Source of the DNA: a bacterium
GTDB taxonomy: Bacteria > Patescibacteriota > Saccharimonadia > Saccharimonadales > SZUA-47
DNA: 50,424 nt
Assembly: GCA_030427365.1 (NCBI GenBank)
Contig: JAUHWW010000004.1
Coordinates: forward strand, 1-50,424
Direction of reading: 5' to 3'
Position numbers and translations under genes: made by a program. The stretch's first letter is position 1, and each line of letters starts with the position of its first letter. The notes beneath the pieces are model-generated. The model ran no database searches. It was not told where the DNA came from and saw only the letters and a program-made list of their open reading frames with translations. Of the stretch, positions 1 to 50,424 are shown piece by piece.

Positions 1-38
1 CAGTTTGCAGCGACCATTATTTTTCGGTTATTACGCAT
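1..38 (-). CDS. tpiA: Triosephosphate isomerase, N-terminal fragment (truncated by window edge)
   Basis: Reverse strand reads ATG CGT AAT AAC CGA AAA ATA ATG GTC GCT GCA AAC TG.. = MRNNRKIMVAAN(W), the TPI N-terminal pattern; directly downstream of pgk. Confidence 0.6.
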   Translation of the reverse strand, partial: MRNNRKIMVAAN

Positions 39-47
39 ATGCTTATC

Positions 48-1337
48 TTACCCTTTATCCTCGAGGCATTCAACGCCAGGCAGTTTCTTGCCGCTCATGA
101 GCTCTAAAGACGCGCCGCCACCAGTCGACACATGATTAAACATATCGTTCATACCGCGGCTATCAATATAGGCTGTTGTGTCACCACCCCCGACAATACT
201 GAACGGCACATGTCCGTGCTTACCAATCAGTCCATCTATTACAAATTCCGTGCCATGTGCATACGGGCCGACCTTCCCCTGTACACCCTTGAACTCAGCA
301 ATCCCCATCGTGCCATTCCACACAACCGTCGCCATTTGCTGCATCATGCCAGCAATAAAACTGCCACTGACCGGGCCAATGTCCACAATCTTTTCTGATT
401 TCTTTACTCGCTCTGCAAACACTGACGGCTGACCTGGATACGATTCGATAGAAGCGATTGCGTGCGCTTCCCAATCGACAATGCGAGTTGGCTCAGACTT
501 ATCAATCTCATCAGTCACCACCGCATCTTGCGGCAAATAGAAGGTAAATGAACGCTTCTTCATCTCGGCGCGAGCCCGCTCGATAATATCGTGCGCATCA
601 TTAATTTCTTCGTCGTCTGAAAGGCTCTCGCCGATTTCATTGCCAAGCGCTTTCATAAACGTATTTGCCATAGCACCACCAACAACGACGACGTCCGCTT
701 TCTGTAAAAAGACATCGATGATGTCGATCTTGTCGCTAATTTTTGCACCACCAATGACCGCCATTAACGGTCGCTCCGGATCGTGCATCGCTTTGGTTAT
801 CGTGGCGACTTCTTTCTCGAGTAGCAATCCTGCACACGATGGCAACAACTTGGCTGGGCCCACCACACTGGCATGAGCGCGATGCGCAGCACCAAAACAA
901 TCTTGCACAAATATGTCAGCATTTGTCGCTTCGACAATGGCTTTCGCGAAATTCTCATCACCTGATTTCTCTTCCGCACTATAAAAACGCACGTTCTCGA
1001 GCAAGAGCACATCGCCTGGGTTCATGTCCTTTGCTGCTGTTTTTACCTTTTCACCGATCGTATCTGCCACAAAAGTAACTGGCGCTTTCAGCAGGCTGCT
1101 CAATCGCTTAGCGACTGGCTTCAAACTTTTGGATGGATCGTGACTTTTTGGTCTGCCAAGATGTGACATTACGATGACTTTGCACTTCTGCTGGCGCAGA
1201 TATTCAATCGTTGGCACGCTTTGTGTAATCCGGTAATCACTCGTAATTTCCTGCTTGTCGTCAAGCGGCACGTTGTAGTCGGCGCGTACGAGCACGGTCT
1301 TGCCGTGAAGGTCCATATCATGCACTGTTTTTTTCAT
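48..1337 (-). CDS. pgk: Phosphoglycerate kinase (start likely MKKTVHDM at 1337)
   Basis: PGK motifs RADYNVPL, SHLGRP, LLENVRF, GGAKISDKI, VWNGTMGIAEF, GGGDTTAYI. Confidence 0.97.
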   Translation of the reverse strand: MKKTVHDMDLHGKTVLVRADYNVPLDDKQEITSDYRITQSVPTIEYLRQQKCKVIVMSHLGRPKSHDPSKSLKPVAKRLSSLLKAPVTFVADTIGEKVKTAAKDMNPGDVLLLENVRFYSAEEKSGDENFAKAIVEATNADIFVQDCFGAAHRAHASVVGPAKLLPSCAGLLLEKEVATITKAMHDPERPLMAVIGGAKISDKIDIIDVFLQKADVVVVGGAMANTFMKALGNEIGESLSDDEEINDAHDIIERARAEMKKRSFTFYLPQDAVVTDEIDKSEPTRIVDWEAHAIASIESYPGQPSVFAERVKKSEKIVDIGPVSGSFIAGMMQQMATVVWNGTMGIAEFKGVQGKVGPYAHGTEFVIDGLIGKHGHVPFSIVGGGDTTAYIDSRGMNDMFNHVSTGGGASLELMSGKKLPGVECLEDKG

Positions 1338-1358
1338 AAACCCACCCGCTTGTGACAT

Positions 1359-2801
1359 TTAGATAACCCGTACCTTTATTGTGTCCGTTGTGCCGACTAC
1401 GCCTGGATACTGCCCAGAAGCGGTGACAATGCAGTCACCCTTCTTTAGCACCTTACTCTTTTCAAGCCAAGACGTCAGTTTTGTCGCTGCCATTTTGCTA
1501 TCAGGACGTACATATGATTTGATGCCATAGACAATACATAGTTGCTGTGAGACGCGGGGGACACTGGTGACAGCAATAATCGGTTCATCTGGGCGCTTTG
1601 CTGCAATTTCGCGTGCAGTCGCGCCAGATTTGGTTTCGGCCACAATCGCCGTCGCATTCGTGGCTTTTGCCAACTCAACGACGCTTTTTGAGATCGCTTC
1701 CTGACGCGTGAGTTCACGAAGTCCACTGCGCACATGATACTCAACTGACAAGACGTCTTGGTGACTTTCGGTATACGTCAAGATTTTTTTCATCGTTTTT
1801 ACTACTAACGACGGATGCTTGCCGGCGGCCGTCTCTTCGCTTAGCATGACGCAATCAGCACCAATAATCGACGCAGTCGCTACGTCTGAGACTTCGGCGC
1901 GTGTGGGCTCTGTCGCTTCAGTCATGCTAACAAGCATTTGGGTAGCAATTATGACTGGCTTTGCGTGTGCACGGCATAGCCCGACAATTTTACGAGCTTG
2001 AATAGGTACGACTTCAGGACTCGCTTCAACGGCTAAGTCCCCGCGTGCAACCATCACCGCATCAGCTTCTTTGACAATAGCTTCGATATCATCAAGCGCG
2101 GCCTGCGTCTCGACTTTTGCAATCAATTTAGCTTTGCTGTTTAGGTTACGCATTGCACGTTTCATGGCACGAACGTCAGCAGCTGACTGAATAAAGCTCA
2201 TCGCGACGTAGTCGACATCATGTTCACTGCCAAATGCGAGGTCTTCTTTGTCTTTCTGGGTTATGACATCGCCTGCGAAGTCGGTATCAGGCAGGTTGAT
2301 GCCTTTACGGCTAAGGAGTATGCCATCGTTTTCTGCCTTCGCGTGCACGAGACCGTCTTTGACGCTTGTAATCGTTGTAAGCACTTTACCGTCAAACAGC
2401 ATCATCCGTTCGCCTCGTTTGACCTTTTTACTGAGGTCAAATTGCGTTGGGATGTACTGCGCCTCATCTTCTTTCGGATTATATTTAAACGTAAGCTGCT
2501 GCCCTTTTCTAACCGTTATGATGCCGTCACAATCTCCGAGACGAATCTTTGGTCCTTGCAGATCTTGCACGATTGCGACCGGTTTGCCATATTCCTTTGA
2601 AGCTTTTCGAATCCACTTTATCTGTTTCACCCGTTCATCATTTGAGCCATGGCTAAAATTGAGACGAATACCGTTCGCTCCAGATTTGATAATCTCAAGA
2701 ATTTCATCATAGGTATTTGATGCAGGACCAATTGTGGCTAAGATTTTTGTACGCTTAAATGACGCGATAGGCACATTGGGTGCCTTCTCTGTTGTTTTCA
2801 T
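1359..2801 (-). CDS. pyk: Pyruvate kinase
   Basis: KILATIGPAS, RLNFSHG, QDLQGPKIR, MVARGDLAVE, ATQMLVSM motifs. Confidence 0.97.
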   Translation of the reverse strand: MKTTEKAPNVPIASFKRTKILATIGPASNTYDEILEIIKSGANGIRLNFSHGSNDERVKQIKWIRKASKEYGKPVAIVQDLQGPKIRLGDCDGIITVRKGQQLTFKYNPKEDEAQYIPTQFDLSKKVKRGERMMLFDGKVLTTITSVKDGLVHAKAENDGILLSRKGINLPDTDFAGDVITQKDKEDLAFGSEHDVDYVAMSFIQSAADVRAMKRAMRNLNSKAKLIAKVETQAALDDIEAIVKEADAVMVARGDLAVEASPEVVPIQARKIVGLCRAHAKPVIIATQMLVSMTEATEPTRAEVSDVATASIIGADCVMLSEETAAGKHPSLVVKTMKKILTYTESHQDVLSVEYHVRSGLRELTRQEAISKSVVELAKATNATAIVAETKSGATAREIAAKRPDEPIIAVTSVPRVSQQLCIVYGIKSYVRPDSKMAATKLTSWLEKSKVLKKGDCIVTASGQYPGVVGTTDTIKVRVI

Positions 2802-2887
2802 TGATAGTAGTATAACGGTAATGCTTCTTAAAGGTAAATTTTTTTATGTGAAGCTTACGGAGCTCAGTACTTTTAATTTAACAATAG

Positions 2888-3448
2888 CTATTCCATACTG
2901 TCATTTGCAAGCTGGCTATACACATCACGGAAAGTGCGACTATTCCAACCATGCCAGTATTGGCCATCTCCTTTAAACTGATAAGGAAAAGGGTTATCCA
3001 TGTTTTGTTGTAATCGATCTTTACGATTAATCCCAAATAGTGCTGAAAGAAGCAGCGAACTATGAAAGGAACCATCCACTACTACATTTGTTAGCTTTAT
3101 GATCTCTGCGTAATCTAAATACCGCAAGCTAGAAAAGGCCGGCTGCGCGAAAAATAGCCTTGCTACTCCTTGACCCTCTACGCAAAAGAATTCTGCCGTT
3201 CTGCCAGAGTCAGGGTGTGAGGCTCCAAAATACATTGAGGACTCAATCCGCGTTGGTCTAACCACGCCAAAAGCATCATACATATCATAATTCGTAGAGT
3301 CTTGAGAGCCGTCGAATTCAAGATCTATCCCAACACGCCGCCAATCGATTGGTGACTCATCACTAATTATCGAGAAAAGTTCATCAGTTGCATCAAGCAC
3401 TTCAAAACTACTCTCTGGATTAGTAAAGCTATTCAATGCTTCTGACAT
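2888..3448 (-). CDS. Hypothetical protein
   Basis: 186 aa ORF with good -10 (TGTGATAAAAT) 7 nt upstream of ATG; no family recognised. Confidence 0.65.
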   Translation of the reverse strand: MSEALNSFTNPESSFEVLDATDELFSIISDESPIDWRRVGIDLEFDGSQDSTNYDMYDAFGVVRPTRIESSMYFGASHPDSGRTAEFFCVEGQGVARLFFAQPAFSSLRYLDYAEIIKLTNVVVDGSFHSSLLLSALFGINRKDRLQQNMDNPFPYQFKGDGQYWHGWNSRTFRDVYSQLANDSME

Positions 3449-3511
3449 ATGGTCAATTTTATCACAAATAATGCATATTGTAATCAGTTATATTACTGTC
3501 ATAATGAAAAT

Positions 3512-4024
3512 ATGAAAATAGTCATGATCGCAGTCGTTAGCAAAGATGGTTTTCTGACGCGCGGGGATGACCCACACCCGAGCTCGTGGGCATCTGAAGA
3601 AGATCGGTTTCACTACTTGAACATGTTGCGTTCACATACTTTGTATCTTATGGGTAGCCGCACATACGAATTTTCGAAGAAGTCCCTGCCTGCCAGTGCG
3701 AAAAAAATTGTCATGTCGCACAAAGCAAATGAAATGCCGCAAACGAGTAATGTCCACTTTTCTGCGGCAGCTTTCGGCGATATCCTCAAGCAATACGAGG
3801 GCTCTCATGACACGCTGCTCGTGTTAGGCGGCGCTAGCATCTACCATCAAATGATCGACCAAGGCTTAATTAATGAAATTCACCTCACAGTTGAGCCGCT
3901 CTTGCTCCACAGTGGCACACGATTATTCGAACATGAGAGCTACTTCGCCCATCACGGATTTCGACTAGTTGAGGAGAAGCAGCTGAACGAAAATGGAACA
4001 AAGCTGGTTATTTATAGAACCTAA
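3512..4024 (+). CDS. Dihydrofolate reductase / RibD C-terminal-like protein
   Basis: MKIVMIAVVSKDGFLTRG...YLMGSRTYEF...LLVLGGASIYHQMIDQGLINEIHLTVEPLLLHSGTRLF; internal ATG preferred over listed start because of -10 CATAAT 6 nt upstream. Confidence 0.8.
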   Translation: MKIVMIAVVSKDGFLTRGDDPHPSSWASEEDRFHYLNMLRSHTLYLMGSRTYEFSKKSLPASAKKIVMSHKANEMPQTSNVHFSAAAFGDILKQYEGSHDTLLVLGGASIYHQMIDQGLINEIHLTVEPLLLHSGTRLFEHESYFAHHGFRLVEEKQLNENGTKLVIYRT

Positions 4025-5187
4025 GTTCTTGCTATTGATCGACGCTCAAAAAACTTCAAGATAATAAACAACAAGATTGTTACCACAATTGTGACATTTG
4101 TCGGCACTTCTATATTTTCGTTCGTTGCAAAAATACCAATCGCGAAAAGCATACCAGCACTTAATAATTTGTCTAATAATGAGTATAGCGACAGTACCGT
4201 TGCTCTCGATGATCCCTCTATCACATCTTGCAAATCAGCCTCTTGAACCACCGCCGTTATGCGATAGAATCGTGTGACAAAAAACAGACCCAATACTTGT
4301 AGCCAAAGCGACTGAGTATAGAGAACGAGAAAAAAGGCCATTAGAATCATTGCAATTGAAATAATGTACTTTCGAAAGAAGGATTCATAATAATCAAGAG
4401 ACCAATATAGAAACGCGCTCGCTATCGTGACACCGGAAATAATAAGCGGCACTACGCGAGGCTCGACCCCGTAATCTCGATAATTAATAACAATAATTTC
4501 AAGCATAGTTGTGAGTGTTCCTGCAATGAGAACACCTTCGTAAAAGCGACGCTTTACAATCGGTGAATTCTTTACCACACGTAATGCTTTGCCTAAAAGC
4601 AGTTCGTTGGTTTTTGAGATACTTGGTGTAGCGGGCAGTGTCAGGCTGAGTAAAAATGAAAATGACACGGCGATAACGGAGAGCACAATCAGCAACTGGT
4701 ACTGCGTTCCAATAATGAAGGTTAATCCGTAGGCGATAACATAGCTAAGCATAGTTGCTGCTTTTATACGCGACGCACTCTTGAGGTACGAGACCTTTTT
4801 GTCTCCTCCGACTGCTTCATATAAGTAGGCCTGTAACGCACCCGAATTGAATGCCTCGCCAATACCCCACACCACAAAACCCATCAAATACCCAGAGAAA
4901 GTTGGTGCAACTAACCATACAGCGAGCCCTGCTGCTTTCAGAAGCTTACCAAGCGCAATTGAGTACTTCTTGCTGAACCGATCGGCAATCATGCCAGTTG
5001 GGACTTCGCTAACAATCTGAGTGATCAACACTGATGCGAGTAATGTGCCGACTCCCGCGGCTGATATACCGGACCTTTCACTGAACATGATGCTATACAG
5101 CGGGTAAATGAGCACGAACTCGCTCATAAATTCAACAGCGATCAGTTTATGGTATACGCTGCTGTAGCGTTCTCTGAATTTTTTCAT
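4021..5187 (-). CDS. MFS transporter
   Basis: 12-TM-like hydrophobic pattern, 'GMIADRFSKKYSIALGK' MFS loop motif. Confidence 0.85.
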   Translation of the reverse strand: MKKFRERYSSVYHKLIAVEFMSEFVLIYPLYSIMFSERSGISAAGVGTLLASVLITQIVSEVPTGMIADRFSKKYSIALGKLLKAAGLAVWLVAPTFSGYLMGFVVWGIGEAFNSGALQAYLYEAVGGDKKVSYLKSASRIKAATMLSYVIAYGLTFIIGTQYQLLIVLSVIAVSFSFLLSLTLPATPSISKTNELLLGKALRVVKNSPIVKRRFYEGVLIAGTLTTMLEIIVINYRDYGVEPRVVPLIISGVTIASAFLYWSLDYYESFFRKYIISIAMILMAFFLVLYTQSLWLQVLGLFFVTRFYRITAVVQEADLQDVIEGSSRATVLSLYSLLDKLLSAGMLFAIGIFATNENIEVPTNVTIVVTILLFIILKFFERRSIART

Positions 5188-5260
5188 GAATTACTGACCA
5201 TTATAAGATATGTTGATTAATAAATCTACCTCTGTTAAAATAAACTTCCGTATCCGAAGC

Positions 5261-5335
5261 GGTCTCATCGTCTAACGGTTAGGACACCAGGTTTTCATCC
5301 TGGCAATAGGGGTTCGATTCCCCTTGAGATCACCA
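5261..5335 (+). tRNA. tRNA-Glu(TTC), CCA encoded
   Basis: GGTCTCA...TGAGATC acceptor, anticodon loop TTTTCAT, T-loop TTCGATT, 3' ACCA. Confidence 0.95.
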
Positions 5336-5373
5336 ACAAAATACCTCAGCTTTAGCTGGGGTTTTTTGTTGGT
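5332..5373. terminator. Intrinsic terminator whose stem starts at the tRNA ACCA end
   Basis: ACCAACAAAA..CCTCAGC-TTTA-GCTGGGG..TTTTGTTGGT. Confidence 0.8.
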
Positions 5374-5383
5374 ATCCAAGAGC

Positions 5384-5519
5384 AAGCCAACTGCTTGGCT
5401 TGCGTGGGGTCGAACGGGCGCAAGCCTTGTTTGCCAAGAAGGTGGCAAACGGCGCGCCGGGCTCGTGAGCAAATTGCAAAGCAATTTGACTTGTGAGTTG
5501 ATTCCTCTTGAGATCACCA
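5384..5519 (+). other. Structured intergenic segment ending in a duplicate of the tRNA-Glu 3' end
   Basis: Hairpins GGCTTGCG/CGCAAGCC, GTTTGCC/GGCAAAC, AAATTGC-AAA-GCAATTT; then GATTCCTCTTGAGATCACCA (19/20 identical to 5316-5335). Confidence 0.6.
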
Positions 5520-5593
5520 AACAATGAGTCGAGCTAGTCATGGTGTTTTTTAGTTGGTTTTACAATAGTACGTGATTTTCTTATACTTTGACT

Positions 5594-5857
5594 GTGAAAA
5601 AGAAACAAACTTTACAATCAAATAAAACACTCGAAATAATAGGATGGTATGGGCCGCTGGCATTCATAGTAGGGTTTGCTCTAGTCAGTTTTGGAATGAT
5701 TGAAGGGCGGAGCTATATATTTCAACTTTTGAATTTAACAGGAGGTGTCGCACTAGCCTTAATCTCACTGGCTAAAAATGCCTACCAGCCGGCAGCCTTA
5801 AATATCATTTTGGTAATAATTGCTCTAGTAACCTTAATCGATTTACTCTTATCGTGA
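5594..5857 (+). CDS. Small membrane protein, CBU_0592-like
   Basis: 88-89 aa, EIIGWYGPLAFIVGFAL...LLNLTGGVALALISLAKNAYQPAALNIILVIIA pattern; GTG start with -10 TATACT 6 nt upstream. Confidence 0.65.
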   Translation: MKKKQTLQSNKTLEIIGWYGPLAFIVGFALVSFGMIEGRSYIFQLLNLTGGVALALISLAKNAYQPAALNIILVIIALVTLIDLLLS

Positions 5858-6531
5858 AGGATAGCATCTATAACAAAGCTGCGTTCATATTCGATATGGA
5901 CGGTACATTGGTTGATAGTGAGCCGGTGGGTCCTAGAACTTTTATTGAGATTTTTAAAAATCGTCAAGTTGATGTTTCTCCTGAAGACATTGAGTCGTTC
6001 ACCCAATCGTGGAGAAGGATTGGTGATTATACACCGCAAGACGAGCTCTTAACTTTCCTAGCCAGAAAATATACTATTAATGATATTGTTAATGACTTTT
6101 ATTCCCTTTATAAAAACAATTTGCAAAAAGCTCATGTTCTTTCTGGGGTGAATGAATTTTTACACACAGCTAAGAAACAAGCAAAAAAACTGGTGGTGGT
6201 CTCTGCAAGCAAGCGTACTCAGATAGAATCAGTTTTGTTGAATAACCAATGGCAGGATTTTTTCGATTTTATTGTTGGAGAAGAAGATGTTAGCGCCCAT
6301 AAGCCAGACCCTGAAGGATATATTTTTGCTATACAAAAGCTAGGCTTAGCTAGCGATGAAGTGGCTATATTTGAAGACTCTAGAAATGGAGTACTTGCAG
6401 CCAAAGCCGCAGGAGCACTAACCGTTGCAGTTAAGGCTGGGGCCTCACCCAATCAAGACATTACAGAGGCAGACGCTACAATTGAAAGCTTTCAAGATCT
6501 GCTCCAGGACGATTCAGACAATTGTGAATGA
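5854..6531 (+). CDS. HAD superfamily hydrolase (beta-phosphoglucomutase-like)
   Basis: FDMDGTLVDSEP, VVSASKR, KPDPEGY, FEDSRNGVLAAKAAG. Confidence 0.9.
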   Translation: MKDSIYNKAAFIFDMDGTLVDSEPVGPRTFIEIFKNRQVDVSPEDIESFTQSWRRIGDYTPQDELLTFLARKYTINDIVNDFYSLYKNNLQKAHVLSGVNEFLHTAKKQAKKLVVVSASKRTQIESVLLNNQWQDFFDFIVGEEDVSAHKPDPEGYIFAIQKLGLASDEVAIFEDSRNGVLAAKAAGALTVAVKAGASPNQDITEADATIESFQDLLQDDSDNCE

Positions 6532-6564
6532 TGCTGGTGTAAACTTTTTTGATACCATGATGCT

Positions 6565-7137
6565 ATGACACTCAATCCTAAAAAAATTGCAGGATTAGAC
6601 ACTGGCCGTTTGGGATTATGGAACCCAGCCAATCTATTGACGTTTTTCAGACTAATAGCTGGTTTGTTTGCAATACTAGCGTTTGAAGCTGGGTGGGTGA
6701 CACCGACAGCAGCAATCATCATCATAGCGCTGAGCGCGGCTACCGATCTCGATGGGTTTGTTGCGCGGCGACTTAACTGCAGCTCAGCTTTTGGGCAGTT
6801 CCTCGACCCGCTTGTCGACAAATTATTTATCGCTATCGTTGGTGTTTGGTCGCTCTACCGAGTCGGGAGCTTGTGGCCACTTGTGCTTGCACTTGTGGTT
6901 ATTCATCTGCTCATAAGTTTCTATGCTATGCGCAACATAGCCGTCAGTGATATCAAGGGCGAACAGTTCGGTAAAGTCGCTATGGCGGCGACTTTTATGA
7001 GCATGGTATTGACTCTCTATGCGTATAACGCTGTGCCTGAAAACACCTTACTAAAAAACGTCGCCGGCATCAGCCTCGCTCTCGCTTTCGTCCTTGAAGT
7101 AATTAATTACCAGAAAATCACGTCATCAAAGCAGTAG
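6565..7137 (+). CDS. CDP-alcohol phosphatidyltransferase (PgsA-like)
   Basis: ATDLDGFVARRLNCSSAFGQFLDPLVDK matches the D-x2-DG-x2-AR-x8-G-x3-D-x3-D motif. Confidence 0.88.
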   Translation: MTLNPKKIAGLDTGRLGLWNPANLLTFFRLIAGLFAILAFEAGWVTPTAAIIIIALSAATDLDGFVARRLNCSSAFGQFLDPLVDKLFIAIVGVWSLYRVGSLWPLVLALVVIHLLISFYAMRNIAVSDIKGEQFGKVAMAATFMSMVLTLYAYNAVPENTLLKNVAGISLALAFVLEVINYQKITSSKQ

Positions 7138-7139
7138 AT

Positions 7140-7751
7140 TTACGCGTACTTCTTCAGAATATTTGTTACTTGTCGAGCTGCATTCATGTCGCCGCCCTCA
7201 GCTGCGTGCTGAAAGCGCATCGCCAGCCGCAAATCTGTTTTCTCCTGATCTAACTGAGCACGGTAAGATCGCTCTTTCGAACGTAAATCTTTAATGTCCT
7301 GTAAGAGCTGGCGAACTTTCCGCTCTCGCTTGAAAAAGCTTTTTGGATCGACATGCTGCGTGACGACTGCAGATAAACGCTCACTGCGCATATGACGAAG
7401 CTCTCTGTCTTTATTCACAATCGCAGCATGTATATCCTGCACCTTACGAGGCAGTGTGAGGACGTCCTGTTTCAGTTTTTGCAGGCGTGATTGCACGATT
7501 AAAGTTTCCATGTCGTCCTCCTTTTGTTCATTCATTGATTGCAATCGATAACGATCGACGAGCTGCCATTCCTGCATGAGTAGCGCAAAACCCCCGATGG
7601 CTGCATACAGCAGCGCGACGGTGAAAGAAAAGACCAGCGCAGGATGACCGATCGCCAATGTCAGTAGCAGAATGACAAAAGCGACACCAAGCGCAGCCTT
7701 CTCTGTTAGCAGCAAGCCTTCACGGTAACTTGTTATGTAACGTAGTTTCAT
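7140..7751 (-). CDS. Membrane protein with C-terminal coiled coil, unknown function
   Basis: Two TM segments followed by charged helical region. Confidence 0.6.
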   Translation of the reverse strand: MKLRYITSYREGLLLTEKAALGVAFVILLLTLAIGHPALVFSFTVALLYAAIGGFALLMQEWQLVDRYRLQSMNEQKEDDMETLIVQSRLQKLKQDVLTLPRKVQDIHAAIVNKDRELRHMRSERLSAVVTQHVDPKSFFKRERKVRQLLQDIKDLRSKERSYRAQLDQEKTDLRLAMRFQHAAEGGDMNAARQVTNILKKYA

Positions 7752-7912
7752 GGCTCCTCCTCTCGATTCTTGTACAGTAAAATCATTGAATACACAATAA
7801 ACGCTGCGGGTAGCATAATAATAGGTTGCAGCGCCATCAAAAAAATAACTGCTGCAGCGCCACTAGTGATAATGGCAATTTGCATGTGGTAGTTGGGTGA
7901 AATAATACGCAT
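7748..7912 (-). CDS. Small membrane protein (54 aa), not in supplied ORF track
   Basis: Reverse strand MRIISPNYHMQIAIITSGAAAVIFLMALQPIIMLPAAFIVYSMILLYKNREEEP*; ATGA overlap with the next start (7751). Confidence 0.6.
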   Translation of the reverse strand: MRIISPNYHMQIAIITSGAAAVIFLMALQPIIMLPAAFIVYSMILLYKNREEEP

Positions 7913-7914
7913 TC

Positions 7915-8295
7915 TTAGCTCCTTGCTGTGTTTAATTTTTCCGCTCTCCGCATATACTCTCCTACTTTCTCTGTCGTCGGAATGATGCGGCTACGACGTT
8001 TACGGCCGCGCGGCAATCCTGTCAACAACAGATAACTTTGCCATTTGTCAGCATCCACTTCCAGCTCTAGATGCTCAAGGTCAACAAGATCTGGCTCATC
8101 CTTAATCGAAAACAAACGAAATACGCCACCACTAAATACTGCAACCATCCGATGCTCTTTTGTTGGTAGCGACAATAGCTCGCCAATCGACGGTGCATGC
8201 ACCCACACATACATCTTCTCCTTCAGCTGCAAGATTTTAACCCCACTCTTTGTTTCACCGAGCTTATAGCGACCTTGTTGTTTCAGGCGGATCAT
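7915..8295 (-). CDS. Hypothetical protein (start MIRLKQQ at 8295)
   Basis: RBS-like GGAGGGAAGG upstream of internal ATG; overlaps upstream ORF end. Confidence 0.6.
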   Translation of the reverse strand: MIRLKQQGRYKLGETKSGVKILQLKEKMYVWVHAPSIGELLSLPTKEHRMVAVFSGGVFRLFSIKDEPDLVDLEHLELEVDADKWQSYLLLTGLPRGRKRRSRIIPTTEKVGEYMRRAEKLNTARS

Positions 8296-8761
8296 AATCC
8301 TTCCCTCCATTCTGGTGTTCAATGCAGCGCCGCTCAATATACTTCTGAAAACGCCTCGCAGCCTGAGCATACAGCGTGGTGACTTTAAAATCACCAAGAC
8401 GTGTCTGTAGCGTCACTGAGTAAATTGGACCCATATTAGTAATATCAACGCCCGCCACGACGAAATAGGTGATGTCTTCGGTGTCTTTGAATATTGGTTT
8501 GCAGTCGATGACAATGACCCGGCGATCAGTAGCAACAATCATAATGTGGCCATGATCACTCCGACCAGCAATTGCGCCGCCAATTTTCTCACCGCCATGA
8601 ATAATGTCTGGGAGGTAGTTCGCTTCAGAGCGAGCAAGCTCAATCCAATCTAATCCGACTTCTCGCAGCCGTTTAAAGACATATTGGCGCTTGGCTTCTT
8701 TGCGTTGGTTCGCCGCTAACGTCTGCAAGCGGCGTTGGCTGGTTGTGAGATTGGCTTGCAT
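8264..8761 (-). CDS. PH-like (YokE-type) domain protein
   Basis: 'GHIMIVATDRRVIVIDCK...YFVVAGVDITNMGPIYSVTLQTRLGDFKV' pattern. Confidence 0.5.
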   Translation of the reverse strand: MQANLTTSQRRLQTLAANQRKEAKRQYVFKRLREVGLDWIELARSEANYLPDIIHGGEKIGGAIAGRSDHGHIMIVATDRRVIVIDCKPIFKDTEDITYFVVAGVDITNMGPIYSVTLQTRLGDFKVTTLYAQAARRFQKYIERRCIEHQNGGKDYDPPETTRSL

Positions 8762-8842
8762 AGCTATTCCCCTCGCAGCAGTAGTTAATCACTCTCTCAA
8801 GAGGTTGTCGTTGATCGAAATCACAAAGTTGGAAAATTCGGT

Positions 8843-9487
8843 CTAGGTATTCTGTTCGAATTCACGTTGCAGCGCATCTATGTCGTAAATATGGATCGTC
8901 TGATGGTCGAGGGCGACGAGTTTTTGCTTTTTTAGTTTCTTAAACTCTCGGCTCACAGTTTCCCTGCTGAGGCCGCATAGCTGACCCAATTCATATTCTT
9001 TCATTGGCAACGTTACTTCACTCGCGCCTTGACCGATTCGGTGACTCTGCAGCATTAATTCGTGAAGCACTCTGACATATGCGGATTCACTCATGCTATA
9101 CACCATACGCATCAATACCCCGTCTAAGCCCGACAGCACTCGGCTCAACAAATCTTGCGTGACATCCTGGTTATCAGCTAAAAACCTCAGCACCTCATCA
9201 TGAGGAGCAGCGTGCAAGCGACACTGAGTAACGGCTTCAAAGAAAAAATGATTTGGAGCATGAGTGAGCGCCTGCGTCATTGGGAAAAATGCTGGATGAT
9301 GCAGCGTATTAACGACAATCTCTTCACCACGCTTATCAACAATGTATTGCCGAACGTCGCCGCTCTCAATATAAAACACATAGGATGGTCGCTCATCGGC
9401 GTGAATAATGATCTGCTTTGGATCCCATGATCGCGCGGGATACTTGCTGAAAAAATCTTGGACCTTTTTCTGCACTACTTGGTTCAT
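8843..9487 (-). CDS. Crp/Fnr-family transcriptional regulator
   Basis: Cyclic-nucleotide-binding fold N-terminus, HTH 'YELGQLCGLSRETVSREFKKLKKQKLV'. Confidence 0.88.
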   Translation of the reverse strand: MNQVVQKKVQDFFSKYPARSWDPKQIIIHADERPSYVFYIESGDVRQYIVDKRGEEIVVNTLHHPAFFPMTQALTHAPNHFFFEAVTQCRLHAAPHDEVLRFLADNQDVTQDLLSRVLSGLDGVLMRMVYSMSESAYVRVLHELMLQSHRIGQGASEVTLPMKEYELGQLCGLSRETVSREFKKLKKQKLVALDHQTIHIYDIDALQREFEQNT

Positions 9488-9529
9488 CGCTATCTCCTTG
9501 CCGCGTCTCTAATGATACTTCTCATTCCA

Positions 9530-10093
9530 CTATACACCCGACGACACCTCGCCCGATTCGCTCGGCAGCAGCTTTAGCCAAAGCTCGCGCAGCAGTTTCG
9601 CATCATCAAGTGCATGATGTTTCCGGTACTTTTTGAGATCAATGCCGAGCTTTTTGTAAGCGTTCGAAGCGCCGGGTTGATCGGGTGCGTATTTGACGGG
9701 ATTTTTACCAAGCGCAAATAAGATGCTGGTCATATCGATCGTCATCCAGCGAAATGGCAGATTCCCAACGCCGAATAGTTTCGTCAAGTAGATGAGGTCA
9801 TAATTATCGACAAATGCGATAGCGTAAGGGTTTGTCTCGCCCAAAAATTCGCGAATTGTTTGAACCGCTTGTTTTGGAGTCAATTTTATTTCTGTCAGCG
9901 TCGGAATAATACGCTCTGCGACCCACTCGCTTACCTCACCATCGTGCTTCAGCTCGAGGTAGAGCTCCGCGCCATCTGATTTCACGAGACCAATTGATAA
10001 CACCTCTCCCACTTCCGGATCAAGGCTGCTGAATTCAGTATCAATAAAAATAATATTCTGAGACTCAAGCGGGGTGAAACTAGTCGAGGCCAT
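9530..10093 (-). CDS. 3'-5' exonuclease-like (DnaQ/RNase T fold)
   Basis: IIFIDTEFSSLDPEVGEVLSIGLV (Exo I DxE) and HHALDDAKLLRELW (Exo III HxxxxD). Confidence 0.75.
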   Translation of the reverse strand: MASTSFTPLESQNIIFIDTEFSSLDPEVGEVLSIGLVKSDGAELYLELKHDGEVSEWVAERIIPTLTEIKLTPKQAVQTIREFLGETNPYAIAFVDNYDLIYLTKLFGVGNLPFRWMTIDMTSILFALGKNPVKYAPDQPGASNAYKKLGIDLKKYRKHHALDDAKLLRELWLKLLPSESGEVSSGV

Positions 10094-10331
10094 AGGGGCA
10101 GTATACCCTACGTCGCGTCAGGGCATCGGCAGCGCTAACCCTTGTTTTATGAAAGGGTGCCACGAATCATAGGTTCGTTTTCTCTAAGGCGTGCGCAGGC
10201 GCTCGCTCAAGAATTTGAACGTGATTATTTGTATTTATATGTATTTTGACGTAGCCGTAAACGAGCGGTCAGTCTTTGTTTTTCGCTTTTTTTGTTTTCG
10301 ACTCGCCACGCTCATAATAGCACAGAATTAA

Positions 10332-10370
10332 AAAGCACTTCCCTGCTTGTTCTAAACAGGGAAGTGCTTT
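10332..10370 (-). terminator. Intrinsic terminator for the PKD/LPSTG gene
   Basis: AAGCACTTCCCTG...CAGGGAAGTGCTT inverted repeat followed (minus strand) by T-run. Confidence 0.85.
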
Positions 10371-10407
10371 ACTTGGTTTTTGTTTGTCAGTCTAAAGCTA
10401 TCGGATC

Positions 10408-12186
10408 TTACTGCTGCTTGCGGCGAGCGACCATGTTGTGGCCGATTGTGCCAGCTGCGGTCAAGGCTGCGAATGTTGCTGCGATTGAACCTGCACCGGT
10501 GCTTGGAAGAACTGGGTTCTTCTTTACGCCTTTTACTGGCTCTTTACAGTTTTCGTCTTCAGCATCAAGCTCTTTGTCGTATGGGCAGACTTCACGGTCT
10601 TCCTCGAATTCAACCTTGTCCATGCAGTCCTCGTTAGGATCATTCGGATCTGCTTCGACAGTGACGACATCGTCGCCGACGTTGAATCGTACGTCAACTG
10701 TGACGGTGTATTCACCAACAAGTTCATCACTGTAAACGTGTGTTTCCTCGTCGTTCGTTGAAAGCAGTTCATTGCCGTCACCAAAGTTGTAGAGGTAGTC
10801 TTTTACCGTTGCGTTTGACTGCTCGGTCACTACTTCAACTGTGTATGATCGGTCGTCTGAACCGCTGACAGCAGAGACGATGACGTTCTTACAGACATAT
10901 GTAGGTTCTTCTTCCTCTTCTTCGAATGTTACTGTCTTTGCACAGTCTTCATTCGTCTTTCGGTCGCCGTTTGCGAAGAGTACTTCAACTGTTACGTTGT
11001 ACTCACCTGCTTCATCTGTCGTCAGCGTAAAGGTGTTATCTGCAGAGTTTTGCACTTCGTTACCGTTAACGCTGAATGCGTAACCAGTGATATCAGTGCC
11101 ATCAGCCATGCCTTCTGCGTTGAAGACGATTTCTTCACCCACGAGAGCTGTTGTACGGCTAGCTGTCAGCGCCTTACATGCAGTGACGATTTCTTTTTCA
11201 TACTTCACAGTGTGCTTACAATTTCCAGTTACCGCGAGTGCCTCACCATTAAAGGTTGTGTTCACCGTCGCTGTAATTGTCTTCTCACCGTATGAGTCAT
11301 AGGTGTGTGATTCAAGCGGGAAGTCACCAGGCTGTACTGTCTCGGTTTCGCCGTCACCGTAATCAATAACGATGTTGTTTAGCGTCGCATCGTTGAGGTC
11401 ATACGTGACATTCTCAACACGTAGTCTGCGGTCAGTGTACTCTGTCACCACAAGTGATTTACATACTGGTGGAATAAGTTCTGGCTCTTCGACTTCTTCG
11501 ACTACGACTTTTAGGCCAATCCAGACGCGCTGTTCCCAGCAGCCCCAGACCATACCGTCAAGACCATTTGTACCGATTGCTGCGCCGTTACCGACGATGC
11601 TCGCAGGCAAGTTAACAAGTTCGTTTGGCAGGTCAAGGAAAGCTTGAGCTGAATCAGCTACATAACTGAGTTTGAACTTCTTGTCACCACAGTCAATTGT
11701 TGCGCCGTCATTAATATTCATCGCATTCGATGAGCTAATGAAGCCTCGCAAGTCAAATCGATCGCTTTCTTCAGCGTTATCGAGGTCGACTCGTACGCTT
11801 ACGTCTTTTGCAACGCTCGGGCCATTGCCGCCATCGTTACCGCTAACGCTTGCACCGTTGTGCACGTAGAACCAGACATCAAACATATCACCGTTTTCAC
11901 ACACAGTGTCGATGCTGTTTCGGTAAGTAGAAACTGATTCCCCGTCTTCCTTGACGCGTACAAAGTCTGCTTCATTCCCAACAATATCGCTATCACCGCC
12001 ACTAACGTTGTAGTAGACGTTGAATGCAGGCTCACCTGCAGCTGGTGTATCATCACCAACATACGGAATTGATCCAGGATTTACTGCTCCAGCAGATGAA
12101 ACTGCCATGAGCCCTGCTAGAACAAATCCAGCTATAAGGGTTTTCTTTAGAGTCACATGTTGTTTTAGTGCTTGTAGTTTACTCAT
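10408..12186 (-). CDS. Secreted PKD-domain surface protein with LPSTG sorting signal
   Basis: Signal peptide, repeated 'YLYNFGDGNE..ETHVYSDELVGEYTVTVDVRF' PKD units, C-terminal LPSTGAGSIAATFAALTAAGTIGHNMVARRKQQ. Confidence 0.85.
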   Translation of the reverse strand: MSKLQALKQHVTLKKTLIAGFVLAGLMAVSSAGAVNPGSIPYVGDDTPAAGEPAFNVYYNVSGGDSDIVGNEADFVRVKEDGESVSTYRNSIDTVCENGDMFDVWFYVHNGASVSGNDGGNGPSVAKDVSVRVDLDNAEESDRFDLRGFISSSNAMNINDGATIDCGDKKFKLSYVADSAQAFLDLPNELVNLPASIVGNGAAIGTNGLDGMVWGCWEQRVWIGLKVVVEEVEEPELIPPVCKSLVVTEYTDRRLRVENVTYDLNDATLNNIVIDYGDGETETVQPGDFPLESHTYDSYGEKTITATVNTTFNGEALAVTGNCKHTVKYEKEIVTACKALTASRTTALVGEEIVFNAEGMADGTDITGYAFSVNGNEVQNSADNTFTLTTDEAGEYNVTVEVLFANGDRKTNEDCAKTVTFEEEEEEPTYVCKNVIVSAVSGSDDRSYTVEVVTEQSNATVKDYLYNFGDGNELLSTNDEETHVYSDELVGEYTVTVDVRFNVGDDVVTVEADPNDPNEDCMDKVEFEEDREVCPYDKELDAEDENCKEPVKGVKKNPVLPSTGAGSIAATFAALTAAGTIGHNMVARRKQQ

Positions 12187-12208
12187 TGTATTCTCCTATT
12201 AATCCTTT

Positions 12209-13774
12209 CTAGCAATCCTGAGCCAATGGGTTACATACGACTGGATCGGTTGTTGGAGTAGTTCCTTTTGGTGCCTCAGTAGTTGGAGGTGGTGGTGGAG
12301 GAGGTGGAGGGGGTGGTGAAGTTGTTGTAGTGGTAGTACTGGTAGTAGTGGTCGTGCCAATAGTAGTCGTTGGAGGAAGTGTCGCAGGTGGAACAGTTGG
12401 TGGAGGAAGTGTTGGTACAGGTGGAACAGTAGGTTCAGCTGGTGTTGTTGGTTCAGTAGGTTCTTCACCCGGTCCACCAGGACCGCCAGGACCAGTTCCA
12501 GGACATCCATCGCCTACTGTTGTTTCACAGCCATCACCGTTGCCACCAGGCTCGCCGCCTGAACCAGGATTTGGAGCATCGTCATCTCCTGAACTTGGTG
12601 CAGCTACATCACCCGGACCTCCAGGGCCACTGCCCGGGCCTTGTGTAGGGTTATTAGTTGGGTTTGTGCCTGTACTTGGAGTGCTGCTCGTACCTGTATT
12701 CGGAGCGGTAGTTGGATTCGTACTGGTTTCATCTGAGCTGCTTCCTGGTGCATCAGTGGTGTTGCCACCATCCAATGTTGTTGATGTAGAGGTTGAAGGG
12801 TCTCCTTCAATAGTTGTCGGAGCAGACGTCTCAACTGAAACCGGTTCACCTAAGTCGATCTTCACGTCAGCACTTGAAGGAAGCTGCTCACCTACTACAT
12901 AGATTTCACCAGTTGCTGGATTGATACGGAAGTTATCTGCAGCCGTTTCGATTGCTGCTTTTTGTGCGTCACTAAGCGGTCCATCAAGATTGAAGCGTAG
13001 TCGGAGCAAATCGACTGCAGCAAGTGTTCGCGACTCTCCAACATAAAAGCTTATAGATCGTACACCTGTCGCTTCATCAGTGTCTTCTGAGCGTTCTCGC
13101 GCTCCAAGAACGGTAACTGGCCCATGAAAGTCTTCGTCAACTACAATTGAACCATTTCGTTGCATTACCTCTACGAGTGCTGCGATGTTTCTAGATTCTG
13201 CGTCTTCATCTGAAGAAAACGTTCTAAACCAGTCTAGAGCACGCTGTGCAGGAGTAACATCGTCGTTTACGACCGGTTGTCCAGCGTCGAGAATAACAGA
13301 TGTCATCCATGCACGCAGTGTAGCGCTATCACAGACTTGAGCTGCCATGTGATCTGAAAGTTCGACTTTACCATCATCTTCATAAGGAAAAAAGATAGCA
13401 TCTTGGGTTCCAAGCGCTTTGACTTCACTCAGCTGTGATACAACACCCTCGCTATCAGCTGAAAGGGTCGTATCATTTTCAGCACAAGCGAGCTCAACAC
13501 GTTCTTTTGGATCAGTTTCAGTAGACTGACTTGCCTCAGGCGCAACAGCCGCTTCAACACCTGGATTTAGTTGTTCAGGCGAAAATGGTTCTGCTGTTGC
13601 AGCCGGAACGGTAGATGTAATACTCGCATCACTATCACCGCCTCCACCAAGAACAGCAGCCAGCGTTATGCCCCCAGCTACTACAGCGCCGATAGTACCA
13701 GCGGGTACTCCCCATCGCTTCATACTTCTTGGTGCTTCAGCTGGACTGGGTGCACCTATAGGTTGACTATTCAT
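12209..13774 (-). CDS. Membrane-anchored Thr/Pro/Gly-rich surface protein
   Basis: N-terminal TM, long low-complexity (GPGGPGGPG, PPPPPPPPPPP, TTTTSTTTTTTS), Cys-containing C-terminus VVCNPLAQDC. Confidence 0.7.
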   Translation of the reverse strand: MNSQPIGAPSPAEAPRSMKRWGVPAGTIGAVVAGGITLAAVLGGGGDSDASITSTVPAATAEPFSPEQLNPGVEAAVAPEASQSTETDPKERVELACAENDTTLSADSEGVVSQLSEVKALGTQDAIFFPYEDDGKVELSDHMAAQVCDSATLRAWMTSVILDAGQPVVNDDVTPAQRALDWFRTFSSDEDAESRNIAALVEVMQRNGSIVVDEDFHGPVTVLGARERSEDTDEATGVRSISFYVGESRTLAAVDLLRLRFNLDGPLSDAQKAAIETAADNFRINPATGEIYVVGEQLPSSADVKIDLGEPVSVETSAPTTIEGDPSTSTSTTLDGGNTTDAPGSSSDETSTNPTTAPNTGTSSTPSTGTNPTNNPTQGPGSGPGGPGDVAAPSSGDDDAPNPGSGGEPGGNGDGCETTVGDGCPGTGPGGPGGPGEEPTEPTTPAEPTVPPVPTLPPPTVPPATLPPTTTIGTTTTTSTTTTTTSPPPPPPPPPPPTTEAPKGTTPTTDPVVCNPLAQDC

Positions 13775-13819
13775 GCGAATTAACTCCTTTAATTCTCATT
13801 ATTCTCTCTTATGTATTAT

Positions 13820-13875
13820 ATTATATCACACTTGTATATACTATGTCAATATATTTCACAATATAATGCAAGCTT
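13820..13875 (-). promoter_or_regulatory. Promoter of 12209-13774
   Basis: Minus strand TTGACA-18 nt-TATAAT with TGTGATATAAT extended -10; RBS AAAGGAG before ATG. Confidence 0.65.
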
Positions 13876-14875
13876 ATGCACTATACGCTCTTGCAGATGC
13901 TTCCAAGCCTACCACTATATCGCGGATCGGGTCGCTAGAATTTACACTGATTTCAGTACTGAAAACGCCACTTCGATGCATAGCGTCTGTAACGCCGTCT
14001 CGAACTGCTGCTGTCATTTGACGGTAAAGCTCTCTTTGTTTGGCTATCTGCTTCTCTTCCAGCACTCGGCTACCACCCCGTAACCTAATCATCCTCGAGC
14101 CTCTTTCTTCGGTAACAGGGCTCTCATAAGCATCTGCAGCGACAATCTCTAATGGTAGAACCGCGTTCTGCAGCTTCACTCCAGCAATAGCACGGCTCCA
14201 TTCATCGGTTCCATCATCAACAATGATCCCTGCTTCAGTTTTCTTAGCATCAATGTCGTGCCCAAAATCAGATACTGGAATCACTATTGATCCTTTTGCA
14301 TACCCTGCTACGAGATCAAGCATCCCAGCAAGTGATCCATCCTCAATGTCTTTTCCGCTTCCATCAAGCACCTCATCTATGCCATTGAGCATAGATATAA
14401 GCGCATCTTTTGCCCGAATCGGCATCGTAAGAGAGGCTCTACTTTCACCATCAGATATGATTGAACCGACTTTGATGCCTCTTTGCGCAGCATACCCATA
14501 CACCGCAGCGAGTCCATATAGACCAACCTCAGCAGGTGAAATAGTGCCATGTCCACGTTCAATTACACGGTCACTTAAAAAGTCACCAACCACCCAAAAA
14601 TCTGGCTCAACCTGCTTTTTATATTTTTGTGCCTCAAGATCAGCTGGAGTACGTGCTACTCCTGCGATAAGAGGTAATAGATCAATATCTTCAAGCCTGT
14701 CTTCATGGGGATCAAAAGGTCCGTAGCCATCAGGTGTTTTACCAACACCTCTACCGAGATTGAATTGGTCGCTTCCAAGGAACCCCTTAAAGACGCCATC
14801 CATAAAGGACAGGTCTATGTGCTCAACCCTGTCATAGGCAGCTGCGATATTTTCGATATTCACTCTGTGTGACAT
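13874..14875 (-). CDS. DUF58-like protein
   Basis: Partner of a MoxR ATPase; 'GLYGLAAVYGYAAQRGIKVGSIISDGE...SIVIPVSDFGHDI' resembles the DUF58 core. Confidence 0.55.
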   Translation of the reverse strand: MSHRVNIENIAAAYDRVEHIDLSFMDGVFKGFLGSDQFNLGRGVGKTPDGYGPFDPHEDRLEDIDLLPLIAGVARTPADLEAQKYKKQVEPDFWVVGDFLSDRVIERGHGTISPAEVGLYGLAAVYGYAAQRGIKVGSIISDGESRASLTMPIRAKDALISMLNGIDEVLDGSGKDIEDGSLAGMLDLVAGYAKGSIVIPVSDFGHDIDAKKTEAGIIVDDGTDEWSRAIAGVKLQNAVLPLEIVAADAYESPVTEERGSRMIRLRGGSRVLEEKQIAKQRELYRQMTAAVRDGVTDAMHRSGVFSTEISVNSSDPIRDIVVGLEASARAYSA

Positions 14876-14897
14876 TAGTAACGTCCAATGTACCTTA

Positions 14898-16007
14898 TTA
14901 CAGTGCTTTTTCTAGGATACGTTCGGTCACCTGCTGGATGTTAACTTTATTTGAACCAACCTGCGCCTTAGCTTCCAGGGACATCCTATGCGGAAGAGCA
15001 TATCGTGCAGCGATATATACTGCATCGCGATCTGCACCAGTTCCCTTGACCATACCAACCGCCGTAGTGAGGCCTGCGAGCACAAACAATAAACGGTTAC
15101 CATCAGCGCCAATATCTAGCACTCGCTTCTTCTTATCATCATCGCTGTCGTTGCTCCCTTCTTCTCTTCTGCGGAGTGACCTTGTCGTTTCAACGACATT
15201 GTGTATGTGCCCCATGACATCGCTGTCATTAACTGTATTCAATCCCTCGTATCCAACGTAGTCCCGTGCAGCTTGGTATCTATCTAGTGATAATGCTGTA
15301 TGGTCTATTTTTCTCTCGTCTTTACGTTCCGGCTCTTCACCACGGATTCGATGATAGTACATTTCAAGTGCTTTCTGTTGATCGGCTCTTGTTCGTAGCT
15401 CAGGAAGTTCAGCGCTTATAGAAAAACGGTCTAATTGAGCTGGAGGCAATGGATATGACCCAAGTCGTGGATCAGTTTCATTCATTGTACCGAATACTGT
15501 GCGGTAACCGTTAGCTTGATGGACATTCCCGTTGGGATCGTGGACTTTACCTTCTGCCAAAAATTCCATGAAACCAGACTGAGTACTCGGCATGGCTCGA
15601 CTCACTTCGTCGAGATGCACGAAATCGGCTAAGAAAATTCCTTTTGGATAGAAGATGGTTTTATAACCGTTACCATCATCGGCTATAACGGTTTCAAGTG
15701 TCGGATCAAGTGCACGAGTATTTTCAGTTAACTGGTATCTATACCCTGTTGAATCTGGGATAGCTTCTGCAAGTGCCTCTATGAGTCGAGTTTTATTCGT
15801 ACCGTGTGTACCGTATAGCAGGCCTGTCGCATGCTCTCCATCAAAACCGCTTGTCAAACACGTTGCGGCGATAATTGTTGGTATGTCAGAATCTGTCGGA
15901 AGCACCATCATGTTAGCTATAGATGCTTCAAGCGCCTTACCTGTTTCAATAGTGTCCGTTTTCATCTGGGCACGTACGCCCGCATTTAGTCCTGCTATGT
16001 TACTCAT
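14898..16007 (-). CDS. MoxR-like AAA+ ATPase
   Basis: LLYGTHGTNKTRLIEALAE (Walker A variant), ADFVHLDEVSRA (Walker B), GTMNETDPRLGSYPLPPAQLDRF. Confidence 0.85.
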   Translation of the reverse strand: MSNIAGLNAGVRAQMKTDTIETGKALEASIANMMVLPTDSDIPTIIAATCLTSGFDGEHATGLLYGTHGTNKTRLIEALAEAIPDSTGYRYQLTENTRALDPTLETVIADDGNGYKTIFYPKGIFLADFVHLDEVSRAMPSTQSGFMEFLAEGKVHDPNGNVHQANGYRTVFGTMNETDPRLGSYPLPPAQLDRFSISAELPELRTRADQQKALEMYYHRIRGEEPERKDERKIDHTALSLDRYQAARDYVGYEGLNTVNDSDVMGHIHNVVETTRSLRRREEGSNDSDDDKKKRVLDIGADGNRLLFVLAGLTTAVGMVKGTGADRDAVYIAARYALPHRMSLEAKAQVGSNKVNIQQVTERILEKAL

Positions 16008-16018
16008 ATTAATCTCCT

Positions 16019-17227
16019 TTAAGCTTTCTCAACTTTATTACGGTTTGGAACTAACTTCCTTAAACGTTGCATCATCATCAATAAACTAATCGTCACAAGC
16101 CCCGATGCTGCTGTAATCGGCAGCAAGTTATCCTGCTTTGTCTCAGGCCTGGTGAATTCCAACTGACGGCTGCGGCTAACATTGGTCACACTCGAGTCAA
16201 CGAATGCATCCACGAATCTTTGCTCTAATTCTGCAGTCGTGTCAGCTATTTCAAGATTGTTTGGGTCAAGATTAAGAGCCTCGCTAGAAATACCAGATTC
16301 TCTTGGCTCTGAGAACTCAAGAATCTGATAAGTCCCGTCAGGCGTTCCAACAAGCACTTCATCAACAGCGACGTCACCAGTGGCGTTTAGATCTACTCCT
16401 GCAGCGCTTACATTACCATCGGTAAAGAGCGTGACACGCCGTGCAGACGTATCATTAGGATTCGCTGTTTCACTAGACTCGAGAGTAATTGCTTGGTCAA
16501 TACCGTCTGCTATCTCCTCGTCTGTAGGCACAACGTTCGTAACATCAAGGCCACTATCGCTTAACTGCTCAAAGTCACCATCAAAAAGTGTCACGGCAGT
16601 ACCCTCTCCTGCAACACCGATAACTCGAATGGAACCGACGGAACCGACGGCAGATAGCGTTTGAGCGGCTGACTGCATGGCATCAGCAACTGCTTGCGCG
16701 CGAGGCACAAACTGTCCTGTTACTTCATCATAAATGTCTTCTGTGTACGTCATGCCGTCCGTGAGATCAATGACAACGGTATGCGTCGCATTTGGATTAG
16801 GAATCTCAATATCATTGGTGATGTCTACTGACACAGACGGCGGTTGTATCACATTTACGGGCTGAGCCGCCATGCCAGCAACACCTAGAGTTAGGCCGGT
16901 AGCTCCGACGATTGGTGCACTGTACTTTTTAAGAAACGAAGGACGGCTCTGAGCTGCTTCGTTGGTTGAAACCTCTAAAAGTCTCTGTTGCGTAGACTCA
17001 ATTCCGCCCAAGTCATCAGTCGTTGTATCTTTACGATTCCTAAGAGCACCAACTCCTAGCACAATCGCAGATCCAATAAGAACACCCGCACCAACATATC
17101 CTGCTCTTTCAGGGGTTAAGAGTTCATCCGGCAGCGAAAAATATCGATCCACAAGTGTATGTCGATCTAATACTGGGAGAGGTATCTCACCCGATGTTTG
17201 CTGAGGGAGTGAATGAAACGCATTCAT
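16019..17227 (-). CDS. VWA-like membrane protein
   Basis: Two TMs flanking 'HTVVIDLTDGMTY...AQAVADAMQSAAQTL...RRVTLFTDGNVSAAGVD' (VWA/MIDAS-like). Confidence 0.65.
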   Translation of the reverse strand: MNAFHSLPQQTSGEIPLPVLDRHTLVDRYFSLPDELLTPERAGYVGAGVLIGSAIVLGVGALRNRKDTTTDDLGGIESTQQRLLEVSTNEAAQSRPSFLKKYSAPIVGATGLTLGVAGMAAQPVNVIQPPSVSVDITNDIEIPNPNATHTVVIDLTDGMTYTEDIYDEVTGQFVPRAQAVADAMQSAAQTLSAVGSVGSIRVIGVAGEGTAVTLFDGDFEQLSDSGLDVTNVVPTDEEIADGIDQAITLESSETANPNDTSARRVTLFTDGNVSAAGVDLNATGDVAVDEVLVGTPDGTYQILEFSEPRESGISSEALNLDPNNLEIADTTAELEQRFVDAFVDSSVTNVSRSRQLEFTRPETKQDNLLPITAASGLVTISLLMMMQRLRKLVPNRNKVEKA

Positions 17228-17272
17228 AATATTATTGTATCACAGATTTGCATTAAATGCAAGCATTAGCTT
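17228..17272 (-). promoter_or_regulatory. Leaderless promoter with TTGCAT-N17-TACAAT
   Basis: Minus strand CTAATGCTTGCATTTAATGCAAATCTGTGATACAATAATATTATG. Confidence 0.7.
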
Positions 17273-17284
17273 TAAATTATGTAC

Positions 17285-18331
17285 CTAGTTATTCAGTTCT
17301 TCAGAGGTGATTCGATCAAAGGTAGTAACCTGGATTTTATTACCATTGGTAACAACCTGCATGTCGTCACTGTTGCTGGGTATGTTTTCATTCACCTCTT
17401 CAGAAGGTGTATCATTGTCCATCTCCGTTTTTTGAGAATTGTCCTGGAAATAATTATCGGCAACGAAGAAAGAAACTGCCAAAAGACTACCGGCTCCGAC
17501 CGTATAGGCAGCCGCTCTACCAACTGCTTTCGCGACACGTCTTTTTCCGGGTTTTTTATCGTCAACCTTTTCTTCACTGTCTGCGACTTCTTCTGGTTTA
17601 TCGTAACTCCTAACATCTACAAGTGGTTTTGAAGTTGCTAGCGCAGCGCCCTGTGCTATAGCGGGAACAGGATTTTCTACATCCTTCGATGTATCAGTCT
17701 CTTCGATGCTTTCAGCTCTTGAAGTTTCAATAGGGTCTAAATCTATAGTGTTATCGCTTTTACGGCCAAAAAACCTTCTCAAGCGCTTGAAGATACCGCC
17801 TTTGGTTTTTTGACCTTCTGCGTCATTTACAGCGATGTCAGCCATAGTTAGTGGTTCGCTGTCCTCATTGTTTCCATCATCATCTGAATCATCGGCGGGG
17901 TTTTCTGGCACGGACGCAGGCTCAACTTCTTCATCATCTGCATTCTCATCAAATAGTCCTCTACCAGCCACGCTCTGAATCCACTCACCGAGTGGTGTGC
18001 GAAAGTCGGATATGTCAAGGGGTGCGACTACATCATCGTTGTTTGCCTCTGGTGCATCACTGATCATGTCTTCGTAATTGACAGGCTCGACTTCAACAAG
18101 GCCTTTGAGTGCTCGAGAGCCTAGTAGTGGAAGCTTATACGAGTTACCCTCGTTTATAAACTCTGACGAAGTCGTTAGATATTCATCGTTGTAGCCGTAG
18201 TCTTGGACGACAGCATCCCGAGAGATGTGTACCTTTTTTTCATCTTCATTTAGACCATAGTAGTGCACAGCACCGTTACTATAGCGCTGCTGAATAATAC
18301 TCTTGTAGGTCTCGACACTACCTTCATTCAT
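17285..18331 (-). CDS. Hypothetical membrane protein of MoxR/VWA cluster
   Basis: Acidic cytoplasmic region, basic patch, one TM (AAAYTVGAGSLLAVSFFVADNYF). Confidence 0.6.
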   Translation of the reverse strand: MNEGSVETYKSIIQQRYSNGAVHYYGLNEDEKKVHISRDAVVQDYGYNDEYLTTSSEFINEGNSYKLPLLGSRALKGLVEVEPVNYEDMISDAPEANNDDVVAPLDISDFRTPLGEWIQSVAGRGLFDENADDEEVEPASVPENPADDSDDDGNNEDSEPLTMADIAVNDAEGQKTKGGIFKRLRRFFGRKSDNTIDLDPIETSRAESIEETDTSKDVENPVPAIAQGAALATSKPLVDVRSYDKPEEVADSEEKVDDKKPGKRRVAKAVGRAAAYTVGAGSLLAVSFFVADNYFQDNSQKTEMDNDTPSEEVNENIPSNSDDMQVVTNGNKIQVTTFDRITSEELNN

Positions 18332-18376
18332 AGATTATATTCTATCACAGAATTGTAATTTATGCAAGTATTAGCG
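18332..18376 (-). promoter_or_regulatory. Leaderless promoter with TTGCAT-N17-TAGAAT
   Basis: Minus strand CTAATACTTGCATAAATTACAATTCTGTGATAGAATATAATCTATG; near-duplicate of the 17228-17272 promoter. Confidence 0.7.
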
Positions 18377-18378
18377 TC

Positions 18379-20580
18379 TTATTTGTCCTCGGTGAGGACC
18401 TTCTTTTTGGGGAAGCTAAAGCCAAACGTGCTACCCTTGCCCTCTTTACTGTTGAAAATAATTGAGCCGCCAGAGGTTACAATGATTTTCTTTGCCATAA
18501 ACAGACCAATCCCCGTGCCATCTGGGCGGGCTTTACGGGCATTTTCTGCCCGGTAAAACTTCGTAAATAGCTTGTGCTGCTCGTTTTTGGGCACACCGAT
18601 GCCGCTATCAACGACGGTGAACTCCACACTTTTCGGCGTCTCCTTGAGCGTGACAGTTATTTTTCCGTCTTGCGGTGTGTAATACAGCGCATTATCGACA
18701 AAGTTCATGACCACCTGGCGAATTTTCATGTCATCGAGCTCAAGAATTGGGAAGTTTTTCGGCTTTTTGTACGAGAGTGTGATGTTTTTCGCTGCCGCGC
18801 CTTCTTCGAGCTGTTTTAGCTCTGACTCGACAAGTTCAGCCAAATCCACCGGCTTGGTCTCAATAATGAATTTACCGGTGCGCAAACGCGAGATATTGAG
18901 CAGATCAGATATCAGATACACCATACGCTGTGAGCTAAAATACGCCTGGCCGAGCATTTTCTTCTGCGTGGGCGTAATCTCGCCGGCATCACCTTCAAGC
19001 ACCATGGAGATATAGCCTTTTATGGACGTAAGTGGCGTGCGCAGCTGGTGCGAGGCCATCGATACGAACTCGTCTTTCGCAACATCAAGTGCTTTGAGCT
19101 TTTCGTTATTGTCTTTTAACTCTTTGGTAGCGGTATCAATCTTTCTCTGCAGCGTGACGTTAAACTGCTCAATTTCTTCCAGTTTCAACGCGTTTTCAAT
19201 GGCTAGCACGAGCTCGTTTGAGATAATTTCAAGCAGTTTTAGGTCTTCAGCGGTGTATATCTCACCTGATTGTTTAGGACCAAGTAACATATAACCGACA
19301 CCAGCTACTTTCAATGACTCTGTCGTAACAAGCCGGCCGAGTATTTCGATATCGTTATCATTCAAAATTCCTTTGAGAATAAGCTCTTCGCCCGTATCAT
19401 TTTCGTTGCTCACAGAGTAAATCTTGTGACTCAATTGCGGCGTAATCTGACGGATTTTCTCTAAATTGCCCTCTGATATCTTTTTCTTATCATCAGTCGC
19501 AACATAGCGACTTGGGAAATATGCTGTTTCGCGGATATAAAATCCACAATACGATGTTTTGATGTTCTGCTGAATGATGTGGGTGGATTTCTCCAGTATT
19601 GACTCAACATCAACATCTGCAACCAGCGTTTCATTGAGCTCATCGAGCAGCTCCTGTGCACTATACGAATCGCGATAAAACAACCTGTTTGTCAGCTTGT
19701 CAAAGAATAGCTTCATCGGCCGGAACATGAGACCTGATATGACTGCAAGGGTTGCAAACGCTAGTCGCTGCAGCGCCGTCAAGTTTGTGCCAAGAGTGTC
19801 AGTGCCACTGAGGATGAAAATAAGCGCTGAATATGCCAACAGAAGCGCGACAATAGCGCCGACATATGCAGACGCCCTGGCGACGGCCGTTTTTATGTCA
19901 AACAGTTGGTGGCGGGCGATGGAGTTTGTGACCAAGAAGATATAAAACAGCGTAAAAATAGGTCCAAGCCAGATGAACGCTGAGGTGCCAAGCAATGGCA
20001 AGCCAAGGTTGGAAACTAGAGCCAAAGCGCTGCTTAAAATTGCAGCGTATAGCAGAGATTGGAGGTGCTTTCTATCAACTCCTTTCGACTGCTTCATGTG
20101 TCGATAAAGAATGATATAGGATAGACCGAAGTATACCGAGAAATAAAGTGAGTAGATGGTGAACGGAAGAACATTAACGGTAAATAATAAAATGTCTCCG
20201 CTATAGTCTACTGAGCTTATCAGCCAGTCGTTCTTCAAAAATAGGGGCAGCGCAAGAATGAGGACCGGTAAAGCCAGTGCTGCGTCGACGACATTATTGG
20301 CAGGTTTGTGGGTTTTGAACGTTTTAGCAAACAACAATAAAAAGTACGCCGTGAACATTGGAGCAATGAAGAAAAGCTTGCTTCCGACTGATACTGCCGC
20401 TTCTGAACTAGCGGCTAATAGTATGCCGTCTCCGAAAGCCCAGAGAACATTACAGAGAATAGCGGCAACAAACAGCAAGTTCTCACGTGCTTTGAGCGCG
20501 CGCGAGAACAGTACAAACACCAACCCGAAGTTGATGAGTGCCACAAAGAACAATATCCAGGATTGCAGAGGTATACTCAT
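18379..20580 (-). CDS. Sensor histidine kinase (multi-TM, GAF-like, HisKA, HATPase)
   Basis: MASHQLRTPLTSIKGYI H-box, VMNFVDNALYYTP N-box, DSGIGVPKNEQHKLFTKFYR, GTGIGLFMAKKI. Confidence 0.93.
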   Translation of the reverse strand: MSIPLQSWILFFVALINFGLVFVLFSRALKARENLLFVAAILCNVLWAFGDGILLAASSEAAVSVGSKLFFIAPMFTAYFLLLFAKTFKTHKPANNVVDAALALPVLILALPLFLKNDWLISSVDYSGDILLFTVNVLPFTIYSLYFSVYFGLSYIILYRHMKQSKGVDRKHLQSLLYAAILSSALALVSNLGLPLLGTSAFIWLGPIFTLFYIFLVTNSIARHQLFDIKTAVARASAYVGAIVALLLAYSALIFILSGTDTLGTNLTALQRLAFATLAVISGLMFRPMKLFFDKLTNRLFYRDSYSAQELLDELNETLVADVDVESILEKSTHIIQQNIKTSYCGFYIRETAYFPSRYVATDDKKKISEGNLEKIRQITPQLSHKIYSVSNENDTGEELILKGILNDNDIEILGRLVTTESLKVAGVGYMLLGPKQSGEIYTAEDLKLLEIISNELVLAIENALKLEEIEQFNVTLQRKIDTATKELKDNNEKLKALDVAKDEFVSMASHQLRTPLTSIKGYISMVLEGDAGEITPTQKKMLGQAYFSSQRMVYLISDLLNISRLRTGKFIIETKPVDLAELVESELKQLEEGAAAKNITLSYKKPKNFPILELDDMKIRQVVMNFVDNALYYTPQDGKITVTLKETPKSVEFTVVDSGIGVPKNEQHKLFTKFYRAENARKARPDGTGIGLFMAKKIIVTSGGSIIFNSKEGKGSTFGFSFPKKKVLTEDK

Positions 20581-20622
20581 AGGGCTTATGGTTATCAGTA
20601 TGCCACAGAAGTTAGAATATTA

Positions 20623-21849
20623 TTAGTCGTTAAGTTGGCCGTGACTCTGATATTCAGCAGTGGTAAAACCGATTTTCTCAAAAAGTTCGCCGATTTTCTC
20701 AACGTCTTCATCTGTTACGCGCTTTGTAAGAGCAAGATCGGGTCGATCAAAGTAGGCGATTGCAGAAACTTCTGCTTCACACCCCCAGATATCGTACTCG
20801 TGATGCAGGCCGTGTGGTCCGTAGGAGTACTGTTGCCTTCTTGTCACGATATGCTGATTCGAGGTGTCTTTGCCGATGACCCAGATCAGTTCACCGCCAC
20901 CGTCAATCACTGCCTGACGCTCAAAGCTGCCTGGCTGACTATCATCGACGATAACTTTACCTGCTAAATCAACGCCATCTACCCCCACTGGTGTCGTGAC
21001 AGCGCTTACAATCAGTTCTGACTTTTTTAATAAATCTTTGCTTGAGGTAACAAGTGTCACTTTCTTTCCGAAACTTTGGATTTTTTTGCGTGCTTTTTGA
21101 GCCTTTTTTTGCCTGACATCATACAGAAGGAACTCTGCCTCAGGGTATGCAACAGCAAGTGTGGTCATTGCGGCCAAGCCTATTGAGCCTCCACCACCGA
21201 GAAACCCGATTTTTACATTATTCCTTCCGTTAAAGCGGTCGTTAATGACACTTTCGACTGTTTTCTTTATAAAGTAGGTCGTGCCTGCATGCCCAGTTGT
21301 GGTAATAACGTCTGCTTTAATCTTTTTTCCGAACTTTGTAATACCCGGCAAAGTGGCACCGAGGCCAACATACTCTACGCCAAAAGCCCTTTTTGTGAAT
21401 GATACGGCTTCGTTTATTCGCTTTGTTGCCGCTCGCAGCAGCAAGAGTTTGTTGCGGTAATCTTTTACCATATCGTTAAAAATTGGCACAAAGATCAACA
21501 CCCCTGATGACGGCTCGCCGGGTGACCCATACATTTCAATCCGGAATGGGGGCAGGCTAATCAGAACGCGGTAGGCATCTGCCACATTGAGATGTCTTAA
21601 AGCGGGCAAAAGCTCGTACACTTCCTCCCAAAATTCCGTATTAAATCGTGAGGCGCGTGTCGGAATCAGAAACGCGAATTTCACTCTTTCAATGACACGA
21701 GGTGTTTCGTACTCGTCACATAATTCATTCACATACGAACGTGTTCGTACAAGATCATCCTTTATGATGTCGGTCTTTGACTCATCGAGCTTGCTAAGAA
21801 CTTTAAGTGCGGCATTGCGGTCGTAACGATAAGTGTATGTTTTCTTCAT
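20623..21849 (-). CDS. Long-chain acyl-ACP reductase-like (AAR-type) oxidoreductase
   Basis: VGLGATLPGITKFGKK...ITTTGHAGTTYFI...VKIGFLGGGGSIGLAAM Rossmann motif; layout resembles cyanobacterial AAR. Confidence 0.55.
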   Translation of the reverse strand: MKKTYTYRYDRNAALKVLSKLDESKTDIIKDDLVRTRSYVNELCDEYETPRVIERVKFAFLIPTRASRFNTEFWEEVYELLPALRHLNVADAYRVLISLPPFRIEMYGSPGEPSSGVLIFVPIFNDMVKDYRNKLLLLRAATKRINEAVSFTKRAFGVEYVGLGATLPGITKFGKKIKADVITTTGHAGTTYFIKKTVESVINDRFNGRNNVKIGFLGGGGSIGLAAMTTLAVAYPEAEFLLYDVRQKKAQKARKKIQSFGKKVTLVTSSKDLLKKSELIVSAVTTPVGVDGVDLAGKVIVDDSQPGSFERQAVIDGGGELIWVIGKDTSNQHIVTRRQQYSYGPHGLHHEYDIWGCEAEVSAIAYFDRPDLALTKRVTDEDVEKIGELFEKIGFTTAEYQSHGQLND

Positions 21850-21889
21850 TTGTGTTTGGGCGACTCTTTATAGATAATACACGCGAGAC

Positions 21890-22516
21890 ATGAAACACAC
21901 AAAAAGTTTACTAGCCTGGCAATACATCCGATTTGCAGGCATTCTCACTGTCCTTGTCACGAAGTTTTTGATGCCACTTTTCCGGAAATGTGAGTACGAC
22001 ATCAGTATCGATGGCGTCAACAAAAAAACTTCGCCGATTATCATCGTGGCAAATCATCAAACACTGCTTGATTCCCCGATGGTGTTCGCGGCGATGCCAA
22101 TCAGAAAAATATGGCACCTCTCGCCGGTAAAATTCATGACTTACGACGTGTACTACAACAGCAAGTATAAGCCGTTCCTCTACAGCACGGGCTGTTATCC
22201 GACACACGGTGAAGGGCTCACAGGAGTCGAGGGCGGCGTCTACTACGCAGAGCATGGCTATAGCTCCTTTATTTATCCAGAGGGTCGCCGCACCGACCCA
22301 AAAAAGCGAGGCAAAGCCTTTCCGGGTGTTGTCCGCATGCTTGATAGAGTGCCAAATGCACAGCTTTTACTTTGTTTTATCGACTGGGAGCCTCGCACGA
22401 GTCGCTTTTCTCGTCCAAAAGTACGCGTTATTTGGCGTCTTGCAGACGAAACTGTTGATCGAACTGATCCCGAGGCAATTATGAATAAAATTTATGCTTT
22501 AGGTACGGTAGAATAA
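21890..22516 (+). CDS. 1-acylglycerol-3-phosphate acyltransferase-like (PlsC family)
   Basis: ANHQTLLDSPMVF (NHx4D) and YPEGRRTDPKKRGKAF. Confidence 0.82.
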   Translation: MKHTKSLLAWQYIRFAGILTVLVTKFLMPLFRKCEYDISIDGVNKKTSPIIIVANHQTLLDSPMVFAAMPIRKIWHLSPVKFMTYDVYYNSKYKPFLYSTGCYPTHGEGLTGVEGGVYYAEHGYSSFIYPEGRRTDPKKRGKAFPGVVRMLDRVPNAQLLLCFIDWEPRTSRFSRPKVRVIWRLADETVDRTDPEAIMNKIYALGTVE

Positions 22517-22520
22517 GAGT

Positions 22521-22883
22521 ATGGCTAAAATTGCAATCATTGAAGACGACCTGGCTATTAGCCAGATGTACCGGGTGAAGTTCGAGGGTGAAGGATACAC
22601 TGTCGATACTGCAGAAAACGGCATCTTGGGTCTCAAGCTTGTTGAGGACATGAAGCCGGATATCGTACTACTCGATCTGATGATGCCTGAGATGGATGGC
22701 GAAGAAATGCTCAAAAAACTACGTGACACCGACTGGGGCAAAGATATCAAGGTGATTATCCTTACAAACGTTGGTGAAAGCGAAGCACCGCCAAGCATAA
22801 AAGAGCTTGGTGTGGAGGCGTTCATTCTTAAGGCAAATATGACTCCTCGGCAAGTCGCTGAACTTGTCAAAGAACATCTCTAA
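22521..22883 (+). CDS. Response regulator receiver protein
   Basis: IEDDLAISQMYRVKFEGEGY...IVLLDLMMPEMDG...LTNVGE...FILKANMTP. Confidence 0.93.
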   Translation: MAKIAIIEDDLAISQMYRVKFEGEGYTVDTAENGILGLKLVEDMKPDIVLLDLMMPEMDGEEMLKKLRDTDWGKDIKVIILTNVGESEAPPSIKELGVEAFILKANMTPRQVAELVKEHL

Positions 22884-22927
22884 GCTAGCGAGCGCAAACA
22901 ACGGGCAATAGCGTATACTTTAGCGGT

Positions 22928-24283
22928 ATGGTTGGAACTTCGTTTACCTTTAATTCGACTCAGTGGTCAGATGATCGCCGCATGTGCACGTTTACGTATG
23001 ATTTACACACCGATGAGCAGCAATTTACGTTGAACGAAACTATTACGTTCCCCGAGGAAATGCATGACACGCCACTCGTGCAGCGACTGACTCGAGCACT
23101 CCACTTGGCACTCGGCATTAGTTACTACAAATCGTTTGTGTCACCGCGGATCAGCCATCCGTATGCAATGGACGATAGTGAAGCTGCATTCTGGAATAGC
23201 GTCTATGTGAACGGGCTCGGCGAATTTTTGCTTAAGAATAATTTGAATGCAGACGTGCTAGCTCGTTTTGAAGCGCAAGATGGCATTACCCTTCCCGATG
23301 CAACAGCGAAGCTCGACGTATCGAAAGCCCTCCTCGGGATTGGCGGAGGTAAAGATTCGATTGTTGCCGGAGAGCTACTGAAATCACTGGATATCGATCT
23401 TACTGGCTTCGTACTTGCTACCGGCGAGCAGCGTGGCCAAACAGAATCAGTCGCTCGTGTCATGGGGATCGACTTGCATGCAATCGAGCGACGAATTGAC
23501 CGGCAGATTATTGAGATAAATACCCTTGAGGGCGCTTACAACGGACACGTGCCGATATCGCTTATTTTTGCATTGTGCGGATGCATGCTGGCAGCACAAT
23601 CTGGCAGCGGAAATGTGGTCGTTGCGAATGAAGCAAGTGCAAGCCTCCCGCAAGCGATGCATGATGGGCAACCGATTAATCATCAGTGGAGTAAGTCGCT
23701 TGAATTCGAACGATTGTTCCAGGAATTTATCACTACTCAAATAGCAAATGACCTGCATTATTTTAGTGCGATTCGGCCGCTTACCTCTCTCGGCGTTATG
23801 CAGATTTTCTCTGAATATAAGCAGTATTTTGATGTATTCACTAGTGACAATAGTCTTTTCAAGCTCGAACCCGGTGAGCGTGATCATCCCCGATGGTCAC
23901 TTGATAGCCCAAAGAGTCTGAGTAGCTACATATTGCTGGCACCGTTTGTGAGCGATGATGAGCTCATACATATTTTTGGCCGGAATTTCCTCGACGAAGA
24001 CAGACTACAGGAGCTATTTATTTCCCTACTTGGTCGATCGAGTCGCCAAGTGCTTGACTGCGTTGGTACACCAGACGAATTACTCTTCAGTTTGCAGCTG
24101 CTTGAGCGCGATGGACGATTTACAGATAGCGCACTGATGAAGCGTGCTCGGGATGAAGGGTTGTTTAAGGACATTAGTAAAGTTGGCATGCAGCCGAAGC
24201 TGCTTGATGAGCAGGCGTTTCCTGAGAGTATTGCTGACGCATTAACTCAACGTATCGAAAACATGGTGGAAAATGATGTTTAG
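22928..24283 (+). CDS. murL: UDP-N-acetyl-alpha-D-muramoyl-L-alanyl-L-glutamate epimerase-like
   Basis: GGGKDSIVAGELL, EGAYNGHVPISLI, VVANEASAS, INHQWSKSLEFE, YFSAIRPLTSLGVMQIF; overlaps a MurD-type ligase by 11 bp. Confidence 0.75.
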   Translation: MVGTSFTFNSTQWSDDRRMCTFTYDLHTDEQQFTLNETITFPEEMHDTPLVQRLTRALHLALGISYYKSFVSPRISHPYAMDDSEAAFWNSVYVNGLGEFLLKNNLNADVLARFEAQDGITLPDATAKLDVSKALLGIGGGKDSIVAGELLKSLDIDLTGFVLATGEQRGQTESVARVMGIDLHAIERRIDRQIIEINTLEGAYNGHVPISLIFALCGCMLAAQSGSGNVVVANEASASLPQAMHDGQPINHQWSKSLEFERLFQEFITTQIANDLHYFSAIRPLTSLGVMQIFSEYKQYFDVFTSDNSLFKLEPGERDHPRWSLDSPKSLSSYILLAPFVSDDELIHIFGRNFLDEDRLQELFISLLGRSSRQVLDCVGTPDELLFSLQLLERDGRFTDSALMKRARDEGLFKDISKVGMQPKLLDEQAFPESIADALTQRIENMVENDV

Positions 24284-25550
24284 CTTACCGTTTTTTGACA
24301 ACAAGAAAGTTATTTTTATTGGACGAGGTAAAGAATGGCTGAGTTTTGAGCAATTCGCAAAAACGTATTTACAGCTTGCATCCATAGAGTCAGTGTTCAT
24401 TGATGACGACAATAAACAGCGCACGATCGATGAATTGCAAGAAAAATCTGATGACGGAGCAATTATCGTTAAAACGGCTGGCTATCCAGGTAGTGGCCTG
24501 CCCTTTCCTTACACGACGCCGACGCGTGTGTTTTTTGACTGCGTCACGCAGCTAGGTGCGACAACAATCGGCGTGACTGGAACGAAAGGAAAAACAACCA
24601 CTTCTTCGCTGATCGCACATATCCTGAAAACTGCACAAATTGGTAATATCCGATTATGCGGCAATATCGGTGATCCGATGCTCGATGCTCTCGAAGATGC
24701 AACGAAAAACAGTATATTCGTTGTAGAGCTTTCGAGTTTTCAGCTCACAGAATTACGCACCAGTCCAAACGTCGCGGTGCTCACAAATCTATTTCACGAT
24801 CACATTGACTATCACGGTGACAAAGAGACCTATTGGGAAGCGAAGCACAATATCATGCGGTTCATGGACAAAAATGGCGTGTTTATCTATAACCCGCAGG
24901 TCGCCGAAGCTGCTGAGCAATGGGTAAGTGAAAGCCCCGCACGCTGCATTGCAATTGACCAAGAAGAGCCGGTACCGATTTTTGCGAAGGCGAAGTTAAT
25001 CGGCGATCACAACCGCATAAATTACCTTATGGCCCGTGAGGTCACGCGATTATTCGACGTAGCTGGTGATGTCACCCAGCAAGCCCTACTGAGCTTCGAA
25101 CCAGTTCGTCACCGACTGCAAACGGTTCGTGAAGTGAATGGCGTGACCTTTGTCGATGACGCAATCGGCTCAAATCCTGAAGCGACCGTTGCTGGTCTGC
25201 ACGCTCTCATCAAAAACCAAGCACCGATTGGCTGCGTTTTCTTGGGTGGGAACGATCGCGGGTACGATTTTTCAGAACTGGTAAAATTGCTCTACCGTGT
25301 CGGCGTGCCAAAACTTGTCTTATTCCCAGACACTGGTGAGATTATTAAGAATCAACTACCAGAAACATACAAGCCCGATATTTTCGAAACTCGTGATATG
25401 GAAGAGGCGGTCAAATGGGCTGCTAAAGAAACGCCTAGTGGCAGTATTTGCCTATTGTCGACCGCCGCACCAAGCACTGTCATATGGTCAAGCTTCGAAG
25501 AAAAGGGCGCTCTATTTCAGGAAGCGGTAAATAATCTGTCAACGTTCTAA
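24273..25550 (+). CDS. murD: UDP-N-acetylmuramoyl-L-alanine:glutamate ligase (MurD/MurD2-type)
   Basis: TIGVTGTKGKTTTSSLIAHIL, ELSSFQL, HDHIDYHGD, FVDDAIGSNPEATVAGL. Confidence 0.85.
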   Translation: MMFSLPFFDNKKVIFIGRGKEWLSFEQFAKTYLQLASIESVFIDDDNKQRTIDELQEKSDDGAIIVKTAGYPGSGLPFPYTTPTRVFFDCVTQLGATTIGVTGTKGKTTTSSLIAHILKTAQIGNIRLCGNIGDPMLDALEDATKNSIFVVELSSFQLTELRTSPNVAVLTNLFHDHIDYHGDKETYWEAKHNIMRFMDKNGVFIYNPQVAEAAEQWVSESPARCIAIDQEEPVPIFAKAKLIGDHNRINYLMAREVTRLFDVAGDVTQQALLSFEPVRHRLQTVREVNGVTFVDDAIGSNPEATVAGLHALIKNQAPIGCVFLGGNDRGYDFSELVKLLYRVGVPKLVLFPDTGEIIKNQLPETYKPDIFETRDMEEAVKWAAKETPSGSICLLSTAAPSTVIWSSFEEKGALFQEAVNNLSTF

Positions 25551-25577
25551 ATATCTTAAAAAGAAACACGCAATGGG

Positions 25578-26387
25578 TTACTCGACCGTATTGCGTGCAG
25601 CTGTGATGACGTTCTCGAATAAAGCGGCAACGGTAAGAGGTCCTACGCCGCCTTTTATCGGTGTCATCGTGACGGCGGGCATCTCACGAACATCCTGAGC
25701 AACATCACCAACGAGTCCGTTGCTGTCGGTGGCAACACCGGCATCAACGATAACTGCATCGGCCTTCACCATATCAGCCGTGATTAGCCCAGGAACGCCA
25801 GTGGCAGAAATAATGACGTCAGCAGTCTGCAGCATATCTTCGATGTCTGAAGTAGATTTATCAACTACTGTTGGATTCAGGTCAGATGAACGCAGTAACT
25901 TTTCTAATGGCTTACCAACTAAGCGACCATTGCCGACGATAACAATATTCTTGCCGCGCAAATCAATGTTGTAGCCGGCAAGTAGCCAGTTAATTGCCAT
26001 TGGTGTCGGAGCGTCAAAGTCTGTTTTGCTTGCAAGCCCGTCAACGTCTTTATGAGCCACTACACTGTTAAGGATCTCATCTGTTTGCGTCCTATCAGGC
26101 AATGGAATCTGGACGATAATACCGTGCATTGATTCGTCGTCATTGAGTTTCTTTATTAGCTCAGATGCTTCAGTCTGCTGTATATCATGTACTACTACCT
26201 CAACCTGAATGTCCTCACCGTATCCCTGCTTGATGCGCATATAACTGTCGACGATTGGATCAGGATTGGTACGGATAATTGCCAACTTCGGCACGATATT
26301 CCACTGCTGGCGCAACCCACGAACGGCCTTCGCCTGGCGTTCTTTGATAAATCCAGCGAGCTCAGCACCGTTCAGTTCACGTTTCAT
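25578..26387 (-). CDS. folD: Bifunctional methylenetetrahydrofolate dehydrogenase/cyclohydrolase
   Basis: GIIVQIPLPD, IVIVGNGRLVGKPLEKLL, ADVIISATGVPGLI, GGVGPLTVAALFEN. Confidence 0.94.
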   Translation of the reverse strand: MKRELNGAELAGFIKERQAKAVRGLRQQWNIVPKLAIIRTNPDPIVDSYMRIKQGYGEDIQVEVVVHDIQQTEASELIKKLNDDESMHGIIVQIPLPDRTQTDEILNSVVAHKDVDGLASKTDFDAPTPMAINWLLAGYNIDLRGKNIVIVGNGRLVGKPLEKLLRSSDLNPTVVDKSTSDIEDMLQTADVIISATGVPGLITADMVKADAVIVDAGVATDSNGLVGDVAQDVREMPAVTMTPIKGGVGPLTVAALFENVITAARNTVE

Positions 26388-26440
26388 ATCGTCCTATTCT
26401 AGCATTCTTCTCTGTTTCTATGCTAAAATTAGCCAACCAC

Positions 26441-26515
26441 GCGCCTGTGGTGAAATGGATATCACAATGGTCTTCGGAACCATTATTCGGGGTTCGAATC
26501 CCTGCGGGCGCACCA
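26441..26515 (+). tRNA. tRNA-Arg(TCG), CCA encoded
   Basis: GCGCCTG..CGGGCGC acceptor, anticodon loop CTTCGGA, T-loop TTCGAAT. Confidence 0.94.
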
Positions 26516-26552
26516 CATTAATCGACCAAGGGGTCGATTTTAATTTTTCTGG
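26516..26552 (+). terminator. Intrinsic terminator after tRNA-Arg(TCG)
   Basis: ATTAATCGACCAAGGGGTCGATTTTAATTTTT. Confidence 0.75.
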
Positions 26553-27313
26553 GGGCCTGGAAAGAATGCGTTAGTTTGCTTTTTATACTGCTCGTACTCT
26601 TTATCACCTTCGTAACGTTTTTCGAGCATCGGAATTCCTGAAATTCCGATTATCAAGTAGGTGATGGTTAGCGGGCCAATGACAGCAAGGTACCAAAAGT
26701 CATACGGCAACGTCAGCAGCAAGAAGCCCCACCAAAGCGACACCTCGCCAAAATAGTTCGGATGGCGGGTGTATTTCCACAGTCCACTGCGCATAATTGA
26801 ATTCTTCTTTGATTTCGTAAATAGAATAAATCGGCGAAGCTGATAATCACCAACCGCTTCAAAGAAAAATCCTGTTGCCCAAATTGCCAAGCCAAGCCAG
26901 TTATACCACGACATTTCATTGTTGAGACCATTGAAAAAGAAAATAATCGGCGCCGCAACAAGTAGCATAAACGCGCCTTGCGATAAAAACACGTTTGTAA
27001 AAGCTTGCAGCCGTTTATACTTCCAGCCTTCGCGCATTTGCACATATCTTTTATCTTCTTTGCTTTTCTTATGACGGTCGGCAATGTGCATTGCGAGTCG
27101 CAAGCCCCAAGCCGTGACAGTCAGTAGTATCAACGTTGTTTTCAAAGATGATTCGGCGCTGGTATACACAAAAAGGCTCCAGGCAATCGTTACGAAGCCG
27201 AGGCCCCAGGCGATATCAGCGATGTCGTTGCGTTCCCGCAGTTGCGCAACCACATACCACGCAGTCATGTAAACAAGTACGGCGCCGGCAGCGACAAGGA
27301 TTAGCTCACCCAT
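26540..27313 (-). CDS. DUF1295 / steroid 5-alpha-reductase-like membrane protein
   Basis: 'SGLWKYTRHPNYFGEVSLWWGF' and multiple TMs. Confidence 0.85.
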   Translation of the reverse strand: MGELILVAAGAVLVYMTAWYVVAQLRERNDIADIAWGLGFVTIAWSLFVYTSAESSLKTTLILLTVTAWGLRLAMHIADRHKKSKEDKRYVQMREGWKYKRLQAFTNVFLSQGAFMLLVAAPIIFFFNGLNNEMSWYNWLGLAIWATGFFFEAVGDYQLRRFILFTKSKKNSIMRSGLWKYTRHPNYFGEVSLWWGFLLLTLPYDFWYLAVIGPLTITYLIIGISGIPMLEKRYEGDKEYEQYKKQTNAFFPGPQKN

Positions 27314-27711
27314 TGCGCAATATAATACCCTATGGTTGCGACAGACGACGTGAGGACAACACCCCAGGCGATATCAATTGGAACGATTGGAAACGGCCAG
27401 TTTTTGATGACCGCCAAGTTAGTCAGTTCATACGTCGCATAGGCAAGCCCACCAAACAATGCACCGTTTAACGCAGCTTTTCCGACCGAGCCTTCTTCGA
27501 TAGCTGGCAGCACTGCAAAGTAAATGATCCCGAAGATGTAGAACAGATAGAACACACCAGCTGCAGACCAATTTGGCGTCTTTGCTAGGAACGAGCCGAG
27601 ATATTTGTCATAAATACCCTTCCCGATAACCCCTAGCCAGAGCAGATCAACCAGAAAGAACACTGGCACCGTTAATAGATAGGTGTAGATTATTTGTGTC
27701 GTTGTAAGCAT
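27301..27711 (-). CDS. DUF2177 family membrane protein
   Basis: 'FFLVDLLWLGVIGKGIYDKYLG...GALFGGLAYATYELTNLAVIKNWP...DIAWGVVLTS'. Confidence 0.8.
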   Translation of the reverse strand: MLTTTQIIYTYLLTVPVFFLVDLLWLGVIGKGIYDKYLGSFLAKTPNWSAAGVFYLFYIFGIIYFAVLPAIEEGSVGKAALNGALFGGLAYATYELTNLAVIKNWPFPIVPIDIAWGVVLTSSVATIGYYIAQWVS

Positions 27712-27825
27712 AGGCTTATCCTACAAGCTGCCTTATAAAAAAATTGTGAAAAATATTGCAGTTTACAGCAGTTGCGGCTGAGGCGATGACGGGTTATGAT
27801 GATGGAAGCATAAGAAGGAGCAACC

Positions 27826-28242
27826 ATGAAACATCGAAGCGTCGCAGCCGTCATTGTATTAACCCTAGTCACATTCGGCATTTACGGCATTGTCTGGCAA
27901 GTAAAGACGAAAAATGAAATGAACCGCCTCGGCGCAAATATCCCAACGGCATGGCTCATCATCGTTCCAATCGCTAACATCTACTGGCTTTGGAAGTACT
28001 GTGAAGGTGTCGAGAAAGTGACCAATCAGAAAGTTTCCGGCATTCTTGCCTTTGTCTTGTTTTGGCTCGTTGGTATTGTCGGTATGGCAATTGTTCAAAA
28101 TGAGTTCAATCAAGTTGGAGAAGGTCAACCCCAGGCAATGCAACCGCAAGGCGCCCCTGCTCCAACCCAACCAGCTGAACCAGCAGTGGCTGCCACAACG
28201 CCTGCAGACACGCAGCCGACTGATCAACAGCCACAAGCGTAG
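27826..28242 (+). CDS. DUF4234 domain membrane protein
   Basis: 'FGIYGIVWQVKTKNEMNRLGANIPTAWLIIVPIANIYWLWKYCEGVEKVT'. Confidence 0.75.
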   Translation: MKHRSVAAVIVLTLVTFGIYGIVWQVKTKNEMNRLGANIPTAWLIIVPIANIYWLWKYCEGVEKVTNQKVSGILAFVLFWLVGIVGMAIVQNEFNQVGEGQPQAMQPQGAPAPTQPAEPAVAATTPADTQPTDQQPQA

Positions 28243-28244
28243 TT

Positions 28245-28664
28245 ATGACGCAGCGAAACAGCACTGACGTTGCTCTGTACACGGTCTTGACGCTCAGTAT
28301 TTACTTGCTTTTTTGGCTGAACGACATCAGAAATGAGATAAATGAACAGGCAGAAGACAGCACCATCCCGACTATGTGGTGGTTTATCGTGCCATTTGGA
28401 TCCTTCTGGTGGATGTGGCATTTTTCTAGGGAGCTCGAGCGCGTGAGCGAGCAGCGCATCGCCTATACTGATACGTTTCTATTGTTTTTACTGCTTTCTT
28501 TAGGTGGAAACCTTTTCTTTCAATTCAGCTCGTATTTTGACTCTTTCAGCTCGTTCATCTCGGTGTTTGTGATTGAAGCAGTGTTGAGCACTACGCTGCT
28601 TGCTATCTTTCCGTACGTCACGCAAAACCGAATCAACGCACTTTCTGGCGATTCGCAGACTTGA
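28245..28664 (+). CDS. DUF4234-like membrane protein (paralog of preceding)
   Basis: 'LSIYLLFWLNDIRNEINEQAEDSTIPTMWWFIVPFGSFWWMWHFSRELERVS'. Confidence 0.7.
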   Translation: MTQRNSTDVALYTVLTLSIYLLFWLNDIRNEINEQAEDSTIPTMWWFIVPFGSFWWMWHFSRELERVSEQRIAYTDTFLLFLLLSLGGNLFFQFSSYFDSFSSFISVFVIEAVLSTTLLAIFPYVTQNRINALSGDSQT

Positions 28665-28716
28665 TTTTTTGCCTCAACAGAGGTAGAATTGCATTTACGT
28701 TTCGTAAAAACGAGGC

Positions 28717-28793
28717 GGGCCATTAGCTCAGCTGGTTAGAGCATCGGCCTCTTAAGCCGAGTGTCCTGGGTTCGAGTCCCAGATGGCCCTCCA
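28717..28793 (+). tRNA. tRNA-Lys(CTT), CCA encoded
   Basis: GGGCCAT..ATGGCCC acceptor, loop CTCTTAA, T-loop TTCGAGT. Confidence 0.95.
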
Positions 28794-28854
28794 ATCAAAT
28801 AAGCTCCCTCGTGGGGCTTTTCTGATTGGAACTATTAACTAGGCTTGAACCCAG

Positions 28855-28968
28855 GTGTCCTGGGTGAAAACTGCCAGTGGAAGTTTGCAAGGAAATCTTC
28901 ACCTGAAAGTTTGCTTTCATGGCAGAAGTTTCGGGGTCGCCAAAGGTGACCGAGTCCCAGACGGCCCT
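28855..28968 (+). other. Structured element inserted in T-loop of a partial tRNA-Lys copy (copy e)
   Basis: GTGTCCTGGGT (identical to 28761-28771) + 28866-28950 insert with GCAAG, bulged hairpin and GGGGTCGCCAAAGGTGACC + CGAGTCCCAGACGGCCCT (17/18 to tRNA-Lys). Confidence 0.75.
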
Positions 28969-28970
28969 TC

Positions 28971-29013
28971 TTGCAAAAAAGCTCCTTGGAGACAAGGAGC
29001 TTTTTGTAATTTG
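28971..29013. terminator. Intrinsic terminator after element e
   Basis: TTGCAAAAAAGCTCCTTggagacAAGGAGCTTTTTGTAA. Confidence 0.8.
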
Positions 29014-29021
29014 ACGCGAAA

Positions 29022-29498
29022 CTATTTTTTGCTAGCGTCCATATTTTCTTTCAGGAGCCAGCCACTGCCAGCAGTCATAACTGCTGATCCAAGAAGGCTA
29101 AGCCAGTAGCCAATATCGATGCTAACGACACCAATGCCATCTGTATCAGGGTAATCGATAAGCACCATGAGAAAAGCCAGCGCACTCACGCCAACCGCAA
29201 GATACAGCATATTCTTCTTGTCTTGGTTGAACACATTCAGCCCTGCAATCACTGCAACTGCAAGCAAGATAACTGGGAATACACCATTGGCGTCAAATCC
29301 ATTCGCCGAGTAGTTCAGTGCGCTGCCAAATAGTCCTCCGCCGTCTCCTACATCAACTGATACCCATGGTAAAAACATACCGATGAGTAATGCAATCGCA
29401 CCACCAACAAGCAGCATTAGTTTTTTGTCTTTTTTTACATCTTCGAGCGCCTTTGCAGCGTCAAATCCTTGTTTCTTCGCCATACGTGTCCTCCTCAA
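29022..29498 (-). CDS. Hypothetical four-TM membrane protein
   Basis: RBS GAGGAGG upstream; 4 hydrophobic helices. Confidence 0.65.
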   Translation of the reverse strand: MRRTRMAKKQGFDAAKALEDVKKDKKLMLLVGGAIALLIGMFLPWVSVDVGDGGGLFGSALNYSANGFDANGVFPVILLAVAVIAGLNVFNQDKKNMLYLAVGVSALAFLMVLIDYPDTDGIGVVSIDIGYWLSLLGSAVMTAGSGWLLKENMDASKK

Positions 29499-29543
29499 GA
29501 CCTTATGGACTGATTGTACCCCGCTTTTTCACTTGAAAGCAAG

Positions 29544-30791
29544 CTAGTCTCTTACGAGCAGGCGCCGAAGGTTAGCAATGAGGTACAGTGAGCCAGTAAT
29601 CACTTTCACGCCTTCTTTACGCTGCAATGCCTTTAGGGCAGCGTTTTGGTCCTCAAAAATTTCTACATTACTTATGCCGTGCTTCTGTGCGCTCTTGGCG
29701 AGATCTCTGGGATCAGTTGCACTAAACGGGGCATCTTGCACGCCTTGAAAGCACGTGACAAGCAATGATGCGCACAGTGGCTGCAGCACCTCCATCACGC
29801 CATCCATATCTTTTCCTTGCTTCATAGCAATCAAAAAGTGAGCCTGTTTGCCTGGAAATTTTGCCTTAAAACTTTCCGCAAACACTTGCATCTTTTGCTG
29901 ATTATGCGCGCCGTCGAGGATGAGTGGCCCATTGTGAGTCTCGATTAGCTCCATTCGGCCGGGCACCTTTAGCTGCTTCGTGTCAAACAAAACGAGTTCA
30001 AACCCATCACGATCAGCTATGTGCTGACAAGCTGCTTTCGCGAGTGCGAGATTACGCTGCTGAAACAGTTCAACGTTAGCATTACCGTCGAGTTTTTGTG
30101 GCTCGATTACGTGCAGCGTTGCATCAACATTTTCCGCGCGTGACCAAAACACATCTAACACCTCTTCTGGCTGCTGATGAGTGAAGGCCACGTTGCCTGA
30201 GTGCATAATGCCGGCTTTCTGGCGTGCTATCTCCGGCAACGTTATACCAAGGATCTCTGTATGATCGAACCCAATATCAGTGAGCACACACACTTTGTCC
30301 GCTCTTGAAACGACATTGGTGCTATCAAGTTTGCCGCCCAGACCAGTTTCTAAAACCACATAATCAACAGCCTCATGCATGCTCACCCAAAGTACGAACA
30401 CAATAAACAACTCAAAATAGCTGGGTTTTTCTTTGTCGATATCAATGAGCCGCAAAAACTTGTTGAGATACTCGCAGAATAGGTCCTCATTGATCGGCTG
30501 CCCTTCGATTTGCAGACGCTCACGAACATCAGACAGGTGGGGTGATACGGTGAGCACCGTTTTCTTACCACTTGCTCGTAGAAATGCGTCAACATAATAC
30601 GCTGTCGATGTTTTACCAGATGTTCCCGCAATGTGCACCGCGCGCACCTTCTCGTGCGGATTACCGACGGCTTTTAGTAGCGGCCACATACGATCAAGCG
30701 TCAACCCATCGCTCATATAGAGTTTTGAATTCGGCAAAAGGCTTCGAAAAAATTCTTCCGCTTCGGCAACTGTGCTTATCGATGACGCCAT
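29544..30791 (-). CDS. folC: Folylpolyglutamate synthase / dihydrofolate synthase
   Basis: VRAVHIAGTSGKTSTAYYV, SPHLSDVRERLQI, LETGLGGKLDSTNVV, LILDGAHNQ. Confidence 0.93.
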   Translation of the reverse strand: MASSISTVAEAEEFFRSLLPNSKLYMSDGLTLDRMWPLLKAVGNPHEKVRAVHIAGTSGKTSTAYYVDAFLRASGKKTVLTVSPHLSDVRERLQIEGQPINEDLFCEYLNKFLRLIDIDKEKPSYFELFIVFVLWVSMHEAVDYVVLETGLGGKLDSTNVVSRADKVCVLTDIGFDHTEILGITLPEIARQKAGIMHSGNVAFTHQQPEEVLDVFWSRAENVDATLHVIEPQKLDGNANVELFQQRNLALAKAACQHIADRDGFELVLFDTKQLKVPGRMELIETHNGPLILDGAHNQQKMQVFAESFKAKFPGKQAHFLIAMKQGKDMDGVMEVLQPLCASLLVTCFQGVQDAPFSATDPRDLAKSAQKHGISNVEIFEDQNAALKALQRKEGVKVITGSLYLIANLRRLLVRD

Positions 30792-30798
30792 GATGTTC

Positions 30799-32268
30799 CT
30801 ATAACAGGGGTGCTGTTATGCGGGCGATACTCTCAAGTAGTTTTTTTCGAAATGGACGCTCAGCCCAGATTTTTTCTGTAATGTGACGCGATTTCTTCAG
30901 ATATGCTTGTTCAATAGCTGCCAGTTCCTGTACTTCTTTGTGGCCATAGACGATGACGTTAAGCTCTAAATCAAGTGCAAACGAGCGAACATCAAGATTG
31001 CTCGAGCCGATAACGGCAATACTGTCATCAATAATCAACTGTTTGTTATGTAAAAAAGCTGGCTTTTTATAATGATAAATATGCACCCCTGCGCTGAGAA
31101 GCTCTTCATAAAAAGAGCGTTGAGCATAGCCAGCTAAGGTTTTGTCGATGATTTCTGAGTTAATTAATGTCACTTCAACACCTCGCTGAGCGGCAGTTGT
31201 TAGTGCGTCTAGAAACGCATCATCGGGGATAAAATACGGGACCACGATACCAATTCGCTCACGCGCTGCATAAATCATCGAGGTGTAGAAGCGCAGATTG
31301 TTTTCCTCAATGTGGCTCGGACCACTTGGCAAAACCTGCAATAGTGCATCACCCGCCTTATCCGGCAGATCATCGTCTTCAACTAATTCTAGGAGTGGAT
31401 CCTGTGTCTCCTGATACCAGTCTGCACGGAACACATTGTTGAGCTGCCATACTGCTGGTCCAGCAATCTGCGCTGTCAACTCTTCATATCGTAAATCATC
31501 ACCGCGATGATAACTATCGCGAATGATATTCTGCGATCCGGTAAAGGCAACCTCACCATCGATGACAATGATTTTCCTATGATTGCGCAGATCGGGACGT
31601 GTGAAGTCTTTCCCGGGCAGCAAAGACAGCGGAATCATATGTCGCACTTCGATATTGTTTCTACTAAAGAACGTGATCATGTCCTTATAACCTGGGTAAC
31701 GGCGACAGACGAGCTTATCGATGAGCACCCGCACTTTTACGCCACGCGCACTTGCATGCCCAAGCGCCTTGAATACTGGCTCGGTTGCCGTATCTTTCGT
31801 CATGATGAAATATTCGAGATGAATGTACTTCTGAGCTTTTCCGATTTCGTTAGCAATAGTCTCAAGACTTTGCTTGTAGCCGGTGACGAAAGTGATGTCA
31901 TTGCCGGCCATTGGCGGCAAACCGCCCAGCTGCGTCGCGAGATGGCTCAACGTCTTGGCACTATCACTATCGGGTTCAGCAATAACGCCCTTGCTACCAC
32001 GCAAATCGTCAAGTTCTTTACGCGTCAGTCGATCTGTTTCACGCTGACGGGCGCGGCGCACCTTCGGCAATTTTGGGTCGGCAAACATAAAAAACAGTAG
32101 GCTGCCAATACTCGGAAGTAGCATGACTAAAAGCAGCCACGCGTTCGCTGCCGCTAACGTCCGCCCGCGACGCGGCACAATATAGAGCATCACAAGGCGA
32201 ATCATCCATTCAAAACCAAACCAGAAATAAAGGGCAATTTGCCACGTATTCGATGCTGCTTCTTCCAC
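30799..32268 (-). CDS. cls: Cardiolipin synthase (PLD superfamily)
   Basis: Two HKD motifs (LRNHRKIIVIDGEVAFTGSQNI; FLHNKQLIIDDSIAVIGSSNLDVRSF), N-terminal TM. Confidence 0.92.
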   Translation of the reverse strand: MEEAASNTWQIALYFWFGFEWMIRLVMLYIVPRRGRTLAAANAWLLLVMLLPSIGSLLFFMFADPKLPKVRRARQRETDRLTRKELDDLRGSKGVIAEPDSDSAKTLSHLATQLGGLPPMAGNDITFVTGYKQSLETIANEIGKAQKYIHLEYFIMTKDTATEPVFKALGHASARGVKVRVLIDKLVCRRYPGYKDMITFFSRNNIEVRHMIPLSLLPGKDFTRPDLRNHRKIIVIDGEVAFTGSQNIIRDSYHRGDDLRYEELTAQIAGPAVWQLNNVFRADWYQETQDPLLELVEDDDLPDKAGDALLQVLPSGPSHIEENNLRFYTSMIYAARERIGIVVPYFIPDDAFLDALTTAAQRGVEVTLINSEIIDKTLAGYAQRSFYEELLSAGVHIYHYKKPAFLHNKQLIIDDSIAVIGSSNLDVRSFALDLELNVIVYGHKEVQELAAIEQAYLKKSRHITEKIWAERPFRKKLLESIARITAPLL

Positions 32269-32329
32269 TTATGTACTCCCTTTAGGATGCAATCCCAAGC
32301 CTACCATGACTTCACCTGAAATAGCTACC

Positions 32330-32923
32330 TCAGGAATTCTTCTTGCGATGTTTCGACGTACCACTACCCAGCTGACGTGGCTGTTTGTTGGCTTGTGCGG
32401 TGCGGTGCTTCTCTGCCTCTTCGATTGTTCGTGACAGCACATCAACGACCGTTCGTGCATGCTCAATACTCATACCGACTCGAGCGGCGGCAACTGGCTG
32501 CCCATTTACGCCAGCTCCCTGCATGAAATTCATAATGACGCCGTAATTATTGACCATCACTTGCAGCAAATCCGTGTATACAACAGGTTGTGACGCCGCA
32601 TTCGCATGCTGAACACTGTCGATAATGACGTTGCCGATATCGTCACTAGAAAACACACTCTCCAGCGACTGCATGCCGTGATAGCCAGCGAGCTTCCAAA
32701 GTTTATCAGCCGTTTCATCGCTTACGTCAAAATGCTGGATGAGCAAGAATAAGATGTCCTCACTTGGTCGCTCGACACCATTTTCATAGGCTTTGAGCGT
32801 CGATTCTTGAATCTCAACCGCACCAGACACCTCAGCCGGCGTGCGCGACTGCTGGGCACGAAGTTGCTTCAGTGCTTGACCGAAGTCAGCATATGGCGTT
32901 TTATTACTTGAATTACTTCCCAT
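32330..32923 (-). CDS. XRE-family HTH regulator
   Basis: 'LKQLRAQQSRTPAEVSGAVEIQESTLKAYENGVERPSEDILFLLIQHFDV'; RBS AGGAG before MGSNSS. Confidence 0.8.
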   Translation of the reverse strand: MGSNSSNKTPYADFGQALKQLRAQQSRTPAEVSGAVEIQESTLKAYENGVERPSEDILFLLIQHFDVSDETADKLWKLAGYHGMQSLESVFSSDDIGNVIIDSVQHANAASQPVVYTDLLQVMVNNYGVIMNFMQGAGVNGQPVAAARVGMSIEHARTVVDVLSRTIEEAEKHRTAQANKQPRQLGSGTSKHRKKNS

Positions 32924-32991
32924 GTAGACTCCTATTTTACCGCAGCCATCCCTGTCATAACAAGCCAATTCACGCTATACTGCATGTTCAT

Positions 32992-34047
32992 ATGAGCACA
33001 CAGATCCAGACGAACGTTGCGCTAGCACCGTATACCAGTTTTGGCGTGGGCGGTAATGCAGAAAAGTTTGCCAATCCGCAATCCGCAGATGAACTCATCA
33101 CCCTGCTCAAAGAACACCGCAGCGAGCAGATTTCGCTACTTGGCTATGGTAGCAATGCGCTTATTTCTGATGAAGGGGTGCCCGGGTTAACGATATTGCT
33201 GCGAAGCTCACATATCGAAGTTAACGGCGATGAAATTATCGCAGATAGCGGCGTATGGTGGGATGACGTCGTAACGACAGCCATAAAGAATGACCTGTGG
33301 GGCATCGAGTTGCTTAGCAAAGTACCAGGTAGCCTCGGAGCCGCTTTGTATATCAACATTGCTGCGTACGGTCAAACAATCGGGCCTCGCGTCAAGTGGA
33401 TCGATGTGTGGGACAGTGACACGCATGAGGTCCGCAGACTTGAAGCAAGCGCACTGACATGGTCATACAAGCAGTCGGTATTCCAGCAACCAGAAATGAA
33501 AAAATTGCTTATCGTCCGAGCGTGCCTTCACCTGTCACGCCAAAAAACTGATGAACTAACGTATCAAAAAGCACTCGACATCGCCGAAGAAAAACACCTC
33601 AACCCAGATGATTTGGTAGAGCGACGCGACATTGTCATAGAAGCGCGCAGACGCGCAGGCTCGTTATGGCATCCAAGTGACACATCAGCGCGCACTGCAG
33701 GTTCGTTTTTCCGTAATCCGCTCGTTACTGCCGAGCAGGCGGATGCAATTATCGCTCACGACGAATCGGGACTTGCAGCCGACGTCATTCGCAAGATGAA
33801 CCAAGCGCATGGCGGTGATGCACTACGCGTATCGGCCGCTCACGTTATGCTTGCTGCCGGGTTTCAGCGCGGTCAAATACTACATGATCACGTTCGTCTG
33901 CATGAGAAAAACCTCCTGAAACTTGAGACATTGCCGGGCGCAAAAGCCAGAGAAGTATATGAAGCGATGCGGCACATCCAAAAACAGGTCAAGGATACCC
34001 TCGGTATCGACCTTGAGCCAGAAGTGAAGTTGCTTGGGAAGTTCTAG
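32992..34047 (+). CDS. murB: UDP-N-acetylmuramate dehydrogenase
   Basis: YTSFGVGGNAEKF, LGYGSNALISDEG, LSKVPGSLGAALYINIAAYG, RTAGSFFRNPLV. Confidence 0.93.
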   Translation: MSTQIQTNVALAPYTSFGVGGNAEKFANPQSADELITLLKEHRSEQISLLGYGSNALISDEGVPGLTILLRSSHIEVNGDEIIADSGVWWDDVVTTAIKNDLWGIELLSKVPGSLGAALYINIAAYGQTIGPRVKWIDVWDSDTHEVRRLEASALTWSYKQSVFQQPEMKKLLIVRACLHLSRQKTDELTYQKALDIAEEKHLNPDDLVERRDIVIEARRRAGSLWHPSDTSARTAGSFFRNPLVTAEQADAIIAHDESGLAADVIRKMNQAHGGDALRVSAAHVMLAAGFQRGQILHDHVRLHEKNLLKLETLPGAKAREVYEAMRHIQKQVKDTLGIDLEPEVKLLGKF

Positions 34048-34048
34048 C

Positions 34049-34726
34049 ATGAGAAAAGTATGGGAACAGACGCTCTCTCATATTCGTCAGCACTACCAGG
34101 CGATTTTCGTGCTTATCATGGCGACGTTTTTCATTCTTCTCGCTGCAAATTTTGTCATTGTTGGCCGCGAAAACTCCCGTGTATTTAGTCTCTCTGAGAG
34201 TGACGGCATTGCTGCACTAGACGACATCCGCATCGGTATCGTATTCGGCGGCGGTGTGCACTATGGACAGCCATTGCCACTGCTGACAGACCGGCTCGAA
34301 ACAGCAAAGAAGCTGCTCGATAACGGAACGGTAGACAAGCTCTTACTCTCAGGTGATAACCGAGAGGTGAGCTACAATGAGCCGCTTGCGATGATGGATT
34401 ATCTCATTGATAGGTTGCAAGTTGACCCATCCAAGCTTCAACCGGATTTCGCCGGACGAAGCACCTATGAAACATGCGAACGCGCTAAAAAAGTATTTAG
34501 CATTGACCGCGCCATATTGATTACCGAGTCAACCCACCTCCCACGCGCCATTTATTTATGCCGCCACTTCGACATTAACGCGTTCGGCGTAAGTAGCGAT
34601 GGAGAATCATCGTCCGGACCAAAAGTCGGCCAGTGTTGGCGTGAAGTCTGGGCCCGCTCGAAAGCCATTTTCAACGCATACGTTATCGGCGAAGACACGG
34701 TTTTAGGCGAGCAGATTGAGCTTTAG
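34049..34726 (+). CDS. YdcF/SanA-like DUF218 protein
   Basis: 'GIVFGGGVHYGQPLPLLTDRLETAKKLLDNGTVDKLLLSGDN...STYETCERAKKVF'. Confidence 0.82.
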   Translation: MRKVWEQTLSHIRQHYQAIFVLIMATFFILLAANFVIVGRENSRVFSLSESDGIAALDDIRIGIVFGGGVHYGQPLPLLTDRLETAKKLLDNGTVDKLLLSGDNREVSYNEPLAMMDYLIDRLQVDPSKLQPDFAGRSTYETCERAKKVFSIDRAILITESTHLPRAIYLCRHFDINAFGVSSDGESSSGPKVGQCWREVWARSKAIFNAYVIGEDTVLGEQIEL

Positions 34727-35247
34727 ATAAGTACTTTGAAAACCGGCAGCGGTGGTCTAAAACGTAAATCAAGCTGGTCAGTATCCGTGTCTCTTATTGC
34801 GGAAAGTCCAAGATGCGAGAAGTCTTGCTCTGGGTTACCGACTGTATATTCTTGGCCACCTTCGCCTTCAACCAGGTCAAAATAAAAACTTCCGTCTAAA
34901 CCGCCTCTGCCGAACCCATCAATTTGCCCAGCTCGACAAAGAGTATTTACTAAATCCCGCTTAGACTGGTCTAACTCGCTCGCCTCAGGACGGATGCCAA
35001 CAGGTACGACACCGAATGAACACCCCGTTAGGGATATCGGAAATTGAATAGTATCCGCTATTTCTATCCTGGGCGATCCGGACGTGAAAAAATCTGCTCG
35101 AAGATAAAACCCATCATTCACCTCAATGTATAGAGGATAGTGGCGCAGGTATCTACTAAATCCTCCCATCGAAGAAGGTTTCCACATAAAATGCTTCGTC
35201 AGGGGTTCAAGCTCTACCTGAGCTATTTCTTCTGCTGGATTAGCCAT
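34723..35247 (-). CDS. Hypothetical protein
   Basis: 174 aa ORF, no recognised family. Confidence 0.5.
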   Translation of the reverse strand: MANPAEEIAQVELEPLTKHFMWKPSSMGGFSRYLRHYPLYIEVNDGFYLRADFFTSGSPRIEIADTIQFPISLTGCSFGVVPVGIRPEASELDQSKRDLVNTLCRAGQIDGFGRGGLDGSFYFDLVEGEGGQEYTVGNPEQDFSHLGLSAIRDTDTDQLDLRFRPPLPVFKVLI

Positions 35248-35312
35248 GCAAGAAGGATAGATCTAATTAATGACCGATGCAAGCGTGAGCAGAATCGCGC
35301 TAAAACAAGTAG

Positions 35313-36590
35313 CTAGTTAGGTAATGGGAAGTCTTTGGTAAATTTCGTGATTTCTTTGTGGAGGTTCTTCAAATGCTTTTCATCGTCAGCGTGCTGCACT
35401 GCTTCGTCGATCCAGGCCGCGATCTGCTTCATTTCTTCTTCCGCCATGCCACGGGTGGTGAGCGCAGGCGTGCCAAGACGAATGCCTGACGGGTCAAAAG
35501 GGCTGCGCGGATCAAATGGAATGGTGTTTTTATTGACCGTAATGCCGGCTGTGCTTAGCGCTGATTCGGCTTCACGCCCCGAAAGACCCTTGCTATTCAT
35601 GTCAACAACCATAAGGTGCGTATCGGTTCCACCAGTAACGAGCTCAAAGCCTCTCGCTAGTAATTCTTCACTAAGCACTTTGGCGTTCTTGGCTACCTGA
35701 TGACCGTACTCTTTGAACTCTGGCTGCAAGGCCTGCTTCAACATCACCGCGATACCGGCTGTCTGGTGGTTGTGCGGACCACCCTGCAAGCCAGGAATGA
35801 TTGCGCGGTCAAGCAGCGTCGGGATATTCTCCTTAGTTTTCTCAACTTTTTTAAGCGGCGTCGAAGGGTTGCCATTGGCAAGAAGCAATGCACCGCGCGG
35901 GCCACGCAGCCCTTTGTGCGTCGTGCTCATCACGACATCAGCGATGCCAACCGGCGACGGATGATCGCCGCTCACCACTAAGGCGCTGATGTGTGAAATG
36001 TCGGCCAACAAGAACGAACCTACTTCGTCGGCTATTTCTCTCAGTTTTTGCCAATCAACAATGCGAGGGTACGCAGTGTAGCCACCAACAATAAGCTTCG
36101 GCTTATGCTCACGTGCCATCTTTGCTACTTCTTCATAGTCGATAAATCCGCTTTTATCTGTCTGATACTGCACCGAGTTATAAAGCGTCCCCGAAAAGTT
36201 CACTTTCAGTCCGTGTGTCATATGGCCGCCATAGAATAAATGCAATCCAAGCACGGTGTCGCCTGGTTCGAGCAAGGCAAAATACACCGCCTGATTAGCT
36301 GGTGAGCCTGAGTAGGCCTGCACGTTGGCGTGATCAACTCCGAACAGTTCTTTTGCTCTGGCAATCGCAATGCGCTCGACTTCATCAACAAATTCACAGC
36401 CGCCGTAATAACGGCCTCCCGGGTAGCCCTCAGAATATTTGTCAGTTAACCGACTGCCCAATACATCAAGTACGGCCTGTGAGGTGTGATTCTCGCTTGG
36501 AATCATTTCCAGGCCATCTGCCTGCCTTTTGGCCTCTTTTTTTGCTAACTCTTGGATTTCTTCATCTTTGATGAATGGAAAATCTTTCAT
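35313..36590 (-). CDS. glyA: Serine hydroxymethyltransferase
   Basis: IPSENHTSQAVLDVLGS, SEGYPGGRYYGGCEFVDEVE, VVMSTTHKGLRGPRG, TDTHLMVVDM. Confidence 0.96.
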   Translation of the reverse strand: MKDFPFIKDEEIQELAKKEAKRQADGLEMIPSENHTSQAVLDVLGSRLTDKYSEGYPGGRYYGGCEFVDEVERIAIARAKELFGVDHANVQAYSGSPANQAVYFALLEPGDTVLGLHLFYGGHMTHGLKVNFSGTLYNSVQYQTDKSGFIDYEEVAKMAREHKPKLIVGGYTAYPRIVDWQKLREIADEVGSFLLADISHISALVVSGDHPSPVGIADVVMSTTHKGLRGPRGALLLANGNPSTPLKKVEKTKENIPTLLDRAIIPGLQGGPHNHQTAGIAVMLKQALQPEFKEYGHQVAKNAKVLSEELLARGFELVTGGTDTHLMVVDMNSKGLSGREAESALSTAGITVNKNTIPFDPRSPFDPSGIRLGTPALTTRGMAEEEMKQIAAWIDEAVQHADDEKHLKNLHKEITKFTKDFPLPN

Positions 36591-36821
36591 AGTGTAACCC
36601 TCTCGTTTTCAGCATTAGTTCACTTCTACTTTGTAGCTAATTGCAAATTTCTTGCAATTAGAATTGTCTTGAAAGTATACGTGAAGCTAGATCATGGGGT
36701 TCAGTATACGCCAGCTGTTTCTATGCTCCTAGCGTAGAAAACACAATGAAACTTACAATATATGCATTTCGTGATATATTTTTGCATAATTATCGTTTAT
36801 TTAGTGCTATACTTGTTGCTT

Positions 36822-38357
36822 ATGGATACAAAAGACACTTCTCAAACTAATGCCCGCCTTGGCGGTCTGATATCAGAAATTCGACAGATTCGTGGACTAA
36901 CTCAGAGTGAGTTTGCTCGTCAACTTGGCACCTCTCAATCAGCTGTTAACCGCATTGAAAAAGGCAAGCAGAACTTGTCTTTGGATATGCTTGGACGCAT
37001 TAGCGAAGTCTTGGAAAAACCCCTCATTGCTGTTGGCAATCAAGGAGTTAACCTCAAGATAGAAGGCGGGCGTGAACTCTCTGGTGAGATTACTCTTAAG
37101 ACCAGCAAAAATGCCGCCGTTGGATTGCTCTGCGCAAGCCTCCTTAACCACGGCAAGACGACGTTCAAAAATTTTCCACGTATCGAAGAAGTATTTCGTA
37201 TCATTGAAGTGCTTGAGAGCATCGGCGTCAAAGTGCGCTGGCTGCCTGGCAACGACTTAGAAATCAAGCGGCCGGTAAAACTAAAGATGGATCAGCTTGA
37301 CGGTAAAGCAGCGCGAAAAACGCGCTCAGTACTCATGATGATTGGTCCGCTGGCAAAAGAACTATCGGATTTCAAAATTCCCTACGCTGGTGGTTGTAAA
37401 TTAGGTGAACGCTCGGTCAAACCACACCTGTATGGACTCGAGGAATTCGGCGTTGATATCGTCGCCAAGGATCGCTACTACCATGTGCAGACGAACTATC
37501 AACAGCCAGAGCATCTCGTCATGTACGAATCAGGCGATACGGTTACCGAAAACGTTCTTATGGCAGCCGCATATACGCAAAAAACGACACTGCAGTTTGC
37601 GAGTGCAAACTATATGGTGCAGGACGTTTGTGGCTACCTGGAAGCACTTGGCGTGAAAATCGAGGGTCGCGGCAACACAACCATGACTATTCACGGCGTC
37701 AAAAAACAGATAAAAAAAGATATTGTGTACGCGCCGGCAGAAGATCCGATCGAAGCAATGTTCTTTGTCTCAACGGCTTTGACAACCAATTCTGAAATAA
37801 CTATCAAGCGCGTGCCGATTGATTTTATGGCACTCGAGCTCCTAAAGCTGGAAAAGATGGGTGCTCGCTTTACCATCAGCAAACGCTACAAAGCTAAGAA
37901 TGGCTTTACTGACCTGGTTGATGTGACCGTGCACAAGCATGATGGCCAACTCAAAGCGCCAACCGGAAAAGTCTATTCACGGCCTTACCCGGGTCTCAAC
38001 ATGGATAACTTGCCTTACTTCGTCCCTATTGCGGCGGTAAGCCGCGGCCGCACCCTGATCCATGACTGGTCATTTGAGAACCGCGCAATTTACTACACCG
38101 AGCTCACCAAAATCGGAGCGAATATTGACTTAGCCGATCGTCACCGCGTCTATATTTCTGGACCGACATCGTTCAGGGCAGCCGACCTTGCGTGCCCTCC
38201 AGCGCTCAGGCCAGCAAGCTTACTGCTTATTGGTATGATGGCTGCCAAAGGCACATCTATGCTGCGAAATGTCTACACGATTAACCGCGGTTATGAGGAT
38301 ATTGCCAAGCGCCTTAACTCACTCGGCGCAAATATCGAAGTGGTGCACGATCTTTAA
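36822..38357 (+). CDS. murA: XRE-type HTH domain fused to UDP-GlcNAc 1-carboxyvinyltransferase-like protein (divergent MurA)
   Basis: N-term 'IRQIRGLTQSEFARQLGTSQSAVNRIEKGKQNLSLDMLGRISEVLEKPL' HTH; then KIEGGRELSGEITLKTSKNAAV, GGCKLGERSVKPHLYGLEEFG, YPGLNMDNLPYFVPIAA, NRGYEDIAKRLNSLGANI. Confidence 0.88.
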   Translation: MDTKDTSQTNARLGGLISEIRQIRGLTQSEFARQLGTSQSAVNRIEKGKQNLSLDMLGRISEVLEKPLIAVGNQGVNLKIEGGRELSGEITLKTSKNAAVGLLCASLLNHGKTTFKNFPRIEEVFRIIEVLESIGVKVRWLPGNDLEIKRPVKLKMDQLDGKAARKTRSVLMMIGPLAKELSDFKIPYAGGCKLGERSVKPHLYGLEEFGVDIVAKDRYYHVQTNYQQPEHLVMYESGDTVTENVLMAAAYTQKTTLQFASANYMVQDVCGYLEALGVKIEGRGNTTMTIHGVKKQIKKDIVYAPAEDPIEAMFFVSTALTTNSEITIKRVPIDFMALELLKLEKMGARFTISKRYKAKNGFTDLVDVTVHKHDGQLKAPTGKVYSRPYPGLNMDNLPYFVPIAAVSRGRTLIHDWSFENRAIYYTELTKIGANIDLADRHRVYISGPTSFRAADLACPPALRPASLLLIGMMAAKGTSMLRNVYTINRGYEDIAKRLNSLGANIEVVHDL

Positions 38358-38932
38358 GCATCAGCTTGCAGGCGAGCAATAATTTCCTTGATCTGCGCTT
38401 CTATGTCTCCGGCGCCATCGACTTTGATAACGCTATATCCCTCGTTCTCAAAAGATACGTAGTCACGCGTAAATCTATCAAAGTGCTCTGACGGCACGTC
38501 GTGCCCTCCGCCCGCGGCGCGCTCTGCTACGCGCTGCTTTGCTAGTTCTGCGTCAATCTCCACCTCAACGACAAGAAGCGGCAGTGATTTACCGTGTTGC
38601 TTGGCATGATTGGTAAGATTACGAATCGTTTTCTGAAACCCATCAAGATTGGTAAACGCTTGATTCCAGATGATAATCTGATTATTTTCAATCCCCTCGT
38701 GAGCTTGCCGGCGCAAAAATCGGTATGGGTAGAATTTTTCATCAACCCCTTCAGAACGCAGCTCCTCGACCATCGTTTTGTACGACTGACTTTCATAATC
38801 AATCGCATCAGGGTCAAGGACAACGCAAGCAGCAATACCGAGTCGTTCAGCAAGAATCTCGGTAACATACGATTTGCCACTGCCTGGTATGCCGCGCACT
38901 AAAATAAGGTATGGTTTCGTCATAATTACCAT
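38354..38932 (-). CDS. P-loop kinase-like ATPase (AAA/zeta-toxin-like)
   Basis: LILVRGIPGSGKSYVTEILAERLG Walker A. Confidence 0.72.
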   Translation of the reverse strand: MVIMTKPYLILVRGIPGSGKSYVTEILAERLGIAACVVLDPDAIDYESQSYKTMVEELRSEGVDEKFYPYRFLRRQAHEGIENNQIIIWNQAFTNLDGFQKTIRNLTNHAKQHGKSLPLLVVEVEIDAELAKQRVAERAAGGGHDVPSEHFDRFTRDYVSFENEGYSVIKVDGAGDIEAQIKEIIARLQADA

Positions 38933-38990
38933 TAAATAGTACCATTGCCTGTGCTAAAGTACCTGCTAGACTAACCAAAACGGAAGCATT

Positions 38991-40016
38991 ATGATTGAAG
39001 ACGCTTTTTTCACAGATCAAGTCGCTCGTTCTTTACTGCTCGGGATGCTCGGCTTTCTTTTAGCCATGACCCTGACGCCAATCTATACCTACTTCGCCTA
39101 CCGTTACGGATTCTGGAAGAAAAAGCGCACACATGACGCGCAAGGCAAAGAGCTAAAAGTCATGAAGAAGCTCAGCGTGCGCAAGCGGCGCGTCCCGACG
39201 ATGGCTGGCGTTATCATGCTCGTTTCTGCAGTATTTATTACGCTACTCTTCAACCTAAGTCGCGAGCAAACGTGGCTACCGCTTGCAGCACTTGTTGGCG
39301 GCGGAATAGTCGGCTTGCTTGATGACATCATCAACGTTCGCGGCGATGGCACGGGCGTGGCTGGACTGCGAGCGCCGATTAAATTCTTTATGATAACGGC
39401 CGTCGCCAGTGCAGCTGCGTGGTTTTTCTATTACAAACTTGGCTATACCACGGTTCACGTCGCATATCTCGGCGACGTGAGTTTAGGTGTGTTTATCATT
39501 CCACTCTTTATCCTTGCCGTTGTTAGTACTGGTAATGCGGTGAATATCAGTGATGGACTCGACGGGCTGGCGGGTGGTCTACTACTGACAGCATATGGCG
39601 CTTTTGGGCTCATTGCACTGCTGCAAGGTAACTACGGTATCGCTGGCTTTTGCTTCACTGTTTGCGGCACCTTGCTTAGCTACATGTGGTTCAACATCCC
39701 CCCTGCTCGCTTTTTCATGGGCGACGTTGGATCGTTTTCGCTCGGCACGGCTCTCGGCGTCGTGGCAATGCTAACGGATACGCTCGTGTTGCTGCCGATC
39801 ATCGGCTTCGTGTTCGTCGTTGAAGCCGGCTCTTCAATGTTGCAATTGCTGTCGAAGAAGTACCGAGATGGGAAAAAGATTTTCCGCGTTGCGCCTATTC
39901 ATTATCACTTTGAAGCAGGCGGCTGGCCTCGCACAAAGGTGACCATGCGTTTTTGGCTGATTGGCCTTTGCTTTGCCGTTATTGGCGTTACTGTCGCCCT
40001 CACCGGCGGCTATTGA
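38991..40016 (+). CDS. mraY: Phospho-N-acetylmuramoyl-pentapeptide-transferase
   Basis: RRVPTMAGVIML, GLLDDIINVRGDGTG, NAVNISDGLDGLAGGLL, FMGDVGSFSLGTALG, PIHYHFEAGGWPRTKV. Confidence 0.96.
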   Translation: MIEDAFFTDQVARSLLLGMLGFLLAMTLTPIYTYFAYRYGFWKKKRTHDAQGKELKVMKKLSVRKRRVPTMAGVIMLVSAVFITLLFNLSREQTWLPLAALVGGGIVGLLDDIINVRGDGTGVAGLRAPIKFFMITAVASAAAWFFYYKLGYTTVHVAYLGDVSLGVFIIPLFILAVVSTGNAVNISDGLDGLAGGLLLTAYGAFGLIALLQGNYGIAGFCFTVCGTLLSYMWFNIPPARFFMGDVGSFSLGTALGVVAMLTDTLVLLPIIGFVFVVEAGSSMLQLLSKKYRDGKKIFRVAPIHYHFEAGGWPRTKVTMRFWLIGLCFAVIGVTVALTGGY

Positions 40017-41305
40017 GCAGCGATCGCTTTCTTAACCTCAGCGATTTCATCCCAAGGCTTATCACCGCCCACGCGCGGGATAGTTGTCTCATGACCTTTG
40101 CCTAGCAAGGCAACCACATCACCTTTTTTTGCAATTGATACCGCTCTCGTAATTGCTGCTTCGCGGGCTTCGATTTCTTCAACTTCCCCGCCAAAACTGG
40201 CAACTTCAGCGATACCTTTTTTGATGTCTTGATTAATATCGCTCACCTTTTCGTCATACACCGTATCTTCAGTCAGAATAATGTGATCAGCGAAAGTAGC
40301 TGCTATGCGTCCAAACGGCGCTCTAATGCTATGATCACGATTCCCGTAGCCGCCAAACACAGCGATTACCTTTCCGTCTGTATGTTTCCGTAAGTCAGAC
40401 AAAACAAGTTCAAACGCGTCTGGTGTGTGGGCAAAATCAACCAATACATGCGCGCCATTTTTGGTCTCGAAACGCTCCATCCGGCCTTTCACTCCCTCGA
40501 AAGAATCAAGTGCCTTCGTCGCCTCAGCTAACCCGATACCTTCTTGCAACGCGCAGCCTATTGCTGCCAGTGCATTCTCCACGTTGAACGTGCCTGTTAG
40601 ACGTAGTTTTGCAGGTGCAGCTTCGCCCTGATAGTGAACATTGAACGACGTGACGCCATTTTTTTCAATGATGTTCTCACCCCATACGTCTCCTGAATTG
40701 ATGCCGTAGGTCAGTCGCTGCTGCTCATCAATTGGTGCTTGCATCATCTTGCTGTGCTCGTCGCTTTCGACAAACACGCCCCAGCCACCGCGCTTGCCGA
40801 TCATTTCAAACAACCCACGTTTTGCTGCAGCGTACCGATCCATTGTCCCAAAATAATCTAAATGATCATGACTTAGGTTGGTAAAAACGCCTCCGATATA
40901 GCGAATAAAAGCCAAACGATGCTGGACGACGGCGTGCGCACTTGACTCAACTACGAGGTATTCGTCTGCAGACCTTTCGACTTCTTTTATGCGCCGGTAC
41001 AGGTTCATCGGCGTTTCGGTTGTAAGCGTTGACGTGTTGGCGTGCACTCTTCCTCCCCAAAATGCATTCGTCGTACTAAAGTAAGCTGTTTTTCTGCCGA
41101 CCTTATTGAAAATATGCCCAACCATCGCAGTAACCGTCGACTTGCCGGAAGTGCCTGTGACACCGATGATCTTCAATGTTCTTCCTGGAAAACCCAAGAC
41201 GACGTTCGCCGTCAGCGTTTCAAGGTAGTGGTACGCGTTCGCGATGCTGCGACGGGTAGACTTTGGTAGTAGCATTTTTAAAGCTTTTTTAAACTTTTTA
41301 TACAT
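40010..41305 (-). CDS. murE: MurE-like Mur ligase
   Basis: GVTGTSGKSTVTAMVGHIF, TNLSHDHLDYFGTM, LVDFAHTPDAFE, VFGGYGNRDHSIRAPFG, LLGKGHET; leaderless start at 41305. Confidence 0.85.
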   Translation of the reverse strand: MYKKFKKALKMLLPKSTRRSIANAYHYLETLTANVVLGFPGRTLKIIGVTGTSGKSTVTAMVGHIFNKVGRKTAYFSTTNAFWGGRVHANTSTLTTETPMNLYRRIKEVERSADEYLVVESSAHAVVQHRLAFIRYIGGVFTNLSHDHLDYFGTMDRYAAAKRGLFEMIGKRGGWGVFVESDEHSKMMQAPIDEQQRLTYGINSGDVWGENIIEKNGVTSFNVHYQGEAAPAKLRLTGTFNVENALAAIGCALQEGIGLAEATKALDSFEGVKGRMERFETKNGAHVLVDFAHTPDAFELVLSDLRKHTDGKVIAVFGGYGNRDHSIRAPFGRIAATFADHIILTEDTVYDEKVSDINQDIKKGIAEVASFGGEVEEIEAREAAITRAVSIAKKGDVVALLGKGHETTIPRVGGDKPWDEIAEVKKAIAAQ

Positions 41306-41426
41306 GCCTGCCATTATACCGGTTTGTGCATTTCCGGAAACCGCAATATCTGGTATAATCAACCCCTGTTACTATCACTGTAGCTCCCCGATAAAAGAGA
41401 GCATACTTTTTTTCGGAACGAGCGAG

Positions 41427-41494
41427 AAATTTTGTTTGAGGCAAATGCCAGGCAAAAAGTATCGTCTTTGCCTGGCCTAGCACAAACAAAATTT
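41427..41494. repeat. Nested palindrome abutting tRNA-Gly
   Basis: AAATTTTGTTTG (41427-41438) / CAAACAAAATTT (41483-41494), enclosing GCCAGGCAAA (41447-41456) / TTTGCCTGGC (41467-41476). Confidence 0.85.
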
Positions 41495-41497
41495 TGA

Positions 41498-41572
41498 GCG
41501 GGTGTGGTATAACGTTTATTATTCCTGCCTTCCAAGCAGGCGACGCGGGTTAGACTCCCGCCACCCGCACCA
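41498..41572 (+). tRNA. tRNA-Gly(TCC), atypical D- and T-loops, CCA encoded
   Basis: GCGGGTG..CACCCGC acceptor, anticodon stem-loop CCTGC CTTCCAA GCAGG; D-loop AACGTTTA lacks GG; T-loop TTAGACT. Confidence 0.88.
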
Positions 41573-41599
41573 CATGTTACTTGCAGTACCTTAGCTAGC

Positions 41600-41737
41600 A
41601 CGCCCTGGTAGCTCAGCGGATTAGAGTGAGGGATGCCTATGGCATGCCGCAAGGAGACTTTCCTCATCAATCTATGATTGATTGAGCGAAATCTCGGGGT
41701 CGCGGAACGTGGCGCGGGTTTCCCGCTGCTCGGACCA
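41600..41737 (+). other. 5' half of tRNA-Arg(TCT) interrupted by structured element (copy b)
   Basis: ACGCCCTGGTAGCTCAGCGGATTAGAG (27 nt identical to 41781-41807) followed by P1 GATGCC-TAT-GGCATG, CGCAAGG, bulged hairpin, CGGGGTCGCGGAACGTGGC, then GCGGGTTTCCCGC. Confidence 0.75.
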
Positions 41738-41782
41738 AACCCATTCACACAATTTAACAACAAATGGTTCCTTAATTGATAC

Positions 41783-41859
41783 GCCCTGGTAGCTCAGCGG
41801 ATTAGAGCAGCGGGCTTCTATCCCGCGTGTCGGGGGTTCGACTCCCTCCCAGGGTACCA
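41783..41859 (+). tRNA. tRNA-Arg(TCT), CCA encoded
   Basis: GCCCTGG..CCAGGGT, loop CTTCTAT, T-loop TTCGACT. Confidence 0.95.
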
Positions 41860-41867
41860 ATTTAGAT

Positions 41868-41943
41868 GGCGGGTGTAGTTCAACGGTTAGAACGTCGGGT
41901 TGTGGTTCCGAAGACGGGAGTTCGATTCTCCTCACTCGCCCCA
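41868..41943 (+). tRNA. tRNA-His(GTG), G-1 and CCA encoded
   Basis: G(-1)GCGGGTG..CACTCGCC, loop TTGTGGT. Confidence 0.94.
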
Positions 41944-41978
41944 AATAAAATCAGCTGCAAGGCTGATTTTAATTTTTC
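41944..41978 (+). terminator. Intrinsic terminator after tRNA-His
   Basis: AAATAAAATCAGCtgcaagGCTGATTTTAATTTTTC. Confidence 0.85.
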
Positions 41979-42033
41979 AATGGTTATCCACTTGTTTTCA
42001 CAGAGCTGCTTTGCGATACTAAGCACAAGAATT

Positions 42034-42519
42034 ATGAGTCAAGAAGAAATTGATATTTTCCTACAAGTCGTTGTTGCCGTCTGTATGGGTGGAATCATCG
42101 GCATCGAGCGTGAGTTGTCTAAAAAACCAGCTGGCATTCGGACGCACATGTTTGTCGCAGGAGCAGCAGCACTCGTCATGGGTATCAGCACGCTGCTTAT
42201 CCACGACTTTGCCAATGATTTTGGCTCAGTGCAGTCTGACCCTGTGCGTGTTATAGAGGCGGTTATCGTTGGCATCAGCTTTATCGGCGCAGGCACTGTA
42301 TTAAAGAGCGAGAAGTCCCATAATGTTTACTACCTCACAACGGCGGCGTCTATCCTATTTGCAGCCGCAATCGGCATCACTGTTGGCCTAGAACGCTACT
42401 GGCTTGCACTGTGTCTTACAGGGCTCGTCGTGCTCACAAACTTAGCTGTTGGAAACCTCGAGCTAAAATATCTCGGGAAAAAAGAACACCATACCGATGA
42501 TGTTCACCCGCAGAACTAG
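42034..42519 (+). CDS. MgtC/SapB family protein
   Basis: 'GGIIGIERELSKKPAGIRTHMFVAGAAALVMGIS...AVIVGISFIGAGTVLKS...LTTAASILFAAAIGITVGLERYW'. Confidence 0.9.
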   Translation: MSQEEIDIFLQVVVAVCMGGIIGIERELSKKPAGIRTHMFVAGAAALVMGISTLLIHDFANDFGSVQSDPVRVIEAVIVGISFIGAGTVLKSEKSHNVYYLTTAASILFAAAIGITVGLERYWLALCLTGLVVLTNLAVGNLELKYLGKKEHHTDDVHPQN

Positions 42520-42526
42520 ATAATGC

Positions 42527-43057
42527 TTAGGTGATTATTCTTTCGAGCACAGTTCCGAGTGTGTAGGCAATAAGCGCTGCTGCAACACCGAGTCCAAGAG
42601 TTTCAAGCACAGACTTTGCCTTATCAACTCCTGTTACGACAGCTCTCAAATAGCCGATACCTGCGAATGCCGCGAGCGTTAAGAATATCGAGTATATGAG
42701 TGCATTATCGCCGAGCTGTAATTCAAACATATAATCGGCAATGTAGATGACTAGTGGGACAAACCCAATGACAACAAAGGAAATAAACGTTGCAATTGAA
42801 GCCCCGAGTGGCGACTCTTGTTCTGCGGTATCCTTACTTTTTTTTGCTTCGAGCTGCTGATCGGCTTTTTCGCTAAGATACGCGCCAACCGCCATCGAGA
42901 ACCCGTCAGCGAAAACATTTGCTAACCCCAAAATCAGTATCACTTGACTGCTAAAGTTAGCCCCGGCAGCGCCAGTCACGATCGCGAAGGTCGTCACCGC
43001 ACCATCCATGCCGCCATAAACGAACTCACGCAGGTTGCTCTCAATTCTCCCAGTCAT
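42527..43057 (-). CDS. VIT1/CCC1 family membrane transporter
   Basis: 'LREFVYGGMDGAVTTFAIVTGAAGA...NVFADGFSMAVGAYLSEKAD'. Confidence 0.88.
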   Translation of the reverse strand: MTGRIESNLREFVYGGMDGAVTTFAIVTGAAGANFSSQVILILGLANVFADGFSMAVGAYLSEKADQQLEAKKSKDTAEQESPLGASIATFISFVVIGFVPLVIYIADYMFELQLGDNALIYSIFLTLAAFAGIGYLRAVVTGVDKAKSVLETLGLGVAAALIAYTLGTVLERIIT

Positions 43058-43086
43058 ACCTTTTAGTATCGCAGACGATAGACGGC

Positions 43087-43740
43087 TCAGGCAAGTGAGT
43101 TTATGAATATGACGGTAAAGAGTGGCGTAAATAGGTTGTCAGACCCGTATGGTGAGCTGTTCTCAAGGACAGTCGCAACTGCTGGCAACAACACCAGCAT
43201 CGCAAGCATGTTATTTTCAATTGTTTCTTGTCCGCCGATACCCCAGGCAATAGCGATTGATACGTACACTAGAGCAATATAGGCGACAGTGCCTGCGATA
43301 CTTTTTCGGAGGTTTTTCTTGCCAAAAACGTAATAGCTGTTGCTGCCGCCCCAGAACCGTCCTACAACCGCGGCGCCGCCATCAGCAAGCGCCATTAGTA
43401 AGATAGCCAGGGTGAACACCCAGGGCTCACGCGTAAGCAACGCGCAAAAAGCCATAGAAAGGGCAAAGAACAACTCGCCGTAAGTTCGCCGCTTTACCGC
43501 GTAAATCGCGTGAATGAGGCCAGTTGTACGCGAATAAATGAGCACGTTAAATCCGACCAAACTAAGCAGGAATATCACCTCAAGCGGGATGTAGTGCGGC
43601 CAAAATGCCATCCACATGCCCGCCAAAATATGTATAAATTTGCGTGCACGCTCGCCTTTCACAACACCTTTACGCCATAGTGCTTCTGAAATTAGCAAGA
43701 CGAGGCCAACCGGCAACAAGGCAATGAGAAGTTTTAACAC
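43087..43740 (-). CDS. Dolichol kinase / phosphatidate cytidylyltransferase-like membrane protein
   Basis: 'RKFIHILAGMWMAFWP', 'ALADGGAAVVGRFWG...FGKKNLRKSIAGTVAYI'. Confidence 0.78.
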   Translation of the reverse strand: MLKLLIALLPVGLVLLISEALWRKGVVKGERARKFIHILAGMWMAFWPHYIPLEVIFLLSLVGFNVLIYSRTTGLIHAIYAVKRRTYGELFFALSMAFCALLTREPWVFTLAILLMALADGGAAVVGRFWGGSNSYYVFGKKNLRKSIAGTVAYIALVYVSIAIAWGIGGQETIENNMLAMLVLLPAVATVLENSSPYGSDNLFTPLFTVIFINSLA

Positions 43741-43802
43741 AATGCATCGATTATAACACTGGTAACACCAGCAGATCTGCGGTATAATCGTCTGAGTAAT
43801 TT

Positions 43803-43936
43803 CGGGGTGTAGCTCAGTTGGCTAGAGTGAGAGCCGTCGGTGACGGGTCGCAAGGGAACCCACTCTTGAAAACTTGTTTTTCAAAGATGTGGTGACGGGG
43901 TCGCCGGAGGTGACCGCGGTTTGGCCCAAACCTGAC
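43803..43936 (+). other. 5' half of tRNA-Pro interrupted by structured element (copy a)
   Basis: CGGGGTGTAGCTCAGTTGGCTAGAGTG (27 nt identical to 43972-43998), then P1 CCGTC-GGT-GACGG, GCAAGG, hairpin TTGAAAA-CTTG-TTTTTCAA, GGGGTCGCCGGAGGTGACC, then GCGGTTTGG (tRNA-Pro anticodon arm). Confidence 0.75.
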
Positions 43937-43971
43937 CGAAATGTCACTAAACTAATTTACAATTTATATTT

Positions 43972-44048
43972 CGGGGTGTAGCTCAGTTGGCTAGAGTGCG
44001 CGGTTTGGGACCGTGAGGTCGGAGGTTCAAGTCCTCTCACCCCGACCA
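43972..44048 (+). tRNA. tRNA-Pro(TGG), CCA encoded
   Basis: CGGGGTG..CACCCCG, loop TTTGGGA, T-loop TTCAAGT. Confidence 0.95.
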
Positions 44049-44086
44049 AATAAAGATCCGTCCGTTTGGACGGTTTTTTATTTGGT
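44045..44086. terminator. Terminator with stem starting at tRNA-Pro ACCA
   Basis: ACCAAATAAAgatCCGTCC-GTTT-GGACGG..TTTATTTGGT. Confidence 0.85.
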
Positions 44087-44101
44087 TTCTGAGGGATGAG
44101 A

Positions 44102-44230
44102 TGGGCTTGAACCGTTAGGTGAGAAGTGCCATAAGCGCACTTCGCAAGAGAATCTTTCAGCTATGAAACTTGTTTCATGCTTGAAAGTTCTGGGCCCGCA
44201 GAATGTGGGCAAGTCCTCTCACCCCGACCA
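44102..44230 (+). other. Degenerate tRNA-Pro copy with element in T-loop (copy c)
   Basis: GGCTTGAACCGTTAGGT + 44121-44210 insert (P1 GAAGTGC/GCACTTC, GCAAG, AGAAtCTTTC/GAAAGTTCT, GCCCGC-AGAAT-GTGGGC) + CAAGTCCTCTCACCCCGACCA identical to tRNA-Pro 3' end. Confidence 0.78.
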
Positions 44231-44270
44231 AAGAAAAGAGTCGTCCAAATGGACGGCTTTTTTCTTTGAT
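44231..44270 (+). terminator. Terminator after element c
   Basis: AAGAAAAGAGTCGTCC-AAAT-GGACGGCTTTTTTCTTT. Confidence 0.85.
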
Positions 44271-44280
44271 TAGAGGTAGG

Positions 44281-44543
44281 ATTTGTAGCTCAAACCTCAC
44301 GGAGTGAGTCGGAGGTGAGGAGTGCTGCGTCTAGCACTCCGGAAACCCGGAAGCAGATTTTGAACTTGCTTCAAAGTCTTTTGAGGGCGGGGCGGGACTC
44401 GGCTGAATCCGCCAGCTGGCAGATCACCGAGATCGTGACAAAGTCCGGTGGCATTCTGCAAGGCAATCTTCTTCATCAAACTTACTGGATTGAACGAAGT
44501 TGCGGGGTCGCTGAAAGTGACCAAGTCCAGTATGCCCCGACCA
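44281..44543 (+). other. Degenerate tRNA-Pro copy carrying two nested/tandem elements (copy d)
   Basis: GTAGCTCA and GTGAGTCGGAGGT tRNA remnants, hairpin GGAGTGCT/AGCACTCC, second unit TGCAAGGCAATCTTC..GAAGTTGCGGGGTCGCTGAAAGTGACC, then AAGTCCAGTATGCCCCGACCA. Confidence 0.7.
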
Positions 44544-44577
44544 ATAAAAAATGACCGTACCCATGGTCATTTTTTAG
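44544..44577. terminator. Terminator after element d
   Basis: AAAAAATGACCgtacccatGGTCATTTTTT. Confidence 0.85.
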
Positions 44578-44593
44578 TATCGCTATGTGCTAC

Positions 44594-45055
44594 TTACTGT
44601 TCACTACTCTGAGTATCTTCAACCTCAGGCTGCGTTGCCTGTTCTTCTTGCGACTGGCGAAGCTGATCGGTGTTAACAATTGGTGCGATATTTATGATCT
44701 TCGTCTCGCTGGCACGATAAATAATAGCGCGCTGGGGATACAGAACCAGGTAATCACCGGCCTGGATGTTCTCATAAAAATCAGGGTTACTCTGCTTTAA
44801 AATCTCTGGATCTTCGACGCGAGCGACGGTTGGGTTTTCATCAGATAGCAATAATACCTGACCGAGACTGCCCACTACTTGCTGTGTTTCTTCAAGATTT
44901 CGTTGCTCGACAGCTTCAGTTGAATCTTCTCTCGCCTCTTGAGCCTCATTCCAGTAATAAACAGCTGCGAATAATGACCCAGCGACGATGACAAAGGCAA
45001 CAAGCCAAACCCAAACATGATTTTTAGATGTTTTTTGCTGTGGTTGTGTTTCCAT
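44594..45055 (-). CDS. Hypothetical single-TM protein
   Basis: TM near N-terminus, acidic/Gln-rich C-terminus. Confidence 0.6.
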   Translation of the reverse strand: METQPQQKTSKNHVWVWLVAFVIVAGSLFAAVYYWNEAQEAREDSTEAVEQRNLEETQQVVGSLGQVLLLSDENPTVARVEDPEILKQSNPDFYENIQAGDYLVLYPQRAIIYRASETKIINIAPIVNTDQLRQSQEEQATQPEVEDTQSSEQ

Positions 45056-45094
45056 TACTTCCCCTACTTATGTATACGTTAGCAGTATTGTACC

Positions 45095-46465
45095 TTATTT
45101 TGCTTCTGTCTGCTGACTGTTTTCGTACTCCATAAGCTGCCTTCCTCGGCGATAGGTTACGATACTAAAAGGCAGCAGCAGGAGCAGAAGATATGCACGC
45201 TCCCACGAGATATCAGATCCCGGGCCTCTCACAACACTCACGCTGAAGTACCGCGTAAGGTTGCAATCGCCCTGGACAAAACGCACGCTACCGTTGTAGC
45301 TACCTTCCTCTAAATAGCGATGCTGGTACGTTCTTGGGCGGGTTGCATCGTGATCAAATCGTTCATCAATGCTATCATCGCCCCACTGGATTGTAGCTAC
45401 CCCATCGCCGCTTGTTTGCAGCACATCGATTGGTACAGGCTCCCCGACCGATAGTTCCCAAAAACGATACTGGCTCAACGTAAACAACTGTTCATTACAT
45501 GCTGAGTTGATTCTAGTAAATGATAACGATAAGCTTCGTGACAGTACGCTGCACTCTCCATCAATACACGCTTCAAACGTCAGTGTGACCGGGCTATAGC
45601 GTGCCGTATACACAAACGACCATTTGCCGTTTGCATCTGCGATAATTGACCCATACTCTTGTCCATCTTCGTAGATAATTATCTGTGCATTGGGCAGCGA
45701 ACGCCCGCTTACAACGACTGAGTCACCATCGATTGTGCTTCCGTCCTCCGGACTCTCAGGAGTTGGTGGCGGCAAAACAACGGTTGGCGACGGCGTAAAA
45801 TCAGGCTGTTCAGCTGATGCATCCGCCGCAATGGTAAATGACTGCAGCTTAGAAAAGTTGCTCTCTGATCCCCCTTGCGCCACTTTTACTTTTGCCGTGT
45901 AGGCGCCTGGATTTAACGATGCAGCGGCTAAACGAAATTCAAAATAACCGTTAATACTGCTAGTAGTCGATCGCGTCTGAAGAGGAGAAAGTTCTAATGT
46001 CAACGGCGCATTAGGCAAACTGTAGCCACTTAAAACAACGTCACCAGTAGAAATCGTTGCAGCAGAACGTCGGCTAAGAGTCGGGGGCAACAAGAAATCG
46101 ATGGAGGTTGTTTGCTGCGGCGTAACACTCAGCTGACGGCTGACTCGCTGTGAAGTAACCGACTCCTGATCGTCGAACTGGGCTGAGACTGTCTTTACTC
46201 CAGGCGAACTAACAAAATTCGATGAAAAATACCCATTACTATCAGCAAGAACTGATGCTTTCAAGTTTGAACCGCTAAACACCTGCACCAGCGCATTGGG
46301 AGCCGCGTAACCAGTTGCTTCGATCCTCGTTTCCGGTATCGTCAGCTGCACAGGCTTGGATATCGTAGACGCGCTTGCAATCGATGGCAACGTTAACACA
46401 CATATAAAAGAAAACGCGATTGATACCCTTAGCACACGTTGCAACTGTACCCAGGCCCTACCCAC
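45095..46465 (-). CDS. Secreted Ig-like-repeat surface protein with C-terminal TM
   Basis: Signal peptide, repeated 'SG..LPNA.I.I..(D)G....(D)..G.W.F' Ig-like modules, C-terminal TM + RRGRQ. Confidence 0.75.
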   Translation of the reverse strand: MGRAWVQLQRVLRVSIAFSFICVLTLPSIASASTISKPVQLTIPETRIEATGYAAPNALVQVFSGSNLKASVLADSNGYFSSNFVSSPGVKTVSAQFDDQESVTSQRVSRQLSVTPQQTTSIDFLLPPTLSRRSAATISTGDVVLSGYSLPNAPLTLELSPLQTRSTTSSINGYFEFRLAAASLNPGAYTAKVKVAQGGSESNFSKLQSFTIAADASAEQPDFTPSPTVVLPPPTPESPEDGSTIDGDSVVVSGRSLPNAQIIIYEDGQEYGSIIADANGKWSFVYTARYSPVTLTFEACIDGECSVLSRSLSLSFTRINSACNEQLFTLSQYRFWELSVGEPVPIDVLQTSGDGVATIQWGDDSIDERFDHDATRPRTYQHRYLEEGSYNGSVRFVQGDCNLTRYFSVSVVRGPGSDISWERAYLLLLLLPFSIVTYRRGRQLMEYENSQQTEAK

Positions 46466-46476
46466 AAACGTTCCTG

Positions 46477-47445
46477 CTACTCCTTCGGCTGGTCTTTACC
46501 GCGCAGGGCGTTGGCAGCTCGCTTCAGTCTATCGTTGAACTTTACCATAACGAAAATAATGATGCCGACCAGAAGAACAATCGGCACAATTGTTTGCCAT
46601 GGAATAAACGTCACACTCGTTGTCGCAACTCTAATTTCATCATTTTCACCATATACAAGGCTTAATGTTGCGGTGTAGCGACCAATCTGGAAGCCTTCTG
46701 GCTGCCATTCTGTTGTGAGTTGCCTGATAGAACTAGGCAAGACATTACGCCGCTCCACGTCGAGTTCGGCAACCTGGCTGCCGAACATGTTTTCAATTGT
46801 GATTTTTGCCGTTGGCTTAAAGTGAACATTGCCAGTGTTTTCAATACGTGAGTAGAACTGCACACTATCTTCGTTCGAATACACCGATTTTTCTGCTCGA
46901 AACTCTGCAATCTCAGCCGTTTCTGTCGTATCGCCTGCAATACGTACGAGTATTACCGGGGCAATCTCTTGACTTACGAGTGCATTCGCTGTGTCGTTTT
47001 CTGGCGGTACTGTTTGGAACACCACCGACCCAAAATGGCTGCCTGGCTCAGCTGTTTCTGGCACACTAATCGCCACTTCATAATCCTGCGTTTTTCCTGG
47101 TTCGATAGCGACAGATTCGCTGGGCGACACCACTATCCAATCTGCAAGCGAAAAATCAGTATCATCAACGGTCAGGTCAACAGCACCTTCCTCCCCACGC
47201 GGAGTGAAATTCTTTGGCGTGGTGACAACCTCAATTGAGCCGGCAGAAGCATTGGTTAAACGAAAGGTGTTCCTAATAGTCTCGCCGGGGTTCGCCGTTA
47301 CATCCAAGAGTTGTGGTGAAATACCAAGAGATACCGTATCTTGCGCATCAGTTTGCGCCGTAACCAAACGTAGCGGCAACAAACTAGCTGCAATAAGCAG
47401 CGAGGCAACTGCCCACCGCACAGTGCGATTTAATACTCTCCCCAT
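46477..47445 (-). CDS. DUF916/WxL-interacting-protein-like surface protein
   Basis: 'VSLGISPQLLDVTANPGETIRNTFRLTNAS...DWIVVSPSESVAIEPGKTQDYEVAISVPETAEPGSHFGSVVFQ...', C-terminal TM. Confidence 0.65.
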   Translation of the reverse strand: MGRVLNRTVRWAVASLLIAASLLPLRLVTAQTDAQDTVSLGISPQLLDVTANPGETIRNTFRLTNASAGSIEVVTTPKNFTPRGEEGAVDLTVDDTDFSLADWIVVSPSESVAIEPGKTQDYEVAISVPETAEPGSHFGSVVFQTVPPENDTANALVSQEIAPVILVRIAGDTTETAEIAEFRAEKSVYSNEDSVQFYSRIENTGNVHFKPTAKITIENMFGSQVAELDVERRNVLPSSIRQLTTEWQPEGFQIGRYTATLSLVYGENDEIRVATTSVTFIPWQTIVPIVLLVGIIIFVMVKFNDRLKRAANALRGKDQPKE

Positions 47446-47537
47446 ATATACCCTCTAGTCTAACCCGTTTACAGTCACCGGTGCAAGTTGACCATTAACT
47501 CTCAAAAAACAGTCACACGCGTAGGCGCATAGCCTTT

Positions 47538-48599
47538 TTAGTAAACGGAGGCAACTGTGTAAATGATCGTGGTTTGATACGTTCCAGCTGGCGTCGTCGT
47601 TGCAACTCCGACTTGATGTCCGACTCGTGTTGTCTCGGTACCGCTCGTTGCGGCGGTGTTATCGATAACCGGCTCGTTACTGGTAGTGAATCCAGCCCAG
47701 TTTGGACCACCGTTTGTAAACCGATCAGCGGTACCTGTTGTTAGTGAGCCGTCTTCTGTTGTGTAGCCCCATGATTCAGTCCCTGCTGCAGAAAACGCCG
47801 TTGGCGCGGCGTTTGTGCCTGTATGGTTCGCAATCGTGTCTGAGCCGTTACTCAAATCGCCGGTGTGACGAATGTAGACGGTGTAACCGTTTGTTGCATT
47901 TGTCGACACGTTGATGTCGTGTGCTGAGATACCATTTGCTGCAAAGGTAACGGCGTTACCGAAATCAATACCTGATGCAGTTGAATCGGCAGTTGTAGTG
48001 GCTCCGTTGACTAATTGAGACGCTGCGACCGAAGAACACGTGAACGTCAGAGTTGGGTCAATTGTCAGCTGTACCAATTCACCATTTTTGAAAACATATG
48101 CGACTGTTTGCTGGTCGACTTCATTGCCGCCCGTGCAAGAACTGTCGGTATAGCTGGTAAAGATTGCGTAATACGTTGTGCCTTCTGTTGCACCATTCGT
48201 GATGCCGCCAAACACAAAGTTACCGCTCGCATTTGGTGCTTCGTTTGTCGTGTTGTGAGTTAGCTCCAAAAGGCCGTTCGTTGTGGCATCAAGCGTCCAC
48301 TGACCAGTCGTAATCACTGTTGAACTCACGAGTGAAGCACCGGTGCTCGTACCAACTGCGGATCCGCTCCCGTCTGCTGCAGTGTTCAACTGCAACTGAA
48401 TACACGCGACAGGTGTTGCTGTCGTGAAGTTCTGCGCATCAAACGTATACGTGACGTTTGTCTGTGACGTACGTGGGTCAGAAAGCGTCAGCGAACTGTT
48501 AGTCAGTGCTCCAACTGGAATGGCAGGCAATACAAAGGCTGCTAGCAAGCCAGCAATGGCGATAATAGTTGTTAATTGCTTCGCGAGTACTTTTGTCAT
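47538..48599 (-). CDS. Secreted surface protein, WxL-like C-terminal pattern
   Basis: Signal peptide; C-terminus TTPAGTYQTTIIYTVASVY; RBS AGGAG. Confidence 0.65.
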   Translation of the reverse strand: MTKVLAKQLTTIIAIAGLLAAFVLPAIPVGALTNSSLTLSDPRTSQTNVTYTFDAQNFTTATPVACIQLQLNTAADGSGSAVGTSTGASLVSSTVITTGQWTLDATTNGLLELTHNTTNEAPNASGNFVFGGITNGATEGTTYYAIFTSYTDSSCTGGNEVDQQTVAYVFKNGELVQLTIDPTLTFTCSSVAASQLVNGATTTADSTASGIDFGNAVTFAANGISAHDINVSTNATNGYTVYIRHTGDLSNGSDTIANHTGTNAAPTAFSAAGTESWGYTTEDGSLTTGTADRFTNGGPNWAGFTTSNEPVIDNTAATSGTETTRVGHQVGVATTTPAGTYQTTIIYTVASVY

Positions 48600-48712
48600 G
48601 TGTGTTTCTCCTAATTCTAAATTCCACCGGGAGCATACTAAACAAGTAATGCGCCCTTGTTTACCGTTAATAGTAGCTTATGCTTGTTTCAAGCGCAAGC
48701 TCTTTCCTGACG

Positions 48713-49642
48713 CTATCTTGTGGATACGGTCAATTCTTTGTACGCGCGTTTGATCCTCATGCGGTTGTGATAACTAAATGCAACCGCCCATACAATGAGC
48801 CCCGTCTGTAAAATTCTCGAAAGAGACGGTCCCACGAGCAGTGATTCTGCTGTCGACACCACTTGTTGTGAACGACTGCCACCTGTCAGATGCAGCCGTA
48901 CATCGTACCTGCCGCTCGCTAGTTCAGGCAACGGGAACGAAAAGATTCTCTCCGTTCCCGGAAGCAAGACCGCGGCCTGCAATGGTACGGTTATCTCATA
49001 ATCACTGTGCCGTTTTTTGAGCTTCACTTGAGGTGTTACAAGATTGTGCACATTCCCCGTGTTATGCACGCGAATGTCAACAACTTGGCCGATTGCTTGA
49101 TTTGCATAGAATGGAAATATGTGGCCGTCATCGGGCAGCGAAATTTGCTCGTTAATTTCACCTGGAACAGTCACAAGTACAGGAACGGTAATTTCTGGGA
49201 ATACCAGCCCAGCGCTGATCTGATTCGGCGACTCCAGTGCAAGAGACCGTAAGCTAAGCTGCGCGTAATAGCCGCCTGCCGCAGCTGAGAATGGAACCGT
49301 AACCGAAAATGTCAACTTCTTTGTCTCACCAGGTGCATATATCTCGGTGTCACTAGACACATCAATCCACTCACTTACATCGAAGCGTGTTATGACGCGA
49401 TCCTCAATCAAGGTACCTTCGATAATTGCCGCTTGCGGCTCAATACTAATTGGCAGTGCTTGCAGGCTACGATTCGTTATTTGCAGCGTTTTCTCGACAC
49501 GCTCACCAGCTGCGGCTGGTGCGTCGATAATTGCTGGTGAAACAGATAGCTCTATTTCAGGTTCTTGGGCAGAGACGCGAGCAGAACTGCAACATACAGC
49601 AGTAAGCAGACCTACTAGAACGAGTGACAACAAAACCTTCAT
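48713..49642 (-). CDS. DUF916-like surface protein (paralog of 46477-47445)
   Basis: 'IELSVSPAIIDAPAAAGERVEKTLQITNRS...EWIDVSSDTEIYAPGETKKLTFSVTVPFSAAAGGYYAQLSLRS', C-terminal TM. Confidence 0.65.
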   Translation of the reverse strand: MKVLLSLVLVGLLTAVCCSSARVSAQEPEIELSVSPAIIDAPAAAGERVEKTLQITNRSLQALPISIEPQAAIIEGTLIEDRVITRFDVSEWIDVSSDTEIYAPGETKKLTFSVTVPFSAAAGGYYAQLSLRSLALESPNQISAGLVFPEITVPVLVTVPGEINEQISLPDDGHIFPFYANQAIGQVVDIRVHNTGNVHNLVTPQVKLKKRHSDYEITVPLQAAVLLPGTERIFSFPLPELASGRYDVRLHLTGGSRSQQVVSTAESLLVGPSLSRILQTGLIVWAVAFSYHNRMRIKRAYKELTVSTR

Positions 49643-49660
49643 ATATTCCAGCTTACTACG

Positions 49661-50424
49661 CTAGTAACGAGCTGTCGCCTGAAATATGAGCGTTGTTTGA
49701 TAGGTGCCTTCCTCCTGTCCTGCGTCAGTCGTCACACGATGAGTTATCGTAAATTGCTCATTAGAAATAGGACTTCCGCTGACAGGACCAAGATTATCAG
49801 CCACTACATCACCAATACCGGTTGTGGCGAAGGGTGCAAAGCACGGCCCGCCGGTGCCGCCACCTGGACATGTTGCGGCATTGAACTTATTCACCCCGCC
49901 GACTAACGTGTCGCTTGATGTATAGCCCCATCCAGTATCGCCAGGCTCCCAGGTATCAGGCGCGGCGTACGTTCCTCCATCGAAGCCGCCGATCGTATCC
50001 AGCAGGGCGTTTTCGAGGCTGCCAGTAGCATACGCTCGAACTTCATAGCCATTACGGGCATTTGTACTAGTCGTTAGCACAGATGTTTTTGTGTCAGTAA
50101 AGCCGTTCCCGGGGTTCAGATTGCTGAACTCGATTCCCCCGCTGCTCGTCGAAGTCGAGAACGTTATAGTCGGTGCAACCTGCTGACCATCACTCGTTAC
50201 AATCGTCTGATTTCCCGCAACATCTGTCACACGCAAACTCACATAGTACACCGTGCTTGTTTCAAGAGTGAGGGGGTTAGCCAGCATACTCGTCGACGCG
50301 CCCACATTCGTCCAGTTTGCTACATCGACACCGCCAGGAGACGTCCCTATTGCATATTCATACGTCACAGAACAATCAGTCAGCGACCATTTACACTCCA
50401 GATACTCCCACAAACTTTCTCGCT
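49661..50424 (-). CDS. Surface protein with GTYQTT C-terminus, 5' truncated by window edge
   Basis: 'EGTYQTTLIFQATARY*' shared with 47538-48599; frame open to the window end. Confidence 0.65.
   Translation of the reverse strand, partial: RESLWEYLECKWSLTDCSVTYEYAIGTSPGGVDVANWTNVGASTSMLANPLTLETSTVYYVSLRVTDVAGNQTIVTSDGQQVAPTITFSTSTSSGGIEFSNLNPGNGFTDTKTSVLTTSTNARNGYEVRAYATGSLENALLDTIGGFDGGTYAAPDTWEPGDTGWGYTSSDTLVGGVNKFNAATCPGGGTGGPCFAPFATTGIGDVVADNLGPVSGSPISNEQFTITHRVTTDAGQEEGTYQTTLIFQATARY

Follow-up and report, generated by a model that had tools for sequence, protein, structure and literature searches.

Folded, protein-free elements in duplicated tRNA genes of Saccharimonadales: a probable family of mobile insertions

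Rickettsia palindromic elements (RPEs) are small folded selfish elements that invade the genes of a reduced bacterial genome. Group I introns are structured inserts in the loops of bacterial tRNA genes, and known examples are far larger than 86 nt. Bacterial REPs are single palindromes of 20–40 nt that flank their RAYT gene (PMC2817692, PMC3733652). Outside bacteria, yeast mitochondrial GC clusters are mobile hairpins bordered by direct repeats of AG or ACT (PMC4478555), and sponge mtDNA carries repetitive hairpin elements (PMC2800124).

The element described here was found in a 50,424-nt stretch of a Saccharimonadales genome, referred to as the window. Broken tRNA-Arg, tRNA-Pro, and tRNA-Lys copies contain or adjoin five short-type copies and one long-type copy (~124 nt). 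All five short copies reported in the first-pass annotation were present with the order and helices it gave, and ARAGORN found the intact tRNA-Arg(TCT), tRNA-Pro(TGG), and tRNA-Lys(CTT) genes alongside. A sixth copy, of a longer type, lies at 44316-44439, nested at the 5' junction of the short copy at 44440-44521. The features are listed below with scores from a covariance-model search (bits and E), and the dinucleotide replaced at each insertion site is enclosed by carets.

28717..28793, + strand: intact tRNA-Lys(CTT), followed by a terminator (ARAGORN, Rfam)
28844..28864, + strand: 5' exon TGTCCTGGG preceded by fold-back CTTGAACCCAGG, which is antisense to the T-arm of tRNA-Lys
28865..28950, + strand: core element d, short type, at CTGGG^TT^CGAGTCC of the T-loop (95.9 bits, E 9.5e-22)
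28951..29005, + strand: duplicated, diverged tRNA-Lys 3' half with terminator
41602..41626, + strand: duplicated tRNA-Arg(TCT) 5' part, ending in GGATTAGAG at the insertion site; upstream-type arrangement (identical to 41783-41807)
41627..41713, + strand: core element a, short type, at TAGAG^CA^GCGGG (85.5 bits, E 4.7e-19)
41714..41731, + strand: short 3' exon GCGGG and fold-back CCCGCTGCTC, antisense to GAGCAGCGGG of the intact tRNA-Arg across the site (from sequence)
41783..41859, + strand: intact tRNA-Arg(TCT) (ARAGORN, Rfam)
43803..43827, + strand: duplicated tRNA-Pro(TGG) 5' part, upstream of core b
43828..43914, + strand: core element b, short type, at TAGAG^TG^CGCGG (91.6 bits, E 1.2e-20)
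43915..43932, + strand: short 3' exon CGCGGTTTGG with fold-back cccAAACC, after core b (from sequence)
43972..44048, + strand: intact tRNA-Pro(TGG), followed by a terminator at 44048-44085 (ARAGORN, Rfam)
44098..44119, + strand: fold-back (GAGATGGGCTTGAACC), antisense to the T-arm of tRNA-Pro, and a short 5' exon with GG at its end
44120..44209, + strand: core element c, short type, inserted in a copied tRNA-Pro 3' half at its T-loop (82.1 bits, E 3.4e-18)
44210..44230, + strand: duplicated tRNA-Pro 3' half (CAAGTCCTCTCACCCCGACCA), identical to the end of 43972-44048 and followed by its own terminator at 44230-44268
44289..44315, + strand: antisense fold-back (CTCAAACCTCACGG) and 5' exon GAGTCGGAGG, before the long-type element
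44316..44439, + strand: long-type element, ~124 nt, nested in the next short copy at GG^TG^ (from sequence and long-type relatives)
44440..44521, + strand: core e2, short type, its 5' end displaced by the nested long-type element (78.1 bits, E 3.7e-17)
44522..44543, + strand: duplicated, diverged tRNA-Pro 3' half (CAAGTCCAGTATGCCCCGACCA), downstream of e2

The short-type core is 86–91 nt long in the window, encodes no protein, and folds into a constant series of hairpins. Its layout is TGAG, hairpin P1, GCAAG or GGAAA, hairpin P2, GG, and hairpin P3 with GTGAC at the end; P2 is a bulged two-tier hairpin. Across 96 copies the modal length is 86 nt, and the first four bases are TGAG or TGAA in 93. 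A longer subtype measures ~124–135 nt, and relatives of the long type were found. Many copies of the element have decayed.

Covariation of the helices, as claimed from the window, was borne out at two scales. Among nine copies from the same genome aligned with MAFFT, 94% of pair cells were paired and double changes occurred at 22 of 28 pairs. The covariation score was 0.62, as compared to 0.20 for shuffled alignments and at most 0.14 for slid partners, and none of 500 shuffles equalled it. With 130 distinct copies, all 28 pairs covaried and showed double changes, 97% of cells were paired, and the score was 0.58 as compared to 0.17 when shuffled. One detail was wrong: P3 of the tRNA-Arg copy is not GGTCGC/GTGACC but the imperfect GGTCGC/GTGGCG. 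The sense strand is the strand that folds (119 G.U vs 26 A.C cells, with the G.U-rule pair left out), and one core pair is a conserved G.U.

The family is apparently undescribed. In Rfam 15, only tRNAs matched in the window at the gathering cut-off, and a relaxed search gave nothing credible over the cores. A match to an Rfam family or a group I or II intron, which would have counted against the original proposal, was thus absent at both thresholds, and Rfam covariance models recognised no catalytic core of either intron group. The element resembles a group I intron as a structured tRNA-loop insert with an antisense segment that brings the two exons into register, as P1/P10 do. However, it differs from group I and group II introns in interrupting a duplicate tRNA and not the sole gene copy. 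Like RPEs it is small, folded, and selfish and occupies a reduced bacterial genome, but the sequence and structure are unlike; we know of no comparable tRNA-loop specificity, duplication with antisense fold-back, or 2-nt replacement in RPEs. The mitochondrial hairpins of yeast and sponges share a length of tens of nucleotides, the lack of protein, small genomes, some locations in RNA genes, merging of clusters, and a debated DNA or RNA mechanism. GC clusters, however, are flanked by direct repeats whereas the present element replaces 2 nt, and hosts and structure are unrelated. MITE traits are also present (short, multi-copy, without an ORF, precise ends, nested insertions), but the ends TGAG...GTGAC are not terminal inverted repeats, and 2 nt are replaced instead of a short target site being duplicated. 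T-box, tmRNA, and k-turn identities were considered and rejected. Twister-sister was rejected as well, with no Rfam match and a resemblance limited to the short GCAAGG; IS200/IS605 ends were rejected because P3 lies at the very end of the element and 2 nt are lost. No description of the family was found in the literature, in a search whose coverage excluded most subscription journals and bioRxiv.

Insertion follows a precise rule. The base before the core is G in 95 of 96 copies, usually as GG, and the core replaces exactly 2 nt in 82 of 96. The element inserts directly after G, swaps out two nucleotides, and prefers hairpin-forming targets, including other copies of itself. The commonest target is the tRNA T-loop, followed by the junction of the D and anticodon stems and the anticodon loop. 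Beyond the two tRNA positions originally named, the sites across genomes include the anticodon loop, the D-loop, the antisense strand, and non-tRNA sites. Copies occupy the antisense strand of tRNA-Phe (L241, L247, L054) and one structured non-tRNA locus (L245, L251, L265). In two genomes (L271, L297), copies are nested at GGG^GT^C in the P3 of another copy without flanking duplication, and the long-in-short nesting of the window recurs at L267. Several cores occupy different sites of one already broken tRNA copy at L045, L267, and L276.

Copies near a tRNA are in the tRNA sense in 140 of 143 cases, and an intact tRNA adjoins the copy at most loci. The distance from core to tRNA is mostly 15–100 nt, and from a tRNA to a downstream-type core mostly 60–86 nt. 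The description of broken tRNA copies was apt, but the breakage is not random: a whole tRNA half lies on one side of the core, and ~8–14 nt plus an antisense fold-back on the other. The duplicated segment is either the tRNA 5' part, sometimes with its promoter, or the 3' part, whose terminator may or may not be included. At fresh copies the direct repeats extend beyond the tRNA (71 bp at L055, 63–64 bp at L063 and L081, 51 bp at L011), and a perfect 31-nt repeat is present at tRNA-Pro in the window (43799-43829 = 43968-43998). An antisense segment was found in 83% of copies as compared to 4% of shuffled spacers (n = 122), and it covers the replaced dinucleotide in 91% of copies having one. At essential tRNAs, the element is found together with a local duplication that leaves an intact tRNA, and with a fold-back that is antisense to the intact target and covers the replaced dinucleotide. 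Simple DNA insertion alone does not predict this fold-back. In about half of copies the limit of the duplicated part coincides with the end of the mature tRNA, a hint of gene conversion, of an RNA intermediate, or of selection acting on the tRNA portion. The tRNA halves keep their identity while the flanks diverge, and terminators are kept at some copies.

The covariance model matched ~20 places in the same genome, and 53 of 100 relatives also carry copies (0–35 per genome); hits outside the window, as the original proposal required, are thus numerous. In a phylum-wide sample the model found no copies outside the order Saccharimonadales, and none of 51 pattern matches in viral contigs passed it. 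Flanks of a genome with 19 copies (G079) and its copy-free genus-mate (G091) were too diverged to align. Insertion is accordingly inferred from the direct repeats, nesting, and distribution. Copies nested in copies, in a structured non-tRNA locus, and antisense to tRNA-Phe indicate a mobile unit. Nesting, several isoacceptors, patchy distribution, and the precise rule agree with the original proposal of a mobile or duplicating, tRNA-targeting element without a protein. The proposal of a mobile structured RNA stands as to a mobile structured element; its RNA nature is less secure, since insertion at the DNA level accounts no less well for the nested and tRNA-Phe antisense copies.

The copies probably make up a new family of mobile insertion elements that are non-autonomous, lack any protein, and are defined by their folded structure; our confidence in this reading is about 0.62. 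The sense strand would fold and be recognised by a trans-acting enzyme, most plausibly an HUH-type single-strand nuclease or transposase. Insertion into a tRNA hairpin, followed by gap repair and template switching, could generate the duplication and fold-back, and selection would keep just those events that leave a working tRNA.

RAYT, an HUH transposase, is the only one of the candidates tested that co-occurs with the element. It is present in 28 of 53 element-positive and 5 of 47 element-free genomes (Fisher P 6e-6; within-family permutation P 0.0018). As a special case, the element could be a strict REP-like one, the dedicated substrate of RAYTs in the same genomes. Both are short, protein-free, multi-copy bacterial hairpins with a G-rich head, and the bulge fits too. 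We consider this narrower version rather unlikely. Saccharibacterial RAYT genes are flanked by palindromes of their own, unlike the element; only 2 of 20 RAYT genes have an element within 300 bp, most RAYTs are apart from elements, and inverted-orientation copies flanking the gene were not found. RAYT is missing from 25 of the 53 positive genomes, several of them high-copy, including that of the window (99% complete, ~20 places) and gap-free G045 (17–22 copies). The element is also bigger than a REP, with three covarying hairpins in 86 nt, tRNA-loop sites, and 2 nt replaced. The separate palindromes and the high-copy genomes without a RAYT make RAYT a less likely owner of the element. Among the 100 genomes, RtcB was not associated with the element, resolvase was equally common in both groups (66%), and TnpB nuclease was absent.

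A parasite acting at the RNA level is unlikely, though several observations speak for it. A ribozyme-like core would enter tRNA transcripts by reverse splicing or ligation and return to DNA via reverse transcriptase or recombination, with the antisense segment as a guide holding the exons together. The sense-strand fold with its conserved G.U pair, the near-uniform tRNA sense orientation, the many duplications whose limit coincides with the mature 5' end or CCA, and the pairing of the antisense segment with both core flanks are all consistent with this. However, reverse transcriptase occurs in 17 of 100 genomes with no association with the element and none in the genome of the window, no known ribozyme family in Rfam matched, and copies occupy the tRNA-Phe antisense strand and other elements. 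Quite doubtful is a minimal self-mobilising parasite, an 86-nt folded RNA or ssDNA that enters tRNA loops at GG^NN^ alone or with house-keeping enzymes. A new antisense segment would align target and flanks, and the parasite would survive in streamlined genomes as duplication rescues the tRNA.

A functional tRNA-linked ncRNA, the other possibility raised initially, is less likely and in our view improbable. Such an RNA, for instance a cis regulator or decoy of the neighbouring tRNA, would have spread by duplication as a benefit to the host. The identity of tRNA halves amid diverging flanks, the tRNA-specific antisense segment at each copy, and the retained terminators would fit. Up to 35 copies as compared to 0 in relatives, nested and non-tRNA copies, the decay of many copies, and the little room for a promoter between tRNA terminator and downstream-type core argue against it. 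Solo attachment sites left by tRNA-targeting integrases are barely credible: the tRNA is restored, the displaced half lies beyond the element, and attB sites are classically in the T-loop and the anticodon loop, but the duplicated part at fresh copies includes locus-specific flanks (terminator, promoter), which excludes its having been brought along by the element, the core is conserved, covarying, and nested, no recombinase is associated, and no integrase gene was found in the short interval between core and displaced half.

The copies bear on annotation, as they make broken tRNA genes that could distort counts of tRNAs in Saccharibacteria. In parasitic genomes of 0.5–1.2 Mb, essential single-copy tRNA genes are seemingly the worst site for a parasite, yet this element has its home in them in roughly half the species sampled from the order. 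With 170 copies and exact boundaries, it provides a statistically rich system for asking how protein-free hairpins move, a question that REPs, RPEs, and mitochondrial GC clusters raise as well. The element is also informative on how tRNA genes become duplicated and lost.

Intact tRNA-Arg(TCT), tRNA-Pro(TGG) and tRNA-Lys(CTT) genes were detected beside the inserts in the window using ARAGORN and Rfam, and neither detected anything further over the inserts themselves. Together with the sequence, these results bear out the first-pass annotation, which described broken tRNA copies with inserts at 41600-44543 and near 28.7 kb. The following elements were located:

41627-41713, short core
43828-43914, short core
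44120-44209, short core
44440-44521, short core, the fourth
28865-28950, short core
44316-44439, a sixth, longer element at the 5' junction of core 44440-44521

No credible Rfam family matched these elements, relaxed thresholds included, which answers the earlier question of an existing family. Upstream of tRNA-Gly(TCC) lies a long inverted repeat (41428-41493); its similarity to a microRNA family is weak, falls under the gathering score and is surely spurious.

The window is one entire contig of a 935 kb genome that is 99% complete. Nine copies from this genome, aligned with MAFFT and not fitted to structure, share four helices: P1, a lower P2 stem with a one-base bulge, an upper P2 stem, and P3. 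Double changes were found at 22 of 28 pairs, and the covariation score was 0.62, compared to 0.20 for shuffled alignments and at most 0.14 for slid partners. A covariance model built from these copies (R1) finds 20 places in the host genome at E ≤0.5, 18 of them below 1e-4; E-values of R1 and of a second model, R2, are approximate owing to short calibration, with strong matches at 1e-17 and below. One batch searched with R1 yielded 130 distinct copies, and in their structure-fitted alignment 97.2% of 3602 cells were paired, with double changes at all 28 pairs. The covariation claimed from the window alone is supported by both alignments. Even when the pair with G.U as its rule is left out, G.U cells exceed A.C cells (119 vs 26), which identifies the tRNA-sense strand as the one that folds.

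Insertion was assessed in 96 copies with both flanks mappable onto an intact tRNA. The commonest core length is 86 nt, and exactly 2 nt of the target are replaced in 82 copies. The base before the core is G in 95/96 (GG in 74/96); the core starts with TGAG or TGAA in 93/96 and most frequently ends with GTGAC. Most insertions (72/96) lie in the T-loop, 23-24 nt before the 3' end of the tRNA, while 17 lie at the D/anticodon-stem junction (52 nt) and four in the anticodon loop (39 nt).

An intact tRNA alongside each insert had been noticed in the window; among 170 distinct copies, 143 have one within 300 bp, and 140 of the 143 share its strand; about 18 amino-acid specificities are represented. 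In the upstream type, the duplicated tRNA 5' part is followed by the core, a 3' exon of about 7-10 nt, an antisense segment and the intact tRNA. In the downstream type, the intact tRNA and its terminator precede the antisense segment, an 8-14 nt 5' exon, the core and the duplicated 3' part, often with a further terminator. Fresh copies show perfect direct repeats that continue past the tRNA into flanking sequence specific to the locus. These repeats measure 71 bp at tRNA-His (locus L055), 63-64 bp at tRNA-Lys (L063, L081) and 51 bp at tRNA-Phe (L011). The repeat ends at, or a few nt from, the mature tRNA end in nearly half of the copies. Four loci (L157, L248, L041, L267) carry tandem arrays at one tRNA gene, with core, antisense segment and tRNA part as the unit.

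The antisense segment was examined in 122 copies by comparing the spacer on the short-exon side with the tRNA around the insertion site. Complementarity scores of at least 8 occurred in 83% of copies compared to 4% of shuffled spacers; the controls gave 27% with other tRNAs, whose T-arms are mutually similar, and 25% in the sense direction. Because the replaced dinucleotide is spanned in 91% of the strong cases, the segment derives from the uninterrupted target. Template switching in the course of repair may have produced it, and it may also act as a guide.

Targets extend beyond tRNA genes in sense orientation. Two cores (L271, L297) are nested in P3 of another core, at GGG^GT^C, again with 2 nt replaced and with no flanking duplication. 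Several broken tRNA copies (L045, L267, L276) were entered at two sites and hold a core at each. Insertions were also found on the antisense strand of tRNA-Phe, at CTGGG^GA^CACAAGG (L241, L247, L054), and in a non-tRNA hairpin locus (L245, L251 three times, L265). One precise unit entering many unrelated targets indicates a mobile element, and with the nested copies this upholds the earlier proposal of a mobile structured element targeting tRNA genes. Only dispensable targets were seen to carry plain insertions; at essential tRNAs the insertion is accompanied by duplication, and this contrast suggests selection for a surviving tRNA. The hairpin locus (L265:1330-1750; also L245, L251, L023, L340, L351) is itself conserved and intergenic. 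It starts with the hairpin GAGCCTTTAGAGGGGGTGGGCACCGCTAAAGGCTC, continues with more conserved stretches (ACACCCTTCAACCCACCTTGAAGG...) and matched no Rfam family with the threshold relaxed to E 1; it may be a structured RNA of Saccharibacteria that has yet to be described.

Searching related genomes, as had been advised, gave R1 matches well beyond the window, in 53 of 100 relatives with up to 35 copies per genome; many element-free genomes belong to the same order. Of 287 genomes drawn from across the phylum, eight matched, all from that order. Named records with copies are mostly titled Candidatus Saccharibacteria. A strong copy (87 bits), next to tRNA-Pro(GGG), was found in one record titled Candidatus Parcubacteria (L073, JAHWKM010000010.1); this record is misnamed or wrongly binned, or else the element jumped to another class. 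A loose pattern picked out 51 viral contigs, but no real copy was present in any of them.

Among candidate enzymes, TnpB was absent from the genomes examined, and neither reverse transcriptase (17/100 genomes) nor RtcB (3/100) was associated with the element. Serine resolvase occurred in 66% of both groups (35/53 element-bearing, 31/47 element-free). A RAYT-type HUH transposase is a lead, being present in 28/53 element-bearing compared to 5/47 element-free genomes (P 6e-6, or 0.0018 when permuted within families). However, RAYT genes bear palindromes of their own and seldom lie near elements, and RAYT is absent from the host genome and from a gap-free relative (G045). Many saccharibacterial RAYT genes (L308-L327; ~205 aa) have a near-perfect palindrome on both sides, e.g. 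TTAAAAAGGTCCGTCCTTTTTAA, which differs from gene to gene. Several members of one family of relatives, f37, have RAYTs, and the long subtype is found in f37. This subtype, with an extended P3 (GGGGTCG...CGTGAC; L339, L349, L350, L341), is common to f37 and window positions 44316-44439.

As a small mobile hairpin the element works like REP, RPE and mitochondrial GC clusters, but it fails those defining tests of each that were applied. The literature searched, which covered journals in part, held no published account of the family. The moving molecule may be either DNA or RNA. The existence, structure, mobility and insertion rule of the element are well supported. Its copies form a new family of mobile elements in Saccharibacteria, defined by their structure, free of protein and specialised on tRNA loops.
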